Below, piece after piece: positions 1 through 64,000 of a stretch of DNA of 64,000 bases. This DNA comes from Cyclobacteriaceae bacterium (GTDB lineage Bacteria; Bacteroidota; Bacteroidia; Cytophagales; Cyclobacteriaceae): the NCBI GenBank assembly GCA_019638355.1, contig JAHBTY010000006.1, forward strand, positions 124,001-188,000. The letters run 5' to 3'. The position numbers and the translations under genes are program-made. Position 1 is the first letter of the stretch. Every line of letters starts with the position of its first letter. A model generated the notes under the pieces. That model worked only from the letters and a program-made list of their open reading frames with translations, was not told where the DNA came from and did no database searches.

Positions 1-1
1 A

Positions 2-829
2 TTGATCACCCTGCGAAACGCATTGGATAAAAATAATCTTGTACGCGAAACTAAAATTCTAAAGAAGAAAGTATCGGGTAAATATGAAATAATCGGCAAT
101 TCGGCTGCACTGGCTGAAGTAAAACAGATGATTGAAAAAGTAGCACCAACGGAAGCTCGTGTTTTGATTACCGGACCTAACGGTGCAGGTAAAGAACTGG
201 TAGCTCGCCAACTTCATGAACAAAGCACACGCAACCACGGACCCTTTATTGAAGTAAACTGTGCTGCCATTCCATCGGAGTTGATTGAAAGTGAGTTGTT
301 CGGTCATGAAAAGGGATCATTCACATCGGCTATTAAACAAAAACTCGGAAAATTTGAACAAGCAGAAGGTGGCACATTGTTTCTGGATGAAATAGGAGAT
401 ATGGGTGCAGCCGCTCAAGCTAAAGTGTTAAGGGCTTTACAAGAAAATAAAATTACCCGAGTGGGCGGTGAAAAAGATATTTCTGTGAATGTGCGTGTAG
501 TTGCCGCTACTAATAAAGATCTGAAAAAAGAAATTGCTGAAAACCGTTTCCGGGAAGACTTGTACCATCGCCTTTCTGTAATTCTGATTAAGGTACCGGC
601 CTTAAATGATCGCGTAGATGATATTCCTGCACTAACTGAAAAATTCCTGACAGATATTGCCCAAGACTATGGGAACAAGAAAAAAGATATTGATAAAAAT
701 GCCATTGCCCGATTACAGGCACACAACTGGACTGGCAACATTCGCGAACTACGGAATGTGGTTGAAAGATTGGTAATAATGAGCGAAGGGCCGGTAATCA
801 GGCCCGAAGAAGTAAGCAAGTACCTATAA
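2..829 (+). CDS. Sigma-54-dependent response regulator, C-terminal part (5' end outside window)
   Basis: This is the AAA+ sigma-54 activation domain of an NtrC/AtoC-type regulator; the receiver domain would lie upstream of the window. In the visible part the Walker A is GPNGAGKE (residues 58-65) and the Walker B is GGTLFLDE (123-130). The sigma-54 contact loop, usually GAFTGA, reads GSFTSA (105-110). An R-finger region and the NIREL motif of the lid follow. The protein ends about 15 residues after the lid with no Fis-type helix-turn-helix, so DNA binding is either absent or done by a partner. The reading frame is open to the window edge, so no start is assigned. The family call is secure; the regulated genes are unknown. 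Confidence 0.9.
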   Translation: MITLRNALDKNNLVRETKILKKKVSGKYEIIGNSAALAEVKQMIEKVAPTEARVLITGPNGAGKELVARQLHEQSTRNHGPFIEVNCAAIPSELIESELFGHEKGSFTSAIKQKLGKFEQAEGGTLFLDEIGDMGAAAQAKVLRALQENKITRVGGEKDISVNVRVVAATNKDLKKEIAENRFREDLYHRLSVILIKVPALNDRVDDIPALTEKFLTDIAQDYGNKKKDIDKNAIARLQAHNWTGNIRELRNVVERLVIMSEGPVIRPEEVSKYL

Positions 830-832
830 ACC

Positions 833-949
833 TTAGATACGGCTCTCAGTTGGTTTTTTAACCTCTTTCTTGCTATACGTTGGGCAGGTATATTGGCTGC
901 ACGCGGTAAGAAAAGCAAAAAGGGCTGCGAAAGCGAGAATTTTCTTCAT
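833..949 (-). CDS. Very small lipoprotein (38 aa)
   Basis: An ATG-started frame encodes 38 residues with a typical lipoprotein signal: MKK, a hydrophobic stretch and the lipobox LTAC with Cys17 as the lipidated residue. The mature part is only about 22 residues and carries a TCPTYS segment followed by a Lys/Glu-rich tail. A canonical Bacteroidota promoter (970-1000) sits just upstream, with the predicted transcription start about 15 nt before the ATG, which argues that the gene is real. It converges with the upstream regulator gene, 3 bp after its stop. I recall tiny lipoproteins of this look in other Cytophagales genomes. The function is unknown. Confidence 0.72.
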   Translation of the reverse strand: MKKILAFAALFAFLTACSQYTCPTYSKKEVKKPTESRI

Positions 950-969
950 AACCAGTGGTTTTAAAGGAA

Positions 970-1000
970 CAAAAATATCAATCTTTTAAAATCATGCAAA
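970..1000 (-). promoter_or_regulatory. Bacteroidota-type promoter of the 38-aa lipoprotein
   Basis: Read on the minus strand: TTTG at 1000-997, a 19-bp spacer, and TATTTTTG at 977-970, a perfect match to TTTG-N-TAnnTTTG. The ATG at 949 follows at leader distance. Confidence 0.7.
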
Positions 1001-1038
1001 CTGGATGTACCAAAAATGCTGCTTATCGACAAAATCGA

Positions 1039-1995
1039 CTATTCAACCAATAAATTACAACCGCGTACATCACTATTGTCAATTCGGCCTAAAATTTCAA
1101 ATTGGCCGGTTTCAATCGATTTCCCCAAGTCCTGAGTCTCAACAAAGGCGCACGTGTTAAAATTCGCCAGATCAACCACGTTTATACCTCCTGCCCTACC
1201 CTCCAGATAACTGAAAGGATCGTTGATCTCTCTAAACATCACCTTCATCCACGGAGACAGGTTGTAGTAACCCAAACCCTGCGAATAGGCCTGCGACATT
1301 AGCTCCGTCATTCCATATTCGGAGTGAATAACCGAAGTATTAAACCTTTTGTTCAAAAAAGCATGAAGTTCCAACCTTGTTAGCTCCTGTCTGCGCCCTT
1401 TCATACCTCCGGTTTCCATCACAATGGCTTTACTCAAATCGATTTCAAATTTTTCAGCCAGATCTAAAAGAGCAAACGAAACACCCCACACCAGTATTTT
1501 GCGCGAACCAGACCGTAAGGTTTCAATTTTAAGGGCAAGGTCATCGTAATTATACAAGTAAAAACCAGAATGCTCCGATTCGCTGGAGCGGATAAAGTGA
1601 TCGATCATGGCAATTAACGATGACCCTTTTCGCTCCAGATATGCCGGTAGCAACGCCAGTACATGATACTGCTTTAATGATCCATAAAACTGTTCAAAGG
1701 TTTTTACAGCGTGTTGCAAATAAAATACAAGGCTGGCAACAAGGTGGCGGCTGGTTTGCAGTCCTGTTGTTCCACTACTGATAAATTCGGTCTCCGGATT
1801 CCAGTTGCCGGTTTGGATTTTTTGAGTTTTGAAAAAACTGATAGGTAAAAATGGTACCTGGTTTAGGTGTTCAATTTGAGCGGGTTTAACCTCAAGATTT
1901 TGCAGGTACCGTTTGTAAACCGGGTTATTTTCGGCCTGAAACCGAAATAAACGGATTGCAATATCTTCAAAGTTGCTGTCGTTAACAGCATACAA
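1039..1995 (-). CDS. LuxE-like acyl-protein synthetase / adenylate-forming family protein
   Basis: This 318-residue protein resembles the LuxE/acyl-protein synthetase branch of adenylate-forming enzymes, which activate an acyl group as acyl-AMP and pass it to a thiol. Visible features are FISSGTTG (phosphate-binding type loop, near residue 70), a METGGMKG segment, HSEYGMTELMSQAY in the middle and GRIDNSDVRGCN at the end. No luciferase or reductase gene (luxCD) is adjacent, so bioluminescence is not implied. The start is uncertain: TTG at 1995 is used, and the frame stays open about 14 codons further upstream without an ATG. It diverges from the lipoprotein gene at 2060. Confidence 0.7.
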   Translation of the reverse strand: MYAVNDSNFEDIAIRLFRFQAENNPVYKRYLQNLEVKPAQIEHLNQVPFLPISFFKTQKIQTGNWNPETEFISSGTTGLQTSRHLVASLVFYLQHAVKTFEQFYGSLKQYHVLALLPAYLERKGSSLIAMIDHFIRSSESEHSGFYLYNYDDLALKIETLRSGSRKILVWGVSFALLDLAEKFEIDLSKAIVMETGGMKGRRQELTRLELHAFLNKRFNTSVIHSEYGMTELMSQAYSQGLGYYNLSPWMKVMFREINDPFSYLEGRAGGINVVDLANFNTCAFVETQDLGKSIETGQFEILGRIDNSDVRGCNLLVE

Positions 1996-2059
1996 ACCGG
2001 CTTCAAAACTTTTGAATGTGTTCAGGTGTTGTTTAATTTACAAACAATAAAGGTATAAA

Positions 2060-2869
2060 ATGAGAATAACTAAGCTTGGGTTATTAATAGGATTATTAGG
2101 TGCGGTTGCGTCTTGTTTTACACCACCTGAGTTTCCGGTTGAACCCCAAATTGAATACGAAAACATGATCTACAAACGTGTGAACGGAATAGACTCGCTG
2201 ATATTTTTCATAACCTTTACTGATGGCGATGGCGATCTGGGCCTGCAAAGTTCAGAAAACCGCTGCACCCTAACGTCCGATAATAATCAGATTTGCTTTA
2301 ACAATAAAATCCACAACTTGTATCAGAATTCTGAAACCGGAGAATATGGCATTGTTGATACCGGGGTACCGTGTACAAAACCTTCGTTGTGTTATAACAG
2401 CAAGTTTGTAATACTCAAACCTGATCGTTCGCGCATCTCTTACCGGGATAAAGTAAATAATCCTGAATATGCCAATTTACCCGCATTTCAAAAACCATTT
2501 AATTGTACCAACTGGGAAATCTTGCGCAACAATGGTGTTGTTGTTGATACTACCTACTTTGAATTAAACTCCAATCACCACAATTTTGATATTGATTTTC
2601 TGGTAAAGAACCCGAATGGTACTTTTAGCGAATTTGACTTTACCAAAGAGTTTGATTTTCCTAATTGCGGTATAACCTATAATGGCCGGTTCCCGGTTTT
2701 GTTTACCGATCGTTCCGGTTCACCAATTGAGGGGCGCATCCGGTTTGGTATTGGATCACCGGCATTCAGGGCTCAATTCAGTCTTAAAACGCTTAAGTTT
2801 CGAATTCAAATTACTGACAGAGCCTTGAATAAGAGTAACGTAATTGAAACTCCTGAAATAACCTTTTGA
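2060..2869 (+). CDS. Lipoprotein of unknown function
   Basis: A 269-residue protein with a lipoprotein signal, lipobox VASC and Cys19, so it is probably anchored in a membrane. The mature chain has a DGDGDLGL segment around residue 55, which could be a calcium-binding or turn motif, and beta-rich sequence with several cysteines in the middle. This type of lipoprotein with DGDGDLGL is found in Bacteroidota, but I know of no assigned function. It ends 19 bp before the convergent E1 gene. Confidence 0.75.
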   Translation: MRITKLGLLIGLLGAVASCFTPPEFPVEPQIEYENMIYKRVNGIDSLIFFITFTDGDGDLGLQSSENRCTLTSDNNQICFNNKIHNLYQNSETGEYGIVDTGVPCTKPSLCYNSKFVILKPDRSRISYRDKVNNPEYANLPAFQKPFNCTNWEILRNNGVVVDTTYFELNSNHHNFDIDFLVKNPNGTFSEFDFTKEFDFPNCGITYNGRFPVLFTDRSGSPIEGRIRFGIGSPAFRAQFSLKTLKFRIQITDRALNKSNVIETPEITF

Positions 2870-2888
2870 TAACGCTGAAAGCCCGATT

Positions 2889-5291
2889 CTAATAGAGTTT
2901 CGGAAATTGATCAGGAGCTGATTCCTCCATCATGTTATAAACCGCATCAAACACGTCTTCCGTATTTGGTTTTGAAAAATAATCGCCATCCGATCCATAA
3001 GCTGGTCGGTGCTCCTTGGCAGTTAATGTACGAGGCATGGCATCTAAAAATTGATAAGCCCCCTGAACCTCTACAACTTGTTGCATCATAAATGCGGTGG
3101 CACCACCGGGCACATCTTCATCAGCAAATAATACCCGGTTTGTTTTTTTTACAGATTGTAAAATAGTCTGGCTCAAATCAAACGGTAATAACGTCTGCAC
3201 ATCAATTACCTCGCACGAAATGCCAACAGCTTCCAATTCAGTTGCTGCTTCCATTACAAGGCGACACATAGAGCCATAGGTAACCACAGTAATGTCTGTA
3301 CCTGCTTTTAATATTTCGGGTTGGCCCAATGGCAACGTAAATTCACCGATGTTATCCGGTAGTTTTTCTTTCAGCCGATATCCATTCAAACACTCCACAA
3401 GTATGGCCGGATCATCGGATTGAAGAAGTGTATTGTAAAAACCTGCTGCCTGCGTCATATTTCGGGGTACCAGCACAAACATACCACGTAACGAATGCAA
3501 AATCATTCCCATAGGCGAACCGGCATGCCATACTCCTTCTAACCTGTGGCCACGAGTTCTAACAATTAACGGAGCTTTCTGCCCACCTTTCGTTCTATAC
3601 TGTAAACAAGCCAGATCATCCGACAGCGTTTGCAACGCATACAACAAGTAATCGAGGTATTGTACTTCAGCAATAGGTCTTAGTCCACGCAAAGCAGCGC
3701 CAATTCCCTGCCCGATAATGGTACACTCCCGAATACCGGTATCGGTTACGCGCAACTCGCCAAACTTGTGCTGTAGTCCGGCAAAACCCTGGTTTACATC
3801 GCCTATTTTTCCAACATCCTCACCAAAGGCAAGTACTTTCGGATCGCGTTGCAAGGCTTCGCGGAAGCAAGCTTGCAGAACTTCGCGACCATCAACCAGC
3901 GGTGAATTGTCGGAATAAACCGGAGCGATTGACTTAACTTTTAATGCAGACCATTGCGATTGACTATGAAGGTATGAGCTAAACCGATCAAAGTTTTTTA
4001 CTTCCGATTTTTTTATCCACTCAACTAACCTACTACGGGTTTCCGATGAACTGTATCGGAGCAACCTCGCAGCTTTACGCGCGGCTTTAACAGCATCCAT
4101 TAACAATGGATTAATCGTTTTGCGAAGCTCCAGCACCAATTCTTCAATGCCAGGTTGTTCGCTTACTGCTTCGTTTAAAATTTGTTCAAGCTCTTTCTGC
4201 GCTTTCTGAATATCCTTATTAAAGTCTTTCCAGGCTGCTTCTTTGGCTGCACGTGCAGTAGCTTTGGCAGCTTTTTCTATTTCATCTAATTCATCGGATG
4301 TGGCTGCCCCGTTTTCAATTAACCATTGGCGAAGTTTCCGAATACAATCAAACTCTGTTTCCCATGCTAATCGTTCTTTCGACTTATATCGTTCGTGCGA
4401 ACCGGAAGTAGAATGACCTTGAGGTTGAGTCATTTCGGTAATATGTACAAGTACGGGTACGTGTTCTTCGCGACAAACCTTTTCGGCTTTTTCATAGGTG
4501 CTTATCAACGAAAGATAATCCCAGCCTTTAGCAGTAAAGATTTCGTAGCCCTTCTCGTTTTTAGTTCGCTGGAAGCCCGCTAATATTTTTGAGATGCTGC
4601 CTTTGGTTGTTTGATATTCGGCCGGTACGGAAATTCCATACTCATCATCCCACACCGAAACCAACATGGGCACCTGTAAAACACCGGCTGCATTAATTGC
4701 TTCGAAGAAATGACCTTCGGAAGTAGAAGCATTTCCAATTGTACCAAAAGCAATCTCATTTCCGGCTGTACTTAGTTCTGTGTAAGCAGCCAGTTCGGGA
4801 TTATTTCGAAAGAGTTTAGATGCGTATGCAAGCCCAACCAGGCGCGGCATTTGTCCGGCAGTAGGTGAAATATCAGAACTACTGTTTTTTAATTGTGCCA
4901 GATTTTTGAATGCACCCTGCTCATCAATCATGCGAGTTGCAAAATGACCATTCATTAATCGTCCTGCCGAAGCAGGATCGGCCTCCACACTCGTATGTGC
5001 ATAGAGTTGAGCAAAATATTGCTGAAGCGTTAACTCACCAATCGCGAGCATGAAAGTTTGATCGCGGTAATAACCGGCACGATGATCGCCCGCCCGGAAT
5101 ACTTTGGCCATTGCAATCTGAGCCAACTCTTTGCCATCGCCAAAGATGCCAAACTTGGCCTTGCCCATAAAAACTTCTTTGCGACCCAACAAACTTGCCT
5201 CGCGACTTTCGCAGGCAAGTCGGTAATCAGCAAGAATAGCAGCTACCTTCTTTTCTGATAATCCAGTAACCAAAGTTTTTGTTTGCGCCAC
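2889..5291 (-). CDS. Fused 2-oxoacid (branched-chain type) dehydrogenase E1 alpha-beta
   Basis: A thiamine-diphosphate-dependent dehydrogenase E1 in one 800-residue chain: the alpha-like part (about residues 1-330) and beta-like part (about 460-800) are joined by a Lys/Ala-rich helical linker. The ThDP region reads GNASTSEGHFFEAINAAG, then SVWDDEYGIS, in place of the usual GDG...NN pair; that variant is common in Bacteroidota homologues. The beta part has the DTGIRE and GxDITVVTYGSM segments. It would oxidatively decarboxylate a branched-chain or similar 2-oxoacid as part of an E1-E2-E3 complex; E2 and E3 are not in the window. GTG at 5291 is the start used. The exact substrate is inferred. 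Confidence 0.85.
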   Translation of the reverse strand: MAQTKTLVTGLSEKKVAAILADYRLACESREASLLGRKEVFMGKAKFGIFGDGKELAQIAMAKVFRAGDHRAGYYRDQTFMLAIGELTLQQYFAQLYAHTSVEADPASAGRLMNGHFATRMIDEQGAFKNLAQLKNSSSDISPTAGQMPRLVGLAYASKLFRNNPELAAYTELSTAGNEIAFGTIGNASTSEGHFFEAINAAGVLQVPMLVSVWDDEYGISVPAEYQTTKGSISKILAGFQRTKNEKGYEIFTAKGWDYLSLISTYEKAEKVCREEHVPVLVHITEMTQPQGHSTSGSHERYKSKERLAWETEFDCIRKLRQWLIENGAATSDELDEIEKAAKATARAAKEAAWKDFNKDIQKAQKELEQILNEAVSEQPGIEELVLELRKTINPLLMDAVKAARKAARLLRYSSSETRSRLVEWIKKSEVKNFDRFSSYLHSQSQWSALKVKSIAPVYSDNSPLVDGREVLQACFREALQRDPKVLAFGEDVGKIGDVNQGFAGLQHKFGELRVTDTGIRECTIIGQGIGAALRGLRPIAEVQYLDYLLYALQTLSDDLACLQYRTKGGQKAPLIVRTRGHRLEGVWHAGSPMGMILHSLRGMFVLVPRNMTQAAGFYNTLLQSDDPAILVECLNGYRLKEKLPDNIGEFTLPLGQPEILKAGTDITVVTYGSMCRLVMEAATELEAVGISCEVIDVQTLLPFDLSQTILQSVKKTNRVLFADEDVPGGATAFMMQQVVEVQGAYQFLDAMPRTLTAKEHRPAYGSDGDYFSKPNTEDVFDAVYNMMEESAPDQFPKLY

Positions 5292-5377
5292 CTCGAAATT
5301 CCAGTTTGGTTATGGGTAAAAATAGGGAAAAACAAAGGAGGTGACAAAGACTTAAATTTTTACCGTATAAAATCAGG

Positions 5378-5752
5378 CTATTTTCTTTGTTCGCCAAAGA
5401 ATGTGACCCAATCGCCACCAATTACTTCAGAATTATTTGTTGGTTGTTTGTACAGATAAATACCAACGTTCTCATTTTTGATTTGAATATCCTTATAAAA
5501 ATAACCCGCGTTGATTTCGATATCAAAAATTTGTTGGGCAACATCCGGGTTTCTAATCTGCATTACCTCAACCAGAATTTTATTGTGGATATTTTGCGTT
5601 TGTACAGCACACGGGTAAGGCCCAAGCGAATACAATTTATAACCGGGCAGCCAGATACTAAACTTATATTGCAGGTCCGATTCGAACTTTTTGTGCAACT
5701 GCATTCCCTTGCGCAACGAGCCATAAAAGGCATACATTGAATTCTTATTCAT
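5378..5752 (-). CDS. Gamma-glutamylcyclotransferase (AIG2/GGCT-like) family protein
   Basis: A 124-residue protein with the diagnostic N-terminal YAFYGSLRKGM (the YGSLRxG substrate loop) and a later short GGDW segment near the C-terminus. Family members form 5-oxoproline from gamma-glutamyl amines or act in related cyclotransfer; the substrate here is not predictable. ATG at 5752 is preferred over the GTG 57 bp upstream because the longer version would overlap the alanine dehydrogenase promoter (5758-5786) and add a non-conserved leader. It ends 86 bp upstream of the fused E1 gene on the same strand. Confidence 0.75.
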   Translation of the reverse strand: MNKNSMYAFYGSLRKGMQLHKKFESDLQYKFSIWLPGYKLYSLGPYPCAVQTQNIHNKILVEVMQIRNPDVAQQIFDIEINAGYFYKDIQIKNENVGIYLYKQPTNNSEVIGGDWVTFFGEQRK

Positions 5753-5757
5753 AACAT

Positions 5758-5786
5758 TTTGCAATCGTGTACGAATGTTATCTTTG
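5758..5786 (+). promoter_or_regulatory. Bacteroidota-type promoter of alanine dehydrogenase
   Basis: TTTG at 5758-5761, a 17-bp spacer and TATCTTTG at 5779-5786, a perfect TAnnTTTG. The predicted leader to the ATG at 5843 is about 50 nt. Confidence 0.7.
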
Positions 5787-5842
5787 CGGAACAATTTTAA
5801 TTCGAACACAGTATTATCCTGAAATATTAAAAATTATCCAAT

Positions 5843-6955
5843 ATGATCATTGGCGTACCCAAAGAAATTAAAAACAACGAGAACCGTGTAGCTGTAACAC
5901 CAGCCGGAACCCAGGAGTTTATCCGAAAAGGCCATACTGTGTATGTACAAACAAAAGCAGGTGATGGTAGTGGTTTTTCAGATGAAGAATACAAAGGTGC
6001 CGGTGCAAAAATTCTTTCAACGGCTAAAGACGTTTTTGATATAGCCGAGATGATTATCAAAGTGAAAGAACCCATTGAGCAAGAGTACAGTCTTATTCGT
6101 AAAGATCAATTGGTATTTACATACTTCCACTTTGCATCGTATGAACCGCTGGCACATGCCATGATTAAAACCGGTGCGGTTTGTCTGGCTTATGAAACAG
6201 TTGAGCGGCCCGATAGAAGCCTTCCCTTGTTGGTACCCATGTCGGAAGTAGCGGGCCGTATGGCCATTCAGGAAGGTGCCAAATATTTAGAGAAACCATT
6301 GAAAGGCCGTGGTATTTTATTAGGTGGTGTACCGGGTGTAATGCCAGCCAAAGTTTTGATTTTGGGGGGCGGTGTAGTAGGAACCAATGCCGCTAAAATT
6401 GCAGCCGGCATGGGGGCCGATGTAGTTATTACCGATGTAAACCTGAATCGCCTGCGTTACCTCGATGATGTAATGCCAAAAAATGTGCACACCATGGCTT
6501 CCAATGATTATGTATTGCGCGAATTGGTTAAAACCTCGGATTTGATTGTTGGCGGTGTGTTGATTCCGGGTGCAAAAGCCCCTAAACTTATTACCCGCGA
6601 TATGCTCAAAACCATGCGCCCGGGCACTGTGTTGGTAGATGTGGCCGTTGATCAGGGCGGATGTATTGAAACCTGTAAGCCTACAACACACGAAGATCCA
6701 ACTTATATTATTGATGATATTGTGCATTATTGCGTGGCGAATATGCCCGGTGCAGTGCCTTATACATCAACACTTGCATTAACAAACGCAACGTTGCCCT
6801 ATGCACTGAAGCTTGCCAACAATGGGTGGAAAAAAGCATGTAAGGAGAATGATGATTTGTTAAAAGGACTTAATGTGGTACAGGGGAAAGTTGTTTACAA
6901 GGCTGTTGCCGATGCATTCAATCTGCCTTATACCAACGTGCAGGAAGTTCTTTAA
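5843..6955 (+). CDS. ald: Alanine dehydrogenase
   Basis: NAD-dependent interconversion of L-alanine with pyruvate and ammonium. The 370-residue length is exact for the family. Known active-site residues are all in place at family positions: Arg15, Lys75 (VKVKEP), His96 (YFHFAS) and Asp270 (VAVDQGG). The Rossmann loop is GGGVVGTNAA near residue 175. It has its own strong promoter at 5758-5786 and is transcribed divergently from the cyclotransferase gene. Its stop overlaps the convergent HsdR_N-like gene by 4 bp. Confidence 0.97.
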   Translation: MIIGVPKEIKNNENRVAVTPAGTQEFIRKGHTVYVQTKAGDGSGFSDEEYKGAGAKILSTAKDVFDIAEMIIKVKEPIEQEYSLIRKDQLVFTYFHFASYEPLAHAMIKTGAVCLAYETVERPDRSLPLLVPMSEVAGRMAIQEGAKYLEKPLKGRGILLGGVPGVMPAKVLILGGGVVGTNAAKIAAGMGADVVITDVNLNRLRYLDDVMPKNVHTMASNDYVLRELVKTSDLIVGGVLIPGAKAPKLITRDMLKTMRPGTVLVDVAVDQGGCIETCKPTTHEDPTYIIDDIVHYCVANMPGAVPYTSTLALTNATLPYALKLANNGWKKACKENDDLLKGLNVVQGKVVYKAVADAFNLPYTNVQEVL

Positions 6956-7401
6956 TCTGTAAATTTTGGAAATGCCTGAAGGAATTTAACTTCGGCACCC
7001 GGTTGAGTCAAAGCTTCAAAGCAATATTGGGCCATACCGTTGGTAACTGCTACATAGCGGGCACCCACTGTCATGTTATAAACGGCTACCTGGTTAAATG
7101 CTTTTTGCGTTAGTTTAATTTCTGGTGCTTTGCATTCCACCAGCATCCAGGGTTTGCCGGTGCGATCGTGGATGATGATATCGGAGCGTTTGTGAAGTTT
7201 GTTGTAAGTTAAGCCTCGCTCAACTTTAAAAAGTGATTTGGGATAAGCCAGCTCGTTAATCAGGTAGTGTATGAAATGCTGCCGCACCCATTCTTCAGGC
7301 GTAAGTACGACATACTTTTTGCGAATGATGTCAAAAATCCAAACTTTTCCCTGTTCTTTGCGCAAGGCAATGTTAAATTCGGGAAGGTTTAATTTATACA
7401 T
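6952..7401 (-). CDS. Stand-alone type I restriction HsdR N-terminal-like nuclease domain protein
   Basis: A 149-residue protein consisting almost only of the HsdR N-terminal nuclease fold. The PD-(D/E)xK core is visible as Asp74 (RSDIIIHD), then Glu89 and Lys91 in LVECKAPE, followed by the QVAVYN helix. There is no helicase domain and no hsdM or hsdS gene nearby, so this is not a type I restriction system; such solo proteins are common in Bacteroidota and have no established role. It is transcribed divergently from AMP nucleosidase with a 55-bp gap. Confidence 0.8.
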   Translation of the reverse strand: MYKLNLPEFNIALRKEQGKVWIFDIIRKKYVVLTPEEWVRQHFIHYLINELAYPKSLFKVERGLTYNKLHKRSDIIIHDRTGKPWMLVECKAPEIKLTQKAFNQVAVYNMTVGARYVAVTNGMAQYCFEALTQPGAEVKFLQAFPKFTD

Positions 7402-7456
7402 GCGCTAAAATTAGTCGTTTGAAATCGTTGTTACACATTTATAACCAAATGCTATC

Positions 7457-8227
7457 ATGAAATCGAAACAGGAAATTGTAGAAAACTGGCTCCCGCGTTA
7501 CACCGGTGTAAAGTTGGAAGATTTTGGTCGCTACATTTTGCTTACTAACTTCGATAACTACGTTAAAAAATTTGCTGAGTGGCACGATGTAGAAGTAAAA
7601 GGAAGCGATAGAGCCATGCGCAGTGCTACAGCTGGTGGCATTACCATTATTAACTTTGGAATGGGCAGCCCCAATGCAGCCACCATTATGGATTGCCTCA
7701 CGGCCATCATGCCTGAAGCTTGTCTTTTTTTAGGAAAGTGCGGAGGTTTGAAAAAGAAAAATGATTTGGGAGACTTTATTCTTCCTATAGCTGCCATTCG
7801 GGGTGAAGGTACATCGAATGATTACTTCCCGGCCGAAGTTCCAGCCCTGCCGGCATTTGCTTTACAAAAAGCAATTTCAACTACCATTCGCGATAACAAC
7901 CAGGATTACTGGACGGGTACCGTTTACACTACCAACCGCAGAGTTTGGGAATGGGATGAAGCCTTTAAAGATTACCTGATTAAAATCCGGGCTATGGCAA
8001 TTGATATGGAAACTGCTACCATTTTTTCTACCGGGTTTTATAATGAAATTCCAACCGGAGCTTTGTTACTCGTATCGGATCAACCCATGGTTGTAGAAGG
8101 AATTAAAACAGAAGCCAGCGATAAAGTAGTTACTACAAGCTATGTGGACCTGCATCTTAAAATCGGAATCGAATCATTGAAGCAACTGATTAACAACGGC
8201 ATGACGGTGAAACACCTGCGCTACTGA
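7457..8227 (+). CDS. amn: AMP nucleosidase
   Basis: Predicted to hydrolyse AMP to adenine and ribose 5-phosphate. The 256-residue protein has the nucleoside phosphorylase fold: INFGMGSPNAAT (phosphate/ribose loop, near residue 65), FLGKCGGLK, and AIDMETATIF, the purine nucleoside phosphorylase-type signature with the catalytic glutamate. Length matches the short Bacteroidota version instead of the longer E. coli Amn. Its last 7 bp overlap the convergent MFS gene. Confidence 0.88.
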   Translation: MKSKQEIVENWLPRYTGVKLEDFGRYILLTNFDNYVKKFAEWHDVEVKGSDRAMRSATAGGITIINFGMGSPNAATIMDCLTAIMPEACLFLGKCGGLKKKNDLGDFILPIAAIRGEGTSNDYFPAEVPALPAFALQKAISTTIRDNNQDYWTGTVYTTNRRVWEWDEAFKDYLIKIRAMAIDMETATIFSTGFYNEIPTGALLLVSDQPMVVEGIKTEASDKVVTTSYVDLHLKIGIESLKQLINNGMTVKHLRY

Positions 8228-9546
8228 ACCACGTGCGAATGCTTTCTGGCAATTAAGAGTGCGATTAGTCCCAGTACAAAAAAGACTATCAGCGCCAATA
8301 CTGAGTTTTTCATTCCAAACACTTCATCGATGTAACCAAAACTGAAGATGCCGATAACAATCGCAATTTTTTCAGTTACATCGTAAAAGCTAAAGAAAGA
8401 GGCGGTGTCTTTTGTATTAGGCATCAGTTTGCTGTACGTGCTCCTACTTAACGATTGAATGCCACCCATGACCAAGCCCACCGCCACGGCCAGTCCATAA
8501 AAGTGAAATTCAACCGCCACTCCTGCCTCTTTGAAATTAGCCACCATGTAAGCCGCCATGCAAACCAAAATCCAGAAAAAAACAACCCCCATTAACACCG
8601 GTAAGTTGCCCGATTTACCCGAGAGGTATGACATGAGCATGGCTCCGGGAATTGCTACCAACTGAATTAAAACAACTGTAATAATTAACTTATCGTCAGG
8701 CAACCCAAGTACCTGGCTGCCAAACAAAGTGGCAGCCAACATTACTGTTTGTACACCCATGCTGTAAAAGAAAAACGCAATCAAAAACCATTTTAATAGT
8801 CTCATGCGCTTCACTTCGTTCCACACTTTATTCAATTCAATAAAACCAGCCTGCAGCACCTGGCGCAGGGGTTTCTTTTCGGGTGCATTGCTATGCGGCA
8901 AATGCTTAAACGTGTAGTGTGCAAAAATTATCCACCATAAGCCCACCAATAAAAAAGTATAGCGAGGCCCGGAGGTATCATCACCTTGCGCACTGAAATA
9001 AAGTACCAGTCCAAAGCCAACCAATTGCAACAATACACTACCGGCATAGCCCATAGAATAACCACGGGCACTTATCCAGTCGCGATCTTCGGGCAAGGCA
9101 ATTTCGGGAAGGTAGGAATTATAAAACACCAGGCTGCCAATGTAACCCATGGCTGCCATCATAAAACAAAATACGCCCCACAGTACGGATGGTTGTTCAC
9201 CTTTAAACCAAAACAAGCCTATACAGGATAGCCCACCTAGCCACGTAAAGAATTGCATAAACTTCTTTTTATTGCCGCGCGAGTCTGCAATTGAAGACAA
9301 TACTGGCAGCATAAGGGCTATTAAAAAATAAGCAGTGGCCAGTGCATAATCATAGAGTGCTGTATTTTTAAACGTGCGCCCCAATAAGGGTACTGCGTTT
9401 TCGCCATAAGCCGATTTTGTAATACCCGCGAAATAAATTGGAAAGAAGGTAGTGGTAATTACCAGGTTATAAACCGAGTTGGCCCAGTCGTACATACACC
9501 AGGCGTTAATAACTTTGGTATTGCTAAGCGTGTTGGTTTTCAGCAT
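8221..9546 (-). CDS. MFS transporter, UMF1 (Atg22-like) family
   Basis: A 441-residue inner-membrane carrier with about 12 hydrophobic segments. The N-terminal AWCMYDWANSVYNLV is the hallmark of the UMF1/Atg22-like group; the middle has an SRSTYSKLMP segment and the C-terminal half contains FFSFYDVTEKIA, also typical. The substrate is unknown; eukaryotic relatives export amino acids from vacuoles. The ATG lies directly after the T-tract of the terminator that closes the exbD operon, so the gene either relies on read-through or has a promoter embedded in that hairpin region. Confidence 0.85.
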   Translation of the reverse strand: MLKTNTLSNTKVINAWCMYDWANSVYNLVITTTFFPIYFAGITKSAYGENAVPLLGRTFKNTALYDYALATAYFLIALMLPVLSSIADSRGNKKKFMQFFTWLGGLSCIGLFWFKGEQPSVLWGVFCFMMAAMGYIGSLVFYNSYLPEIALPEDRDWISARGYSMGYAGSVLLQLVGFGLVLYFSAQGDDTSGPRYTFLLVGLWWIIFAHYTFKHLPHSNAPEKKPLRQVLQAGFIELNKVWNEVKRMRLLKWFLIAFFFYSMGVQTVMLAATLFGSQVLGLPDDKLIITVVLIQLVAIPGAMLMSYLSGKSGNLPVLMGVVFFWILVCMAAYMVANFKEAGVAVEFHFYGLAVAVGLVMGGIQSLSRSTYSKLMPNTKDTASFFSFYDVTEKIAIVIGIFSFGYIDEVFGMKNSVLALIVFFVLGLIALLIARKHSHVVQ

Positions 9547-9581
9547 AAAAAAAATAGCCTTCCGGTTTGCAGAAGGCTATT
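9547..9581 (-). terminator. Intrinsic terminator of the exbB-exbD operon
   Basis: On the minus strand a 10-bp perfect stem (AATAGCCTTC / GAAGGCTATT, 9581-9572 and 9562-9553) with a 9-nt loop is followed by a run of T ending at 9547. It sits about 20 bp after the last exbD stop and immediately before the MFS ATG. Confidence 0.85.
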
Positions 9582-9601
9582 GAGATTGTTACCTCAAAAA
9601 A

Positions 9602-10066
9602 TTAATTGCGATCACTTTCTTCCAGTGTTGAGTACAGCAACTTGCGGGCGTTTGCTTTTCTCAACTCAGTTTCAATATCGGCAATCAGTCCGCGCTTGGC
9701 ATCTTTATCTACTTTGAGCGATACCGTTAACTGGTCGCGCTCTACCTCATCCAGTTTTGCTTTCTGCTCGTTTACCCAGCGAATAATATCTTTGGTATCG
9801 ATGAACAAATCATCTGCCTGGATTTTAGGCTCTTTTCCATACTGTTGCACTTTGGTTGGTTCGCCAACATATAAATTGGCAACCAGCGATTTGCGCATAA
9901 GTTTACGAAGTTGAGTAGCCTTTGGAATTTGTTGCTTTACCTCTAAAGAAGTTTTTCTCATTTCTGTTGTAACCATGAAGAAAAACAACAGCATGAAAAC
10001 CACATCTGGCATGGAAGAGGTAGGAATATCCTGCTTCACATTTGTCTTTTTCTTAAATTTTGCCAT
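9602..10066 (-). CDS. ExbD/TolR-family biopolymer transport protein (second copy)
   Basis: A 154-residue protein with a short cytoplasmic N-terminus, one membrane segment and a periplasmic domain. Asp21 at the start of the membrane helix (SSMPDVVFMLLFFFMV) corresponds to the proton-pathway aspartate of ExbD/TolR. With ExbB it would form a proton-driven motor that energises TonB-dependent outer-membrane receptors such as the SusC protein in this window. It is the last gene of a four-gene operon, 18 bp after the other exbD, and is followed by a clear terminator. A central insertion rich in charged residues distinguishes it from its neighbour. Confidence 0.9.
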   Translation of the reverse strand: MAKFKKKTNVKQDIPTSSMPDVVFMLLFFFMVTTEMRKTSLEVKQQIPKATQLRKLMRKSLVANLYVGEPTKVQQYGKEPKIQADDLFIDTKDIIRWVNEQKAKLDEVERDQLTVSLKVDKDAKRGLIADIETELRKANARKLLYSTLEESDRN

Positions 10067-10084
10067 ACTCTTTGTGAGGTTAAA

Positions 10085-10642
10085 TTAGTTACCAACTTTG
10101 GTCGGGTCGGCTATTGAAATATTCAACGGGATTCCCGCCCTACCCTTTTCGTAAATAGCCTTATTCTTAGGAATAGATAAATCAGACGCTGCATCGCGAA
10201 ACTCCTGGTTTGTTACACCGGCCTGTTCGGCATAGATGTCGTAATAAGCAGCCTGAACGATATCAAGTAATTCGATAAAACGCTTGTGACTGGTACCTCT
10301 ATCTGTCTTAAACGAAACAATAGCTTTTTCCGGATTATCCGAACTGGATGGGTCCTTGCCATTATTTAGAACAAAGGCTTTTATCTCATCTTTTAAAGTC
10401 CGGATATCCTCCCGAGGCTCACCTTCAATGAGCAATGCATCGGACGAGTTAATCTGGATTTTAAACATGTTGCGCTCCTGAATCTTAACGTCATCCGGAG
10501 GGTTTGCTTCCGGAGGTGGTGGCAGCGCAATGCTTAAGCCTTTGTTGTTGGGAATAGTAGTGGTAACCAGAAAGAACGTTAGCAACAGGAAGGCTATATC
10601 AGCCATCGATGCGTTGGGGATTTCTGGTGTTGATCTTGCCAT
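10085..10642 (-). CDS. ExbD/TolR-family biopolymer transport protein (first copy)
   Basis: A 185-residue ExbD-type protein. The N-terminal membrane helix begins ASMADIAFLLLTFFLV with the expected aspartate at residue 15, followed by a proline-rich PPPPEANPPDD stretch and a periplasmic domain. It overlaps the upstream small membrane protein gene by one base (stop and start share 10642), indicating tight co-transcription. Two different ExbD proteins in tandem are usual in Bacteroidota, probably giving mixed ExbD assemblies. Confidence 0.9.
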   Translation of the reverse strand: MARSTPEIPNASMADIAFLLLTFFLVTTTIPNNKGLSIALPPPPEANPPDDVKIQERNMFKIQINSSDALLIEGEPREDIRTLKDEIKAFVLNNGKDPSSSDNPEKAIVSFKTDRGTSHKRFIELLDIVQAAYYDIYAEQAGVTNQEFRDAASDLSIPKNKAIYEKGRAGIPLNISIADPTKVGN

Positions 10643-10965
10643 TACTTAAGTGCTTTATTAATTTCAGAAAAGATAACGCCAATGGCGGCAACTATAAAAA
10701 CTATGTAAAATACGGTAAGTCCGGCTCCTATCAGTTTTGAGGATGACTCATCTACACCGGCCATCACATAGCGTGGGGTTACGCTTCCATCTGCCATAGC
10801 ATAAGCAATCAGAAATACCACTATTAATACAACAACACCCGCCATTGATTTTAGTAAACCTTTGGGCGATTTAAGTGCATTAATTAAGGGTAACAAGATT
10901 GCGGCTACTACTGCTACCAGAAAGAAGGCAAACATGACATATAATCCAATATCGATACTATCCAT
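10642..10965 (-). CDS. Small multi-spanning membrane protein in exbBD operon
   Basis: A 107-residue protein with three predicted membrane helices (about residues 8-30, 40-58 and 82-100) and a short hydrophilic loop containing a TPRYVMAG segment. I do not recognise a named family. Its position, 7 bp after exbB and overlapping exbD, makes it a likely part or accessory of the motor; the operon order exbB - this protein - exbD - exbD is, to my knowledge, recurrent in Bacteroidota. No catalytic motif is visible. Confidence 0.75.
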   Translation of the reverse strand: MDSIDIGLYVMFAFFLVAVVAAILLPLINALKSPKGLLKSMAGVVVLIVVFLIAYAMADGSVTPRYVMAGVDESSSKLIGAGLTVFYIVFIVAAIGVIFSEINKALK

Positions 10966-10972
10966 AGTTGTA

Positions 10973-11722
10973 TTATTTAGATAGTTTATGCTTAACCAAA
11001 ATATCCACTAATGCAATAGAAGCATCTTCCATGGAGTTTACAAGGCTATCAATTTTAGATACCAGATAGTTATAAAGTGTTTGAAGCACCATACCTACAA
11101 TAAGACCACCTACAGTTGTAATCAAGGCTGTTTTCATACCACCGGCAACAACCTGGGGCGAAATATCACCGGCTGCTTCAATTGCATCGAAGGCGTTCAC
11201 CATCCCGATAACAGTACCAAAGAAACCAAGCATGGGCCCGAGTGAAATAAACAACGACACCCAGATAAGACCACGCTCCAGGCGGGCCATTTCTACGCCA
11301 CCATATGAAACAATCGATTTTTCTACCATCTCAATTCCTTCAGACGAACGCATCAGACCTTGCGTAAAAATTGAGGCAACCGGACCACGGGTGTTTTTAG
11401 TTACATCTTTTGCAGCTTCAATACCCCCTTTGGCAAGAGCATCTTCAATTTGGCCCAACAATTTTTTTGTATTCGTGGTAGCCAGGTTAAGGGTAATAAT
11501 TCTTTCAATGGAAATTGCTAATCCTAAAATCAAACAGATAAGTATGGGCCACATAAAAGTTGGACCACCCTCAATAAATTTGTTTTTAATCTGCTGCTGA
11601 AATGAGGCTGAATCACCCGCTGCCTCTTCAGTTGTTGGGTCTTGAGCATCCTGGGTGTAAGCCTGTGTGGTGCTGAAAGCGAGCACCCCGATTAATGCAA
11701 AAATCGAAAGTAATTTTTTCAT
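10973..11722 (-). CDS. ExbB/TolQ/MotA-family proton channel protein
   Basis: A 249-residue protein with an apparent N-terminal signal sequence and acidic periplasmic segment (residues about 1-45), then three membrane helices. The conserved channel region LGPMLGFFGTVIGMVNAFDAI is present in the C-terminal half, followed by GMKTALITTVGGLIVGM. It is the ExbB-type stator that couples proton flow to TonB. It is the first gene of the operon and has a good promoter at 11754-11782. Confidence 0.92.
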   Translation of the reverse strand: MKKLLSIFALIGVLAFSTTQAYTQDAQDPTTEEAAGDSASFQQQIKNKFIEGGPTFMWPILICLILGLAISIERIITLNLATTNTKKLLGQIEDALAKGGIEAAKDVTKNTRGPVASIFTQGLMRSSEGIEMVEKSIVSYGGVEMARLERGLIWVSLFISLGPMLGFFGTVIGMVNAFDAIEAAGDISPQVVAGGMKTALITTVGGLIVGMVLQTLYNYLVSKIDSLVNSMEDASIALVDILVKHKLSK

Positions 11723-11753
11723 GGTTTAAGGTTTAGATAATACTTGAAGTGGC

Positions 11754-11782
11754 CAAATTTAAAGGTTTTGATTTATCCCAAA
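11754..11782 (-). promoter_or_regulatory. Bacteroidota-type promoter of the exbB operon
   Basis: On the minus strand: TTTG at 11782-11779, a 17-bp spacer, TAAATTTG at 11761-11754. The exbB ATG starts about 31 nt further downstream. The rest of the 253-bp gap to the tRNA holds only AT-rich DNA and the tRNA promoter. Confidence 0.7.
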
Positions 11783-11932
11783 CAAGATTTTAAAAAAAAA
11801 ACTAAAATTCTATTCTGTGCCCTTCTGCTTTCTGCCATAGAATTCAAATTACGTCCGTTAGTCACGCAAAATTTGATTTTGTTTAATTCTTTTCATGTTG
11901 GCGTAACATGGAAAATCTGCTGGCAGATAATC

Positions 11933-11963
11933 TTTGAAAGCGATAGATTAATCCATTTCTTTG
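11933..11963 (+). promoter_or_regulatory. Promoter of tRNA-Ser
   Basis: TTTG at 11933-11936, a 19-bp spacer and TTTCTTTG at 11956-11963 (one mismatch to TAnnTTTG). The tRNA begins 12 nt downstream, a suitable leader distance. Confidence 0.55.
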
Positions 11964-11975
11964 CGGGGCTTTTTT

Positions 11976-12062
11976 GGAGAGGTGTCCGAGTGGTTGAAGG
12001 AGCACGCCTGGAAAGTGTGTATACCTGAAAGGGTATCGCGGGTTCGAATCCCGCTCTCTCCG
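11976..12062 (+). tRNA. tRNA-Ser (anticodon GGA)
   Basis: An 87-nt type II tRNA. The acceptor stem pairs GGAGAGG (11976-11982) with TCTCTCC (12055-12061), discriminator G at 12062; the D-loop has GTGG, the anticodon loop CTGGAAA places GGA at 12010-12012, a long variable arm (TACC...GGTA) is typical of serine tRNA, and the T arm reads GCGGGTTCGAATCCCGC. CCA is not encoded. It converges with the asparaginase gene 5 bp downstream. Confidence 0.96.
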
Positions 12063-12067
12063 CACTT

Positions 12068-13126
12068 TTAAGCCATTTCACCAGCCTGTGAAACTCCGAT
12101 TTTTGTTCGGGTTCCTGATATATCAAATTCAGCTAACAATAACATTAGTTTGGTAATGGCGGCTTCTAGTGTAATATCACCACCGCTTATCACACCAATT
12201 TCAGCCAGGGTTTTACTGGTTTCGTACCGGCCCTGCTCTACCATACCGCCCGGGCATTGTGATACGTTGAGCAATATTAAGCCCCTACTAATTGCCGCTT
12301 TCAGGCTTTCAACAAACCAACTGGCGGTTGGCGCGTTACCAGCTCCAAAAGTTTCGATTATTACTGCCTTTACTCCTTTGGTATTTAATACCGCTTCAAC
12401 CATGGAAGGGCTGATACCGGGAAAAAGTTTTAAAATTGACACAGCCGAATCGAACCTGGATAACAACTTGAGCGACCCACCACTTGGGGTTGAAATAGCA
12501 GCTACGTTATAATCTATTTTAACACCTGCTTTGGCCAACACCGGATAGTTGCCCGATTCGAAAGCATCGAAATGCATGCTTTCTACTTTTTTGGCACGAT
12601 TGCCCCGTAACAACTGGTAATCGAAATAAATACAAACCTCAGGCACAATGGGTTTACCATTAAGCTTGGCTGATGCAATTTCTAATGATGTTATCAGATT
12701 TTCGCGGGCATCAGATCTGGGTTGACTGATGGGCAACTGAGCACCAGTAAAAATTACCGGCTTGGCCAGGTTGGGTAACATAAAACTGATAGCCGAAGCG
12801 GTAAAGGCCATGGTATCGGTTCCATGCAGCACCACAAAGCCATCTTGTGAATTGTAATTCTCGAAAATAATTTCTCCAATTGCTTTCCAATGCTCAGGCG
12901 AAATGTTAGATGAGTCCACCGGTTGAGTAAATGAAACTACAGTAATTTCAAGAAAGAGATTTCGCAAAGCTGGCAATTGCTCTTTAATTAAAGAGAAATC
13001 GAACGGAATCAGTACACCTGTTTCATCGTAGGTCATTCCAAACGTACCTCCGGTATAAATAATCATGACGCGCGAGCGGGCTTCGGCCGGGGTAGCGGTG
13101 TTAATGCTGATGCGTGTGTAGTTCAT
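12068..13126 (-). CDS. ansA: Type I L-asparaginase
   Basis: Hydrolyses L-asparagine to aspartate and ammonia. The 352-residue chain has both catalytic triads of the family: Thr25 in IYTGGTFGM and the Thr103-Asp104 pair in LHGTDTM. There is no signal peptide, so it is a cytoplasmic AnsA-type enzyme. A Bacteroidota-type N-terminal extension of about 20 residues precedes the first strand. Its start overlaps the tatD stop by 4 bp, so the two are co-transcribed. Confidence 0.92.
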   Translation of the reverse strand: MNYTRISINTATPAEARSRVMIIYTGGTFGMTYDETGVLIPFDFSLIKEQLPALRNLFLEITVVSFTQPVDSSNISPEHWKAIGEIIFENYNSQDGFVVLHGTDTMAFTASAISFMLPNLAKPVIFTGAQLPISQPRSDARENLITSLEIASAKLNGKPIVPEVCIYFDYQLLRGNRAKKVESMHFDAFESGNYPVLAKAGVKIDYNVAAISTPSGGSLKLLSRFDSAVSILKLFPGISPSMVEAVLNTKGVKAVIIETFGAGNAPTASWFVESLKAAISRGLILLNVSQCPGGMVEQGRYETSKTLAEIGVISGGDITLEAAITKLMLLLAEFDISGTRTKIGVSQAGEMA

Positions 13127-13893
13127 TTTTCAAACAGCTTGGTTGCGTTCGTGTAAGTACGTTGCATGAGTTCTGCCATCGAAATGTTTTGCAAAGCTGC
13201 GACCCGGCTCGCAATTAAAGGAATATATTCGGGCGTATTGCGTTTACCACGATGCGGTACAGGTGCGAGGTATGGACTATCCGTTTCCAAAACAATTCGA
13301 TCGATATTAAGCTGAGGAATTACGGTATCCAGTCCGCCATTTTTAAAAGTAGCCACACCGCCTAAACCTACATAAAAGCCCAGGTCAAAAATTTTCTTTG
13401 CTTGTTCAACTGTACCCGGGAAACAATGGAATACACCCGTTAAAGACGGGCTGGCCAAAGGTTCGAGCAGGGCAATTGTTTCATCAACTGATTCACGACA
13501 GTGGATTACCAATGGAAGTTTGTATTGTTTTGCCCAAGCAGTTTGAATTTTAAACGCTTCCTGTTGTTGTTCCCAAAAAGTTTTATCCCAGTATAAATCA
13601 GTACCCATTTCGCCAATAGCGGCAAACCGTTTTTTCTGCAACCAACTTTCAACCCGGTAAAGCTCTTTTTCAAAATCTTTTTTTACCGAGCAAGGGTGCA
13701 GCCCCATCATGGCGATACATTGGTGTGGAAACTTTGCCTCTACCTCCAACATACTATCAATAGAGGTGTGATCTACGTTGGGCATGTAAATCAAATTTAC
13801 TTGTTGCTCTGCGCAGCGCGCCAGCATATCGGTACGGTCGGCATCAAAGTGGTTTGTATAAATATGGGCGTGTGTGTCAATCCAAAAGCTCAT
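13123..13893 (-). CDS. tatD: TatD-family metal-dependent hydrolase
   Basis: A 256-residue TIM-barrel metallohydrolase. The metal ligands appear as THAH (His8, His10), GEMGTDLYW, HCRESVDE, FHCFPGT and LETDSPYLAP. TatD proteins act as 3'-5' DNA exonucleases in DNA repair and quality control. It is the upstream partner of ansA (4-bp overlap) and follows the glycosyltransferase gene by 3 bp, giving a run of closely packed minus-strand genes. Confidence 0.92.
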   Translation of the reverse strand: MSFWIDTHAHIYTNHFDADRTDMLARCAEQQVNLIYMPNVDHTSIDSMLEVEAKFPHQCIAMMGLHPCSVKKDFEKELYRVESWLQKKRFAAIGEMGTDLYWDKTFWEQQQEAFKIQTAWAKQYKLPLVIHCRESVDETIALLEPLASPSLTGVFHCFPGTVEQAKKIFDLGFYVGLGGVATFKNGGLDTVIPQLNIDRIVLETDSPYLAPVPHRGKRNTPEYIPLIASRVAALQNISMAELMQRTYTNATKLFEK

Positions 13894-13896
13894 GCG

Positions 13897-14955
13897 CTAA
13901 ATTAAAAATTCGTCCAAAGCCTGCTTCAACCGGCTTTCATTTTTACCACCGTTAAAACCCGTTCGGGTTGGCAGCATCTCAAAAGCTTTTTCTAAATCCA
14001 TGTCGGCCTGGGTTTGAACTACGGCCAGTTTATTTTCGCTCACATATCGGCCCAGGTATTCTTGTTCGGTTTGGCCAGGGGTTGGAACCAAAATTACCTG
14101 CTGCTTACCCAACGAAAATAAATCCATAATGGTACTATAACCACTGCGTGCAATTATTACCGATGCATTCACCATAAGTTCTTCCAACTCCGTTGCCGGA
14201 AGATGATTTATTAGTTCTACTCCATTTTGCACCCGAACATCGGCAGCATGGGTTAATCCGCGCACAATAACGGAAGGGCGCATAAGTTTGGTCAGTTGCG
14301 AAAGCAAGGCTTGTTCAAATAAGGTGCGCTGGTTTTCGGGGCCGGAAACTAAACCCAAAATAAGGGAGTCGTCTGGCTGGCTGGTTGAGTGGGTAAATCT
14401 ACTTAGCATACCTACAAAGCGATGGGGTATGTTTACATTTGTTGTAAATGGTTGGGTAATACCCATCGGGCCAAAATCAGGAACCCAAACAAAAGTAAAT
14501 TTTTCAAGAGCGCTTTTCAGCGTAGCATTGATGATGGTTGCGCCCAGACTCCAGACACCTGAAAACAATAATCGCAGTTGGTGTGTGATGATGACCGTTG
14601 GGATTTTATCACTGTAACAACCATATCGGTTGTCGGAAATGATATGGGTGAATTGTAGCTGAACTATTAATTCCTGAACCTGACGATGTTCCTGCCGAAT
14701 TGCTTTTTGAATGTGCGGTAATTGTGTAATCAGGTTTAACATGAGCGAGCCGTGTGCAGGATAGATTACCCTGTTTGGAGGTAATTCAACAAAACGAAGT
14801 GCTGGAAATTCTTGCTTCAATAAATCCAATGCAGCACCATCGCTCCCGATTGTAACGGGTATGTTGCGTTGCAATAATTGTTTAATAACCGGGATGCTGC
14901 GGGTAGCATGGCCCAGGCCCCAATTCAATACTGCAACAAAAACATGCATCTGCAA
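13897..14955 (-). CDS. Glycosyltransferase, MurG/GT28-like
   Basis: A 352-residue GT-B-fold protein. The N-terminus VAVLNWGLGHATRSIPVI is the glycine/histidine-rich acceptor loop of GT28-like enzymes, and the C-terminal part has the nucleotide-sugar region with ARSGYSTIMDLFSLGKQ and VPTPGQTEQEYLG. It is close to the family that moves hexose or GlcNAc to lipid acceptors, but the substrate cannot be set from sequence. It lies 12 bp downstream of the polysaccharide deacetylase gene. Confidence 0.78.
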   Translation of the reverse strand: MQMHVFVAVLNWGLGHATRSIPVIKQLLQRNIPVTIGSDGAALDLLKQEFPALRFVELPPNRVIYPAHGSLMLNLITQLPHIQKAIRQEHRQVQELIVQLQFTHIISDNRYGCYSDKIPTVIITHQLRLLFSGVWSLGATIINATLKSALEKFTFVWVPDFGPMGITQPFTTNVNIPHRFVGMLSRFTHSTSQPDDSLILGLVSGPENQRTLFEQALLSQLTKLMRPSVIVRGLTHAADVRVQNGVELINHLPATELEELMVNASVIIARSGYSTIMDLFSLGKQQVILVPTPGQTEQEYLGRYVSENKLAVVQTQADMDLEKAFEMLPTRTGFNGGKNESRLKQALDEFLI

Positions 14956-14967
14956 ATATAGGTTTAG

Positions 14968-15645
14968 CTATAGCTTTCCAAAAGTGTAGCCTTCAGCAGT
15001 CAGGTATTCCAGGTAGCGGGGTAATGCAAACATAAGATTACGTTCGGCTTTATAACTATCGTGAAATACAACTACCGAACCTGCGCGTGTAGCTTGAATT
15101 GTTCCGCGAATGCATTTGTCTGGTGTCATGATTTGTCGGTAATCCTGCGTAAGCACATCCCACATAATGATTTTATATTTTTCTTTCAACGCATTAATCT
15201 GGCTGCGGGTTATTCGACCGTAGGGTGGGCGGAAAAGATGGCTGCTGGTTGCCGGTTGCTGGTTGTTGGGTGTTAATGGCAATTGGTCATCAGCCGGTAA
15301 TTGGATCCTGCGATTTAAAACCTCCTCGCATTGTTGAACATTATCCAAATAAGCGGTTAGTGAAGTACTCCAACCCTTAAGATGATTAAAGGTGTGGTTG
15401 GCTATTGCATGGCCAGCCGTTAAAATTTTAGCGAATACTTCGGGATGTTTTTGAACATTGGCGCCAATGCAAAAAAAAGTGGCGATGGCATTGTATTGTT
15501 CTAATGTTTCCAACACAAACTCCGTTGGGCCGGGTACGGGGCCATCGTCAAACGTGAGATAAACCTTTTTTTCGATTGCAGGCATGCGCCACACTAATTG
15601 CGGATAAAGCCACGGAAGAAAAAAAGGTGTTTGAAACAGATTCAA
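14968..15645 (-). CDS. Polysaccharide deacetylase (NodB domain) with a repeat-like insert
   Basis: A 225-residue NodB-fold deacetylase, which removes N- or O-acetyl groups from a polysaccharide using a metal. Motif 1 is TFDDGP (Asp33, Asp34), motif 2 is HTFNH (His84, His88) and motif 3 is FRPPYGR near residue 139. Between the cysteine after motif 2 and motif 3 lies an extra segment, about residues 116-136, low in complexity (Gln, Pro, Asn, Thr); the DNA (15241-15306) resembles the CAG/AAC-rich repeats found between genes here. No ATG is available upstream; TTG at 15645 is the likely start because the conserved YPQLVWR segment needs the longer form. Confidence 0.85.
   Translation of the reverse strand: MNLFQTPFFLPWLYPQLVWRMPAIEKKVYLTFDDGPVPGPTEFVLETLEQYNAIATFFCIGANVQKHPEVFAKILTAGHAIANHTFNHLKGWSTSLTAYLDNVQQCEEVLNRRIQLPADDQLPLTPNNQQPATSSHLFRPPYGRITRSQINALKEKYKIIMWDVLTQDYRQIMTPDKCIRGTIQATRAGSVVVFHDSYKAERNLMFALPRYLEYLTAEGYTFGKL
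15241..15306. repeat. CAG/AAC-rich repeat-like DNA inside a coding region
   Basis: On the minus strand this stretch contains AACAACCAGCAACCGGCAAC and similar units, like the intergenic stretches at 18838-18923, 25216-25262 and 29411-29464. It is in frame and interrupts the deacetylase between motifs 2 and 3. Confidence 0.5.
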
Positions 15646-15708
15646 AGATTTTAAATTTAAGACTACTCTGGATTCAAAATTTTAAAATCCCGAATTCGAA
15701 ATTTTAAA

Positions 15709-16923
15709 TTATTCGACTCTACACGAAAGCATGGTAATATCATCGCGGTAACCATTGCGGCCTTTAAAACCATCGAGGTTTACGATAATATCCTGATGCA
15801 TGGTACGAATATCTTTATTACGATTGGCCTGCAGGTAATCTACCAACGCTTGCACGCCATACTCAGCACCGGCTTCGTTTATGGTTTCAGTAAGGCCATC
15901 GGTATAGGCAAATAATGTAAACTCATTCAAGTCGGTAATAAATCCTTCATTTAAAAAGGGCAAAGGATTCATCGCACCCAGCACGGTACTTCCTTCTTCT
16001 AATAAACGCACACCGCCTTTATCCAGTAATATAGGGGGGTTGTGGCCGGCATTTACATATACCATTGTTTTAAGGCTGAGGTCGTAAATGGCACCAAAGA
16101 AAGTAATAAACTTTTCGCCCTTGGTGTTTTCCATTACCTGGTAGTTAAGGGCCTCCACAATTTCTTTCAGATTAGGAGTTTGGCGTAGCAAGGTTCGTAA
16201 CGAGGCCTGGAAGTTAGACATCATAAGTGCAGCAGGAATTCCTTTGCCACTTACATCGGCCACGCAAATCAAAAACTGATTTTTGTTAATGGGTACGTAA
16301 TCGTAATAGTCGCCCCCTACCCGATCGTGTGGTAAATAGCTGGCTTCAATTTTTAAACGCTCGGTGTAGGGTAACCGCTCCGGGAACAAAAATTGTTGCA
16401 CATCGCTGGCAATTTCCAACTCTTTACGAAAGGCCTCTTGTTCCAATTGTTTGCGGGCAAGTTTTTTATTTTCAATCGCTACTATAATAATGTTACTCAG
16501 GGCCTGAATAAATTTAATGCTCTCATCCCGATCGTGTTTATTCGGATGCAAACCGCCCACAAATACCAGGGCCAGCGTATCGGATTTGTGCGCCACCGGT
16601 ATAACCAGATCGAACTCGTGAAAAACACATTCTTCATCAAACTCATCCATGCGGTGAACGCTTTTGATGAGCTTAAAACGATCGTCCAACCTGTGTTTTT
16701 GAAAATTTGATTGGGTACCAAAGCTTACTTTGCAATTCCAGATTTCATCCAACACAAATAATGCTAACTTCTTGATGTTAAGATTAGAGCGCAGGGTGAA
16801 GTTAAAAATTTTATAGAGCGACTCCTCCGGAACATTGTTGTTGATGGATTGGGTGATCTCCAGCAACGCGTTGAGTTCCAGTTCTTTTCTTTCAAGCAGT
16901 GTTTTAAGCTCCTGTTCGTTCAT
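15709..16923 (-). CDS. PP2C-type serine/threonine phosphatase (SpoIIE/RsbU-like) with N-terminal sensor
   Basis: A 404-residue cytoplasmic protein. An N-terminal coiled coil and GAF-like region (about residues 1-155) precede a SpoIIE/PP2C phosphatase domain (about 190-404). Metal-binding aspartates are in VGGDYYDYV and CVADVSGKGIPAALMM; the VNAGHNPP and FAYTDGLTE motifs complete the catalytic core. RsbU-type phosphatases usually dephosphorylate an anti-sigma-factor antagonist; no such partner is next to it. The upstream gap contains two palindromic repeats. Confidence 0.9.
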   Translation of the reverse strand: MNEQELKTLLERKELELNALLEITQSINNNVPEESLYKIFNFTLRSNLNIKKLALFVLDEIWNCKVSFGTQSNFQKHRLDDRFKLIKSVHRMDEFDEECVFHEFDLVIPVAHKSDTLALVFVGGLHPNKHDRDESIKFIQALSNIIIVAIENKKLARKQLEQEAFRKELEIASDVQQFLFPERLPYTERLKIEASYLPHDRVGGDYYDYVPINKNQFLICVADVSGKGIPAALMMSNFQASLRTLLRQTPNLKEIVEALNYQVMENTKGEKFITFFGAIYDLSLKTMVYVNAGHNPPILLDKGGVRLLEEGSTVLGAMNPLPFLNEGFITDLNEFTLFAYTDGLTETINEAGAEYGVQALVDYLQANRNKDIRTMHQDIIVNLDGFKGRNGYRDDITMLSCRVE

Positions 16924-17042
16924 ACACTATAACATGTAAAAATAACTAAAAGCCCATTCAATTAGCTACCCATTTGCGCGGTTCAACCTTACATTAACAA
17001 AAAGTTAAAAATGTTGATGGTTAATGATGGTACATTGGAATA

Positions 17043-17097
17043 GTCTGTGTGGACACAGACCATTTGAGAATAGATTGGTCTGTGAAGACACAGACCA
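17043..17097. repeat. Pair of REP-like palindromes
   Basis: Two hairpins in tandem: GTCTGTGT-GG-ACACAGAC (17043-17060) and TGGTCTGTG-AAGA-CACAGACCA (17076-17097). They share the GTCTGTG/CACAGAC arms. The surrounding 211-bp gap (16924-17134) shows no open frame of note. A degenerate relative lies at 20286-20306. Confidence 0.75.
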
Positions 17098-17134
17098 TGC
17101 GAGTGGACCATGCTAGTATATACCATAATGGCGA

Positions 17135-18241
17135 CTATAATTTAGGCAAAACCGTGCGCCCCTTCCACTTATAACCAACCAATTGCGAAGCCAATGCTAC
17201 CGTAAAAATATAAGGCGGGTAAAGGAGTTGTAAAATAAGAAAGGCTGGAAGACTGAACCGCTGATGAATCAAATTTGACGTGTAACCGAGTAACACACCT
17301 TCCAGGGCTATCTTCAAAAGAATGCCCGCCAGTAAAAAAGGACTTTGAGTAAAAAGCGCAATTGCCACAAATGGCAACCACAGCACCTGAAACAAAAAGA
17401 CAAATACCGCCAAAAATTTTGCCAGCGAGGAGGTATTAGTTTTCCACTTACTTGCCCACCGGATGCGTTGCTCAAAAAACTCATTCACCGATTTTGCCGG
17501 TTCCGTTTTGCAACAATTGGTTCCATACCTGACAGCCCGGATGGATGCTGGAAACCGTTCCGAAATCTTACGCATCAAAAACTCATCATCGCCTGAGGCA
17601 ATGTGTTCGTTACCTTTGTATCCGGCTACCGCAGCAAATGCTGACTTTTTAAATGCCAGGCTTGCACCATTACTCATAATCGGATGGTTCCAACCTAACA
17701 TACCCAGGCCGGTAGCCATCACACTGGCAAACTCAACCGCCTGTAGCCTACTGAAAAAAGTAGGATGATGTTTTAAACTTACACTTCCCACCACCAACTG
17801 GGTTGTTGGTTTAAATGATTGCCCCAAATCTGTGAGCCATGCTGGCGGAAGTTCGCAGTCGGCATCGGTAGTAACTATAATTTCGCCCGCTGCTTGCGCA
17901 ATACCCTGGGTAAGGGCTTGCTTTTTACCGCTGCCTGTTGCCGAAACAACGGTAATTGGTAGGTGCGAAAATTTATACTTCAGTATCTGCGCAACCTGTA
18001 TTGTGTTGTCTTCCGAATGATCGTCCACTAAAATCAATTCCCAGGTTCCGGCATAATCCTGTTTGGCTAAAGATGTAATTAATTTTTCGAGGTTAAGCGC
18101 CTCGTTTCGCATGGCAACCACCACCGAGACCGCGGGTGTTATAGTTGATGCGTACTGATCTTTCTTCCATCGCACCAGGCCCGTGATCAGGATCAGTAAA
18201 AAAATAAAATAGATTACAAAAATGCTGATCCAGATAACCAT
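17135..18241 (-). CDS. Membrane-bound glycosyltransferase family 2
   Basis: A 368-residue GT2 enzyme with an N-terminal membrane helix, a GT-A domain and three C-terminal hydrophobic segments. Motifs: VVAMRNEALNLEKLI, LVDDHSEDNT (nucleotide-binding), TTDADCELP (the DxD-like metal site) and the QRIRWASKWK segment typical of processive or lipid-linked GT2 enzymes. It would elongate a cell-envelope glycan from the cytoplasmic face. It is divergent from ruvC. Confidence 0.88.
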   Translation of the reverse strand: MVIWISIFVIYFIFLLILITGLVRWKKDQYASTITPAVSVVVAMRNEALNLEKLITSLAKQDYAGTWELILVDDHSEDNTIQVAQILKYKFSHLPITVVSATGSGKKQALTQGIAQAAGEIIVTTDADCELPPAWLTDLGQSFKPTTQLVVGSVSLKHHPTFFSRLQAVEFASVMATGLGMLGWNHPIMSNGASLAFKKSAFAAVAGYKGNEHIASGDDEFLMRKISERFPASIRAVRYGTNCCKTEPAKSVNEFFEQRIRWASKWKTNTSSLAKFLAVFVFLFQVLWLPFVAIALFTQSPFLLAGILLKIALEGVLLGYTSNLIHQRFSLPAFLILQLLYPPYIFTVALASQLVGYKWKGRTVLPKL

Positions 18242-18255
18242 TGCGTGTTTATCAG

Positions 18256-18263
18256 TAAGTTTG
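18256..18263 (+). promoter_or_regulatory. Possible -7 element of ruvC
   Basis: TAAGTTTG is a perfect TAnnTTTG, 4 nt before the GTG start codon. No good TTTG lies 17-20 bp upstream, so the match is only partial. If used, the ruvC mRNA would be nearly leaderless. Confidence 0.35.
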
Positions 18264-18267
18264 ACAC

Positions 18268-18834
18268 GTGAGCAAAGTTGACAAAAAAGCGATTACCGAA
18301 AAGATTATTCTTGGCTTAGACCCCGGCACCAATGTAATGGGTTATGGTGTAATTCTCATTCGTACCGGATCTGTTACTCTTTTACAGTTCGGGGTTATTC
18401 AAATGGGTAAAACCGGTGCGCATGCGGGCAAGCTTAAAAAGATTTTTGATCGTGTATTGGCGTTGGTAGATGAATTTAAACCCGATGAAGTTGCCCTGGA
18501 AGCACCCTTCTTTGGCAAGAATGTACAATCGATGTTGAAGTTGGGTCGCGCACAAGGTGTAGCTATGTCGGCAGCGTTGTACCGCGAAGTACCCATTACC
18601 GAGTACGCACCCAAAAAAGTAAAACAAGCCGTTACCGGCAATGGCAATGCTTCGAAAGAACAAGTGGCTAAAATGCTGATGCAGATTTTCAGTATTAAAG
18701 AAATGCCAAAACTTTTCGATGCTTCTGATGCATTGGCTGTTGCGGTGTGCCATCATTACCAGCAAGGTAGCATCAAACCAAAAGCCAAAGGTTGGGGCGA
18801 TTTTTTAAAAGCAAATCCGGGGCGGGTGAAATAG
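18268..18834 (+). CDS. ruvC: Crossover junction endodeoxyribonuclease RuvC
   Basis: Resolves Holliday junctions in homologous recombination with RuvAB. The 188-residue protein has the four acidic catalytic residues of the family: Asp18 (LGLDPGT), Glu78 (ALEAPFF), and Asp151 and Asp154 (DASDALAVA). The C-terminus has a short basic tail (KPKAKGWGDFLKANPGRVK) beyond the usual end. The start is GTG at 18268; the next internal Met would remove the first catalytic Asp. Confidence 0.95.
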   Translation: MSKVDKKAITEKIILGLDPGTNVMGYGVILIRTGSVTLLQFGVIQMGKTGAHAGKLKKIFDRVLALVDEFKPDEVALEAPFFGKNVQSMLKLGRAQGVAMSAALYREVPITEYAPKKVKQAVTGNGNASKEQVAKMLMQIFSIKEMPKLFDASDALAVAVCHHYQQGSIKPKAKGWGDFLKANPGRVK

Positions 18835-18837
18835 TTG

Positions 18838-18923
18838 CTGGTTTCTGGCCTCTTGCTTCTGGTTGACTTGATTGATTTACATAAACCAGTAGTTACTCGA
18901 CATAGATTACCACCAATTACTAA
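18838..18923. repeat. Degenerate CAG/AAC-rich intergenic repeat
   Basis: Between the convergent ruvC and wecB stops. The minus strand reads CCAGAAGC, GGCCAGAAACC, AGCAAC in loose succession, similar in style to the stretches at 15241, 25216 and 29411. No gene is seen. Confidence 0.4.
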
Positions 18924-20012
18924 TCATTGCCTACCCAACTTCACCAACTCGTGCACAATTCTATCACCTGTACGGCCATCCCACAGTTGTGGAATTTTTC
19001 CAGCTTTCCATTTGCCTTGCTTAACTTTTTCCAACGCATTGGTTAAAGCAGTAAAATCATCACCAATCATCTCGTTGGTACCTTCTGTTACTGTTTCCGG
19101 CCGCTCGGTATTATTTCGTAGTGTTAGACAAGGAACGCCCAACACGGTTGTTTCTTCCTGTACACCACCCGAATCGGTAATTACCGCTTTCGATTCCTTT
19201 ATCAGATAAATAAACTCCAGGTAGCTGAGCGGATCGCACGCGCGGATGTTTTTGGGTTTCCGCGCAAGCGTTGAAAAATTTTTCATGGTTCGTGGATGTA
19301 CCGGAAACACAATTGGCAAACCGGTGTCATCTAATACCTGCATCCAGTTGGCAAACTTTTCAGGATCATCCACATTGCTGGGCCGGTGGAGGGTAAGCAC
19401 AAAATAATTTTTGGATTGCAAGTCAAACTCAGCCCACAGCTCTGGCTTTTTTGTGCGCGGAAGTTGCGTAAGCAGTGTATCGATCATAGTGTTGCCCACA
19501 AAAAAAATCTGCTCGTCTTTTACCCCAGACTTTCTGAGGTTTTCATTCGCAACCTGCGAAGTAGTAAAAAAATAATCGGCAAGCGAATCAGTAACAATGC
19601 GATTAACTTCTTCGGGCATTGCCATATCAAACGATCGGATACCACCTTCTACATGTGCTACTTTTGTATTTAGCTTTTTGGCTACAATGGTGCAGGCCAT
19701 GGTAGAAGTTACATCGCCTACTACTATTACCAGATCGGTTGGGTTTGCCAGCAAATCTTTTTCAAATTCAATCATGATGCGAGCGGTTTGCTCGGCTTGC
19801 GTGCCTGACCCTGCACCCAGGTTTACGTGTGCTGCGGGTATTTGCAGTTGTTCAAAGAAGATTTTACTCAGCCGGTCGTCATAATGCTGGCCGGTGTGTA
19901 CCAGGCGGTAATGAATATTATGTCCATCTGCTTGTGCCCGCTCAATAGCCCGGATGATTGGGGCGATTTTCATAAAGTTAGGACGGGCACCGGCAATTAG
20001 GGTGATTTTCAT
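18924..20012 (-). CDS. wecB: UDP-N-acetylglucosamine 2-epimerase (non-hydrolysing)
   Basis: Converts UDP-GlcNAc to UDP-ManNAc for surface polysaccharide synthesis. The 362-residue GT-B-like protein has the family landmarks AGARPNFMKIAPI, HTGQHYD, VVGDVTSTMA, HVEGGIRS, PEEVNRIVTD, and ITDSGGVQEE near the C-terminus. It starts a group of glycan genes, although the next ones (GT4, methyltransferase, flippase) are on the opposite strand beyond a 407-bp non-coding stretch. Confidence 0.95.
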   Translation of the reverse strand: MKITLIAGARPNFMKIAPIIRAIERAQADGHNIHYRLVHTGQHYDDRLSKIFFEQLQIPAAHVNLGAGSGTQAEQTARIMIEFEKDLLANPTDLVIVVGDVTSTMACTIVAKKLNTKVAHVEGGIRSFDMAMPEEVNRIVTDSLADYFFTTSQVANENLRKSGVKDEQIFFVGNTMIDTLLTQLPRTKKPELWAEFDLQSKNYFVLTLHRPSNVDDPEKFANWMQVLDDTGLPIVFPVHPRTMKNFSTLARKPKNIRACDPLSYLEFIYLIKESKAVITDSGGVQEETTVLGVPCLTLRNNTERPETVTEGTNEMIGDDFTALTNALEKVKQGKWKAGKIPQLWDGRTGDRIVHELVKLGRQ

Positions 20013-20419
20013 ACGTAATAATATTTTATTAACTGCGAAGGCACGAGCGTTAGTAAAAACGGAGGTGCAAAAATTCAGTTTACTTTCGAGAAAGAAAAAT
20101 AATTGACAAGAAAAGAAATGGATGACTTGGATCAGATAATTTCGAATATTGAATAATTGAACACATCAACAGTCGGTGGTTTGACGGAAAGATTGATATA
20201 GCAGAGAATTTATCGCGGAAGTTGCATTCTTGAAAAATTTCTTATTGTATTTGATATTTTCAAGGATTAATAAAATTCAGAATAATGGTTTGTGAAGACA
20301 CCAGCAGAGATTATTAGAAGCTATCTTAAAAGTAACATGAAGGTTTACATCATAACATCCAAAACCAATAATTTAGGATTGTTCGATTTGAATTATGTTT
20401 CTTTGCTAAAAAGTAATTT
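20013..20419. other. 407-bp gap without a convincing gene
   Basis: AT-rich DNA with stop codons in all frames. It holds a hairpin (CTTGAAAA at 20229-20236 with TTTTCAAG at 20257-20264), a degenerate REP-like copy at 20286-20306, and short open pieces such as one beginning MKVYIITSKTN at 20338 that stays open past the GT4 start in another frame. It looks like decayed sequence plus the GT4 promoter region. Confidence 0.5.
20286..20306. repeat. Degenerate REP-like copy
   Basis: TGGTTTGTGAAGACAC (20286-20301) matches 15 of 16 bases of the left arm and loop of the palindrome at 17076-17097; the right arm is degenerate. Confidence 0.5.
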
Positions 20420-21631
20420 GTGCCTACCAAAGTTCTCATGCTGCTCAATGCGCCCTATCCGGCTGATATCCGAATCAAAAAGGAAACGGGGGCACTGCTA
20501 AAAGCTGGTCACAAGATTCATTTGCTATGTCTCAGAAAAAAAGGCCAGCCTGGTATTGAGCTTGTTGAAGGAATTCATGTACACAGGATTGATGCGGGAA
20601 AGAATAACTACCAACTGGCATTCTGGGATGTAATCATGTCATTGACTTTTGTTCATCCAAAATTTAAAGCAGCTATTCGCACCATCGTAAAGCAAGAACA
20701 AATCAACCTGATTCATGTACATGATTTGCCATTGGCCGGCACTGCTCTTGCCCTTAAAAGAGAATTAGCGCTGAAGGTAATTGTCGATCTGCACGAAAAT
20801 TACCCAGAGGCGTTGCGCACCTGGTTTGTGTGGAAAACCAATCCAATCGCACAACTGAAAAATTTTCTTTTTATGAATCCCGACCGATGGACACGTTGGG
20901 AAAAAAAAGCGTGCGAAGAAGCGGATACCATTATTGCAGTGGTTGACGAAATGAAATCCCGATTGATGAATCAGCATAATTTTACCGGTGAAAAAATTAT
21001 GGTCGTCTCCAATACGGAAGAAAAAACATTTATTAATCAAAAACTGGATCATTCAGTCTATCAAAACCTAACTGGTAAATTTATAATTATCTATTCCGGT
21101 GGGATCGGGCCGCATCGCGGAGTAGATGTAGCCATTAAAGGAATGAGTCATGTGAGTGCACCTCAAAATATTCACCTTGTTATTGTAGGATTTGGAAGTA
21201 ATGCCGTTATGCAAAACCTGCAGCAGATAGTGGCCGACCGCAATCTGAGCAACGTCCACTTTTTAGGTTATCAACCCTTCAGTAAGTTTTTCTCCTATAT
21301 GTCGTTAGCCGATGTAAATGTGATTCCACATCAATCCAACGGCCATACCGATCATACCATTCCCCATAAATTATTTCAAGGCATGATGACTGGTAAACCA
21401 ATGCTGGTAAGTTCCAGCGCTCCGTTAAAGCGAGTAGTAGAATCATGCAACAGTGGGTTGGTTTTTACGGCTGGTGATGAAGTAGATTTTGCGAAAAAGG
21501 TTGACCAACTTTACTTCAATAAGGAACTTTGTTTAACCTTAGGCGCTAATGGAAAGAAAGCTACTCTGGAAGACAATCTTAATTGGGAGCATGAGCAGCA
21601 AACACTTTTATATCTCTATAATAAATATTGA
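20420..21631 (+). CDS. Glycosyltransferase family 4
   Basis: A 403-residue GT-B enzyme. N-terminal LNAPYPADIRIKKETGALLKAGH is the acceptor-side loop; HVHDLPLAG follows, and the C-terminal half has IYSGGIGPHRGVDVAI and the PHKLFQGMMTGKPMLVSS signature with the donor-binding region. Likely adds a sugar to a lipid-linked surface glycan. The start is GTG at 20420; the first ATG falls inside the conserved first strand. The downstream methyltransferase overlaps its stop (TGATG), so they form an operon. Confidence 0.88.
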   Translation: MPTKVLMLLNAPYPADIRIKKETGALLKAGHKIHLLCLRKKGQPGIELVEGIHVHRIDAGKNNYQLAFWDVIMSLTFVHPKFKAAIRTIVKQEQINLIHVHDLPLAGTALALKRELALKVIVDLHENYPEALRTWFVWKTNPIAQLKNFLFMNPDRWTRWEKKACEEADTIIAVVDEMKSRLMNQHNFTGEKIMVVSNTEEKTFINQKLDHSVYQNLTGKFIIIYSGGIGPHRGVDVAIKGMSHVSAPQNIHLVIVGFGSNAVMQNLQQIVADRNLSNVHFLGYQPFSKFFSYMSLADVNVIPHQSNGHTDHTIPHKLFQGMMTGKPMLVSSSAPLKRVVESCNSGLVFTAGDEVDFAKKVDQLYFNKELCLTLGANGKKATLEDNLNWEHEQQTLLYLYNKY

Positions 21632-22173
21632 TGGATTCAACAGAGGCATATAATCTTAGCAACAAAGTGCTCAGCAGGCGTTATTTTAAAACTCTTGCTT
21701 TTGTAAAGCAAACTCTTCCCATCGGAAGTACTGTTTTAGATTTGGGTATTGCCAATCCACTTTCAAGATTATTTGAAAAGGAAGGATATATCGTTTCAAA
21801 CACCGGGGGGGAAGATCTGGATGAAAAGCCCGAAGCAGTTAATCCATTTAATACAGATGCTGTTTTTGCATTCGAAATTCTTGAGCATCTCATTAATCCA
21901 ATGGGAGTTTTAAAAAATCTGCAAGCAAAAAGATTATATGCCAGTATTCCATTATCACTCTGGTTTGCCAAAGCGTATCGAAATAAAAGTGATCGGTGGG
22001 ATCAACACTTTCACGAATTTGAAGATTGGCAGTTTGATTGGTTGTTGGAGAAAAGCGGGTGGAAAGTAGTTCGTTCGGAAAAATGGACTTCACCAACGGG
22101 AGTATTTGGGATTAGACCTTTATTACGCCACATTACTCCAAGGTACTATGTCGTAGAAGCTGTTAAATTGTAG
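21631..22173 (+). CDS. Class I SAM-dependent methyltransferase
   Basis: A 180-residue protein. The SAM-binding motif I is VLDLGIANPLSRLFE (near residue 36), with the acidic partner in the GGEDLDE segment and motif IV at FAFEILEHLINP, the EILEH form found in methyltransferase 11/23-type enzymes. Shorter than usual, but all core strands can be recognised. Its place between GT4 and the flippase suggests methylation of a sugar or cap of a surface glycan; the substrate is inferred. ATG at 21631 overlaps the GT4 stop. Confidence 0.75.
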   Translation: MDSTEAYNLSNKVLSRRYFKTLAFVKQTLPIGSTVLDLGIANPLSRLFEKEGYIVSNTGGEDLDEKPEAVNPFNTDAVFAFEILEHLINPMGVLKNLQAKRLYASIPLSLWFAKAYRNKSDRWDQHFHEFEDWQFDWLLEKSGWKVVRSEKWTSPTGVFGIRPLLRHITPRYYVVEAVKL

Positions 22174-22182
22174 AAGATAAAA

Positions 22183-22215
22183 TTCACTCCTACATATTTT
22201 ACATGCAAGAGTGAA
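22183..22215 (+). terminator. Weak hairpin downstream of the methyltransferase
   Basis: TTCACTC (22183-22189) pairs with GAGTGAA (22209-22215) over a 19-nt loop, 10 bp after the stop codon. There is no strong T-tract, so termination is only possible. Confidence 0.3.
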
Positions 22216-22235
22216 CCTTATTCCAAACTCTGAAT

Positions 22236-22355
22236 TTACTTATTAACGAGTAGTCTTTTCGTTTGAAGCATCCTGCCATTAGAAATTAACGAAAACCTTG
22301 GAGGGAGCAATCGTCCGTTAACGTAGTACCGGAAATCTGCTGCTTTTTTAACCTT
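22236..22355 (-). pseudogene. Possible relic of a type IX secretion C-terminal sorting domain
   Basis: A short open frame on the minus strand of this intergenic region, bounded by stops, ends with PPRFSLISNGRMLQTKRLLVNK (read in two parts: PPRFSLISNG and RMLQTKRLLVNK). That ending resembles the last strands of type A sorting domains (Gly-x-Tyr/Phe-Ser-Leu ... Lys-Arg-Leu-Val-Val). No upstream gene body remains, so it would be a fragment. Recognition rests on about 25 residues. Confidence 0.35.
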
Positions 22356-22420
22356 TCAAGACTATAATCTAAAAAAGTTATAACTATTTTGGATTATGTT
22401 CGTGGTTTCATCCAAAATCA

Positions 22421-23917
22421 ATGGGCCTCGTCATCCGCCAAAGTATTTACACAACAGCCATTTCCTATGCCGGGGCGGTTATCGGTTACATCAATTTATT
22501 GTACCTCTTCCCAAAATTCCTGGAACCCGCGCAAGTTGGCTTACTGCGCACCATTCAGGATGCTGCAATCTTGTTGACTCCGTTCGCCACATTTGGATTG
22601 GCGCAAAGCATTTTTCGGTTTTATCCCCAACTTGTTAAAGACAAAACTACCGAAGCGGGCTTTGTAAGTCTGATTACACTGCTTGCCCTTACCGGCTTTG
22701 CAATTTTCTTTGTCTTCTTTAAAGCATTCGAAACGTCTATCCTCTCGTACTTTGAAGATAATGCCAAAGAAATTATGCAGTATGCCGCAATAGTAGTATG
22801 GCTTACGCTGATTTTATTAATCACGTCATTACTGGAGGCTTATTCCCGATCATTGTTAAAAATGATTTTTCCGAGCCTGTTGCGCGAGGTGGTTGTTCGG
22901 CTCTTGCTGGCGTTATTGGTGATAGCTTATTTTCAAGGTTACATCACGTACAACCAGTTTATTGTTGGTACCGTTATTGCGTATCTTTTTTGCTTGTTGT
23001 TGCTAGTAATTTATCTCAGCTTTCTCAAAAAGATTTCATTCACGTTAAATCTAAGCTCGTTGCAACCAGCCAAAATAAAATCACTGGTTGTTTACAGCTC
23101 ACTCAGTTTTGCCGGCACTGCGGGTATGATTCTGATTGGCAAAGTAGATAGCATGATGGTATCGGGTATGTTGGGGCTGGCAGCCAATGCAGTTTATACT
23201 ACCGCTTTTTACATGGCCACCATCATTGAAATTCCACGAAGAGCCATGAGCCAGGTAGCCATGCCTTTGATAGCGCGTGCGTTTGAAAAGAACGATCTGA
23301 CCGACATTCAGGTCATTTACAGAAAAACTGCCATTAACCAATTTATCATCGGTGCACTTTTACTGATTGGCGTTTACATCAATCTTGATAACATTTTTTC
23401 GCTGATGCCCCGACAGGAAGTTTATGAAGTTGGAAAGTGGGTTGTGATTATTGTAGGTATTGGTAAGCTGACCGACATGTTGTTTGGCCCAAGTAGCGAA
23501 ATTATTGTGCTCTCAAAATATTATGCGTTTAATATTTTACTGCTTACATCGCTGGCAGCAGTTGTAATTGTTAGTAACAACATCCTTATCCCCATTTACG
23601 GCATAAACGGAGCGGCCATCGGTTCGGCATTGGCGCTTATCTCGTTTAACATATTGAAGTATTTTTTCATCTGGTATAAATTGAAAATGCAGCCTTTTAA
23701 TTGGGATTCACTCAAGGTATTGATAATTGCTTTGGTGATGATTGGACTAAACCTACTCATCCCAAAGTTTCAAACAATAGTTATTGATATAGCAATTCGT
23801 TCTACAGCAATCGGTATTTCTTATTCCATATTAATTTTCTATTCGCGCGCCACACCAGATGGCAATGCCTTTCTACTGAAGCAACTTAATCGCCTTGGGC
23901 TACTCAAAAAGAATTAA
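22421..23917 (+). CDS. Polysaccharide flippase (Wzx/MATE-like)
   Basis: A 498-residue inner-membrane protein with about 14 hydrophobic helices and few charged residues. The N-terminus YAGAVIGYINLLYLFPKFL, the LLRTIQDAAILL segment and the LVVYSSLSFAGTAGMILIGKVDSMMVSGMLG stretch (two adjacent pieces) are typical of lipopolysaccharide or O-antigen unit flippases. It would move undecaprenyl-linked units made by the neighbouring enzymes. The 247-bp gap before it holds only a hairpin and the possible sorting-domain relic. Its stop overlaps the convergent GT gene by 4 bp. Confidence 0.85.
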   Translation: MGLVIRQSIYTTAISYAGAVIGYINLLYLFPKFLEPAQVGLLRTIQDAAILLTPFATFGLAQSIFRFYPQLVKDKTTEAGFVSLITLLALTGFAIFFVFFKAFETSILSYFEDNAKEIMQYAAIVVWLTLILLITSLLEAYSRSLLKMIFPSLLREVVVRLLLALLVIAYFQGYITYNQFIVGTVIAYLFCLLLLVIYLSFLKKISFTLNLSSLQPAKIKSLVVYSSLSFAGTAGMILIGKVDSMMVSGMLGLAANAVYTTAFYMATIIEIPRRAMSQVAMPLIARAFEKNDLTDIQVIYRKTAINQFIIGALLLIGVYINLDNIFSLMPRQEVYEVGKWVVIIVGIGKLTDMLFGPSSEIIVLSKYYAFNILLLTSLAAVVIVSNNILIPIYGINGAAIGSALALISFNILKYFFIWYKLKMQPFNWDSLKVLIIALVMIGLNLLIPKFQTIVIDIAIRSTAIGISYSILIFYSRATPDGNAFLLKQLNRLGLLKKN

Positions 23918-25215
23918 TCAAACGCCTCCAACAAAGCAATCAACCTATCGGTTAGCACCCTGCGCGAATAATTTGTCTGTACTCTTAAATCAGGTTTGGT
24001 GCCCAACTTCCAGTTGGTGAAACTTTTCAGAAAGGCAGATTTAAAACCTTGCTGGTCGTTTGGTTCGAGCACTACTCCTGCACCTTCATTTCTGATAATT
24101 GTTGCTGCATCGCCATCACTAGCCCCTATTCCAATTATTTCATTACCCGATGCCAGGTATTCAAACAATTTACCCGGAATATTTCCTGCAGCATGGGCTG
24201 CATGTGCCAGTACCAACAAAAGCACATCGGTGCTTCCATATAATTTCAATAATTCGTTGTGCGGCAGTTGATGCACGAACGTAACATGCCGAGCCAACAC
24301 AGTATCTTGTTCAACAAAACCTTTAAATGCTGCATTAACCGAACCTACAAATTCTACCTGCACTGCAGTATTAAAATCAGTATGTTGCATGCAAAGCTCC
24401 TGAATGGCTCGCATAGCAGGGCGCGGATCGCGCAACTCATCTACACCACCAATATGTCGAATGGTAAATTTAGAAGTGCGCTGGTGTTGAATCGATTTAA
24501 AATCATCTTCATCAAAACCATTGGTGACCAGTTGTACATTCTTTGCACCCAACTGCTGAAACTGCCTTTCATAGTACGGGGTAACGGTTAACACACAGTC
24601 AGCTTCTTGTAATACCGATTGCTCCATTCGTTTGTGGCGGTTGCGGGCCCACCTGGAAAGCTGAAGCGTATCTAACAAATCCCACTCACTCCACGGATCG
24701 CGAAAGTCAGCAACCCATTTTAATACCGTATTTTTTCTCTTCAAACCTCTTCCAATTAAATGTAAACTGTGCGGAGGCCCCGTTGTGATTATTTTATCAA
24801 TCTGATTTCGTTGCACAAAGTCGTTCAGGTAATCAACTGATGGTTTTATCCAAAATCTTCTTGCATCGGGAATAAAAAAATTTCCACGTACCCACATCCC
24901 AAATTTCTGAAGGAGCGTTTTCTTACCGGTAACAACAAAATCAACTTGTTGCATTTTCTTACCAGAAAAAATTGAGGTAAGTCGGTTAAACGTTTGATAC
25001 GGTTCCCAGATCGGAAACCGGATTATTTCTACCTGAGGCGGAACATCTTTTAACAGTGAGATATCCTGAATTGCAAAATGTGGATTTTCAGGCGTAAATA
25101 CATAAGGCTCCCAACCCTGTTGCGACAAATACTTCACAAACTTAAGCCAACGCTGCACCCCACTTCCTCCAGAAGGCGGCCAATAGTACGTAATGATGAG
25201 CACACGCTTATTCAT
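23914..25215 (-). CDS. Glycosyltransferase (GT-B, family 4-like)
   Basis: A 433-residue protein. N-terminal RVLIITYYWPPSGGSGVQRW is the typical opening of this glycosyltransferase group in Bacteroidota; TTGPPHSLHLIGRGLKRK and WVADFRDPWSEWDLLDT follow, and the C-terminal donor region has AGNIPGKLFEYLASGNEIIGIG. ATG at 25215 is chosen; an in-frame extension upstream would run into repeat-like DNA. It converges with the flippase gene and completes the glycan group that started with wecB. Confidence 0.88.
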   Translation of the reverse strand: MNKRVLIITYYWPPSGGSGVQRWLKFVKYLSQQGWEPYVFTPENPHFAIQDISLLKDVPPQVEIIRFPIWEPYQTFNRLTSIFSGKKMQQVDFVVTGKKTLLQKFGMWVRGNFFIPDARRFWIKPSVDYLNDFVQRNQIDKIITTGPPHSLHLIGRGLKRKNTVLKWVADFRDPWSEWDLLDTLQLSRWARNRHKRMEQSVLQEADCVLTVTPYYERQFQQLGAKNVQLVTNGFDEDDFKSIQHQRTSKFTIRHIGGVDELRDPRPAMRAIQELCMQHTDFNTAVQVEFVGSVNAAFKGFVEQDTVLARHVTFVHQLPHNELLKLYGSTDVLLLVLAHAAHAAGNIPGKLFEYLASGNEIIGIGASDGDAATIIRNEGAGVVLEPNDQQGFKSAFLKSFTNWKLGTKPDLRVQTNYSRRVLTDRLIALLEAFD

Positions 25216-25262
25216 GACTGGCAAAAGTAGGCAGTAAGCAGTAGGCAATCGGCAAAGCTTAC
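25216..25262. repeat. CAG/GGC-rich intergenic repeat
   Basis: The plus strand contains AGGCAGTAAGCAGTAGGCAA, a loose tandem of AGGCAGTA/AGCAGT units, filling the gap between the GT and miaA genes. Confidence 0.4.
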
Positions 25263-25263
25263 A

Positions 25264-26169
25264 TTAATTTTTTATTCCCAGTTGAGAATTAATTTCAACA
25301 ATCTGTTCGGGTTTAAACCATTTGGTGTCTGCATCTTTTTTAAACCACGTTAACTGCCGCTTGGCATAATGCCTTGAGTTTCGTTTTAAGAGTCGAATGG
25401 CTTCTGATCTGTCATATAGTCCGTCCATAAACCCAAAAATTTCGCGGTAGCCAACTGTTTGCAATGCATTCAGATTTCGATACAGGTAAAATTTTTCTGC
25501 TTCTTCAAATAAACCATCTGCAATCATGGCATCCATGCGCGTGTCAATGCGGCTATAAAGTTCATTACGCTCCAGTTCCAGGCCAATTTTTACAATCTGA
25601 AACGGATGTTCAATTTTTTTTTGTTGGCGTAATTCATGCATCGGCTTTTGCCAGGCCCGGTGCAACTCCAACGCCCGGATTAACCGATGTGGATTTTGAA
25701 TATCTACTACTTCAAAATAATCCGGATCAACTTGCTTTACCTGGGCTTGCAACCAGGTTAATCCGTTTGCTTCATACTCTTGAATAATCTGATCTCGCAA
25801 GCCTTCCGGTATAGATGGCATTTCGTCAAAACCTTCCAACACAGCTTTTATATACAACCCAGAACCTCCACAAAGAATGAGATTGTTATATCGCTGAAAT
25901 AAAGAATTGATCAGAGCAAGAGCCTCGCGACCATACGCCCCGGCATCGTAGTCTTCTTTTATAGAATGAGAGTTTATAAAATGGTGCGGCACTTGCTCAA
26001 GTTCAGCCCGACTGGGTTTGGCAGTGCCTATTTCCAACTCGCGGTAAATCTGGCGCGAATCGGCCGAAACAATCTCCGTTTGAAGCTGTTGCGCCAACCG
26101 AATAGCCAGCGCGGTTTTACCCACGGCCGTGGGGCCTACAATAACAATTAGTATTTTCGTTGATTTCAT
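25264..26169 (-). CDS. miaA: tRNA dimethylallyltransferase
   Basis: Adds a dimethylallyl group to A37 of tRNAs that read codons starting with U. The 301-residue protein has the P-loop GPTAVGKT (12-19), the SADSRQIYRELEIGTAKP motif, CGGSGLYIKA and the C-terminal RNSRHYAKRQLTWFKKD that contacts tRNA. Length and motif order are normal. The upstream gap (26170-26275) has AT-rich repeats of the GAATTACGAATTAC type. Confidence 0.96.
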   Translation of the reverse strand: MKSTKILIVIVGPTAVGKTALAIRLAQQLQTEIVSADSRQIYRELEIGTAKPSRAELEQVPHHFINSHSIKEDYDAGAYGREALALINSLFQRYNNLILCGGSGLYIKAVLEGFDEMPSIPEGLRDQIIQEYEANGLTWLQAQVKQVDPDYFEVVDIQNPHRLIRALELHRAWQKPMHELRQQKKIEHPFQIVKIGLELERNELYSRIDTRMDAMIADGLFEEAEKFYLYRNLNALQTVGYREIFGFMDGLYDRSEAIRLLKRNSRHYAKRQLTWFKKDADTKWFKPEQIVEINSQLGIKN

Positions 26170-26275
26170 TACCGAATTCCGAATTACGAATTACTATTGA
26201 ATACACCAACCAAAATTGTAAATCGCAAATTCGAAATTTAAGCCTTATCTTTCGCCCTAAAATTCGCCACTACGA

Positions 26276-26551
26276 ATGATTAAGTACACCAACCAATTTT
26301 TAACCAAGCTGGAAGACCTGATTGCCGAATCGGATTACATTCTGCGGTATGAAAAGGGAAACTTCAAATCGGGTTATTGCCTGTTGAAAGAACAGAAGAT
26401 TATGATTGTGAACAAGTTCTTTACGGTTGAAGGAAAAATAAATGCCTTGTTGGACATTCTAAAAAATCTGGAGCTTGACCCAACCCGGTTTTCAGAAAAG
26501 AGCAAAAAGCTTTATGACGAACTACATGAAGTTGAGGTAAAGAGTGAATAA
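26276..26551 (+). CDS. Small conserved protein of unknown function
   Basis: A 91-residue acidic/basic mixed protein with helices at both ends and a central hydrophobic strand pair (YCLLKEQKIMIVNKFF). There is no signal peptide. I recognise it as a type of short hypothetical protein recurrent in Bacteroidota but can give no role. It precedes the Uma2-type gene by 21 bp on the same strand. Confidence 0.7.
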   Translation: MIKYTNQFLTKLEDLIAESDYILRYEKGNFKSGYCLLKEQKIMIVNKFFTVEGKINALLDILKNLELDPTRFSEKSKKLYDELHEVEVKSE

Positions 26552-26572
26552 GGCCTTAAGCAACTTTTAGAC

Positions 26573-27103
26573 ATGCAAGAAGCGGTTTTACATCCACCTC
26601 GAACACTGTTGGAAGTATTTAAAATGCTACCGGAGGGGACGCGTGCCGAATTGATTGATAATTCTTTATATATGTCGCCTGCCCCAACCATTAGTCATCA
26701 AGACATTGTTTCAATTCTTTTAAGTTCACTTTTGATACACATAAAAAAAAAGAAATTGGGGAAATTGTATCCTGGCCCCGTTGATGTTTACCTGAATAAA
26801 TCAAATGCCTTCCAGCCGGACATCGTTTATGTCTCTTCTGAAAATTTAAGTATTATAAAAGATGATGGTATTTATGGTGCCCCCGATCTCGTAGTCGAAA
26901 TTCTTTCTCCCGGAACAAAAAAATTAGACCTTACCAAGAAAAAAGACGCCTACGAGAAAGCAGGTGTAAAAGAATATTGGGTGGTTGATCCTGAAACATC
27001 TGAGGCAATTGGCTTTCAATTAGTAAAAGGAAAATATCAGGAGTTTAAGCGCCAACAAAATAAAGTCAGTTCACTGTTGCTTAGGCGTTCATTCAAGTTT
27101 TAA
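26573..27103 (+). CDS. Uma2-family (DUF820) putative endonuclease
   Basis: A 176-residue protein of the Uma2 family, which has a PD-(D/E)xK nuclease-like fold. Visible markers are the N-terminal RAELIDN, QPDIVYVS, the core PDLVVEILSPGT with its Asp and Glu, then KKDAYEKAGVKEYWVVDP. Lys in DLTKKKDAY is near the expected catalytic position. Uma2 proteins are abundant in some bacteria and their biological role is unclear. TTG-started phnP-like gene follows after 7 bp. Confidence 0.82.
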   Translation: MQEAVLHPPRTLLEVFKMLPEGTRAELIDNSLYMSPAPTISHQDIVSILLSSLLIHIKKKKLGKLYPGPVDVYLNKSNAFQPDIVYVSSENLSIIKDDGIYGAPDLVVEILSPGTKKLDLTKKKDAYEKAGVKEYWVVDPETSEAIGFQLVKGKYQEFKRQQNKVSSLLLRRSFKF

Positions 27104-27110
27104 GTTCATT

Positions 27111-27872
27111 TTGAAAATCACTTTTCTCGGCACCGGAACTTCACAAGGTGTACCCGTAATCGGGTGCTCATGCGAGGTATGCCAATCGCTGGATTATCGC
27201 GATAAGCGATTGCGTTCGTCTATCCACATTCAGGTTGATGAATTAAGTTTAGTGGTGGATACCGGGCCCGACTTCCGCCAGCAGATGTTGCGTGAACGAA
27301 TTAATAAACTTGATGCCGTTTTATTTACCCATAGCCATAAAGATCACATTGCCGGGTTGGATGATGTGCGGGCTTACAATTATTTGCAACAGGGTGATAT
27401 GCCTGTTTATGGAAATGGAGATGTACTGGCACAACTCAAAACTGAATTTTATTACGCATTCGAAAAGAATAAGTATCCGGGTATTCCGCAATTGAAACTT
27501 CACGAAATTAATCACGAACCGTTTTCCATTGGTTCAACAAAAATTTTACCGCTACCCGTTTTACATTATCAATTACCGGTGTTGGGCTTTCGCATTAAAA
27601 ACTTCAGTTACATTACCGATGCAAACCAGATACCCGAGCAAACATTAAATTTACTAGAAGGAACTGAAACACTTGTTTTAAATGCTTTGCAACACGAAAA
27701 ACATCTTTCGCACTTTAACTTGGCAGAAGCGTTGACTATGGCCGAGCGCATAGGTGCCAAACAAACTTATTTTATTCACATCAGCCACAAACTTGGCCAA
27801 CATAAAATGGTAGAGCGTGAGTTACCAAATTCAGTAGCTTTGGCTTACGATGGCCTGAGTATTGAGGTTTAA
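27111..27872 (+). CDS. Metallo-beta-lactamase fold hydrolase (PhnP-like)
   Basis: A 253-residue MBL-fold protein. The metal-binding motif is THSHKDH (His74, His76, Asp78, His79), and an additional cysteine cluster GCSCEVC (Cys19, Cys21, Cys24) matches the structural zinc site of PhnP-like phosphodiesterases. These act on cyclic phosphodiesters or ribose-phosphate esters; the substrate here is not certain. The start is TTG at 27111, since the sequence MKITFLGTGTSQG at the N-terminus is the conserved opening and no ATG lies near. The next gene follows after 3 bp. Confidence 0.85.
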   Translation: MKITFLGTGTSQGVPVIGCSCEVCQSLDYRDKRLRSSIHIQVDELSLVVDTGPDFRQQMLRERINKLDAVLFTHSHKDHIAGLDDVRAYNYLQQGDMPVYGNGDVLAQLKTEFYYAFEKNKYPGIPQLKLHEINHEPFSIGSTKILPLPVLHYQLPVLGFRIKNFSYITDANQIPEQTLNLLEGTETLVLNALQHEKHLSHFNLAEALTMAERIGAKQTYFIHISHKLGQHKMVERELPNSVALAYDGLSIEV

Positions 27873-27875
27873 CCC

Positions 27876-29402
27876 GTGCACAATAATTATTATTTTTTAA
27901 AACAACTGAGCAAGCAATTGCACCAAAAGCTTTCGGGCTTTCGGGTAGTATCCTGTTTTAGTCAGAATAAGGACGAGTTGGTGCTTGAATTTAATAATTC
28001 AACAGAGTCATTCTTTATTAAAGCAAGTTTGCAATCCGATTTCTCTTGCCTGTCTTTTCCCAATCAATTTAACAGGGCCCGTAAAAACAGCATCGATTTA
28101 TTTGAAGAAGTTATTCTGAAATCCGTAAAACAAGTTTATGTTTTTGAAAACGAAAGATGCTTCGCTATTCAACTTGAAGATAACCTCTTGTTACTTTTTA
28201 AAATGCATGGCAACCGGGCCAATGTAATTCTGTTTCATAACGATAATGTAATAACTCTTTTCCGGGGTCACCTTAAAAACGACTTAACACTTTCACTGGC
28301 AACCCTCAACCGTAAGCTTGATTTTAGCGAAGATACCTTCCGGGCCCACCAATCAAATTTACCAACCTACTATATTACCTTTGGAAAACTTGTTTGGGAA
28401 TATTGGGCAACAATAAAAGAAGGTAACAAAACCTTATGGTTCGCATTTCAGCAACTGGTTCATGAACTGGAAACACCGCGCTACTATATTGTTGAGAAAT
28501 CCGATAAACTTTATTTGTCGTTGGTTCCCGTAGGCAACATCCTAAACCAATTCGATAATCCGATTGAGGCCTTAAATTCGTTTTTTCACCAATACGTTTA
28601 TAAAGAAACTTTCACCGCGCAAAAGCATAAACGGGTTAAAGCATTACACGATCAAATCAAAGCCGGACAAAACTACATTCAGAAGAATGAACAGAAACTA
28701 ACAGAACTGCAACACGATACCCATTACCAGCTTTGGGGCGATTTGCTGATGGCCAACCTTCACCAACTTACCAGCGGTATTTCACACACCACGCTTACCG
28801 GTTTTTACGATAACCAACCCGTTACGATAAAACTAAAACCCGAGCTGTCGCCACAAAAAAACGCTGAAGTATTTTACCGCAAGGCCAAGAATCAGCAAAT
28901 CGAAATCAATCAGTTAAAAAAAGCAATTGAAATAAAAACTACTGAGCTTCAGTGCTTAAAACAACAATTAACGGAAGTTGAAAACACACTCGACCTTAAA
29001 CAATTAAAGCACACCGAGCCTCTAACCGTTTCCAAACAAAAAAAGGAAATACTTCCTTACCACGAGTTTGAGCACAAAGGCTTTCGGATTTGGGTTGGGC
29101 GCAATGCAGAAGCCAATGATGAACTTACATTGAAGCTTGCCTATAAGGAAGATTTATGGCTACACGCCAAAGATGTTGCTGGCTCGCACGTAATCATTAA
29201 ACATCAGTCTGGTAAAAATTTTCCGAAAGATGTTATTGAACGTGCCGCGCAATTAGCGGCATACAACTCCAAACGCAAAACCGATTCGCTGTGCCCGGTT
29301 ATAGTTACACCTAAAAAATTTGTGCGTAAACGTAAAGGCGACCCTGCCGGAGCAGTGGTGGTAGAAAAAGAACAAGTGATTTTAGTGGAGCCGAAACTCT
29401 GA
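27876..29402 (+). CDS. NFACT-family RNA-binding protein (RqcH-like, DUF814)
   Basis: A 508-residue protein with the NFACT-N domain (KMHGNRANVILF near residue 110), a central coiled coil (about 250-380), and the C-terminal NFACT-R domain (DLWLHAKDVAGSHVIIK, then AAYNSKRKTDS). RqcH homologues bind stalled 50S-peptidyl-tRNA complexes and add alanine tails to rescue ribosomes. That role is known for the family and is inferred here. GTG at 27876 is the start, 3 bp after the MBL gene. An inverted repeat follows the stop. Confidence 0.85.
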   Translation: MHNNYYFLKQLSKQLHQKLSGFRVVSCFSQNKDELVLEFNNSTESFFIKASLQSDFSCLSFPNQFNRARKNSIDLFEEVILKSVKQVYVFENERCFAIQLEDNLLLLFKMHGNRANVILFHNDNVITLFRGHLKNDLTLSLATLNRKLDFSEDTFRAHQSNLPTYYITFGKLVWEYWATIKEGNKTLWFAFQQLVHELETPRYYIVEKSDKLYLSLVPVGNILNQFDNPIEALNSFFHQYVYKETFTAQKHKRVKALHDQIKAGQNYIQKNEQKLTELQHDTHYQLWGDLLMANLHQLTSGISHTTLTGFYDNQPVTIKLKPELSPQKNAEVFYRKAKNQQIEINQLKKAIEIKTTELQCLKQQLTEVENTLDLKQLKHTEPLTVSKQKKEILPYHEFEHKGFRIWVGRNAEANDELTLKLAYKEDLWLHAKDVAGSHVIIKHQSGKNFPKDVIERAAQLAAYNSKRKTDSLCPVIVTPKKFVRKRKGDPAGAVVVEKEQVILVEPKL

Positions 29403-29417
29403 ACTAGTATGTTTCCT

Positions 29418-29464
29418 GTTACCAGTTTCCGGTCACCAGTAACAGGCAACCGGAAACTGGTAAC
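29418..29464. terminator. Inverted repeat between convergent genes, possible bidirectional terminator
   Basis: GTTACCAGTTTCCGG (29418-29432) pairs perfectly with CCGGAAACTGGTAAC (29450-29464), a 15-bp stem with a 17-nt loop. An alternative pairing joins CCTGTTAC upstream with GTAACAGG. It lies between the NFACT and pyk stops. The T-runs are weak, so it may be a repeat element acting as a terminator. Confidence 0.6.
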
Positions 29465-29470
29465 GAGTAG

Positions 29471-30901
29471 TTAACTCACCACATGCACTTTAATCATATT
29501 AGACCGGCCGCGCTCCTGAATAGGCATACTCGCCAGGATGATAAAAATATCACCTGATTGAACATGACCATCGCGCTTTAGAATTTTTTCAACATCGGCA
29601 ATGGTTTCATCCGTACTGCTGGCTTTATCGTAATGATAAGCGCGTGTTGCCCACACCAGGTTCATCGAATTAAGGATTGCATCGTTACTGGTAAAGGCAA
29701 AGATGTTGGCGTTAGGCCGGTGTGATGAGGCTTTAAAGGCTGCATATCCTAACTGCGTCATCCCAACAATAGCTTTGGCATTAACTTCTTTTGCAAGTTT
29801 ACACGCAGTAAGAATCAAACTATCATTAAAATAATTTGGCGAATCCGGATCAATGTCGCGATAGCGGAAGTAAATATTTCCTTGCTTTTCAACCGAACCA
29901 ATAGTACGTACCATACTTCGGATAACTTCTACCGGGTATTTACCGGCAGCCGTTTCTGCGGATAGCATTAATGCATCCGCGCCATCCATTACTGCATTGG
30001 CTACATCGTTTGTTTCGGCACGGGTAGGGCGCGGGTTCTCAATCATACTCTCCATCATTTGCGTAGCCACAATTACCGGCTTAGAGGCACGATTACATTT
30101 TTCAACCAACATTTTTTGCACCATGGGCACTTCTTCCATCCATATCTCTACACCCAAATCGCCACGGGCAACCATTACCGCATCAGTAGCGGCAATAATT
30201 TCATCAATATTTTCAAGGGCCTCGGGTTTTTCAATTTTTGCTACAATACGCGTGGTGGATTTATGTTCATTAATAATATCGCGCAAGGTTTGAATATCCT
30301 TTGCTTTGCGCACGAACGACAATGCTACCCAATCCACTCTATTCTTCAGACCAAACTTCAGATCTTCCAAATCTTTTTCAGTAAGTGATGGAGCCGATAC
30401 TTTAGAAAACGGCAGGTTAATTCCTTTGCGGGATTTAAGTGGCCCTCCATAAATAATGGTGCAGGTTACCTCTACCCCGCGCACATCTTTTACCCGTAGT
30501 TCAAGTTTACCATCATCAATCAAAATCATATCGCCCACTTTTACATCGTTGGGCAACCCTTCGTACGAAGTACTTACCAGGTTTTTATTACCTAAAACTT
30601 CTTTGGTGGTGATGGTTATGGTTTCTCCGGCCTTAATTTCAACACCGGGTTCCATTTCGTTTACACGGATTTTGGGACCTTGCAAATCCTGCAAAATTGC
30701 AATGTGGGTACCCAACTCATCATTTATTTCGCGTATGTAGTTCACTACCTTCTGGTGATCTTCGTGCTTACCATGCGAAAAGTTAAGGCGGAATACATCC
30801 ACCCCTTCTCGGGCTAATGCCTTCAGCATTTCTTTGTTGTTGGAGGCCGGGCCTATGGTTGCTACAATTTTGGTTTTGTTGTACGAAACACGTTGTTCCA
30901 T
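29471..30901 (-). CDS. pyk: Pyruvate kinase
   Basis: Last step of glycolysis: phosphoenolpyruvate and ADP to pyruvate and ATP. The 476-residue protein has TKIVATIGPASNN and FRLNFSHGKHEDH at the N-terminus, ILQDLQGPKIRV, the B domain (about 70-170), the signature IVAKIEKPEALENIDEII with catalytic Lys, and MVARGDLGVEI, then VATQMMESMI. All are standard. It lies 17 bp downstream of the IPExxxVDY gene on the same strand, an arrangement I have seen in other Bacteroidota. Confidence 0.97.
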   Translation of the reverse strand: MEQRVSYNKTKIVATIGPASNNKEMLKALAREGVDVFRLNFSHGKHEDHQKVVNYIREINDELGTHIAILQDLQGPKIRVNEMEPGVEIKAGETITITTKEVLGNKNLVSTSYEGLPNDVKVGDMILIDDGKLELRVKDVRGVEVTCTIIYGGPLKSRKGINLPFSKVSAPSLTEKDLEDLKFGLKNRVDWVALSFVRKAKDIQTLRDIINEHKSTTRIVAKIEKPEALENIDEIIAATDAVMVARGDLGVEIWMEEVPMVQKMLVEKCNRASKPVIVATQMMESMIENPRPTRAETNDVANAVMDGADALMLSAETAAGKYPVEVIRSMVRTIGSVEKQGNIYFRYRDIDPDSPNYFNDSLILTACKLAKEVNAKAIVGMTQLGYAAFKASSHRPNANIFAFTSNDAILNSMNLVWATRAYHYDKASSTDETIADVEKILKRDGHVQSGDIFIILASMPIQERGRSNMIKVHVVS

Positions 30902-30918
30902 GCGCGAGTGGGTGGGTT

Positions 30919-31350
30919 TTAGAAAATAAAGTTATCCTTCGATTTTAAAGCTGCCAAAGGTATAAAAGCAGTTAATTCGATGGAAGGAATATTTTTTAAG
31001 AGTTCCTGCAAACGATTGCTGGCCATGTGAGCCTCGCCCCGGGTAAGTAAAATGAAATCGTAGTGTGGAAATTCCGGTACTAATAAATTTTTAATCAGTT
31101 CGGTCTCATTGGGCTTATTCCGAAAGAGTTTTAACGCATTAACCTCGTTTTCAAAGGCATAATACAGGTAGCTGGCAAAAGAATTTTTACTTAATAACAC
31201 CGTTAAATCAGGCTGGCGGACAAGCCTGCTACCCAGTATATGATTTACTTCCCAGGCTAACTTATAACCTTTGGCAGATGAAATTATGCCGATTAACTCA
31301 AAATCGAATGAATATTCGATTTCGAGCCGCTTTTTCTTCATTTTTGCCAC
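30919..31350 (-). CDS. IPExxxVDY family protein
   Basis: A 143-residue protein matching the Bacteroidota IPExxxVDY family in length and layout: N-terminal EYSFDFELIGI, the KLAWEVN helix, a run of short strands, and the name-giving motif seen here as VPEFPHYDF (near residue 93). The function is unknown. The start is GTG at 31350 or ATG at 31341; either keeps the conserved region. It is transcribed divergently from acpP and precedes pyk. Confidence 0.78.
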   Translation of the reverse strand: MAKMKKKRLEIEYSFDFELIGIISSAKGYKLAWEVNHILGSRLVRQPDLTVLLSKNSFASYLYYAFENEVNALKLFRNKPNETELIKNLLVPEFPHYDFILLTRGEAHMASNRLQELLKNIPSIELTAFIPLAALKSKDNFIF

Positions 31351-31383
31351 GCGTTTGGTATTGGTAACACTCGATTTAAATGT

Positions 31384-31415
31384 TTTGACAATATTGCATC
31401 AAATCTCTTTATTTG
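31384..31415 (+). promoter_or_regulatory. Bacteroidota-type promoter of acpP
   Basis: TTTG at 31384-31387, a 20-bp spacer, TTTATTTG at 31408-31415 (one mismatch to TAnnTTTG). The leader to the acpP ATG is about 30 nt. Confidence 0.6.
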
Positions 31416-31449
31416 CACAGATTTTTGAATCCTCTAAACCTTTAAAAAC

Positions 31450-31689
31450 ATGTCTGAAATCGCACAAAAAGTAAAACAGATCATCATCGACAAACTTGGC
31501 GTGGAAGAGTCTGAAGTTACTCCTGAAGCAAGTTTCACCAACGACCTTGGAGCTGACTCGCTGGACACCGTAGAACTTATTATGGAGTTCGAAAAAGAAT
31601 TTAACATTTCCATTCCTGACGACCAGGCCGAAAACATTGCCACTGTAGGCCAGGCGATTTCTTACCTCGAAGAGAACGTTAAGAAATAA
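31450..31689 (+). CDS. acpP: Acyl carrier protein
   Basis: Carries growing fatty acyl chains on a 4'-phosphopantetheine arm. The 79-residue acidic protein has the attachment site GADSLDTVE with Ser37 and the conserved MEFEKEFNI helix. It is followed by fabF (41 bp), rnc and nadE on the same strand; the acpP-fabF-rnc order is widely conserved. Confidence 0.98.
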
Positions 31690-31730
31690 TAAGGTTTTGT
31701 CAGTTCTTTTTGCTCCATTAACGGATTGTG

Positions 31731-32981
31731 ATGACATTTAAAAGAGTAGTAGTTACAGGTGCTGGTGCATTAACCCCTATCGGAAACAACCTTCAACAAT
31801 ATTGGGAAGGTTTGAAGGCCGGCAAAAGCGGTGCTGCCCCTATTACACGATTTGACGCTTCGCTCTTTAAAACCAAGTTTGCCTGCGAAATAAAGAACTT
31901 CAAAATTGAAGACTTTATGGATCGTAAAGAAGGACGCAAGCTTGACCCGTTTGCACAATATGCCTTGGTGGTGGCTGACGAAGCTATAGCAGATGCCAAC
32001 CTTCCGCTATCGGAACTTAACCCCGACCGTGTGGGGGTAATTTGGGGTTCTGGTATCGGGGGGTTGTTTACTTTTCAGGAAGAAGTTAAATCATTCGCCA
32101 AAGGCGATGGCACACCGCGGTTCAATCCATTCTTTATACCAAAGATGATTGCCGATTTAAGTGCCGGGCACATTTCAATTAAGTATGGTTTCCGCGGGCC
32201 AAACTTTGTAACCGTATCGGCCTGTGCATCATCTACCAATGCCATTTACGATGCCTATACTTATTTAAGATTGGGTAAAGCCGATGTTATAGTTACTGGT
32301 GGATCGGAAGCAGCCGTATGTGAAGCCGGTGTAGGCGGGTTTAATGCCATGAAGGCATTATCCGAAAGAAACGATGCGCCCGAAACTGCATCCAGACCTT
32401 ACGATAAAGATCGAGATGGTTTCGTATTGGGTGAAGGTGCCGGAGCACTTATTCTGGAAGAATATGAGCACGCTAAAAAACGCGGTGCTAAAATTTATGC
32501 TGAAGTAATTGGAGGCGGGCTTTCGGCCGATGCTTACCACATTACCGCACCCCATCCGGAAGGAGCCGGCATTATTAAAGTAATGCAAAATGCTTTGGAT
32601 GAAGCGGGCATTAAACCTGAAGAAGTTGATTACATCAACACACACGGTACCTCTACCCCTTTGGGTGATATTGGAGAAATAAAGGCCATTCAGGCTGTAT
32701 TTGGTGAGCAAGCCTACAAAATGAACATTAGTTCTACCAAATCCATGACCGGCCACCTGCTGGGAGCTGCCGGTGCCATTGAAGCATTGGCTTGCATTAT
32801 GGCCTTAAAAGAAGGAGTAGTAGCACCTACCATCAACCACTTTACGGATGATGATGGGCTGGATCCACGTTTAAACCTGACGTTTAACAAAGCACAGAAG
32901 CGCGAAGTAAAAGTTGCCCTTAGCAACACGTTTGGTTTTGGTGGCCACAATGCTTCCATTATTATGAAAAAGGCCGAGTAA
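31731..32981 (+). CDS. fabF: Beta-ketoacyl-ACP synthase II
   Basis: Condensing enzyme of fatty-acid elongation. The 416-residue protein has the thiolase-fold active site: Cys165 in TVSACASSTN, His in THGTSTPLGD, His in MTGHLLGAAG, and the FGFGGHN segment near the C-terminus. ATG at 31731 is preferred to the overlapping GTG at 31728 because MTFKRVVVTGAG is the conserved opening. rnc starts 4 bp after its stop. Confidence 0.97.
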   Translation: MTFKRVVVTGAGALTPIGNNLQQYWEGLKAGKSGAAPITRFDASLFKTKFACEIKNFKIEDFMDRKEGRKLDPFAQYALVVADEAIADANLPLSELNPDRVGVIWGSGIGGLFTFQEEVKSFAKGDGTPRFNPFFIPKMIADLSAGHISIKYGFRGPNFVTVSACASSTNAIYDAYTYLRLGKADVIVTGGSEAAVCEAGVGGFNAMKALSERNDAPETASRPYDKDRDGFVLGEGAGALILEEYEHAKKRGAKIYAEVIGGGLSADAYHITAPHPEGAGIIKVMQNALDEAGIKPEEVDYINTHGTSTPLGDIGEIKAIQAVFGEQAYKMNISSTKSMTGHLLGAAGAIEALACIMALKEGVVAPTINHFTDDDGLDPRLNLTFNKAQKREVKVALSNTFGFGGHNASIIMKKAE

Positions 32982-32985
32982 TCCT

Positions 32986-33705
32986 GTGTGGAACTTACTT
33001 TCCTTAGCCAAATCCAACACAAAAGAAGATAAGAAATTAGTTACGGCAATTAAAACCATAGCCGGATTTGCACCGGGTAATCTGGCATTGTACAAACTTG
33101 CCACGCTGCACAGTTCGCGCAGCAAAGAAAAAAATGGCTTCCGCGAATCGAACGAACGATTAGAATATTTAGGTGATGCCATTTTAGGTGCGGCTGTTGC
33201 CGATTACCTCTTCAAAAAATATCCGTTTAAAGACGAGGGCTTTCTCACCGAAATCCGCTCGCGCATAGTAAACCGCGAGTCGTTGAATAACCTGGCGAAA
33301 AAAATTGGCGTTGCTTCCATTGTACAATTTGATAATAAAAATATTCAGTTGCAGAAAGTTATTTTGGGTAATACACTTGAGGCATTGGTAGGCGCAATTT
33401 ATCTCGACAAAGGATATTTGCGCACCAAAAAATTTGTAATCGATAAACTAATTCAACCCTACTTCAATCTCGAAATTGTTGTTAACTCGAACTCCAATCA
33501 TAAAAGCAAGGTGATTGAATGGGCCCAACGCAACAGCAAAGAAATTCGCTTTGAAGTTGAGGAAGTAAAGAAAGGGCGCAACTCGCGCGAATTCTCCGCA
33601 CAAGTATTTTTGGGCGATGAAGCATTTGGCCAGGGTTTTGGGTTAACCAAGAAGAAAGCCGAACAAGATGCTTCTGAAAAAACCTGCCTGTTGTTGAACA
33701 TTTGA
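32986..33705 (+). CDS. rnc: Ribonuclease III
   Basis: Cleaves double-stranded RNA in rRNA processing and RNA turnover. The 239-residue protein has the signature NERLEYLGDAIL (residues 56-67), the catalytic acids in LEYLGD and later in GNTLEALVGAIYLDKG, and a C-terminal double-stranded RNA-binding domain (about 165-237). The start is GTG at 32986, 4 bp after fabF. Confidence 0.96.
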   Translation: MWNLLSLAKSNTKEDKKLVTAIKTIAGFAPGNLALYKLATLHSSRSKEKNGFRESNERLEYLGDAILGAAVADYLFKKYPFKDEGFLTEIRSRIVNRESLNNLAKKIGVASIVQFDNKNIQLQKVILGNTLEALVGAIYLDKGYLRTKKFVIDKLIQPYFNLEIVVNSNSNHKSKVIEWAQRNSKEIRFEVEEVKKGRNSREFSAQVFLGDEAFGQGFGLTKKKAEQDASEKTCLLLNI

Positions 33706-33716
33706 TTGCAATAATC

Positions 33717-35573
33717 ATGAGCACAATTAGAATTGGTGGCGCAACGGTAAATCAAACTCCACTCGATTGGCTTGGAAACAAAACCCACATTATTGATGCC
33801 ATTGAAGCCGCCAGGCATGAACAAGTAAAACTGCTTTGTTTTCCGGAATTGAGTATTACCGGTTATGGTTGCGAAGATTTATTCTTAAGTGATTGGTTGA
33901 GTGAAAAAGCCTGGCATATACTTTTGGAAATTATTCCTCACACGCAAGGTATTGCAGTTTGCGTTGGCTTACCCTTGCGCATGGAGGGCATCACCTATAA
34001 TGGTGCCTGTGTAATTCACAATCAAAAAATTCTGGGCATTGCGTTAAAACAAAACCTCGCGCGCGATGGCGTACATTATGAACCCCGCTGGTTCGATGCC
34101 TGGAAAATCAACACCGTACTTGAACTTACGCGAGACAACTTTACATTTCCGGTTGGTGATTTAGTTTTTGAGCTGGAAGGAATAAAGTTTGGGTTTGAAA
34201 TTTGTGAAGATGCCTGGAGAAAAGAAAAGCGACCAGGTTACAGGCTTGCGCAACGCGGTGTTAACCTGATTTTAAACCCAAGTGCCAGCCACTTTGCTAT
34301 GGGCAAAAGTCAGTTGCGCGAGCAAGAAGTGGTAAAAGATGGATCGCGCATGTTTAACTGTGCTTATCTGTTTGTAAACCTGTTGGGCAATGAAGCTGGC
34401 CGCATGATTTACGATGGCGACATAATTTTTGGTTTAAAGGGTGAGGTTATTCAATTGAACAACCGGTTGTCCTTAAAGCCATTTAATTTAGTTTGGTGCG
34501 ATGTTGATTTTAGTAATCTCAATGCTACAGAAAAACATCCGCTAACCGATAGTAAAGTAAAGAATGAAGAATTTATCAAAGCCACATCTTTGGCTTTGTT
34601 CGACTACTTGCGCAAAAGTAAAGCAAAGGGTTATGTGTTAAGTTTAAGTGGTGGCGCTGATTCTTCCTTGTGTGCCATACTGGTTGCCGAAATGGTAAGG
34701 CGTGGTGTACAGGAATTAGGTGCCGAAAAATTTTGCGAAGCCGTAAACATTCCGCTCTCAACATCAACAAATGAAATTACTGGCAAGCTGCTTACCTGTG
34801 CGTATCAGGGAACAAAAAATTCATCGGAAGCAACGTTTACCTCATCGCAAAAGCTTGCGCAATCAATCGGGGCTGGCTTTCACCACTGGGCGATTGACGA
34901 TGAGGTAGAATCGTACGAAAGTAAAATCGAGAAAGTATTAGGCAGGCCCCTTACGTGGGAGCAGGACGATATTGCAAGGCAAAACATCCAGGCAAGAAGT
35001 CGTTCGCCCATTATCTGGATGTTAGCAAACCTTAAACGAGCTGTCTTATTAACCACCTCTAATCGCAGCGAAGGCGATGTGGGTTACGCTACTATGGATG
35101 GCGATACCAGTGGAAGCCTTGCACCCATTGCCGGAATTGATAAGCCTTTTATTTTGCAATGGTTAAAGTGGGCCGAAAAAGAGTTGGGGTATACCGGCCT
35201 GAGTTATGTAAACAATCTTACTCCCACTGCCGAACTTCGGCCAAGCGATCGTGCACAGACTGACGAAAAAGATTTAATGCCTTACCCGGTACTACTGCAA
35301 ATTGAACGGCTGGCAATTAACAAGCGATTTTCACCGTTACAAGTTTACATGAAACTGAAAGACCAAAATTTACCAGGAGTTACCAACTCGGAAACACTAA
35401 AAAATTATGTGCGTAAATTTTTCAGGTTATGGGCAGCCAACCAATGGAAGCGCGAACGCCTTGCTCCATCCTTCCATTTGGACGAGTGGAATGTTGACCC
35501 ACGAAGTTGGTGCCGCTTCCCTATACTTTCAGCAGGTTTTAAGTTTGAGTTAGAAGAACTGGACGGCCTCTAA
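33717..35573 (+). CDS. nadE: Glutamine-dependent NAD+ synthetase
   Basis: Makes NAD+ from deamido-NAD+, ATP and glutamine. The 618-residue protein joins an N-terminal nitrilase-type glutaminase with its Glu44-Lys111-Cys163 triad (CFPELS, LKQNLA, FEICEDAW) to a C-terminal NAD synthetase domain with the pyrophosphatase loop LSGGADSS (about 310-317). ATG at 33717 is chosen, 11 bp after the rnc stop. An inverted repeat and the lgt promoter follow. Confidence 0.95.
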   Translation: MSTIRIGGATVNQTPLDWLGNKTHIIDAIEAARHEQVKLLCFPELSITGYGCEDLFLSDWLSEKAWHILLEIIPHTQGIAVCVGLPLRMEGITYNGACVIHNQKILGIALKQNLARDGVHYEPRWFDAWKINTVLELTRDNFTFPVGDLVFELEGIKFGFEICEDAWRKEKRPGYRLAQRGVNLILNPSASHFAMGKSQLREQEVVKDGSRMFNCAYLFVNLLGNEAGRMIYDGDIIFGLKGEVIQLNNRLSLKPFNLVWCDVDFSNLNATEKHPLTDSKVKNEEFIKATSLALFDYLRKSKAKGYVLSLSGGADSSLCAILVAEMVRRGVQELGAEKFCEAVNIPLSTSTNEITGKLLTCAYQGTKNSSEATFTSSQKLAQSIGAGFHHWAIDDEVESYESKIEKVLGRPLTWEQDDIARQNIQARSRSPIIWMLANLKRAVLLTTSNRSEGDVGYATMDGDTSGSLAPIAGIDKPFILQWLKWAEKELGYTGLSYVNNLTPTAELRPSDRAQTDEKDLMPYPVLLQIERLAINKRFSPLQVYMKLKDQNLPGVTNSETLKNYVRKFFRLWAANQWKRERLAPSFHLDEWNVDPRSWCRFPILSAGFKFELEELDGL

Positions 35574-35577
35574 AGCT

Positions 35578-35622
35578 AAACCTTTCAGTCTTAATTTCTA
35601 AGCTTAAAGACCTGAAAGGTTT
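35578..35622. repeat. Intergenic inverted repeat
   Basis: AAACCTTTCAG (35578-35588) and CTGAAAGGTTT (35612-35622) form an 11-bp stem directly after the nadE stop; inner bases GTCTTAA/TTAAAGAC can extend it with mismatches. It may be a terminator-like or REP-like element. Confidence 0.55.
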
Positions 35623-35647
35623 AAATCGCAAACTGGCAATTTGCCCT

Positions 35648-35655
35648 TATATTTG
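35648..35655 (+). promoter_or_regulatory. -7 element before lgt
   Basis: TATATTTG, a perfect TAnnTTTG, 42 nt before the lgt ATG. No clear TTTG is found at the -33 position. Confidence 0.4.
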
Positions 35656-35697
35656 CCTCTTACCGGTATCAGAACCCGGACTTAATAAGTTTGAACT

Positions 35698-36807
35698 ATG
35701 GCATTTTTAAGTTATGTAATCTGGAATACCAGTCCTGAAATTTTTTCGGTTGGATCATTTGCCCTCCGTTGGTATGGATTACTTTTTGCTGCTGGCTTTT
35801 TACTGAGCCAACAAGTATTGTATTATATATTCCGTAAGGAAGGTAAACCAGAAAGTGATGTTGATTCACTCACCATCTACATGGTTGTAGCCACTATTGT
35901 AGGTGCTCGCCTAGGTCATGTTATTTTTTACCAACCCGAACTGTTTATAGAAGATCCGCTCAGCATCATCCTGCCCTTCGAATTTTCGCCATTTCGGTTT
36001 ACCGGTTTACAAGGTTTGGCCAGCCACGGTGGTGCCTTTGGAATTTTATTTGCCCTATGGTTATACAGTCGCAAAAAGAAACCGGGGCAAAATTACCTGC
36101 AGGTGTTAGATCGTATTGTAATTGTAGTTGCGCTTACCGGTGCATTAATTCGTTTGGGTAATTTTTTTAATTCAGAAATTATTGGTTTACCAACCAGCAA
36201 CCCGCTTAGTGTGGTTTTTGTAAATCGGGTAACGGAAAGTTTTACTTCTAAAAAAGACAGCCCGGTACAATATGTAAAGGTAGAGCGCAACAAAGATTTA
36301 CCCGAAGGTGCCAATGGCCGCGTTCCAATTTATATCTATGTAGTTTTTAAACCAGGAGTTGAACAACTGAAAGCAAAGAATTACCTGGAAGGCGATATTC
36401 AATACTACTTGAATTACTTTGATGAGTACATCGATAACCAGGGTTCATCATTAAAATACCAGGGCGATATTGATGGCGATGGTAATTATATTGCCCGCAT
36501 TACTACATTTGGCATTGCCCGCCACCCCGCACAACTTTACGAATCCATTTCATGTATCGTGTTGTTCTTAATCTTGTTCCTGATCTGGAATCGCAAAAAA
36601 GAAAAAACGCCTACGGGTTTAATTTTTGGTTTATTCATGATCATTTTGTGGGGTTTGCGCTTTGCCTACGAATTTTTGAAAGAAGATCAGGTAGCGTTTG
36701 AAAAAGGTATGACGCTTAACATGGGGCAACTACTAAGCATACCATTGTTTGTTGCCGGTATTCTCATACTGATCTGGGCCCTTCGTAAAAAAGTAAAAAC
36801 GGTTTAA
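35698..36807 (+). CDS. lgt: Prolipoprotein diacylglyceryl transferase
   Basis: Transfers a diacylglyceryl group from phosphatidylglycerol to the lipobox cysteine of prolipoproteins. The 369-residue membrane protein has the conserved GARLGHVIFY, SHGGAFG and LIRLGNFFNSE motifs, and ARHPAQLYE after the loop. The length is above the usual 270 or so: an extra soluble segment of roughly 75 residues lies between NFFNSEIIG and ARHPAQLYE (about residues 168-272), probably periplasmic. Bacteroidota Lgt proteins often carry such an insertion. Confidence 0.95.
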   Translation: MAFLSYVIWNTSPEIFSVGSFALRWYGLLFAAGFLLSQQVLYYIFRKEGKPESDVDSLTIYMVVATIVGARLGHVIFYQPELFIEDPLSIILPFEFSPFRFTGLQGLASHGGAFGILFALWLYSRKKKPGQNYLQVLDRIVIVVALTGALIRLGNFFNSEIIGLPTSNPLSVVFVNRVTESFTSKKDSPVQYVKVERNKDLPEGANGRVPIYIYVVFKPGVEQLKAKNYLEGDIQYYLNYFDEYIDNQGSSLKYQGDIDGDGNYIARITTFGIARHPAQLYESISCIVLFLILFLIWNRKKEKTPTGLIFGLFMIILWGLRFAYEFLKEDQVAFEKGMTLNMGQLLSIPLFVAGILILIWALRKKVKTV

Positions 36808-36828
36808 CAGCAGCCGGAGTGGCAACAC

Positions 36829-38244
36829 ATGTGGGCATTATTAGTTGGTTTGTTGGGATTTACTGCGCAACCGGTTGCTACGGATACACTTCGCCCGTTT
36901 AACGATACTACCAATCGGGTAGTTACCGTAAACCGTATATTAATTATTGGCAATAAGATTACGCGCGAAACTATTATCTCGCGCGAACTGGACGTAAAGT
37001 CAGGTGATACTATTAGTATCAAAAGACTTACTAAACTTATTGAACAAGACCAGCGAAAAATTTATAATCTTCGGTTGTTTAATACAGTTGAAGTAAGATG
37101 GCTTCCCATAACTTACCAACAGGTGGATATTCTGGTAGAAGTAACCGAGCGGTGGTACACCTTTCCGGTACCAATATTTGAACTATCTGATCGTAATTTC
37201 AATGAATGGTGGCAAAATTATAACCACGACTTCAGGCGCGTAAACTACGGGCTGCGGCTGTATCAGTACAATTTCAGAGGTCGTAATGAAACGTTGCGTC
37301 TTACCGCCCAATTTGGTTTTACAAGGCGTTTTGAACTTAGTTACCGTATTCCGTATATCGATCAAAAACAAAAGCACGGACTAATTTTTGATTTTAGTTA
37401 CAGCGAACCACGCAACCTTGCCTACTTTACCGAAGATCACAAATTAGTGTTTAGAAGCGATCGGCAACGCCTGCGCACCTCTTACATTTCGGGCATCTCT
37501 TATACTTTTCGTAAAAGTTTTTATCAAACCCACACCTTTCAATTTCAGAACCAGCAGAATTCCATTTCCGATTCAATTGCATACTATAATCCTAACTATT
37601 TTGGTAGCAGTAGTAAAAACCAATCGTTTAGCACCATTCGTTATCTTTTCAATGCCGACCATCGCGATGTTTTTGCTTATCCGCTAAAAGGATATCAGGT
37701 TACAGCGATGGCCTCCAAATCCGGCTTGGGTTTTGGTTCTGTTAACTTATGGGAGGTGAGCGCCAGTTATGCGCGCTATATAACATTGGGCCATCACTTT
37801 TACCTTTCCAACTACACCTCGGCATATGCAAGCTCACCCAACAATCAACCTTACTATTTATACAATGCGTTGGGTTATAAGCGGCAGTTGGTTAAGGGCT
37901 ATGAAGTATATGTAATTGAAGGGCCCGTATTTTTTCTGAACAAAAGCACACTGCGGAAGAAAATCTTTTCGCGCACCTGGGAGTTGGACGGGTTAGCGAT
38001 TGAACAGTTTCGATATTTTCCATTGGCCATCTACCTCAAAAGCTACCTCGACATGGGTTATGTTGATAATTATCCGTACTACGAAAACTTAAATTTAAAT
38101 ACCCGGCTTTCAAACCGATTACTTGCCGGTGTCGGTACTGGTATTGATATCGTAACGGCTTATGATGCTGTTATCCGATTGGAGTACACCTTTACCCGCG
38201 AAAAAACACAGGGTTTCTTTCTGCACATGAAGAAAGAGTTTTGA
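36829..38244 (+). CDS. BamA/TamA-like outer-membrane protein with one POTRA domain
   Basis: A 471-residue secreted protein: an N-terminal signal, a POTRA-like domain (about residues 30-105, IIGNKITRETIISREL), then a beta-barrel of the bacterial surface antigen type ending in a Phe (HMKKEF). One POTRA and a small barrel make it a distant BamA/TamA relative, not BamA itself. The substrate is not known. It ends directly against the convergent phosphatase gene with no gap. Confidence 0.75.
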   Translation: MWALLVGLLGFTAQPVATDTLRPFNDTTNRVVTVNRILIIGNKITRETIISRELDVKSGDTISIKRLTKLIEQDQRKIYNLRLFNTVEVRWLPITYQQVDILVEVTERWYTFPVPIFELSDRNFNEWWQNYNHDFRRVNYGLRLYQYNFRGRNETLRLTAQFGFTRRFELSYRIPYIDQKQKHGLIFDFSYSEPRNLAYFTEDHKLVFRSDRQRLRTSYISGISYTFRKSFYQTHTFQFQNQQNSISDSIAYYNPNYFGSSSKNQSFSTIRYLFNADHRDVFAYPLKGYQVTAMASKSGLGFGSVNLWEVSASYARYITLGHHFYLSNYTSAYASSPNNQPYYLYNALGYKRQLVKGYEVYVIEGPVFFLNKSTLRKKIFSRTWELDGLAIEQFRYFPLAIYLKSYLDMGYVDNYPYYENLNLNTRLSNRLLAGVGTGIDIVTAYDAVIRLEYTFTREKTQGFFLHMKKEF

Positions 38245-40071
38245 TTACTTTTTATTCAAAAGTTGCTTGATCTTTACGAATATCGCTGTATTGAGATAAA
38301 CTCCCTTAAAATATTCTGAACCCGGCCCATAGGCAAAAACCGGAACTGGAATACCGCTGTGATCGGTAGTACTAAAGGCACCTTGTACAAAACCAGTTTT
38401 CAAATCACCATCGATGAGTGAAAGTCCACCGGTTTCATGATCGGCTGTTATAATCAGTAATGTATCATCATCTGCATCCACAAACTTCATTGCTTCGGCT
38501 GCAGTTTTATCAAAATCCAATACTTCGGTTACAATATAACCCAAGTTGTTGGCATGCCCGCCCCAATCAATCTGTGCGCCCTCAACCATAATAAAGAATT
38601 TTTTACCCTTCCCGGAAAAAACCTGTAAGCTCTTATTCAACGACCGGCTTAAAATTTCACCCCTTCCCTTTTGTATGGGGAGCACCGTCTCGTTATCCAA
38701 TATCACAAACCTGGAGTTAGTAATGGTATCTAATGCTGCAAAGCGGGTGGCTACAGTATAGCCTTGCTTTTTAAGAGTATCTAAGAGATTTCGGTTGTCT
38801 TTCCGTTCTGAAAAATTTTTCATACCACCGCCAATCAAAATGTCCACTTTACTTTTTAGAAAGTCGTTTGCAATAGGCTCGCTCATGCCACGTTCGGGCT
38901 GATGCGCATAAAACGATGCTGGCGTAGCTCCGGTAACATCATCGCTGGTAATTAATGCTGTATGGTAGTTTTGTTGGCGAAGTATCTCAACCAAGGTTGC
39001 AACCGGCTGTCCGTTTGCATCAACACCAATGTATCGGTTATTGGTAAGCGTACCGGTAGCTAGGGCTGTTGCTCCGGCTGCTGAATCGGTAATGTAATTA
39101 TTAGCCGAGGCTGTTACACATAAACCTACTGTTGGAATATTAAAAATGGAAAGGCTACCGTGGTTAGCAGTATAGCCACTATAAAGTTGCGCCAATCCTG
39201 TTCCATCACCAATCAGGAGTATTATATTTTGAGGCGTTTTTTTCCATTTAACTTTCGGTGCCGGAACATAAGCTGTATGCGAAACCTCACCCTGATAGGT
39301 AGTAAACTCACGATTTTTAAAAAATTGAACACACGCCTCTACGTGATCGGTATTAATAATATCGGCCTTCACAAGCGAGATCAACTTCATCCAGGCGCTG
39401 ATAAAATCAGGGGCACCCCAAAACCGCACAGGTTTTCCTACTGCATGCGCTTTTGAAACCACATCTTTTACCCGTTCGTAATGTTCTTTCACCAAAACAC
39501 CTTTTCCATTCCAGTTGGTTAAAGCAGCCATGCTTGTGCTAATCATTACCACTCGTTGCAATTGGTCAGGTGTATAATTTATGGCCGGCCGACCATCAAA
39601 GTATAACCATGATGGATATTGACTCCATGTGTGCGGGGCCGGCATATTACCACTAATGGCGATTCTAAAATTTTTTGAATGGATTAACTCCGGGTATGTG
39701 CTTACAATATTTATCAGAGCAGGCAACGTAACGGAGGCTTCGGTTTTTAAATCAATCATGAGCGTAAGCATTTTTTCACGATCGGTATAAGCAAACCCGT
39801 TGTTTTCAAGAATTTTTTGTTTTAGAGGTGTGAGGTACAACTCCTGCAGTGTTTTGGCTTGTGCAAGTTCCTTTTCGGTATGGGCCACACGCAGATTATT
39901 GTCAACCAAAAAAACATCGGCCTCAATAAACCCTACCTGGTTTTCATAAGCCGTATAGAATGGTCGTGGCGTTGCATAATCATTATGAGCAAATATGGAA
40001 GAGGATGAATAGGGTTGTCCAATTACGGAAAAAGTCCATACAAGTTGAATAGAAAAGAGGATGAATTTCAT
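38245..40071 (-). CDS. Secreted fused phosphodiesterase-like / alkaline phosphatase
   Basis: A 608-residue protein with a signal peptide. The N-terminal half (about 22-265) looks like a PI-PLC/glycerophosphodiesterase barrel: IFAHNDY with His29, FIEADVF with Glu50 and Asp52, AHTEKEL with His64. The C-terminal half (about 280-605) is an alkaline phosphatase: metal ligand Asp289 (LIGDGTG), nucleophile Ser330 in ITDSAAGATALATG, EGAQIDWGGHANN, and ADHETGG. It can be expected to take a phosphodiester to free phosphate outside the cytoplasm. It follows the phospholipase gene by 62 bp in the susCD locus. Confidence 0.88.
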   Translation of the reverse strand: MKFILFSIQLVWTFSVIGQPYSSSSIFAHNDYATPRPFYTAYENQVGFIEADVFLVDNNLRVAHTEKELAQAKTLQELYLTPLKQKILENNGFAYTDREKMLTLMIDLKTEASVTLPALINIVSTYPELIHSKNFRIAISGNMPAPHTWSQYPSWLYFDGRPAINYTPDQLQRVVMISTSMAALTNWNGKGVLVKEHYERVKDVVSKAHAVGKPVRFWGAPDFISAWMKLISLVKADIINTDHVEACVQFFKNREFTTYQGEVSHTAYVPAPKVKWKKTPQNIILLIGDGTGLAQLYSGYTANHGSLSIFNIPTVGLCVTASANNYITDSAAGATALATGTLTNNRYIGVDANGQPVATLVEILRQQNYHTALITSDDVTGATPASFYAHQPERGMSEPIANDFLKSKVDILIGGGMKNFSERKDNRNLLDTLKKQGYTVATRFAALDTITNSRFVILDNETVLPIQKGRGEILSRSLNKSLQVFSGKGKKFFIMVEGAQIDWGGHANNLGYIVTEVLDFDKTAAEAMKFVDADDDTLLIITADHETGGLSLIDGDLKTGFVQGAFSTTDHSGIPVPVFAYGPGSEYFKGVYLNTAIFVKIKQLLNKK

Positions 40072-40133
40072 TTCTGAGTTTGTTTTTGCTTAGCTGTTCT
40101 TACTGAAAGATGATGCGTTTCATTGGTATGTTT

Positions 40134-41228
40134 TTATTTCAAGTTGCAAGCTTTTGATTTACTAAGTACCGGATTGCATTGGCTGTATTTACCATCAAAT
40201 GAAATTTCAAAGTCATTATTAGGACTTAGTGATTTTTGATAATAGTCTGTTGAAATTACGTGTGCACCCGAGCGAACAGCAGCTTCAAATCTGCTTTTAT
40301 TTCCGGTTCGGGCCTCGCGCGTGTCGGCATCGGAACGGGTACGAACCATAAAGCCCATCTTGACGTGCTCAATTATATTTTTTTCTTGTTTAATCGGATC
40401 ATTCATAATTAAAAAAGCTGCGTGAGAATTGTCCGGATGGGTGTTGGAAAACATGGGCCTTGTATAGGTGTCATCATCTTTTACATATAAAGCTGTTAAC
40501 TCCTTATCGGCATCTAACACAAATAGGATTTTTCCCCGCACCTTATCAAGGTTTGGCCAGCCATTATGGATAACTGCCTCGCGTAATGTTTTTGCATTTC
40601 CCTTTACCTGACCGGGAGTAATCAAATGAGCAGTACTAAAAACTTCTAAAATCTCTTTATCCAATGCATCAAAAACTTCTTTATCAAACGGGATTACTCG
40701 AGTAAAGTCGGGTTTATCAAGTCCTGAACTTTTTGGATTGATGGTGATTATAATCGGCAAATGATTGGTGTGTGATTTTGACCAATCACGAATAAACGAT
40801 AAACATATTTTGAATGTGTAGCAGTGGGTTCTGAAATCGATATCGGGTATGTGCAGCACTTTAAAACCCGGCTGCTGCATTACATCTGCATCATACGGTT
40901 TAACTTCAATTCCTTGAGACGCTAGTATATCAATACCTTTCGGCTTTGAGAACCTACCACCATCAGGATCGTAGAGTACATCAATTTCCAAACTTCTAAG
41001 GCCCAGATCTAATTGTTGTGTAATGGAGATGTGGGAATAGTCCAATCCTGTTGCCGCTGGGTTTTCAGATAAGATGAAATTCAATAATGGTTGTTCTATT
41101 TCAATTTTGTAACTATTGTGGCTACCGATTACCTGCGTTTGATTCATTTTGAGTGGTTGCCCTTGAATGCTGCCCCAATACAAACAATACACCAGCGCTA
41201 CAATAAAGTGTTTGTACAAATGCTTCAT
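40134..41228 (-). CDS. Ca2+-dependent phosphoinositide-specific phospholipase C
   Basis: A 364-residue protein with a signal peptide (about residues 1-24). Its opening VIGSHNSYKI (His37, Asn38), LRSLEIDVLYDPDGG and VLHIPDIDF place it in the PI-PLC-C1 family, members of which cleave phosphatidylinositol or related lipids. Metal ligands are expected in SLEIDV and DPDGG. It lies downstream of susD, beyond a hairpin terminator, and upstream of the fused phosphatase, so the pair fit one degradation route. The actual substrate is inferred. Confidence 0.85.
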   Translation of the reverse strand: MKHLYKHFIVALVYCLYWGSIQGQPLKMNQTQVIGSHNSYKIEIEQPLLNFILSENPAATGLDYSHISITQQLDLGLRSLEIDVLYDPDGGRFSKPKGIDILASQGIEVKPYDADVMQQPGFKVLHIPDIDFRTHCYTFKICLSFIRDWSKSHTNHLPIIITINPKSSGLDKPDFTRVIPFDKEVFDALDKEILEVFSTAHLITPGQVKGNAKTLREAVIHNGWPNLDKVRGKILFVLDADKELTALYVKDDDTYTRPMFSNTHPDNSHAAFLIMNDPIKQEKNIIEHVKMGFMVRTRSDADTREARTGNKSRFEAAVRSGAHVISTDYYQKSLSPNNDFEISFDGKYSQCNPVLSKSKACNLK

Positions 41229-41272
41229 CCTGTTATGAATTTAATGAATAAAAGGTAGGTATTGTTGGATTT

Positions 41273-41306
41273 AAAAAGGTCGAAAGCTACTATCGCTTTC
41301 GACCTT
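41273..41306 (-). terminator. Intrinsic terminator or attenuator between susD and the phospholipase gene
   Basis: On the minus strand AAGGTCGAAAGC (41306-41295) pairs with GCTTTCGACCTT (41287-41276), a perfect 12-bp stem with a 7-nt loop, followed by TTTTT. It is 24 bp after the susD stop. The phospholipase gene starts 45 bp further on and no clear promoter is seen between, so partial read-through is likely. Confidence 0.85.
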
Positions 41307-41329
41307 CTATGGTTAGATTTTTTTGAAAA

Positions 41330-43072
41330 TTAATACCCTTGGTTCTGCGACAAAAATCCGGGCAGGTTGGAAGCACCGTCAATTGCTTTTTGAGGTATAG
41401 GGAAAAGTCTTTTTGCTACATCGTTATCAGTTTTACCTGTCCAGGTACTTTCATATTTTCCAAAGCGTATCTGATAATTTCTTCTAAAGCCTTCCCAATA
41501 CAGTTCAAACCCGGCTTCACGAAATAATATATCAAGGTTAATCGAAGTTAAAGCTGCCGGTGTTTGTGCAGGTCTTGCATTTCTGGAAGTACGAAGAGTA
41601 TTTATATCAGCCAATGCACCCACATTATCGCCATTTCTCAACTTAGCTTCAGCACGCATCAGGTAAATTTCACCCAGGCGAATCAATACAATATCCACAC
41701 TGCTATAAGAACAACAGTCGGGAGAAGTTTTACTGAACTGATATTTTGAGAACCGGTGCCCAGTATGGTGTAAACTGCCCTGATCGGTAAAATCAACTTG
41801 TTTTATATGATCGACATAGGCCCGGCTTGCACCGCTGGTTCTTGCATTGATAACGGGATAAATCCGCACTTTACCATCAGCACATTTCAGGATATTACCG
41901 GCCGCATCTTTTCTAGGCCCCCATATCTTGCCGCGCAGTATTCCTCTGTTAATTTGAAAATCTAATGCATCCACGCAGAAGTAATGTTCAGAATCATTAG
42001 CAGGTGATACGTTGGTAAGGTCTTTCAGATTTTCGGGTACGATTGTATTTTCCTGGAAGAAGCGCGCATCAGCTACAGCCGGATCGACATTACCATAGGC
42101 ATCAACCCACGTTTGATAAAAATCAGGTGTTAACGCTGCAGCATCTGTACCCCGTGTGTTCGGCCACTCAGGGCGCGGTACCAAATCACCAGAAATTGAC
42201 CAATATGCCCACCGGCTATGCTCTGTTTGAAGTACGCCTCGCTGGTCGAGTGAGAAAATGATTTCCGGATTGGTGTTATTGTTATCATTAAACAATGCAA
42301 AATACTCAGGCGACAACGAGTAAGGCCCTGCAATGATCTCATTTGTGTATTGAATAACTTTCTGCATATCTGCCGACCGGAAGTCAGGCGTGCCATATGG
42401 ATTACGATATACTGCTGCATTTAAGTAAAGTCGGGCCAACAATGCCTTCACCGCATCTTTCGAAAATCTTCCACGGCCTTTATCATTACTAATTACATTC
42501 ACTACCGATAGTAGTTCACTCTCCAGGTAATCAATGGCATCTTGCCCTCTTAATACTACGGATAGTTGAGACGCACTTGATTTCTTGAATACGAGGCCCC
42601 AATTGTCAAGTAACAACATATTAAGGTATGCCTTCATAGCAATCATTTCAGCAAGGGCGTGTTGAGCCTCGGCATTGTTTGCTGCTTCAGGCTTTAATCT
42701 TTCTTCTGCTGCTACTGCTCTGGATAAATTCAATGTCAGATCAGTCCAGGTATCGCCTACCAATGCGTTTCCGGGGGTCATCAGATGTTGATGTACTGCA
42801 ATAAATTTTCCGCCATCAAACCAATCTCTTCCTCCACGATACGGCAGAATGGCTTCATCAGAAGCAATTTCCTGAAGACCAAAATTACGGGTATGCTGCC
42901 ATACATTACGAAGATAACCATAAGCCGGTGCTATTGATCCACTTACGGTTTCGGCCTGGCCGGTTCCGGTAAGCGACTCATCCAATACTTGCTCTTCCAG
43001 GCTGGTACAACTTAAGAATGCTAATAAAAATGCAAAGAGGGGAAACGTCTTATTGTACTTTATATTTTTCAT
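41330..43072 (-). CDS. SusD/RagB-family nutrient-binding lipoprotein
   Basis: A 580-residue surface lipoprotein with lipobox FLSC and Cys22. The alpha-helical SusD fold is shown by NLSRAVAAEERL, LLDNWGLVF, DAVKALLARLYLNAA, and the C-terminal signature VLIRLGEIYLMRAEAKLRNGD and LFREAGFELYWEGFRRNYQIRFG. It captures substrate for the SusC channel encoded just upstream (45-bp gap). Because the genes that follow are a phospholipase and a phosphatase, its ligand may be a phosphorylated compound and not a glycan. Confidence 0.95.
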   Translation of the reverse strand: MKNIKYNKTFPLFAFLLAFLSCTSLEEQVLDESLTGTGQAETVSGSIAPAYGYLRNVWQHTRNFGLQEIASDEAILPYRGGRDWFDGGKFIAVHQHLMTPGNALVGDTWTDLTLNLSRAVAAEERLKPEAANNAEAQHALAEMIAMKAYLNMLLLDNWGLVFKKSSASQLSVVLRGQDAIDYLESELLSVVNVISNDKGRGRFSKDAVKALLARLYLNAAVYRNPYGTPDFRSADMQKVIQYTNEIIAGPYSLSPEYFALFNDNNNTNPEIIFSLDQRGVLQTEHSRWAYWSISGDLVPRPEWPNTRGTDAAALTPDFYQTWVDAYGNVDPAVADARFFQENTIVPENLKDLTNVSPANDSEHYFCVDALDFQINRGILRGKIWGPRKDAAGNILKCADGKVRIYPVINARTSGASRAYVDHIKQVDFTDQGSLHHTGHRFSKYQFSKTSPDCCSYSSVDIVLIRLGEIYLMRAEAKLRNGDNVGALADINTLRTSRNARPAQTPAALTSINLDILFREAGFELYWEGFRRNYQIRFGKYESTWTGKTDNDVAKRLFPIPQKAIDGASNLPGFLSQNQGY

Positions 43073-43117
43073 ATTGTTCCGTTAGATGTTGTTGAAAAGA
43101 ATTGTTTGTCATTGATT

Positions 43118-46100
43118 TTAGAATGTTGCGCTAAGACTGAACAAAAACGTGCGCGCTCTTGGATAGGTAAACCGATCAATACCAAAAGTTTGTATTTCGC
43201 CCGAAGTTGATCCTGTATTTACTTCAGGGTCATATCCGGAGTACTCTGTTACTATAAATAAGTTTTGACCGGTAACGGAAAGGCGAATATTCTGGAATGT
43301 ATTGCCTAAGCCAATTTTAGAAGGCCTTAGGTTATAGCCCAGTGTTGCATTGTTCAACCTCAGGAAGGAACCATTCTCCAGATAACGGGTTGATACAGTA
43401 TTGGAGTTACTGGATGATTCGTTTGGATATTGGATTGCAAAATCGGTTGTATTGTTCGATCGTGTTAGTTGTGCTTTACTAAACAACGTCATGGTTGTGT
43501 GGTTGTAAATTTTATTCCCTGAAACACCATTGAAGTTGAAACCCAAATCGAAATCCTTGTATTTAAAATTCATGTAAAACGCATAGATAAAATCAGGAAT
43601 TGAATTACCTACTACCCTGCGATCGTTGTCTAAAACTGAGCCGTCTCCGTTGGTATCTTTAAATCGGTTAAGTCCATCTGCGCCTATTCCATCAAATTCA
43701 AGCATATAAAATGCCCCAATAGCTTCGTTATTAACATATCCATTTATGGTTGCACCTGTTTGACCTGAGCCTTGCGCTGCACCGGTGGTTAATACGGTAA
43801 ATGGAGAATCTTTAACCGTGTTTCTAATAAAGGTAACGTTACCGCCAATATTGTAAACAAAATTACGCTGTGAATTTCCCTTATAATTCAAGGATAGCTC
43901 AACACCATTGTTTTGAATAACCATATCGTTGATGTTAGTCCAAAATCTGTCGGTAGGCTGCACAGGATCGGCCGGTTGTACTTCCAATAAAATATTGGTA
44001 GAGCGTTTGTTGAAGTAATCCAACGTACCGGTTAAGCGGTAATCAAGCAAGGCAAAATCAATTCCGATGTCAGTTTGGGTAGAAACTTCCCACTGCAGAT
44101 CAGGATTTGCCAACCGGGTAAATGTAATTCCAAAAGGATAACCATCAATTGAATTTGCATTAGGATTGATTGGATACGTGTTGGCACTGGAGCCCCCTGT
44201 TATTAATCTTGATTCTGAAAAACTTGCTTGTGTTATTTTGGCAGGTATTTCCTGATTACCGGTTTGACCCCAGCTTGCACGTAATTTTAAGTTTTGAAAG
44301 AACGAGTTAGACATAAACTTCTCGTTAATAATATTCCAACCTAATGCAACCGATGGGAAGTAACCGTATTTATTGTTACTACCAAATTTCGAGGAACCAT
44401 CAGCGCGCAGTGTGGCCGTAACCAAATACCGGTCAGCGTATCCATAGTTCACCCTACCAAAGAAGGATTGCAACTCATTTTTTTCGGCACTTGAAGTTAG
44501 CGTGGTCGGGAACGTACTGCTACTGGTCTGATCCTGATATTTTGGTTCGATGTTGTTATTGGCAAAACCTCGTAAGGTTATCGATCGGTCTTCATTTACA
44601 AACTTCTGGTACGAATGCCCGGCCAATACTGCCACCGAATGAACGTTTTTGTTCCAGTTGTAATTAAGCGTATTTTCTACCAACTGGTTGGTGTTTGCAC
44701 TGATAGTATTTACCAACGATCCGTTGGAGATATTTGATTCATTTACAACTTCAGGAAATGGTTTGAATTGAACATCGCGGATGGTGGCAGAATAATCAAC
44801 ACCTGCATTCAACTTATAAACAAGACCTTTTACTATTTCTAACGATGGTGAAAAAGATGCCAAAATACGATTGTTGGTGGCCAGATCGCTGTACAGTTCG
44901 TTCCGCTTCAGCGGATTCAAGGCATTAACATTCAGCAGCGTTGGTTCGCCATTGGTATAAGCCGGTATAGTTGGGTTTAAACTGAGCATATCACTGATGG
45001 TAGGGCTTATTTGCGGTCGTAAATTTTCAGTACGCGAGGCTGTAAGGTTATACTCAATATTCAATTTGTTATTAATTGCCTTTTGAGTCATATTCAATTT
45101 TCCTGAATAACGTTTTAGGTTGCTATTCTTTAAAATTCCTTCCTGATCTTGCAAACCAACGGAGGCGAAATAGGAAAACTTATCGGCTGCACCACTCAAC
45201 GAAAAATTAGCATTGGTAGATAATCCCGTTTGGCTCAATTCATCCTGCCAGTCTGTGTTTCCGTCAAAGTCTTCCAGCAGTCCGCCTTCGGCTACAACCT
45301 GATTACGAAACTCCGTGGCATTGAACACATTTATTTTTTTAGACAGCGAAGACACCCCAGAGGAGATGGATAAATTCATTTCTGTTTTCCCTGCTTTTCC
45401 TTTCTTGGTTGTGATTACCACCACTCCATTTGATGCTCTTGATCCATAAACAGCTGCCGCACTGGCATCTTTCAGCACATCAATACTTTCAATATCACCA
45501 GGATTAAGGAAGTTTAATGGATTGGTATCAAAACCGTTGCTCGAATTATCAAGTAATAAACCATCCACCACATAAAGCGGTTGCGTTCCGGAACGAAGAC
45601 TGCCAATGCCGCGTATAATCACATTTTGGGCGGCTCCTGGTTCGCCACTTGTTGATGTTATGTTAACACCGGCCAGCTTGCCTTGCAAAAGCTCACCGGC
45701 ATTTGCAAGAACGCCTTTGTTAAAATCATCGCTTTTAACAGATGCAATGGCGCCCGTTACATCCGACCGCTTTTGTGTTCCATAACCCACAACCACAACC
45801 TCGGCAAGTGTTTCAGCATCGGGAAGCAACTGAATGGAAATTTCTGTTTGTGCGCCTACTCGTACTTCCTGAGTAGCAGTACCTACAAAGCTAAAAACCA
45901 GAACTGCTTCCTGAGAAGCTACCGTAAGCCTGTAGTTTCCATTGGCATCAGCCACCGTTCCATTACTGGTTCCCTTTTCAAGAATGTTTACTCCCGGAAG
46001 TGCAGCTCCTGTTTCATCAGTAACTTTTCCAAATATTGAAATCGTATTTTGCTGTGTCAATGAAAACACAGGTGAGAATGAAAATGCAAAAAGCACTAAC

Positions 46101-46174
46101 AGCGTAAAACTTAAAAACTTTTTTAAATCCAGGCGTGTTTTTTCATTTGTAACTAGCAGGTAATCATTTTTCAT
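43118..46174 (-). CDS. SusC/RagA-family TonB-dependent outer-membrane transporter
   Basis: A 1018-residue protein. A signal sequence with a long basic n-region precedes a carboxypeptidase-regulatory-like domain (KVTDETGAALPGVNILEKG, about residues 40-120), the plug (EVVVVGYGTQKRSDVTGA, YVVDGLLLD, LKDASAAAVYGSRASNGVVV) and a 22-strand barrel ending in SLSATF with terminal Phe. It is a substrate channel driven by TonB-ExbBD. ATG at 46174 is preferred to an in-frame start 84 bp upstream because it directly precedes the signal. No sigma/anti-sigma gene pair is adjacent, so regulation differs from the usual ECF-controlled loci. Confidence 0.95.
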   Translation of the reverse strand: MKNDYLLVTNEKTRLDLKKFLSFTLLVLFAFSFSPVFSLTQQNTISIFGKVTDETGAALPGVNILEKGTSNGTVADANGNYRLTVASQEAVLVFSFVGTATQEVRVGAQTEISIQLLPDAETLAEVVVVGYGTQKRSDVTGAIASVKSDDFNKGVLANAGELLQGKLAGVNITSTSGEPGAAQNVIIRGIGSLRSGTQPLYVVDGLLLDNSSNGFDTNPLNFLNPGDIESIDVLKDASAAAVYGSRASNGVVVITTKKGKAGKTEMNLSISSGVSSLSKKINVFNATEFRNQVVAEGGLLEDFDGNTDWQDELSQTGLSTNANFSLSGAADKFSYFASVGLQDQEGILKNSNLKRYSGKLNMTQKAINNKLNIEYNLTASRTENLRPQISPTISDMLSLNPTIPAYTNGEPTLLNVNALNPLKRNELYSDLATNNRILASFSPSLEIVKGLVYKLNAGVDYSATIRDVQFKPFPEVVNESNISNGSLVNTISANTNQLVENTLNYNWNKNVHSVAVLAGHSYQKFVNEDRSITLRGFANNNIEPKYQDQTSSSTFPTTLTSSAEKNELQSFFGRVNYGYADRYLVTATLRADGSSKFGSNNKYGYFPSVALGWNIINEKFMSNSFFQNLKLRASWGQTGNQEIPAKITQASFSESRLITGGSSANTYPINPNANSIDGYPFGITFTRLANPDLQWEVSTQTDIGIDFALLDYRLTGTLDYFNKRSTNILLEVQPADPVQPTDRFWTNINDMVIQNNGVELSLNYKGNSQRNFVYNIGGNVTFIRNTVKDSPFTVLTTGAAQGSGQTGATINGYVNNEAIGAFYMLEFDGIGADGLNRFKDTNGDGSVLDNDRRVVGNSIPDFIYAFYMNFKYKDFDLGFNFNGVSGNKIYNHTTMTLFSKAQLTRSNNTTDFAIQYPNESSSNSNTVSTRYLENGSFLRLNNATLGYNLRPSKIGLGNTFQNIRLSVTGQNLFIVTEYSGYDPEVNTGSTSGEIQTFGIDRFTYPRARTFLFSLSATF

Positions 46175-46205
46175 AGGCTGAACATTATTAGGGTTATCGT
46201 GTTTA

Positions 46206-46229
46206 CAAAAAGTTGCAGCGCAAAAGTTG
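46206..46229. promoter_or_regulatory. Direct repeat upstream of susC
   Basis: CAAAAAGTTG (46206-46215) and CAAAAGTTG (46221-46229) repeat with a 15-bp period 32-55 bp before the susC ATG. An inverted repeat ATGGCC...GGCCAT lies further upstream at 46308-46331. A regulator could bind here; none is known. The rest of the 275-bp gap (46175-46449) shows no gene and no clear promoter. Confidence 0.35.
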
Positions 46230-46449
46230 TAAATCGATACTTCCTGAATAACACCCACCGATTACCTAATCGTTAATCATAGCAGCACTATAAAGCATAG
46301 TGGTAACATGGCCGTAAACAAGTGTGGCCATTTGATATTCACCACTTCAAAGATTGACTTAAAAGTTTAAGATGAGACTACATCGAAATCAAATGATTAG
46401 AAAATCGAAATCGATTCCGGATTAGAACAGTAAGTGGCTTAATATTTTA

Positions 46450-47109
46450 TTAATATCGCTTATAAACCTTTTTCTTACCTCCTGCAAAGCGATACCACGT
46501 TCCGGTTTCCTTTCCTTGAATATAACTTCCGCTAAACTCCAGTTCACCTGTGGCCGAATAGAACTTCCATTCACCGTCTTCTTTTCCGTGCACATAAGTT
46601 CCTTCCTGAATTAAGATTCCATTTTCATTGTACACCCGGGTTATTCCTTCCGGCACACCAAACTCATAACTGACCACACGCTCTACTTTACCGTTTTCGA
46701 AATAGTGCAGCCACGTGCCGGTGTATTCACTTTGCTTGTACTTACCCTTGCGATGTAACGTACCCGAAGTATGGTAGTACCAGGCAGAATCTGTTAATGC
46801 GCCTGCACTCCAGTTCTCTTGTCCTTGCAGTTTACCATCCGGGTAAAAGTAGGTTACAGTTCCATGAAGCAATCCATTTTCAAAAAATTCAATAGCGCTT
46901 TGCTGGCCATTAGGGTAATAATACTTCCACTGGCCAATTTTCAGTTCTGACTCTTTAAAACCGATAGCCTTCAACTCGCCCGTGGCATAGTATTCCTTTA
47001 TCTCCTGAGAATAGATTTCTGATTTTACAAGAAGAATAATCCCCAAAAAAATTATCTTGGTTAAATAAATCCTGCTTTGTGATCCGGTTATTGTTACTGC
47101 TGCTTTCAT
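46450..47109 (-). CDS. MORN-repeat (YwqK-like) secreted protein
   Basis: A 219-residue protein with an N-terminal hydrophobic signal (ending near SEIYSQ) and about seven MORN-2 type repeats of the form G-x-W-x-x-Y-x-x-x-G (for example IGQWKYYYPNGQ, TGTWLHYFENGK, DGEWKFYSATGE). Such proteins are found in the YwqK/toxin-antitoxin-annotated family and often at the cell surface; a toxin role is not supported here because no partner is visible. ATG at 47109 is used. The start overlaps, on opposite strands, the start of the PorV-like gene by 31 bp. Confidence 0.8.
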   Translation of the reverse strand: MKAAVTITGSQSRIYLTKIIFLGIILLVKSEIYSQEIKEYYATGELKAIGFKESELKIGQWKYYYPNGQQSAIEFFENGLLHGTVTYFYPDGKLQGQENWSAGALTDSAWYYHTSGTLHRKGKYKQSEYTGTWLHYFENGKVERVVSYEFGVPEGITRVYNENGILIQEGTYVHGKEDGEWKFYSATGELEFSGSYIQGKETGTWYRFAGGKKKVYKRY

Positions 47110-47903
47110 TGGGGATTGTAAAGATAGCAAATACCCAAAGTATCTCCACCCAAATGGGTGCGCGGGGTTTGGGTATGGGCAATGCCAGTTATGGTATTGC
47201 GTATGAATGGGGGCTTTTCAACAACATAGCTTCAACAGGTTTATTAAACGAAACATCCGCAGCAGCCGCTTATCAGGTAAATTCATTACTTCCCAATGCC
47301 AACCGCATGGCCATGGTTATAAATTGCCCGCTTAAATTGGGTGTACTGGCTGCGGGGGCATTTCGCTTTGGCGATGATTTGTACAACGAACAATTGATTA
47401 GTGCTGGTTTTGCCAATACATTCGGTATTACTACCATCGGGTTAAAGACTAACTTCATTCAATACCAGGCACAAGGTTTTGGTACACATCAAGCAATAAG
47501 TTTTGATTTGGGCGGATTAACCCGTCTTACGGAGGTTATCACCATATCGGCTGGCATTAGCAACTTAATACAATCAAAAATTCGAGTAGAAGGTAAAAAA
47601 GAAATACTCCCCACCCGGTTAACAGCAGGCCTCGCTTTCAGGCTAAGCGAAAATGTAATAGCTACAACCGAGTTGGAAAAAGAAATTTCCTATTCTACCC
47701 AGTGGCGCACAGGTTTAGAATATAATCTGAATAAAAAATTTTTTGCACGCACGGGCTTTAACCTTAGCCCCACCAGTGGTTTTTTTGGATTAGGTGCACA
47801 TAAAAAATTACTACAGGCCGACTATGCTATTCAGTTAAATGCAATTACAGGCGCCAGTCATCAGGCTTCGGTTACCTATAAATTTAATCGCAAGCGTGTA
47901 TGA
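47079..47903 (+). CDS. PorV/PorQ-like outer-membrane barrel protein
   Basis: A 274-residue protein with a signal peptide (RLLLLLLSLGIVKIANTQS) and a beta-barrel sequence. The start of the mature part, GARGLGMGNASYGIAYEWGLFNN, resembles the PorV/PorQ and UPF0164 families of outer-membrane barrels, some of which help the type IX secretion system. The match is structural and weak. GTG at 47079 is the only start that keeps the signal sequence. Its stop overlaps the HhH-barrel gene by 4 bp, so the two are co-expressed. Confidence 0.65.
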   Translation: MIRLLLLLLSLGIVKIANTQSISTQMGARGLGMGNASYGIAYEWGLFNNIASTGLLNETSAAAAYQVNSLLPNANRMAMVINCPLKLGVLAAGAFRFGDDLYNEQLISAGFANTFGITTIGLKTNFIQYQAQGFGTHQAISFDLGGLTRLTEVITISAGISNLIQSKIRVEGKKEILPTRLTAGLAFRLSENVIATTELEKEISYSTQWRTGLEYNLNKKFFARTGFNLSPTSGFFGLGAHKKLLQADYAIQLNAITGASHQASVTYKFNRKRV

Positions 47904-49951
47904 AAACCTGGCTGCTTGCAATGGTAGTATCCATAACCTACGCTTGTTTTGCACAAGAAATAAGTCGCAAAGAAGTTGACCTTGAAAAACTGGTGGACGA
48001 ACTTCTTGCCGGACAAGATGAAGATTTTAACTACGAAGAGTTGTATGAAAATCTTGCCTTACTGCTTACGCACCCTGCCGATCTGAATCAGGTTACTGCT
48101 GAGCAATTACGCATGCTTTTTATTTTAACTGAAACGCAGGTACAAGCCATTTTAGATTACCGGGAAAAAACAGGGCCATTTATTTCGGTGTATGAGTTAC
48201 AAGCCATTCCTCAACTGGATCGGTTAACGTTTGAACGACTGGCGCAATTTGTTACCATTCCCGACCCGGAAAGCTCGGTTAACCGATCGCTGCTGAAACG
48301 AATTTTTGCTGAACAAAATAACTATCTGTTAGTGCGCCTTGATCGTACCCTTGAAGAAAAGCTGGGCTACAGTACCGCAGCTTCTGTAGCCAATCAGTAC
48401 CAGGGCTCGCCCGAAAGAATATATACCCGCTTTCGCACCAGCCGGCCCGGAGATTTTAGTGTTGGCTTTACGGCTGAGAAAGATGCCGGAGAAAAAATTA
48501 CATGGGCACCAACCCGCAAACACTATGGGCCGGGCTTTCTTTCATTTCATGCACAGGTGTTGAATAAAAAGAAACTGAAAAATCTGATTATAGGTGATTT
48601 TCAGGCGCAGTTTGGACAAGGATTGGTGCTGGGTTCGGCATTTGGTATTGGTAAAAATGCCGAAGCCGTTTCTACCACACGCAGAGCCACCATTGGTTTT
48701 ATGCCTTATACCTCAGCCTACGAGGCCGGTTATTTTAGAGGCATAGCCACCAGCTATCAGGTAAACAAATCCATTACCGTTCACGGCTTATTTTCATCGC
48801 GCTGGCGCGATGGGAACCTTCCAACAGACTTAAACAGTGGAAGTGTTACCTCCTTTGGCACCACCGGTTTGCACCGCACCGCTCGCGAAATAGCTAATCA
48901 AAACTCGGTGCATGAAAATAATGCTGCTATTATTATAGCGGGTAAATATAAAAGACTGGACGCGGGCGCACTGGTGCATCAAACAAAGTTTGGTGTGCCC
49001 CTGCAACGAAACGCCACATTGTACAACCAGTTTTATTTTCAAGGTCAGGTAAATACCAACAGCAGTCTTTACCTCAACTATACTTACCGCCAGGTTTCGC
49101 TTTTCAGCGAAGCAGCCTATACCTGGGGGCAAGGTGCAGGGGTTGTAGCGGGGAGTATCATAAGTTTAACTACGGCATTGGATGTAGCCATTTTGCACCG
49201 AAATTTTAGTCGCAGGTTTTATACCTTCTACAGCAATGCCCTTAGCGAAAACACTACACCACAGAATGAGCAGGCCTGGTATTGGGGTTGGAAATACACC
49301 TTCAACAAAAAGTACTGGGCCAGCGGCTATTTCGATTGGTTTCGGTTTAACTGGTTGCGCTACCGAAGCTATAGCCCATCGCAGGGTAACGAATGGTTGC
49401 TGCGGTTTAACTACAAACCAACACGCCATGTAAGTTTTTTTGTACAAATGCGCGAAGAGAACAAAATCAGAAATCAGGCTAACGAAACTAACCTGTATAA
49501 TACCGCCAGGGGCATTAAGCGTAATTATTGGATAAATGTTGATTACCGGGCTACACCAGCCCTTTCGCTTCGAACCCGGGCACAATTTAGTGCATACAAT
49601 TTCACACCAGCACCAACACGTGGTATGGCTTTAATTCAAGATGTAAGCCTGCAACACAAGCAACTTGTAATAAGTGGCCGGTATGCATTATTTGAAACCG
49701 ACAATTACGACAACCGGTTATATGTTTATGAGAAAGATGTTTGGCTGGCATTCTCTTTTCCGGCTTATTTTGGCGTTGGCGTAAGAAGTTATGTATTGTT
49801 TCAATACCAGATTTCACCCGTTGTTACGGTGTGGTTACGGTGGGCCCGCACTACCTACTACAACACCGAAACCATTGGTTCCGGAGGTGAACTGATAACC
49901 GGAAATACCCGGAATGATCTTAAATTTCAGGCCCGATTTAAGCTCTTATAA
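47900..49951 (+). CDS. Helix-hairpin-helix plus beta-barrel outer-membrane protein
   Basis: A 683-residue secreted protein. After the signal peptide there is a region with two ComEA-like helix-hairpin-helix units (PADLNQVTAEQLRMLFIL and GPFISVYELQAIPQLDRL, about residues 55-115), then a long barrel-like part rich in aromatic and alternating residues, ending in FKLL. The combination is known in Bacteroidota, where its role is unclear; a DNA-related function of the HhH part is possible because ComEA uses the fold to bind DNA. It forms an operon with the PorV-like gene. Confidence 0.75.
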   Translation: MKTWLLAMVVSITYACFAQEISRKEVDLEKLVDELLAGQDEDFNYEELYENLALLLTHPADLNQVTAEQLRMLFILTETQVQAILDYREKTGPFISVYELQAIPQLDRLTFERLAQFVTIPDPESSVNRSLLKRIFAEQNNYLLVRLDRTLEEKLGYSTAASVANQYQGSPERIYTRFRTSRPGDFSVGFTAEKDAGEKITWAPTRKHYGPGFLSFHAQVLNKKKLKNLIIGDFQAQFGQGLVLGSAFGIGKNAEAVSTTRRATIGFMPYTSAYEAGYFRGIATSYQVNKSITVHGLFSSRWRDGNLPTDLNSGSVTSFGTTGLHRTAREIANQNSVHENNAAIIIAGKYKRLDAGALVHQTKFGVPLQRNATLYNQFYFQGQVNTNSSLYLNYTYRQVSLFSEAAYTWGQGAGVVAGSIISLTTALDVAILHRNFSRRFYTFYSNALSENTTPQNEQAWYWGWKYTFNKKYWASGYFDWFRFNWLRYRSYSPSQGNEWLLRFNYKPTRHVSFFVQMREENKIRNQANETNLYNTARGIKRNYWINVDYRATPALSLRTRAQFSAYNFTPAPTRGMALIQDVSLQHKQLVISGRYALFETDNYDNRLYVYEKDVWLAFSFPAYFGVGVRSYVLFQYQISPVVTVWLRWARTTYYNTETIGSGGELITGNTRNDLKFQARFKLL

Positions 49952-49960
49952 ATTGATTGT

Positions 49961-50062
49961 ATGCACGCTATAAAACTGATTACGCCTATGGTATTTTTCC
50001 TGATCTGTGTGGGATTAGCCCTGTTTTGGGTAATTTTCCGATACATTTTCAGAAAAAAATAA
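49961..50062 (+). CDS. Small single-span membrane protein (33 aa)
   Basis: An ATG-started 33-residue frame: a central helix (about residues 8-27, PMVFFLICVGLALFWVIF) and a basic C-terminus FRKK. It begins 9 bp after the HhH-barrel stop on the same strand, so it could be translated from that mRNA. No homologue is recognised; the amino-acid pattern is what a real membrane peptide would show. Confidence 0.45.
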   Translation: MHAIKLITPMVFFLICVGLALFWVIFRYIFRKK

Positions 50063-50182
50063 CATCAGCAGGATAAGTTTAACCTCGGTTTAGTCATTTT
50101 ACCTGCCTGCCGGTATTTTTACCGAAAATTTAATTACTCACTAATTAAAGCTTTGCAGATTGGCATCCATAATCCCATTAAG

Positions 50183-50929
50183 ATGAGAAAGATTAACTTC
50201 ATTTTTGTAATTATCCTTGTTTCATTGGTGCTCCTGTCTGTTGCATCATTCACATTTGCTCAAACTACCAAAAAAACGCTGGAGCTACCGGAGTTTAAAA
50301 GCATTTATGTAAACTCAAACTATACAGTTTATGTAAAGCAAACCAACAAACAGGAAGTTACAGTAGAAGCACTTACCGAAATTTGGGAGCTTACAACCGT
50401 GAAAGTAGAAAACGGAGTATTGCTGGTGAACGTAGAGCGCAAACCTGATAACCCTAATAAAAGTATTTGGGCAAAAATTGACGATATAAAGATTCGCCCT
50501 ACCATGAAGATTATGGTTAGCGTTAAAAATCTGAACGAACTACAGGTTAATGGAGGTGGTAAAATAATTTCTGAAAATTCAATTGCGGCAGACTATATAA
50601 GCCTGGCGGTATCGGGCAGTGGTGGTATCGATCTGGACTTGAAAGGCAACAATGTTAAAACTGAAATAAGTGGTTCGGGTAATGTAACCCTGAAAGGTTA
50701 TGCCGCCACCAACGATATTATAATGAGCGGCAGCGGAACGTTAAACGGTTTTGCATGCGAACTGGAAAATGCCAAAGTTAAAATGAGTGGTTCCGGTGTT
50801 TGCGAACTTACCGCATCGGCATCACTGGATGCCACCGTATTGGGAAGCGGGTCGATCAAACACAAAGGCAATACTAAAAACGTAACCAAGAAAGTATATG
50901 GATCGGGGGCTGTAGATAGGGCTTATTAA
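50183..50929 (+). CDS. Head GIN domain (DUF2807) protein, putative surface protein
   Basis: A 248-residue protein with a signal peptide ending near TFAQ. The mature part is a right-handed beta-solenoid with repeated GSG units (SGSGGIDLDL, SGSGNVTLKG, SGSGTLNG, SGSGVCELT, LGSGSIKHKG, YGSGAV), the hallmark of the auto-transporter adhesin head GIN domain. These domains occur in surface proteins of Bacteroidota; their ligands are unknown. ATG at 50183 places the signal correctly. It converges with mutS2, 18 bp beyond the stop. Confidence 0.82.
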   Translation: MRKINFIFVIILVSLVLLSVASFTFAQTTKKTLELPEFKSIYVNSNYTVYVKQTNKQEVTVEALTEIWELTTVKVENGVLLVNVERKPDNPNKSIWAKIDDIKIRPTMKIMVSVKNLNELQVNGGGKIISENSIAADYISLAVSGSGGIDLDLKGNNVKTEISGSGNVTLKGYAATNDIIMSGSGTLNGFACELENAKVKMSGSGVCELTASASLDATVLGSGSIKHKGNTKNVTKKVYGSGAVDRAY

Positions 50930-50947
50930 GCTCTGAAGCGGTTCTTG

Positions 50948-53308
50948 CTATTTGAGTACCACGATGGTTATTCCATCGCCTCCCCTGTCCACATGTTCAT
51001 CAGCAAAGGAGGCTACCCCCGTGGTAGTTTTTAACCGATCGCGAACAACCTTGCGCAGTACTCCTTCGCCCTTGCCATGCAAGATTTTTACTTCGGTTTG
51101 GCCTATCAATAGGGCATCGTCCAGAAATTGATCCAGTAGTGCGTTTACTTCTTCTACTCGCTTGCCACGAATGTCTAACGTGCTTACAAACAACGATTGT
51201 TTCTTCATTACATCCACGCCAAGTGAACGCGCCTTGGCGGAAGTTGGATTCTGTGGAGCCTGATCGCTTCGAATCAGTTGCTTCAATTTTACCGTGCTGC
51301 GTAAACTTCCAAACTCCACAACAGCAATTTCATCTTTAATTGAAATTACTTTTCCGCTAACCTCCTGCCCGATTAACCGTACGCTATCACCCGTTTCAAT
51401 TTTATCGTTCGATACAACCTGCTTTGCTGGAAGTTTTACCATTTCTACCAGGGTTTGTAAGCCTTCGCGTACTTTTTTGGTTTCCTTCTTCTCGGCTTTA
51501 TTTTCTTTAATGTGCCGGATTGTTTTTTCAATTTGGCGGTTGGTTTCCTTTAACAGGTTTGCGGCTTCCAATTTTGCTTTCTCCAAAATTACTTTCTTCT
51601 TTTCATGCAACTCATCCGAAAGTAATTCATACTTCTTAACCGTTTCGTTTAATTCCTTTTCACGCTGCGCAATGGCCCGTTGTTGTTTTTCCAATGCGGC
51701 TTTTTCATCGGCAACGGTTTTCATCAGCGTTTCCAAACCGGTAAGTTCCTTCCCAATAATTTCTTCCGCGCGCGCTATCGTATCAGCGGGCAAACCCGTT
51801 TTGCGTGCTATCTCTAATGCAAACGAACTACCGGGCTTACCAACCTCCAATTGAAACAATGGCCCAAGTTGTTTGGTATCAAATAACATTGCGCCATTGC
51901 GAATGCGTGCATGGCTTTCGGCAAACAACTTCAGGTTATAATAATGTGTTGTGGCTACTCCCCATGCCCCTTTGCCAAGCAAGCCATCCAAAACGGCTTC
52001 TGCAATTCCACCACCAAAGTTTGGATCAGTACCGGCCCCCAATTCATCCAACAGTACTAACGTCTGCGCATTGCTGTTCTGCAGAAAGAAGGCCATATTC
52101 CTTAAGTGGGAGCTGTACGTACTTAAATCATTTTCAATACTTTGTTGATCGCCAATGTCGAGAAAAATTTTTCTAAAAATGCCAACAGTTGATTTATCGT
52201 GAACAGAAACCAACAACCCGCACTGCGCCATGTATTGAATAAGGCCCACTGTTTTTAAACAAACCGATTTACCACCCGCATTCGGGCCCGACACTAATAA
52301 AAAAGGTTGTTTTTCGGGTAGGTCAATCGTAAGCGGAACCACTTCTCGTTTTCCGCTAAAGCTCAAAAACAAAAGCGGATGGCGGGCTTGTATCCAGTTA
52401 AGGTAAGGATAAGGTTTTAGTTGTGGCAATTCACCCCGCATATCAATTGCCAGTTTAGCCTTAGCCCGTGCAAAATCAAGTTCTCCTAAAAGATGATAGG
52501 CGGATTGCAATACAGGCAAATGCTCACGCAACAAACCTGTAAGTTCGCGAAGTATGCGAATTACCTCGCGTCTATCGGCATGTAACAAATCGCGGATTTC
52601 GTTATTGGCTTCCAGCACTTCGGCAGGTTCCATAAATACAGTTTGACCCGTGGCCGACTCATCCAGGATAAAGCCTTGCAGTTTTCGTTTGTGCTCGGCC
52701 ATAATTGGAATAGCAGGTCGCCCATCGCGAATAGTAATGGTAGCCCCTTCCGGAACCCAACCTTGTGTTACCGCCATTCTGAAAATCTGATCGGCCAATC
52801 GTTTTACACGGCCTTGCTCTTCGCGCAAGCGCTTGCGTATTTGCGCAAGTTCGGCACTGGCATTGTCGCGAATTAATCCCCGATCATCCAACTTTGATTC
52901 AATTGTTTTGATCAATGCTTCGGGTACAGCAACGGGTTCGGCCAATAAAAAAAGTTGCGGCAAGGTTTCGCGGTTGGCAAGCAAGTATTGCTTGCATGCA
53001 CCAATGGTTTGTAACGAAAGTAAAATCTGGTGAAACGCTTCTTCTTCCAAAAAACTTCCCGCTATAGCCGCAGTTTGAAAGTACGTGCTGGTATCGAAAT
53101 AATTTGAAGCCGGAAAAGCATCGGCTTTTTCTAAAATCTGTTTGAACTCGGCCGTTTGTTCCAATCGCGATTTCACCACGTTAAAATCGGAACTAAACAC
53201 CATGGTATCTACCAACTTGCTACCCAATGGCCCCAGGCAATACTGATGCAGGCGCTCGCGTATCTGGTCGAACCCTAACTTACGTTCAAATTCATCCGGG
53301 AAAATCAT
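50948..53308 (-). CDS. mutS2: Endonuclease MutS2
   Basis: A 786-residue MutS-family ATPase that acts on recombination intermediates and, in some species, on collided ribosomes. It has the Walker A loop GPNAGGKS (341-348), the LLDELGAGTD Walker B and signature, a long coiled coil (about 510-620) and a C-terminal Smr nuclease domain with LDIRGKRVEE and KILHGKGEGVLR. The MutS mismatch-recognition domain is absent, as expected for MutS2. Its start shares one base with the DUF4296 stop. Confidence 0.94.
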   Translation of the reverse strand: MIFPDEFERKLGFDQIRERLHQYCLGPLGSKLVDTMVFSSDFNVVKSRLEQTAEFKQILEKADAFPASNYFDTSTYFQTAAIAGSFLEEEAFHQILLSLQTIGACKQYLLANRETLPQLFLLAEPVAVPEALIKTIESKLDDRGLIRDNASAELAQIRKRLREEQGRVKRLADQIFRMAVTQGWVPEGATITIRDGRPAIPIMAEHKRKLQGFILDESATGQTVFMEPAEVLEANNEIRDLLHADRREVIRILRELTGLLREHLPVLQSAYHLLGELDFARAKAKLAIDMRGELPQLKPYPYLNWIQARHPLLFLSFSGKREVVPLTIDLPEKQPFLLVSGPNAGGKSVCLKTVGLIQYMAQCGLLVSVHDKSTVGIFRKIFLDIGDQQSIENDLSTYSSHLRNMAFFLQNSNAQTLVLLDELGAGTDPNFGGGIAEAVLDGLLGKGAWGVATTHYYNLKLFAESHARIRNGAMLFDTKQLGPLFQLEVGKPGSSFALEIARKTGLPADTIARAEEIIGKELTGLETLMKTVADEKAALEKQQRAIAQREKELNETVKKYELLSDELHEKKKVILEKAKLEAANLLKETNRQIEKTIRHIKENKAEKKETKKVREGLQTLVEMVKLPAKQVVSNDKIETGDSVRLIGQEVSGKVISIKDEIAVVEFGSLRSTVKLKQLIRSDQAPQNPTSAKARSLGVDVMKKQSLFVSTLDIRGKRVEEVNALLDQFLDDALLIGQTEVKILHGKGEGVLRKVVRDRLKTTTGVASFADEHVDRGGDGITIVVLK

Positions 53309-53703
53309 TATTGGATAGCAGGCTTTCGGGTTCGTTTCTCTTGCTGAAGGGTATCGGCTGGTTTGGTGCGTAATTTCTTTTCGCGTAAACTCAAGGTATC
53401 AATCACAGAATCGTAAATCTTTTCCAGTTGTTGAGGATGATCTACATAGTATTGTTGTGTTTTAAGAAGCGTACTATCTGGCAAATTAAAGTGTCCAAAC
53501 AGCTTACCTTCGTATGCGGCAAATAGTTTAATGGCCGAATCGCGCTGAAGTGCCGTACTATTCATACGAGCTTCTGCCAGGTACAACTCCACCAAAATCT
53601 GCGAAAACTCTTCGGGTGAAAGTACACCGGGTGGCCGTGTTTTTCTTTGGCAAGCCACACCTGCAAGCATAAACAGTATTACCAGAAAATTCTTTATGCG
53701 CAT
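53308..53703 (-). CDS. DUF4296 lipoprotein
   Basis: A 131-residue lipoprotein with lipobox GVAC and Cys18. The body matches DUF4296, a Bacteroidota-only family: LSPEEFSQILVELYLAEARM, then DSAIKLFAAYEG and YYVDHPQQLEKIYDSVID. The C-terminus is basic and low in complexity. Role unknown. It overlaps mutS2 by one base, which suggests co-transcription, and diverges from the DUF58 gene. Confidence 0.82.
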   Translation of the reverse strand: MRIKNFLVILFMLAGVACQRKTRPPGVLSPEEFSQILVELYLAEARMNSTALQRDSAIKLFAAYEGKLFGHFNLPDSTLLKTQQYYVDHPQQLEKIYDSVIDTLSLREKKLRTKPADTLQQEKRTRKPAIQ

Positions 53704-53792
53704 AGCAATTACGGTTGTAAACCAGAAGCCTGCCGATAGTCAAGATTGGTAACCTTACACCCTCAACAGGCTGCGAAATTAGTCATAATTCT

Positions 53793-53800
53793 TATTTTTG
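53793..53800 (+). promoter_or_regulatory. -7 element before the DUF58-BatA operon
   Basis: TATTTTTG, a perfect TAnnTTTG, 22 nt before the GTG start of the DUF58 gene. The -33 region has no clear TTTG. Confidence 0.4.
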
Positions 53801-53822
53801 GGCCTGCTAATAACGTGCCGGA

Positions 53823-54701
53823 GTGAAAGCGCTGCTGAAAAAACTACGCAAGTATGAAATTCAAATCCGAAAGGCCATCAACAGCCAGATGCAGGGCGAC
53901 TTTCGCTCCATCTTTAAAGGTACCGGATTGGAGTTTGACGATGTGCGACCGTATCAATATGGCGATGATATTCGTACCATCGATTGGAATGTATCGGCTA
54001 AAGGGCACGGCACATTTGTAAAAACCTTTCGCGAAGAAAAAGAGCAAACTATCTATTTTATTCTGGATGTAAGCGCATCGCAGTTTATTGGCACACCGGG
54101 GCGTACCAAGTTTGAGATAGCCCGTGAAATATGCGGAGTACTGGCCTTATCGGGAACAAAAGAAAGCAGCCAGGTTGGATTAATTTGTTACTCTGACACG
54201 CGCGAAAAATTTCTAAAACCTAAAAAAGGAATGGCGCAGGCTTACCAAATAATTGCCAGCCTCGAAACATTAAAACCAGTATCTGCCAAAACAAATTTGA
54301 ACCGCGCCATTACGTTTGCCCTTAACTCGATAAAACGCAGAAGTGTAATCATACTTATTTCAGATTTTATTGACGAGGGTTATGAACATCATCTTAAATC
54401 GCTTACCCGCAAGCACGATCTGGTGCTGATTCAGATAAGCGATAAAAGAGAAACACAATTACCGCGATTGGGAACCATTCCTGTATTAGATAAAGAATCA
54501 AAAAAAACTATTTGGGTTAATTCATCTTTCGGTGATTTCAGAACCAAAATGATTGATCACCACCATGAACGGCAGCAGGCCTTAATCACTTTCAGCAAAA
54601 AACACCAGGTAAATTTTCTGGCAGTTTCTACCGAGGAAGATTACGTGCCTAAATTGCTACGGTTGTTTAAGGTCAGAAATAAATCGGTAAAGAGTGCGTA
54701 G
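53823..54701 (+). CDS. DUF58 domain protein of the Bat (BatA) operon
   Basis: A 292-residue protein with the DUF58 landmark GLEFDDVRPYQYGDDIRTIDWNVSA (read as two overlapping pieces around residues 36-60) and a von Willebrand-type fold behind it (FILDVSAS). DUF58 proteins pair with MoxR ATPases and VWA proteins in aerotolerance or complex-assembly operons. No moxR gene is next to it; the upstream gene is on the other strand. The start is GTG at 53823. The BatD-like gene overlaps its stop by 8 bp. Confidence 0.88.
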   Translation: MKALLKKLRKYEIQIRKAINSQMQGDFRSIFKGTGLEFDDVRPYQYGDDIRTIDWNVSAKGHGTFVKTFREEKEQTIYFILDVSASQFIGTPGRTKFEIAREICGVLALSGTKESSQVGLICYSDTREKFLKPKKGMAQAYQIIASLETLKPVSAKTNLNRAITFALNSIKRRSVIILISDFIDEGYEHHLKSLTRKHDLVLIQISDKRETQLPRLGTIPVLDKESKKTIWVNSSFGDFRTKMIDHHHERQQALITFSKKHQVNFLAVSTEEDYVPKLLRLFKVRNKSVKSA

Positions 54702-55587
54702 TTTTTTTACCATACTATTTTTCTTCATAGTACTGTGTGCATCAGCACAGGAGGTGCAGGTACACGCTCGTTTCACCGAAGATTCTGTTCGGATTGGGGT
54801 ACCGGTACACTACACGCTTACTGCCCGGTATCCAAGCCATTACCAGGTAGTATTTCCGGATTCAACTTTCAACTTTGCACCGTTTGAATTCCAATCGAAG
54901 AGATTTATCCCTACCAAAACACTAAACAACCTGAGTTACGATAGTGTAATTTATACACTTGTAAGTTTTGAAATTGATTCGTTGCAACTGTTAAGTCTGC
55001 CGGTATTTCAGATTCAAAAACGCGATTCATTAGTATATACACCTGCTGCTGATACTGTTTTTTTTAGTGCGCTTGTAGCCACTGTACCCGATTCGCTTGC
55101 TATTAGCCAACTACCCTTAAAAACAAATACTGCCTATAATAAAGTAAGGTGGATTTTGAACTATCCGGTTTTGTTGATTATTGGCGGCAGCCTGTTACTG
55201 GTTGCCATTGTAGTTTGGGTTACATTTGGCAAACGAATCCGGAAACATTTCAAATTAAAACGGTTATTAAAAAAACACAGTGAATTTATTGTTGATTTCG
55301 ATCAGGCCGTACAAAATCTCCACATTACTTTCAAACCCGATATAGCCGAAAAGTCCTTAGCACTTTGGAAAAGATACATGGAAGAACTTTGCGCGTTGCC
55401 TTATACGAAATATACTTCAAAGGAAATAACAGAAATTGAAAACGGAGAACTAACCCACCCGTTGCATACGGTGGATAGAATGATCTATGCACAATGGCAA
55501 CCTGAAAGTCTCTCTGCCTTTGAGCAATTAAAAACTTTTACCATAAACCGATTCAATCAAAAGTTACAAGAGGTGAAGCATGGATGA
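54694..55587 (+). CDS. BatD-like membrane protein
   Basis: A 297-residue protein with a signal peptide, a periplasmic beta-rich part (about 20-150), one membrane helix (about 150-175, YPVLLIIGGSLLLVAIVVWV) and a cytoplasmic helical tail. The layout fits the short BatD-related proteins that sit between DUF58 and BatA genes in Bacteroidota; sequence evidence is weak, so the call rests on context. GTG at 54694 overlaps the DUF58 gene, and batA overlaps its end by 8 bp. Confidence 0.65.
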   Translation: MRSFFTILFFFIVLCASAQEVQVHARFTEDSVRIGVPVHYTLTARYPSHYQVVFPDSTFNFAPFEFQSKRFIPTKTLNNLSYDSVIYTLVSFEIDSLQLLSLPVFQIQKRDSLVYTPAADTVFFSALVATVPDSLAISQLPLKTNTAYNKVRWILNYPVLLIIGGSLLLVAIVVWVTFGKRIRKHFKLKRLLKKHSEFIVDFDQAVQNLHITFKPDIAEKSLALWKRYMEELCALPYTKYTSKEITEIENGELTHPLHTVDRMIYAQWQPESLSAFEQLKTFTINRFNQKLQEVKHG

Positions 55588-56623
55588 ACTAACAGACCCC
55601 TGGTATTCGATTAATTGGTTTTTACCGGCAACCTGGAGTGGATTTACATGGGAGCATCCGGTTTTTCTTTACCTGCTGGCCGCAGTACCTTTTTTGTTTC
55701 TAATCCGCTGGCTTGTTCGCTTTTATTTTAATCAAAAACTTCCGGTGGCATTGGTTAAAAGCGATGTAAGAACTTCACCCACAACCTGGCTGCGTTTTTT
55801 TCCGGAAATAATTTTTGCGTTGGCCCTGGCATTAATGCTGGTAGCATTAGCGCGCCCACAACGCACCAACGAAAAAGTAATTCAAACTTCGGAGGGTATA
55901 GACATCATGCTGGCGATTGACATTTCCCAGTCAATGCAAATTCAGGATTTTACACCCAACCGATTGGAAGCAGCCAAGAATGTAGCACGTGATTTTATTC
56001 AAGGCCGCTTGCAAGATCGTATTGGTATTGTAGTGTTTTCGGGCGATGCGTTTTCACTGGCACCCCTCACAACCGATTATGACTTATTAAATGCTTACCT
56101 CAACGATATCTCGTTCGAGATGATTGAATCGCGTGGAACAGCCATTGGTTCAGCTATGGCAGTGGTTACTAACCGCATGCGCGAAACCCAATCCAAGTCC
56201 AAGGTTTGTATTTTATTAAGCGATGGCGATAATACAGCCGGAAACATTGACCCGATAACCGCAGCTGAATTAGCGGCAGCTTATAATATAAAAATCTACA
56301 CCATAATTGTAGGTAAAGAAGGCATGGTGCCTTTTGGAAAAGATTACTTCGGGCGACCGAACATGGTTGAAAACACCATTGATGAAACTACCATGCGAAA
56401 AATAGCACAAATTGGTTCGGGGCAATTTTTCAGAGTAACTGATAATGAAGCGTTGAAAGTTGTGTTCGATCGGATAGATCAATACGAGAAAGCTGAAATT
56501 AACGAAACACGCTTTAAAGATACTTCTGACTACTACTTCATTTATCTGCGGTGGGCCTTGGCTTTATTTATTTTTTGGATTTTCCTAAAATCAAGTTTTA
56601 TGGCCAACCTGCTTCAGGATTGA
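55580..56623 (+). CDS. batA: VWA domain protein BatA
   Basis: A 347-residue membrane protein with two N-terminal helices, a von Willebrand A domain and one C-terminal helix. The metal-ion-dependent adhesion site is AIDISQSM (Asp114, Ser116, Ser118) with a later RGTAIGSAM threonine and SDGDNTAG aspartate. It belongs to the Bacteroides aerotolerance (Bat) group. The usual following genes, batB to batE, are missing here: the next gene is the convergent lysE, with a 10-bp overlap. Confidence 0.88.
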   Translation: MDELTDPWYSINWFLPATWSGFTWEHPVFLYLLAAVPFLFLIRWLVRFYFNQKLPVALVKSDVRTSPTTWLRFFPEIIFALALALMLVALARPQRTNEKVIQTSEGIDIMLAIDISQSMQIQDFTPNRLEAAKNVARDFIQGRLQDRIGIVVFSGDAFSLAPLTTDYDLLNAYLNDISFEMIESRGTAIGSAMAVVTNRMRETQSKSKVCILLSDGDNTAGNIDPITAAELAAAYNIKIYTIIVGKEGMVPFGKDYFGRPNMVENTIDETTMRKIAQIGSGQFFRVTDNEALKVVFDRIDQYEKAEINETRFKDTSDYYFIYLRWALALFIFWIFLKSSFMANLLQD

Positions 56624-57243
56624 AGAAATGTTTCCGCCACCAGCCATAATTTTACACCAAAGGCAAACAAACACAAACCCACCACAATATTTAAAATCAT
56701 CATTAGCCGCTGGGTAACCAGGCGCCTTAGTTTATCGGCCAGGTAGGCCTTGAGTAAATCGGTAGCTAATACAGTTGCCAGCACCATCGAAAAGAAAAAG
56801 AGAAATTCGTAACCACGGGCATACCCAAAATCCAACGAAGCAACACTAATGGCACCAATCCAAAATACCGGCACCATGGGACTTAATGCATTGATAATAA
56901 AACCTTTTACAAAGTAGCGATACATCTTTTTTTCGTTTGCTGCTTGCAGCCTGTGCAAGGGCCTTCGGCTTTTCACCAGCAAGTGGTACAACCCAAATAA
57001 AATTAAAATACCGCCACCCACATAAGCCAGGTACATTTTAAAGGCAGAATCGTGGATAAATTGTACCAATCCGAAATAGCAAATAGCTACGTAAACAATA
57101 TCACTCAACGAAACGCCTAACGATACCAATACACCACTCCAAAAGCCACGCTCTACACTTGTTTGAAGAATCGTAAAAAAAACCGGGCCTACCAACACGG
57201 CTAATACCAATCCCATTTTAATTCCATTAAAGATAATATCCAT
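56614..57243 (-). CDS. LysE/RhtB-family amino-acid exporter
   Basis: A 209-residue inner-membrane protein with about six helices. The N-terminus IIFNGIKMGLVLAVLVGPVFFTILQTSVERG carries the GPxxxxxxxxxxxxG motif of LysE transporters. The substrate is probably an amino acid or a similar small molecule. ATG at 57243 is used; it lies 5 bp after the GH3 stop on the same strand, indicating an operon. Confidence 0.82.
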   Translation of the reverse strand: MDIIFNGIKMGLVLAVLVGPVFFTILQTSVERGFWSGVLVSLGVSLSDIVYVAICYFGLVQFIHDSAFKMYLAYVGGGILILFGLYHLLVKSRRPLHRLQAANEKKMYRYFVKGFIINALSPMVPVFWIGAISVASLDFGYARGYEFLFFFSMVLATVLATDLLKAYLADKLRRLVTQRLMMILNIVVGLCLFAFGVKLWLVAETFLQS

Positions 57244-57248
57244 TCCGA

Positions 57249-58781
57249 TCAGGCAATGAATTTGGTCCACTCTTCCAACTGGGTGCTCTTCATTACCCGC
57301 GGAAATTTATTCTGACCACCCACCTTGCCCTTCGTCTCCATCCATTGGTAGAATTTATCAACTGGAAGAACTGTTACTAAAACTTCTTTAAGCGCTGCAC
57401 TGCGTTCTACAGCGTAATCATCATTCAGTTCCTTTAAATGAAAATCAATTCTTTCTTTTAGTTTTTCGGCATCCACCGCATTATCGGTTCCAATAAACCA
57501 ATGATGCGCAAAAAGCGAATCGTGTGGAATACCAGCAACGGTAAATTCGGGTATCTCCAGGTTCATTTCGTTCGATACAAGTTCAATAGCTTTATTCATG
57601 TTATCCACCGAAAGATGTTCGCCACATAAGCTCAAAAAATGTTTGGTGCGGCCGGTTATCACAATTTCAGACTCTTCCAGTGAAACAAACCGGATTACAT
57701 CGCCAATTAAATAACGCCAGGCACCGGCACAGGTAGAAAGTAAAATTGCATACTCCTTGCCTTCTTCAACTTCATCAATCAATAGCGACTGTGCATCGGG
57801 TTTTAATTCGCCCGAGGGTAAAAAGTTTTTATCATCGAAGGGCACAAACTCATAAAATATTCCATTGTTGAGCACCAACCTCATAGACTTACGTTTAGGC
57901 AAGGCCTGGTATGCAATAAATCCTTCGGATGCCAGGTAAGTTTCGATGTAATAAATAGGTCGGCCCAACAACTTTTCAAATCCTTTCCGATATGGGTCCA
58001 TCGAAACACCACCGTGCACATAAATAAGCAGGTTAGGCCAGATTTCGTGAATGTGATCAACCTGATAGTGGTTTACAATTCGCTCCAATAAAATCTGAAT
58101 CCACGCGGGCACTCCTACAATTATTCCAATATCCCACTCGCGTGCTTTGCGAACAATTTCGTTTAGTTTGTCGTCCCACACACGGTTGGATGCAATCTTT
58201 TTGCCTGGTTTATAGAAATGCTGAAACCAGAATGGCAAGCGCGCGGCTTGTATGCCACTGAGGTCACCTTCAAAGTAGCTTCCCTTTTTATTTAGATGTG
58301 TGCTGCCACCAATCATTAATATACCGGCTTCAAAAACTTCAGATGGCAAATCGTATTTAGAAAGACTTAATATCTGGCGAATACTGGTACGCTGAATAGC
58401 CTTGGTCATTTCCTTCGTTACCGGAATGTGTTTGCTGGAAGCTTCAGAAGTACCCGAACTTAGAGCAAAATATTTGATGCGGCCTGGCCAACAAATGTTT
58501 TTTGCTCCTTTTAAGGATAAGTGCCACCAGTCTTTATAAATTTTATTATAATCATGCACCGGCACCGCATTTTTGAAGGCATGGTAAAAGGCATGGTGTT
58601 CTTTTCTGAACTGACTGAGCAAGGCCGGAAAATTATAATACTTACCAAACTCGGTTTGGCTGGCGGTAATCATCAGGTCTTTTAACTCCTGCTTCTGAAG
58701 TTCGAAGGGCGATGTATATTCCTGATCAAGGTTTTCTCTAAGTTTTATGCCCTTTTTGAGCAACGTTCCAAGTATGGCCAT
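57249..58781 (-). CDS. GH3-family adenylate-forming enzyme
   Basis: A 510-residue GH3 protein, relative of plant enzymes that join acyl acids to amino acids. Conserved parts are FALSSGTSEASSKHIPV (AMP-binding loop, near residue 110), WPNLLIYVHGG, YIETYLASEGFIAYQ, and the GRTKHFLSLCGEHLSV hinge. Bacterial GH3 proteins are common in Bacteroidota; their substrate is not known. It is divergent from yggS with a 53-bp gap that carries a palindrome and the yggS promoter. Confidence 0.88.
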   Translation of the reverse strand: MAILGTLLKKGIKLRENLDQEYTSPFELQKQELKDLMITASQTEFGKYYNFPALLSQFRKEHHAFYHAFKNAVPVHDYNKIYKDWWHLSLKGAKNICWPGRIKYFALSSGTSEASSKHIPVTKEMTKAIQRTSIRQILSLSKYDLPSEVFEAGILMIGGSTHLNKKGSYFEGDLSGIQAARLPFWFQHFYKPGKKIASNRVWDDKLNEIVRKAREWDIGIIVGVPAWIQILLERIVNHYQVDHIHEIWPNLLIYVHGGVSMDPYRKGFEKLLGRPIYYIETYLASEGFIAYQALPKRKSMRLVLNNGIFYEFVPFDDKNFLPSGELKPDAQSLLIDEVEEGKEYAILLSTCAGAWRYLIGDVIRFVSLEESEIVITGRTKHFLSLCGEHLSVDNMNKAIELVSNEMNLEIPEFTVAGIPHDSLFAHHWFIGTDNAVDAEKLKERIDFHLKELNDDYAVERSAALKEVLVTVLPVDKFYQWMETKGKVGGQNKFPRVMKSTQLEEWTKFIA

Positions 58782-58788
58782 ACCTTTG
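58755..58788 (+). promoter_or_regulatory. Bacteroidota-type promoter of yggS
   Basis: TTTG at 58755-58758, a 22-bp spacer and TACCTTTG at 58781-58788 (perfect TAnnTTTG). It overlaps the first codons of GH3 on the other strand. The spacer is at the long end of the accepted range. Confidence 0.5.
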
Positions 58789-58807
58789 TATAAAAGGTTG
58801 AAAAGTT

Positions 58808-58823
58808 ACGCGTTACAACGCGT
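58808..58823. promoter_or_regulatory. 16-bp palindrome between GH3 and yggS
   Basis: ACGCGTT-AC-AACGCGT, 7-bp perfect arms around a 2-bp centre, between the two divergent starts and within the predicted yggS leader. It has the look of a dimeric-regulator operator. Confidence 0.45.
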
Positions 58824-58834
58824 GAAATTATTAA

Positions 58835-59509
58835 ATGGTTATTAAAAAAAATATCGAAAGCCTGAAGGCCGAACTACCTGCAACTTGCAGGTTAATAGCA
58901 GTAAGTAAAACTCAGCCAGTAACCTTACTAAGGCAAGCGTATTATGCCGGGCAGCGTTTATTTGGCGAAAACAAAGCCCAGGAAATGGCTGCTAAACAAA
59001 AAGAATTACCAGCCGATGTAGAGTGGCACATGATCGGGCACCTGCAAACCAATAAAGTAAAATACATCGCGCCCTTTGTTGCCTTAATACATTCAGTAGA
59101 TTCAGAAAAATTACTGGAAGAAATCAACAAGCAGGCATTAAAAAACAATCGTGTTATAAAATGCTTGTTGCAGGTTTACATTGCACAGGAAGAAACTAAA
59201 TTCGGTTGGGGTATAGATGAAGTACCGGCTTTATTGCATCCTGAATTTGCAACTGCATATCCTGCAGTAGAAATTATCGGATTAATGGGTATGGCCACTT
59301 TTACGCAAGATGAAGCCCAAATCCGCAATGAGTTTGGTAGTTTAAAACGTTTATTCTACACCCTGAAGCAGAGTAAGTTACCAGCCAATGTAACCATGAT
59401 GGAACTATCGATGGGTATGAGTGCGGATTATAAAATTGCTCTGGAACAAGGCAGCACCTTAATTAGAATTGGCACTGCTATTTTTGGCGAACGAAATTAT
59501 CAGGCATGA
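58835..59509 (+). CDS. yggS: PLP homeostasis protein, YggS/PROSC family
   Basis: A 224-residue single-domain alanine-racemase-fold protein that binds pyridoxal phosphate and controls its level. The PLP lysine lies in AVSKTQP near residue 25; FGENKAQE, WHMIGHLQTNK, LLQVYIAQEETKFGW, LMGMATF and MELSMGMSADYKIAL are all conserved family motifs. Its stop overlaps the DUF423 gene by 4 bp. Confidence 0.93.
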   Translation: MVIKKNIESLKAELPATCRLIAVSKTQPVTLLRQAYYAGQRLFGENKAQEMAAKQKELPADVEWHMIGHLQTNKVKYIAPFVALIHSVDSEKLLEEINKQALKNNRVIKCLLQVYIAQEETKFGWGIDEVPALLHPEFATAYPAVEIIGLMGMATFTQDEAQIRNEFGSLKRLFYTLKQSKLPANVTMMELSMGMSADYKIALEQGSTLIRIGTAIFGERNYQA

Positions 59510-59880
59510 ATTACAAAAATACAATAGCAGCAGCAGGTATTATGGGATTACTGGCCGTGGCATTGGGAGCTTTTGGTGCACATGCGCTTAAACCTACCTT
59601 ACTGGCCAATAACCGGTTAAGCATTTATGAATTAGCGGTTCAGTACCAATTTTACCATACGTTTGCCCTATTGGCAATTGCCTTACTAATGCGAAATAAA
59701 GAAAGCAGACACTTACAAGTAGCAAGTGTATTCATGTTTATGGGAATAGTATGCTTCAGCGGAAGTCTTTATATTCTGGCACTCACCAACACGGGTTGGC
59801 TTGGTGTTGTTACCCCACTAGGAGGTGTTTGCTTTTTAGTGGGGTGGGGTTGTTTGGTTATCAATGCCCTCCGGCATTAA
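59506..59880 (+). CDS. DUF423 membrane protein
   Basis: A 124-residue protein with four membrane helices. GALGAFGAHAL near the N-terminus, YQFYHTFALLAIAL and the central FSGSLYILALTNTGWLGVVTPLGG are the DUF423 signature. Function unknown. It overlaps yggS by 4 bp upstream and the convergent DUF1573 gene by 4 bp downstream. Confidence 0.88.
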   Translation: MNYKNTIAAAGIMGLLAVALGAFGAHALKPTLLANNRLSIYELAVQYQFYHTFALLAIALLMRNKESRHLQVASVFMFMGIVCFSGSLYILALTNTGWLGVVTPLGGVCFLVGWGCLVINALRH

Positions 59881-60272
59881 CGCTTCTTTTCCAAAACATT
59901 GGCTACAATCATTACGTGATTGGTGGTACCAACCGAGTTAGAGGTAATCGTAATTACTTTATTCTGCCGACCTATTTTACCGGAACTATTAAAGGCCACT
60001 GTTATTTCACCTTTCTCACCGGGCATAATAGGATCACGCGGCCAGCCTTTGGGCACTGTACAACCACACGTTACTTCTACATTGGTAATAACCAATGCAG
60101 CAGTACCGGTATTCTTAAACTTAAAGGTATGCTCAATTTTTTCACCCTGAATAATGTCGCCAAACTCATAACTTAGCTTTTCCCAAGAAATAACCGGACC
60201 ATTTAAAACTTCCTGCGGCAGGGCAGTTGTTGCCACCAGCCAGAGTAAAACAATCAATAATTTCTTTGCCAT
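59877..60272 (-). CDS. DUF1573 secreted protein
   Basis: A 131-residue protein with a signal peptide (LLIVLLWLVATTALPQE). The DUF1573 core is present: FGDIIQGEKIEHTFKFKNTG, then EVTCGCTVPKGWPRDPIMPGE and a closing strand. The two cysteines (TCGC) are typical. The fold is immunoglobulin-like; function unknown, secretion by the Sec route. Confidence 0.87.
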   Translation of the reverse strand: MAKKLLIVLLWLVATTALPQEVLNGPVISWEKLSYEFGDIIQGEKIEHTFKFKNTGTAALVITNVEVTCGCTVPKGWPRDPIMPGEKGEITVAFNSSGKIGRQNKVITITSNSVGTTNHVMIVANVLEKKR

Positions 60273-60392
60273 AACAAACCGTTAGCTATTCACTAAACCG
60301 CAGCAGGCTTCATTTTATTTTAAGTGTTTTTAAAAAAATCAAATTCTTGCCATCATAAAATTAGCTGCCGTAACTTTAACCGAAACGAAATT

Positions 60393-60866
60393 ATGAATAC
60401 CGCGGTTCAGGAAATTTTCGGAAATAAATTAAGGGTGCGGGTTTGTGGTCTTTGTATTCAAGACGATACCATTTTACTGGCCGATCATAAAAACCTCGGC
60501 ACCCCTCACTTTTGGGCACCGCCAGGAGGTGGAGTGCAGGTTGGGGAAACGGCTATTGAAGCATTAGTGCGCGAGTTTAAAGAAGAAACCGGATTCAACA
60601 TTAAAGTATGTGACTTTTTGTTTACCTGCGAATTTATACACCTGCCATTGCATGCTATCGAATTATTCTTCGAAGTAAAGATTGAAAGCGGAAATCTTGC
60701 TACAGGCAACGATCCGGAAATGGGCGATCAACAGATTATACACGAAGTTCGATTTTTCAGTGAACCCGAACTTGGCGAACTACCCACGGCTCACCTGCAT
60801 GGTATTTTTAAGCAGACCCATAACTTGGCTCAAATTGGCCGTTTAAGGGGCTATTTTAAGTTATAA
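60393..60866 (+). CDS. NUDIX hydrolase
   Basis: A 157-residue protein with a complete Nudix box: GGGVQVGETAIEALVREFKEETGFNI (two adjacent pieces near residue 45-70) fits G-x5-E-x7-REU-x-EE-x-GU. Substrate unknown. ATG at 60393 is chosen because the longer frame adds 23 non-conserved residues. Single gene with no clear operon partner. Confidence 0.85.
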   Translation: MNTAVQEIFGNKLRVRVCGLCIQDDTILLADHKNLGTPHFWAPPGGGVQVGETAIEALVREFKEETGFNIKVCDFLFTCEFIHLPLHAIELFFEVKIESGNLATGNDPEMGDQQIIHEVRFFSEPELGELPTAHLHGIFKQTHNLAQIGRLRGYFKL

Positions 60867-60921
60867 TTGGTTGTTTTTAACGGCATAAAATATTTATAAT
60901 TGCAAGCTAAACCTGTAACCA

Positions 60922-61731
60922 ATGAACTTAACTAAAATCCTAACCGGTGTACTCTTAATACTCAGTCTTTTATTGGCCTGGCGCCTGTACCGCAGCGTGC
61001 AAGGCACTATTGAAGAGCGTGAATCGATTACCACAACAGAGGCCGCTGTAATAGAAAAACTTAAATTTATTCGCGAGGCTGAAATTGTGTTTCAGAGTGT
61101 AAATAAGCGCTATACCGCAAATTGGGATTCCCTAGCAGACTTTATCAGGAACGGACGTGTGCCCATTATTCAGCGCAGGGAAGAAATTAAGCAATTAGCC
61201 TACGGCCAGGAAGAGGTTAAAGTTATTATCGATACGTTAGGATTTATCTCCGCCCACGATAGAATATTTAAGAAAACTTATACCGTAAATGCGTCAGATA
61301 ACGGAACCTTCATGGGATTTAAAGTAAAAGAAGGCGATCAGTTAGTTAAGAATCAGCGCACGTACCTGATAAAGGTTGGCGATAAGGTGAATGAACCACC
61401 GCTTACCGATCAGGGCATTGTTACAAAATTAGAACCTGTTAAACCAGGCGATGAATTAAAAAAAGGCCAGGCCCTGATGACATTAACTGATGAAGTTTTT
61501 GATTCAAAAATCGACTTAGCTACACTGGGTAATGTGCCCGGCAAAGACAACCTTAAGTTTGATATTTTTGTAGGTGTAGTTGAAAGAGGTGGATTAAAGG
61601 TTCAGGTAATTGAAGTAAAAGACCCCAAACCGATTAACCCCATCCGAAAAGAAACTAACGAAGCCAAAAACCGCAAACCATTACACTTTGGTTCGCGCAT
61701 TGACGTTTCAACTTCTGGTAACTGGGAATAA
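60922..61731 (+). CDS. Membrane-anchored protein of unknown function, next to DUF3822-coaD
   Basis: A 269-residue protein with an N-terminal membrane anchor (LTGVLLILSLLLAWRLY), a helical region (about 30-110) with REAEIVFQSVNKRYTANWDSL, and a C-terminal beta-rich domain. This arrangement recurs near DUF3822 and coaD in Bacteroidota to my knowledge, but I cannot name a family. It is 9 bp upstream of the DUF3822 gene. Confidence 0.7.
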   Translation: MNLTKILTGVLLILSLLLAWRLYRSVQGTIEERESITTTEAAVIEKLKFIREAEIVFQSVNKRYTANWDSLADFIRNGRVPIIQRREEIKQLAYGQEEVKVIIDTLGFISAHDRIFKKTYTVNASDNGTFMGFKVKEGDQLVKNQRTYLIKVGDKVNEPPLTDQGIVTKLEPVKPGDELKKGQALMTLTDEVFDSKIDLATLGNVPGKDNLKFDIFVGVVERGGLKVQVIEVKDPKPINPIRKETNEAKNRKPLHFGSRIDVSTSGNWE

Positions 61732-61740
61732 CCAACGGCA

Positions 61741-62628
61741 TTGCAAGCAACAGCACAAGGCTTTAAGCTGATCAAGAAGATCAAAGATGATCGGTTCGAT
61801 GAAGAAAAGCTTCATCAATACTCACTCTTGGTTCAGTTTGGCGTGCGCGATTTGCAGGTAGCCATTGTTGATTCTGAAGACTCCAGGATTCTTTTTTTTG
61901 AAGATTATGTATTGGGCGATTCCAATTCGCATGGCGAGTTGATCAATCAGTACCAACAACTATTCGATTCGCATCCGGTTTTACATGCAGGTTTCTGGAG
62001 CGAAGTCCGAATCTCCATTAAGAATAATAAGTTTGCTCAGGTGCCCGCTTCGTTGTTCATGCCCGAAGCGGCTACCGAGTACCTGCGCTTCAACGCACAG
62101 GTCGATCCTGAAAAAGAAGACATTCTGGTTTGCCAGAATAAGCGCAGCGATGCGGTAACTGTTTTTGCCATACAAAAAGAATTAAAAACCTGGCTCCACT
62201 CAATCTACGCAAACACCACCCTTAAACTGGTACACCAGTCGGCTGCGCTAATTGAAGGAGTGTTGGAGTGTGCCAACGGCAATCAAAACCCGCTTTATAT
62301 TTATGTAGATCGTTTTAAACTACACATACTTGCTGTTGCAGAGGGCAAACTGATCTACTACAATCAGTTTCTGATTAAACAGTTTTCGGATTATGTGAAG
62401 TATATCATGTTGGTGCTGAAAGGGCTTGGCATGGATCAAAATACCAGCCAAGTAATTTTGTGGGGCTACATAGGGAAAAATTCGCCCCATTACCAGGAGT
62501 TTATCAAGTACGTTCGCAACGTTGGTTTTGGAAGCCGCCCCACCTACCTCAAGTTTGGGTACCTGTTTGATGAAGTTCAGGAGCATCACTTTTTCGACCT
62601 CTTTTCTATCTATTTACTTAAGCCATGA
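61741..62628 (+). CDS. DUF3822 family protein
   Basis: A 295-residue protein with the DUF3822 layout: KLIKKIKDDRFDEEKLHQYSLLVQFGVRDLQVAI at the N-terminus (two pieces), a central WSEVRISIKNNKFAQVPASLF and a LILWGYIG-like segment late. The actin/FtsA-like fold has been suggested for similar proteins, which I cannot confirm. TTG at 61741 is the start because no ATG precedes the conserved opening. Its stop overlaps coaD by 4 bp. Confidence 0.78.
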   Translation: MQATAQGFKLIKKIKDDRFDEEKLHQYSLLVQFGVRDLQVAIVDSEDSRILFFEDYVLGDSNSHGELINQYQQLFDSHPVLHAGFWSEVRISIKNNKFAQVPASLFMPEAATEYLRFNAQVDPEKEDILVCQNKRSDAVTVFAIQKELKTWLHSIYANTTLKLVHQSAALIEGVLECANGNQNPLYIYVDRFKLHILAVAEGKLIYYNQFLIKQFSDYVKYIMLVLKGLGMDQNTSQVILWGYIGKNSPHYQEFIKYVRNVGFGSRPTYLKFGYLFDEVQEHHFFDLFSIYLLKP

Positions 62629-63080
62629 ACCGGATAGCCATTTTTCCGGGCTCATTCGATCCTTTTACTAAGGGTCATCAGGATATTGTACTGCGCGGAC
62701 TCGCGTTATTCGATAAAATAATTGTTGCCATTGGCTACAATAGCGCCAAAAGCCAACGCTACTTTCCGGTTGAGTATATGGTAGAAAAGATAAATGAAAC
62801 GTTTAAGAACGAGCCCCGCATTTCCGTTCAAACATTTTCAGAATTAACAGCCGCATTTGCCAAACGTAATGGTGCGCGGTACTTGTTGCGCGGCTTGCGC
62901 AACACCACCGACTTTGAATACGAAAACAGCATTGCCCAGGTAAACCGGCAACTTAACCCCGAACTGGAGTCTGTTTTTCTCATCACTTCGCCTGCATTTG
63001 CCGCTATTAGTTCCAGCATTATACGCGAAGTACACCGCTATAATGGCGATGTTTCTTCTCTGATACCGTACAAACTTTAA
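62625..63080 (+). CDS. coaD: Phosphopantetheine adenylyltransferase
   Basis: Makes dephospho-CoA from 4'-phosphopantetheine and ATP, the fourth step of CoA synthesis. The 151-residue protein has the nucleotidyl-transferase motif FPGSFDPFTKGHQDIV (TKGH), LLRGLRNTTDFEYE and NRQLNPELE. It follows DUF3822 with a 4-bp overlap and converges with the NUDIX gene by another 4-bp overlap. Confidence 0.96.
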   Translation: MNRIAIFPGSFDPFTKGHQDIVLRGLALFDKIIVAIGYNSAKSQRYFPVEYMVEKINETFKNEPRISVQTFSELTAAFAKRNGARYLLRGLRNTTDFEYENSIAQVNRQLNPELESVFLITSPAFAAISSSIIREVHRYNGDVSSLIPYKL

Positions 63081-63766
63081 TCCTGAAGTTTCTTACTCTC
63101 TTGCTTGCGGTAGTATTCTTCAAACACAAACCTGATTGATTTGTAGGAATTTTCAAGTGCGTGATAAACTTCCTTTTGTGTCATCCAGCGAAGTTCTTCA
63201 ATATCTTCCTCTATACTGGGTTTAATACGCGAGTCGTCCGTTACATCCATTACAAACCAGCGTGTTTTTTTTAACATGCTGCTTTTGTTCATGGTGTAGG
63301 TGTGCCAGGTTGTGCAAACCCGTTTACCCAACTTAACGCTAATGTTGCATTCTTCTTCTACTTCCCGCACCGCAGTTTCTTTATTGCGTTCACCGGCCTC
63401 TTTCTTTCCTTTAGGCAAGTCCCACTTTTTCATACGGTAGATCATCAAAAACTTATCTTTCTTTCGTACTAACCCACCGGCAGCTTTTATTACTTTAAAC
63501 TTCTGCGTAAGCGAAAGTTTTAGTGCCACATAGTCGTAAGGAGTAATATAAAGCGAAAACAGATTGGTGGGTACTTTTGAATTTATCAGATCAAGCACCA
63601 GGCTAAAATCAAGAATGCTTACGTTTTTAATCCACACATGGTGAATAAGCTTGGCTTTGGTTATTTCTTCGGCTGCAGCATTAATCTCAAAATTAATATG
63701 GCCTGCTGGGGGAGAATCGCCCGGATGTAGGATGCGGATTGGAATGTCGTTTACAAATAAATTCAT
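63077..63766 (-). CDS. NUDIX domain protein
   Basis: A 229-residue protein. The N-terminal half (1-90) is a separate region of unknown fold; the C-terminal half is a Nudix domain with GKKEAGERNKETAVREVEEECNI, where the box Gly after EE is replaced by Asn. A related arrangement occurs in Bacteroidota NUDIX proteins annotated as hydrolases. Substrate unknown. It is divergent from pyrE with a 99-bp gap. Confidence 0.8.
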   Translation of the reverse strand: MNLFVNDIPIRILHPGDSPPAGHINFEINAAAEEITKAKLIHHVWIKNVSILDFSLVLDLINSKVPTNLFSLYITPYDYVALKLSLTQKFKVIKAAGGLVRKKDKFLMIYRMKKWDLPKGKKEAGERNKETAVREVEEECNISVKLGKRVCTTWHTYTMNKSSMLKKTRWFVMDVTDDSRIKPSIEEDIEELRWMTQKEVYHALENSYKSIRFVFEEYYRKQESKKLQD

Positions 63767-63865
63767 GCACTCCGGGGTTCAGGTTTTCGCTTCGCAAAAA
63801 CATAAATTATTCGCAATCAATCAACCCTTCTGTAATAAATTCGAGGGTTCTGAATACCTTGCGTT

Positions 63866-64000
63866 ATGGTAAAAATTGAATCTGAAACAGCGGGGCCTGT
63901 GGCTTCGCGTCTCTTGCAAATAGGGGCTATTAAAATTAATCATAAACAACCGTTTACGTGGAGTTCGGGTTGGAAATCGCCCATCTATTGCGATAACCGG
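63866..64000 (+). CDS. pyrE: Orotate phosphoribosyltransferase, 5' part (continues outside window)
   Basis: The first 45 codons match PyrE, which couples orotate to PRPP in pyrimidine synthesis: [31 protein letters not shown]. This opening of the active-site region is strongly conserved. ATG at 63866. The frame is open at the window edge. Confidence 0.93.

Follow-up and report, generated by a model that had tools for sequence, protein, structure and literature searches.

A SusCD-like locus with a PI-PLC-C1 family phospholipase and a phosphodiesterase-alkaline phosphatase fusion, a probable organophosphorus scavenging operon outside Flavobacterium

Introduction

SusC-SusD pairs import substrates across the outer membrane, and these substrates are normally sugars. 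Which compound would such a pair serve when the genes that follow it encode a phospholipase and a phosphatase? The question is raised by four genes found in the window, by which we mean the whole 64,000-nucleotide stretch of DNA from a Cyclobacteriaceae bacterium that was analysed.

Flavobacterium johnsoniae provides a published case. In this organism, two SusCD-like complexes that are induced by phosphate depletion only were named phosphate utilisation systems (PUS; PMC8115612). PUSI contains PusCD1 (Fjoh_4168/9), an ECF sigma factor (Fjoh_4171) and two diesterases (Fjoh_4172/4173). The diesterases are a Ca2+-dependent phosphoinositide phospholipase C (PF16670) and a CpdA-type metallophosphatase, and their two Pfam numbers seem to be swapped in the table of the paper. 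In PUSII, PusCD2 (Fjoh_3250/1) is located beside PhoA1 (Fjoh_3249), a PhoA with an extra PF13653 GDPD_2 domain. A search of the openly licensed literature for such loci returned this study as the only clearly relevant one.

The locus and its gene products

The locus is composed of four co-directional intact ORFs on the minus strand (38245-46174). They encode SusC, SusD, a PF16670 (PI-PLC-C1) phospholipase, hereafter PLC, and a GDPD-like/PhoA fusion. A degenerate repeat lies upstream of susC.

43118..46174, minus strand: SusC-like TonB-dependent transporter (TIGR04056; PF07715, PF13715, PF00593)
41330..43072, minus strand: surface lipoprotein of the SusD type, akin to the SusD lineage of PUSI (PF07980, E 3.9e-17; SusD trees)
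40134..41228, minus strand: secreted PI-PLC-C1 family phosphodiesterase, probably periplasmic (PF16670, E 9.5e-114, whole profile)
38245..40071, minus strand: secreted fusion of an N-terminal GDPD/PLC-like part and a C-terminal PhoA-type alkaline phosphatase (PF00245, E 5.1e-54)
46261..46276, minus strand: degenerate 11-bp direct repeat TTAACGATTAGGTAAT, a weak candidate for a regulator site (2 mismatches to TTAAC-N6-TTAAC)

A preliminary description, made from the sequence alone, had reported a row of four genes on one strand, and the ORF positions and family matches confirm this. In the order fusion-PLC-SusD-SusC, the intergenic gaps are 62, 101 and 45 bp. The fusion, PLC and SusD have 608, 364 and 580 aa, respectively. 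The likelier start of susC is the ATG at 46174; an upstream GTG would give 46258. SusC matches TIGR04056 with E 1.9e-231 (771 bits, cut-off 368) and SusD matches SusD_RagB with E 3.9e-17. Signal peptides and the LSC lipobox of SusD were seen by eye. Neither a lipobox nor a T9SS tail was seen by eye in PLC and fusion, and these two look like soluble periplasmic proteins. Annotation covered the four operon genes and 12 further proteins of the window. No glycoside hydrolase, sigma factor or FecR was found among these 12, and the earlier statement that glycoside hydrolases and an ECF sigma/anti-sigma pair are missing holds for these annotated neighbours.

The PLC matches PF16670 with 380 bits, far over the curated cut-off of 29.9. 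Residues H37, N38, E81, D83 and H126 are invariant in an alignment of 51 sequences. Search with its structure model (pLDDT 94.5) using Foldseek returned the Ca2+-dependent PI-PLCs 5fyp, 5fyr and 3h4w as nearest structures. These enzymes, from Pseudomonas sp. (5fyp, 5fyr) and Streptomyces antibioticus (3h4w), show the same fold class (E 3e-15 and 5e-12). Their identity with the window PLC is about 13-16% and the TM-score is about 0.5 by query length; carrying their substrate over to the modelled enzyme would be unsafe. No match was obtained in a PHROGs search with the PLC. In five Brevundimonas loci (L159, L176, L183, L190, L209), a PLC of the same family is encoded by an open frame with about 200 additional residues, and no SusD match was found within the stretches inspected.

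The preliminary description had proposed that headgroups are released at the cell surface, possibly from phosphoinositides or GPI-like lipids. In that scenario, the PLC would attack inositol lipids of eukaryotes extracellularly, and SusCD would import the headgroup. In line with this, the family takes its name from enzymes acting on phosphoinositides, Ca2+-dependent PI-PLCs come nearest among solved folds, and the PLC of some relatives (e.g. L146, L102, L104) starts lipobox-like, as judged by eye. Moreover, Table 1 of PMC8115612 gives exoproteome values of 6.03 and 2.18 for the two PUSI diesterases, the second with p 5.44E-03; these values argue somewhat against import before cleavage. However, the window PLC, inspected by eye, showed neither a lipobox nor a T9SS tail nor any further surface signal, its identity to the solved PI-PLCs is limited to the values given above, and the location predicted for the homologous PUSI diesterases and PhoA1 in PMC8115612 is 'Periplasm'. 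The proposal of headgroup release at the surface is not supported by these observations, PLC and fusion looking soluble and periplasmic, though given the exoproteome values some release to the outside may occur. The GPI suggestion found no support. Degradation of GPI or surface lipids was rejected as the main reading on the basis of the missing surface signal and of the lack of specific evidence, and we consider it unlikely.

The fusion has an N-terminal part, at about residues 20-250, and a PhoA-type part, at about residues 277-603. The N-terminal part gives a sub-threshold match to PF13653 GDPD_2 (E 0.0085, 17.0 bits, cut-off 27), and a sequence search found no solved relative of this domain. 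Residues H29, E50, D52, H64 and D107, a set resembling the GDPD-type active-site pattern, are invariant in six fusions, as are D289, S330, D502, H506, D544, H545 and H571, which are of the metal/nucleophile type and belong to the PhoA part. The PhoA part matches PF00245 with 184 bits (cut-off 24.4) and the TAB5 alkaline phosphatase (2w5v) with E 5.8e-76, and the NCBIfam equivalog PRK10518 was not reached by the fusion (115.5 vs 540 bits). The fusion is the sole PF00245 gene of the window genome. Its structure model, obtained with six sequences, was poor (pLDDT 69.5, with block values of 84-93 over residues 41-180) and was used for the phosphatase fold match and inspection of the N-terminal domain only. 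In Algoriphagus ratkowskyi (L090 and L168), the PDE-PhoA fusion is split between two frames, 444 and 170 aa long, which may reflect a broken gene or an assembly error.

Relationship with the PUS loci

As in the PUS loci, the SusCD pair of the window is accompanied by phosphodiesterase/phosphomonoesterase genes in place of CAZymes. One locus of F. johnsoniae CI04 (L202), with SusD, SusC, FecR, ECF sigma, PLC and metallophosphatase, reproduces PUSI. A single fusion is present in the CI04 genome; it shares 53% identity with that of the window over residues 3-606 and is located directly after SusC-SusD (L236). Because of its architecture and gene order, this locus was taken as the PhoA1 locus; genes of 186 and 306 aa precede its SusC.

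The window locus resembles PUSI by its SusCD pair with a PF16670 PLC and by its SusD, which is nearest to the group holding the PUSI SusD. In contrast with PUSI, it has neither ECF sigma/FecR nor metallophosphatase, it runs in one direction, and the fused PDE-phosphatase is added. It resembles PUSII by the fusion, which has the same architecture as the CI04 fusion and is grouped with it in trees. However, the PUSII SusD belongs to a far separate lineage, the CI04 PUSII-like locus has no PLC, and the fusion of the window follows the PLC and not directly SusCD. Both enzyme types, the PUSI-type PLC and the PUSII-type phosphatase, appear here behind one SusCD pair. We regard this conserved and functionally coherent locus, found outside Flavobacterium, as a hybrid of PUS loci already published, and not as categorically new. 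The analogy with phosphatase-linked SusCD pairs of Flavobacterium, drawn in the preliminary description, was right and close, with a PF16670 PLC at PusCD1 and a PhoA-GDPD_2 at PusCD2 in PMC8115612.

Loci that bring together related SusCD, PLC and PDE-PhoA fusion are also found in the window's own family, including those of Algoriphagus chordae (L170) and A. locisalis (L205). They differ from the window locus in that the fusion is divergent from the PLC and belongs to another fusion clade. A metallophosphatase is located beside the PLC in 8 of the 11 own-family loci with fusion (L087, L094, L096, L100, L101, L110, L170, L205), and none is found at this place in L083, L090 and L098.

A first, quick SusD tree was calculated with 74 proteins, 66 encoded near a PLC and 8 near a fusion without PLC. 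The window SusD falls in a 31-row group (support 100), all rows of which are PLC-linked, this linkage being partly built in since the rows were picked for a nearby PLC or fusion. One PLC-linked and one fusion-only row join it in the next larger group with support. The tree indicates that the association of one SusD lineage with the PLC persists when the gene order changes, which does not imply exclusivity to PLC loci. A second tree had 34 rows, again picked for a nearby PLC or fusion, and a midpoint root. There, the group of the window SusD adjoins, but is not inside, a group comprising the PUSI SusD of Flavobacterium and three further PLC-linked rows. The two groups together have a support of 100/99, and the PUSII SusD is far from the window SusD.

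The fusions of the window and of the congeners G009 and G807 group with the Flavobacterium fusions (100/99), and not with those of Algoriphagus, which form another clade and likewise sit beside PLCs. As judged from these sequence relationships, the window locus can be described as PUSI-like in its transporter and PLC and PUSII-like in its phosphatase. PLC linkage changes four times across the tree of 30 fusions, 16 of which are PLC-linked. A single origin of the pairing of PLC and fusion was rejected: one clade of the 16 PLC-linked fusions gives an AU p of 4e-54, a value that is optimistic because the group was named after the tree had been seen and because L103, with a fusion 6.2 kb from the PLC, was counted as unlinked. 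Since the PLC-linked fusions are not one clade, the pairing would have arisen or been shuffled more than once.

Conservation of the gene linkage

PF16670 was found in 54 of the 390 genomes searched at the order level and in 35 of the 395 searched at the class level. The order-level set contained 53 loci, namely 50 profile-search matches and the loci of G009, G035 and G052. The window itself was left out, as were the weak or partial matches G340, G367, G393, G104:C14 and G117:C38 and the partial match of G023, whose stretch (L009) has no PLC. The class-level set contained 29 further loci; three genomes already present at the order level and five weak or partial matches were left out.

A co-directional SusD directly upstream of the PLC, within 400 bp, was found in 18 of the 53 order-level and 4 of the 29 class-level loci. 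SusC lies at most 5 kb from the PLC in 38/53 and 9/29 loci, and the GDPD-PhoA fusion in 10/53 and 1/29. In these counts, loci cut by contig ends were scored as misses, and distant SusD proteins may be missed because the search profiles were grown from the window's proteins. SusC was absent within 5 kb of the PLC at 15/53 order-level and 20/29 class-level loci, some of them on short contigs. Loose SusC/TonB-receptor candidates number 68 in the 4.49 Mb of the window genome and 152 in about 6.3 Mb of G359. We calculate that the tight SusD-PLC order would be expected by chance at about 2% of loci, and SusC within 5 kb at between a fifth and a third of them. The observed counts are not independent, because the loci are related to one another. 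The linkage of PLC with SusCD is beyond chance, and a chance neighbourhood was rejected on these counts. Genes unlinked in relatives, the outcome by which the preliminary description had proposed to be judged, were not what was observed, as the order-level counts for SusD (18/53) and SusC (38/53) make clear.

A genome scan with the PLC alignment was used to find named relatives. The best 80 of the 583 loci include one of Imperialibacter with the order SusC-SusD-PLC, whose PLC shares 66% identity with that of the window. Euzebyella marina and Cytophaga sp. FL35, among the same 80, have fusion-SusC-SusD-PLC-metallophosphatase, and Pontibacter harenae has fusion-SusC-SusD-PLC. SusC-SusD is directly before the fusion in seven of the 13 fusion loci without PLC (L236-L248).

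The PLC is also found in other surroundings. Nine loci that are flavobacterial by record name (L152, L154, L156, L161, L184, L188, L204, L215, L224) share another recurrent order: the PLC is listed first, then a protein some 980-1006 aa long, next a metallophosphatase and last a protein of some 1345 aa. In two order-level loci of family f11 (L066, L075), a PF04185 phosphoesterase of roughly 890 aa comes directly after the PLC; its N-terminal half shows weak propeller matches.

Proposed function

We propose that the locus is most likely a PUS-type organophosphorus scavenging operon that imports organic phosphodiesters and dephosphorylates them for phosphate. SusD would capture a soluble organic phosphodiester at the surface, and SusC would import it using TonB energy. 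In the periplasm, the PLC, the N-terminal domain of the fusion, or both, would open the diester. The PhoA domain would then take the phosphate off the monoester, and the freed phosphate would pass to the cell's own transporter. The gene order, the families, the conserved catalytic-type residues and the conserved linkage on which this scheme is built are those described above. The protein locations and the order of the reactions are deduced; import is placed before cleavage because no surface signals were seen on PLC and fusion.

Phosphate is the presumed nutrient, because of the homologous loci and because no IolE over the curated cut-off was found in the window genome, where seven matches are sub-threshold. 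The missing IolE weakly favours phosphate over inositol. We also infer that the operon is under phosphate control. Conversely, the cell could feed on the alcohol moiety of the phosphodiester (inositol, glycerol or another), with phosphate as a by-product, since SusCD pairs usually bring in carbon sources. The IolE result and the induction of the homologous F. johnsoniae loci by phosphate depletion, as described in PMC8115612, speak against this carbon-scavenging scenario, and we regard it as very unlikely.

A phospholipid headgroup or a deacylated phospholipid would be the probable substrate of the scavenging operon; glycerophosphoinositol is given here as an example, the exact compound being a guess. 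Substrates containing inositol are suggested by two elements, the family name of the PLC and the remote fold. A PUS-type locus might also take a phosphodiester polymer or a nucleotide (teichoic acid-like, cyclic nucleotide, DNA fragments), a proposal that overlaps with the preferred one in all but substrate. SusCD pairs do import oligomers, and nucleic acids are named beside lipid headgroups as likely PUSI targets in PMC8115612. No nuclease or endo-acting enzyme is found in the window operon, which speaks against such a substrate; the other counter-arguments derive from the enzyme families alone. We find the polymer or nucleotide version doubtful, though worth keeping in mind.

Altogether, families and PUS homology support the earlier idea of a Sus-like locus aimed at phosphodiesters and not at glycans. 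The range of SusCD systems apparently serving phosphorus rather than carbon is widened from Flavobacterium to several other Bacteroidota families. The comparison also brings out a conserved SusD lineage, behind which the enzyme module varies. The label 'polysaccharide utilisation' would be misleading for such SusCD pairs.

Cassette behaviour and candidate regulatory repeat

The POTRA gene adjoining the operon was used to survey the site in 58 genomes of the genus, including that of the window; 56 matched and 30 loci were examined. The operon is present at the POTRA site in G000, G009 and G807 (3/30, the window's included). The site is empty in the 27 others, where a MORN or OMP gene follows the POTRA gene with no operon part between. 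G035, whose POTRA site is empty, carries SusC-SusD-PLC-GDPD-like genes on another contig. There, the GDPD-like domain forms a protein of its own (255 aa), and the G035 genome gave no match to PF00245. In G807, an extra metallophosphatase is located between PLC and fusion. From the occupied and empty sites, the operon behaves as a unit gained or lost whole, in which variable enzymes surround SusC-SusD-PLC; the survey does not distinguish gain from loss.

Upstream of susC, an 11-bp period was searched because the Pho box is known; such a period fits an OmpR/PhoB-type regulator. The repeat TTAAC-N6-TTAAC, with at most one mismatch, was found upstream of 36 of 73 PLC-linked susC (the window's included) vs 4 of 29 other susC from four genomes, with a p value of 6.5e-4 that is optimistic because the TTAAC core was chosen after viewing the same sequences. 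Other periods, from 7 to 18 bp, were found at 4-12 of the 73 PLC-linked susC, Markov shuffles give the repeat at 8.8%, and 29 of 58 upstream regions retain it once similar ones are removed. In the window, the repeat is located about 100 bp before the susC ATG; with its 2 mismatches, this site alone is not above chance. G009 (1 mismatch) and G807 (2 mismatches) have a similar site at roughly this distance. Before the susC of fusion loci without PLC, no enrichment of the repeat was found (2/9), and it was not seen before the F. johnsoniae PUSI susC (L202), where the best site has 4/12 mismatches with a longer form. Both results argue against taking the repeat for a general phosphate signal. The window genome contains 13 exact sites vs 7 for the reversed pattern. 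By eye, these sites precede mixed genes that are not obviously phosphate genes, and the attempt to validate the repeat as a Pho box within this genome was negative.

A more specific scheme would make the locus a self-contained system for the import and dismantling of inositol-type phosphodiesters, with one SusCD pair supplying a PLC in the periplasm, along with another diesterase and a phosphatase. It would be a spreading cassette with a constant SusCD-PLC core, an exchanged phosphatase module and a Pho-box-like 11-bp repeat. We put this scheme forward as tentative, with rather little confidence in it as a whole.

No target duplication was obvious by eye at the operon ends when compared with the empty sites of congeners. 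Relative to such sites (e.g. L298, L299, L302), the operon ends clean at 38244/38245 and about 46449. Finally, the fusion gene has about 60% identity with that of G009 at 39701-40100, and 93-100% at 38901-39500, where 200 bp are fully identical. Between the two genomes, identity is 83-95% for the PhoA part and the adjoining POTRA gene and about 68-88% for the other parts of the operon. An apparent recombination boundary would thus lie within the fusion gene.
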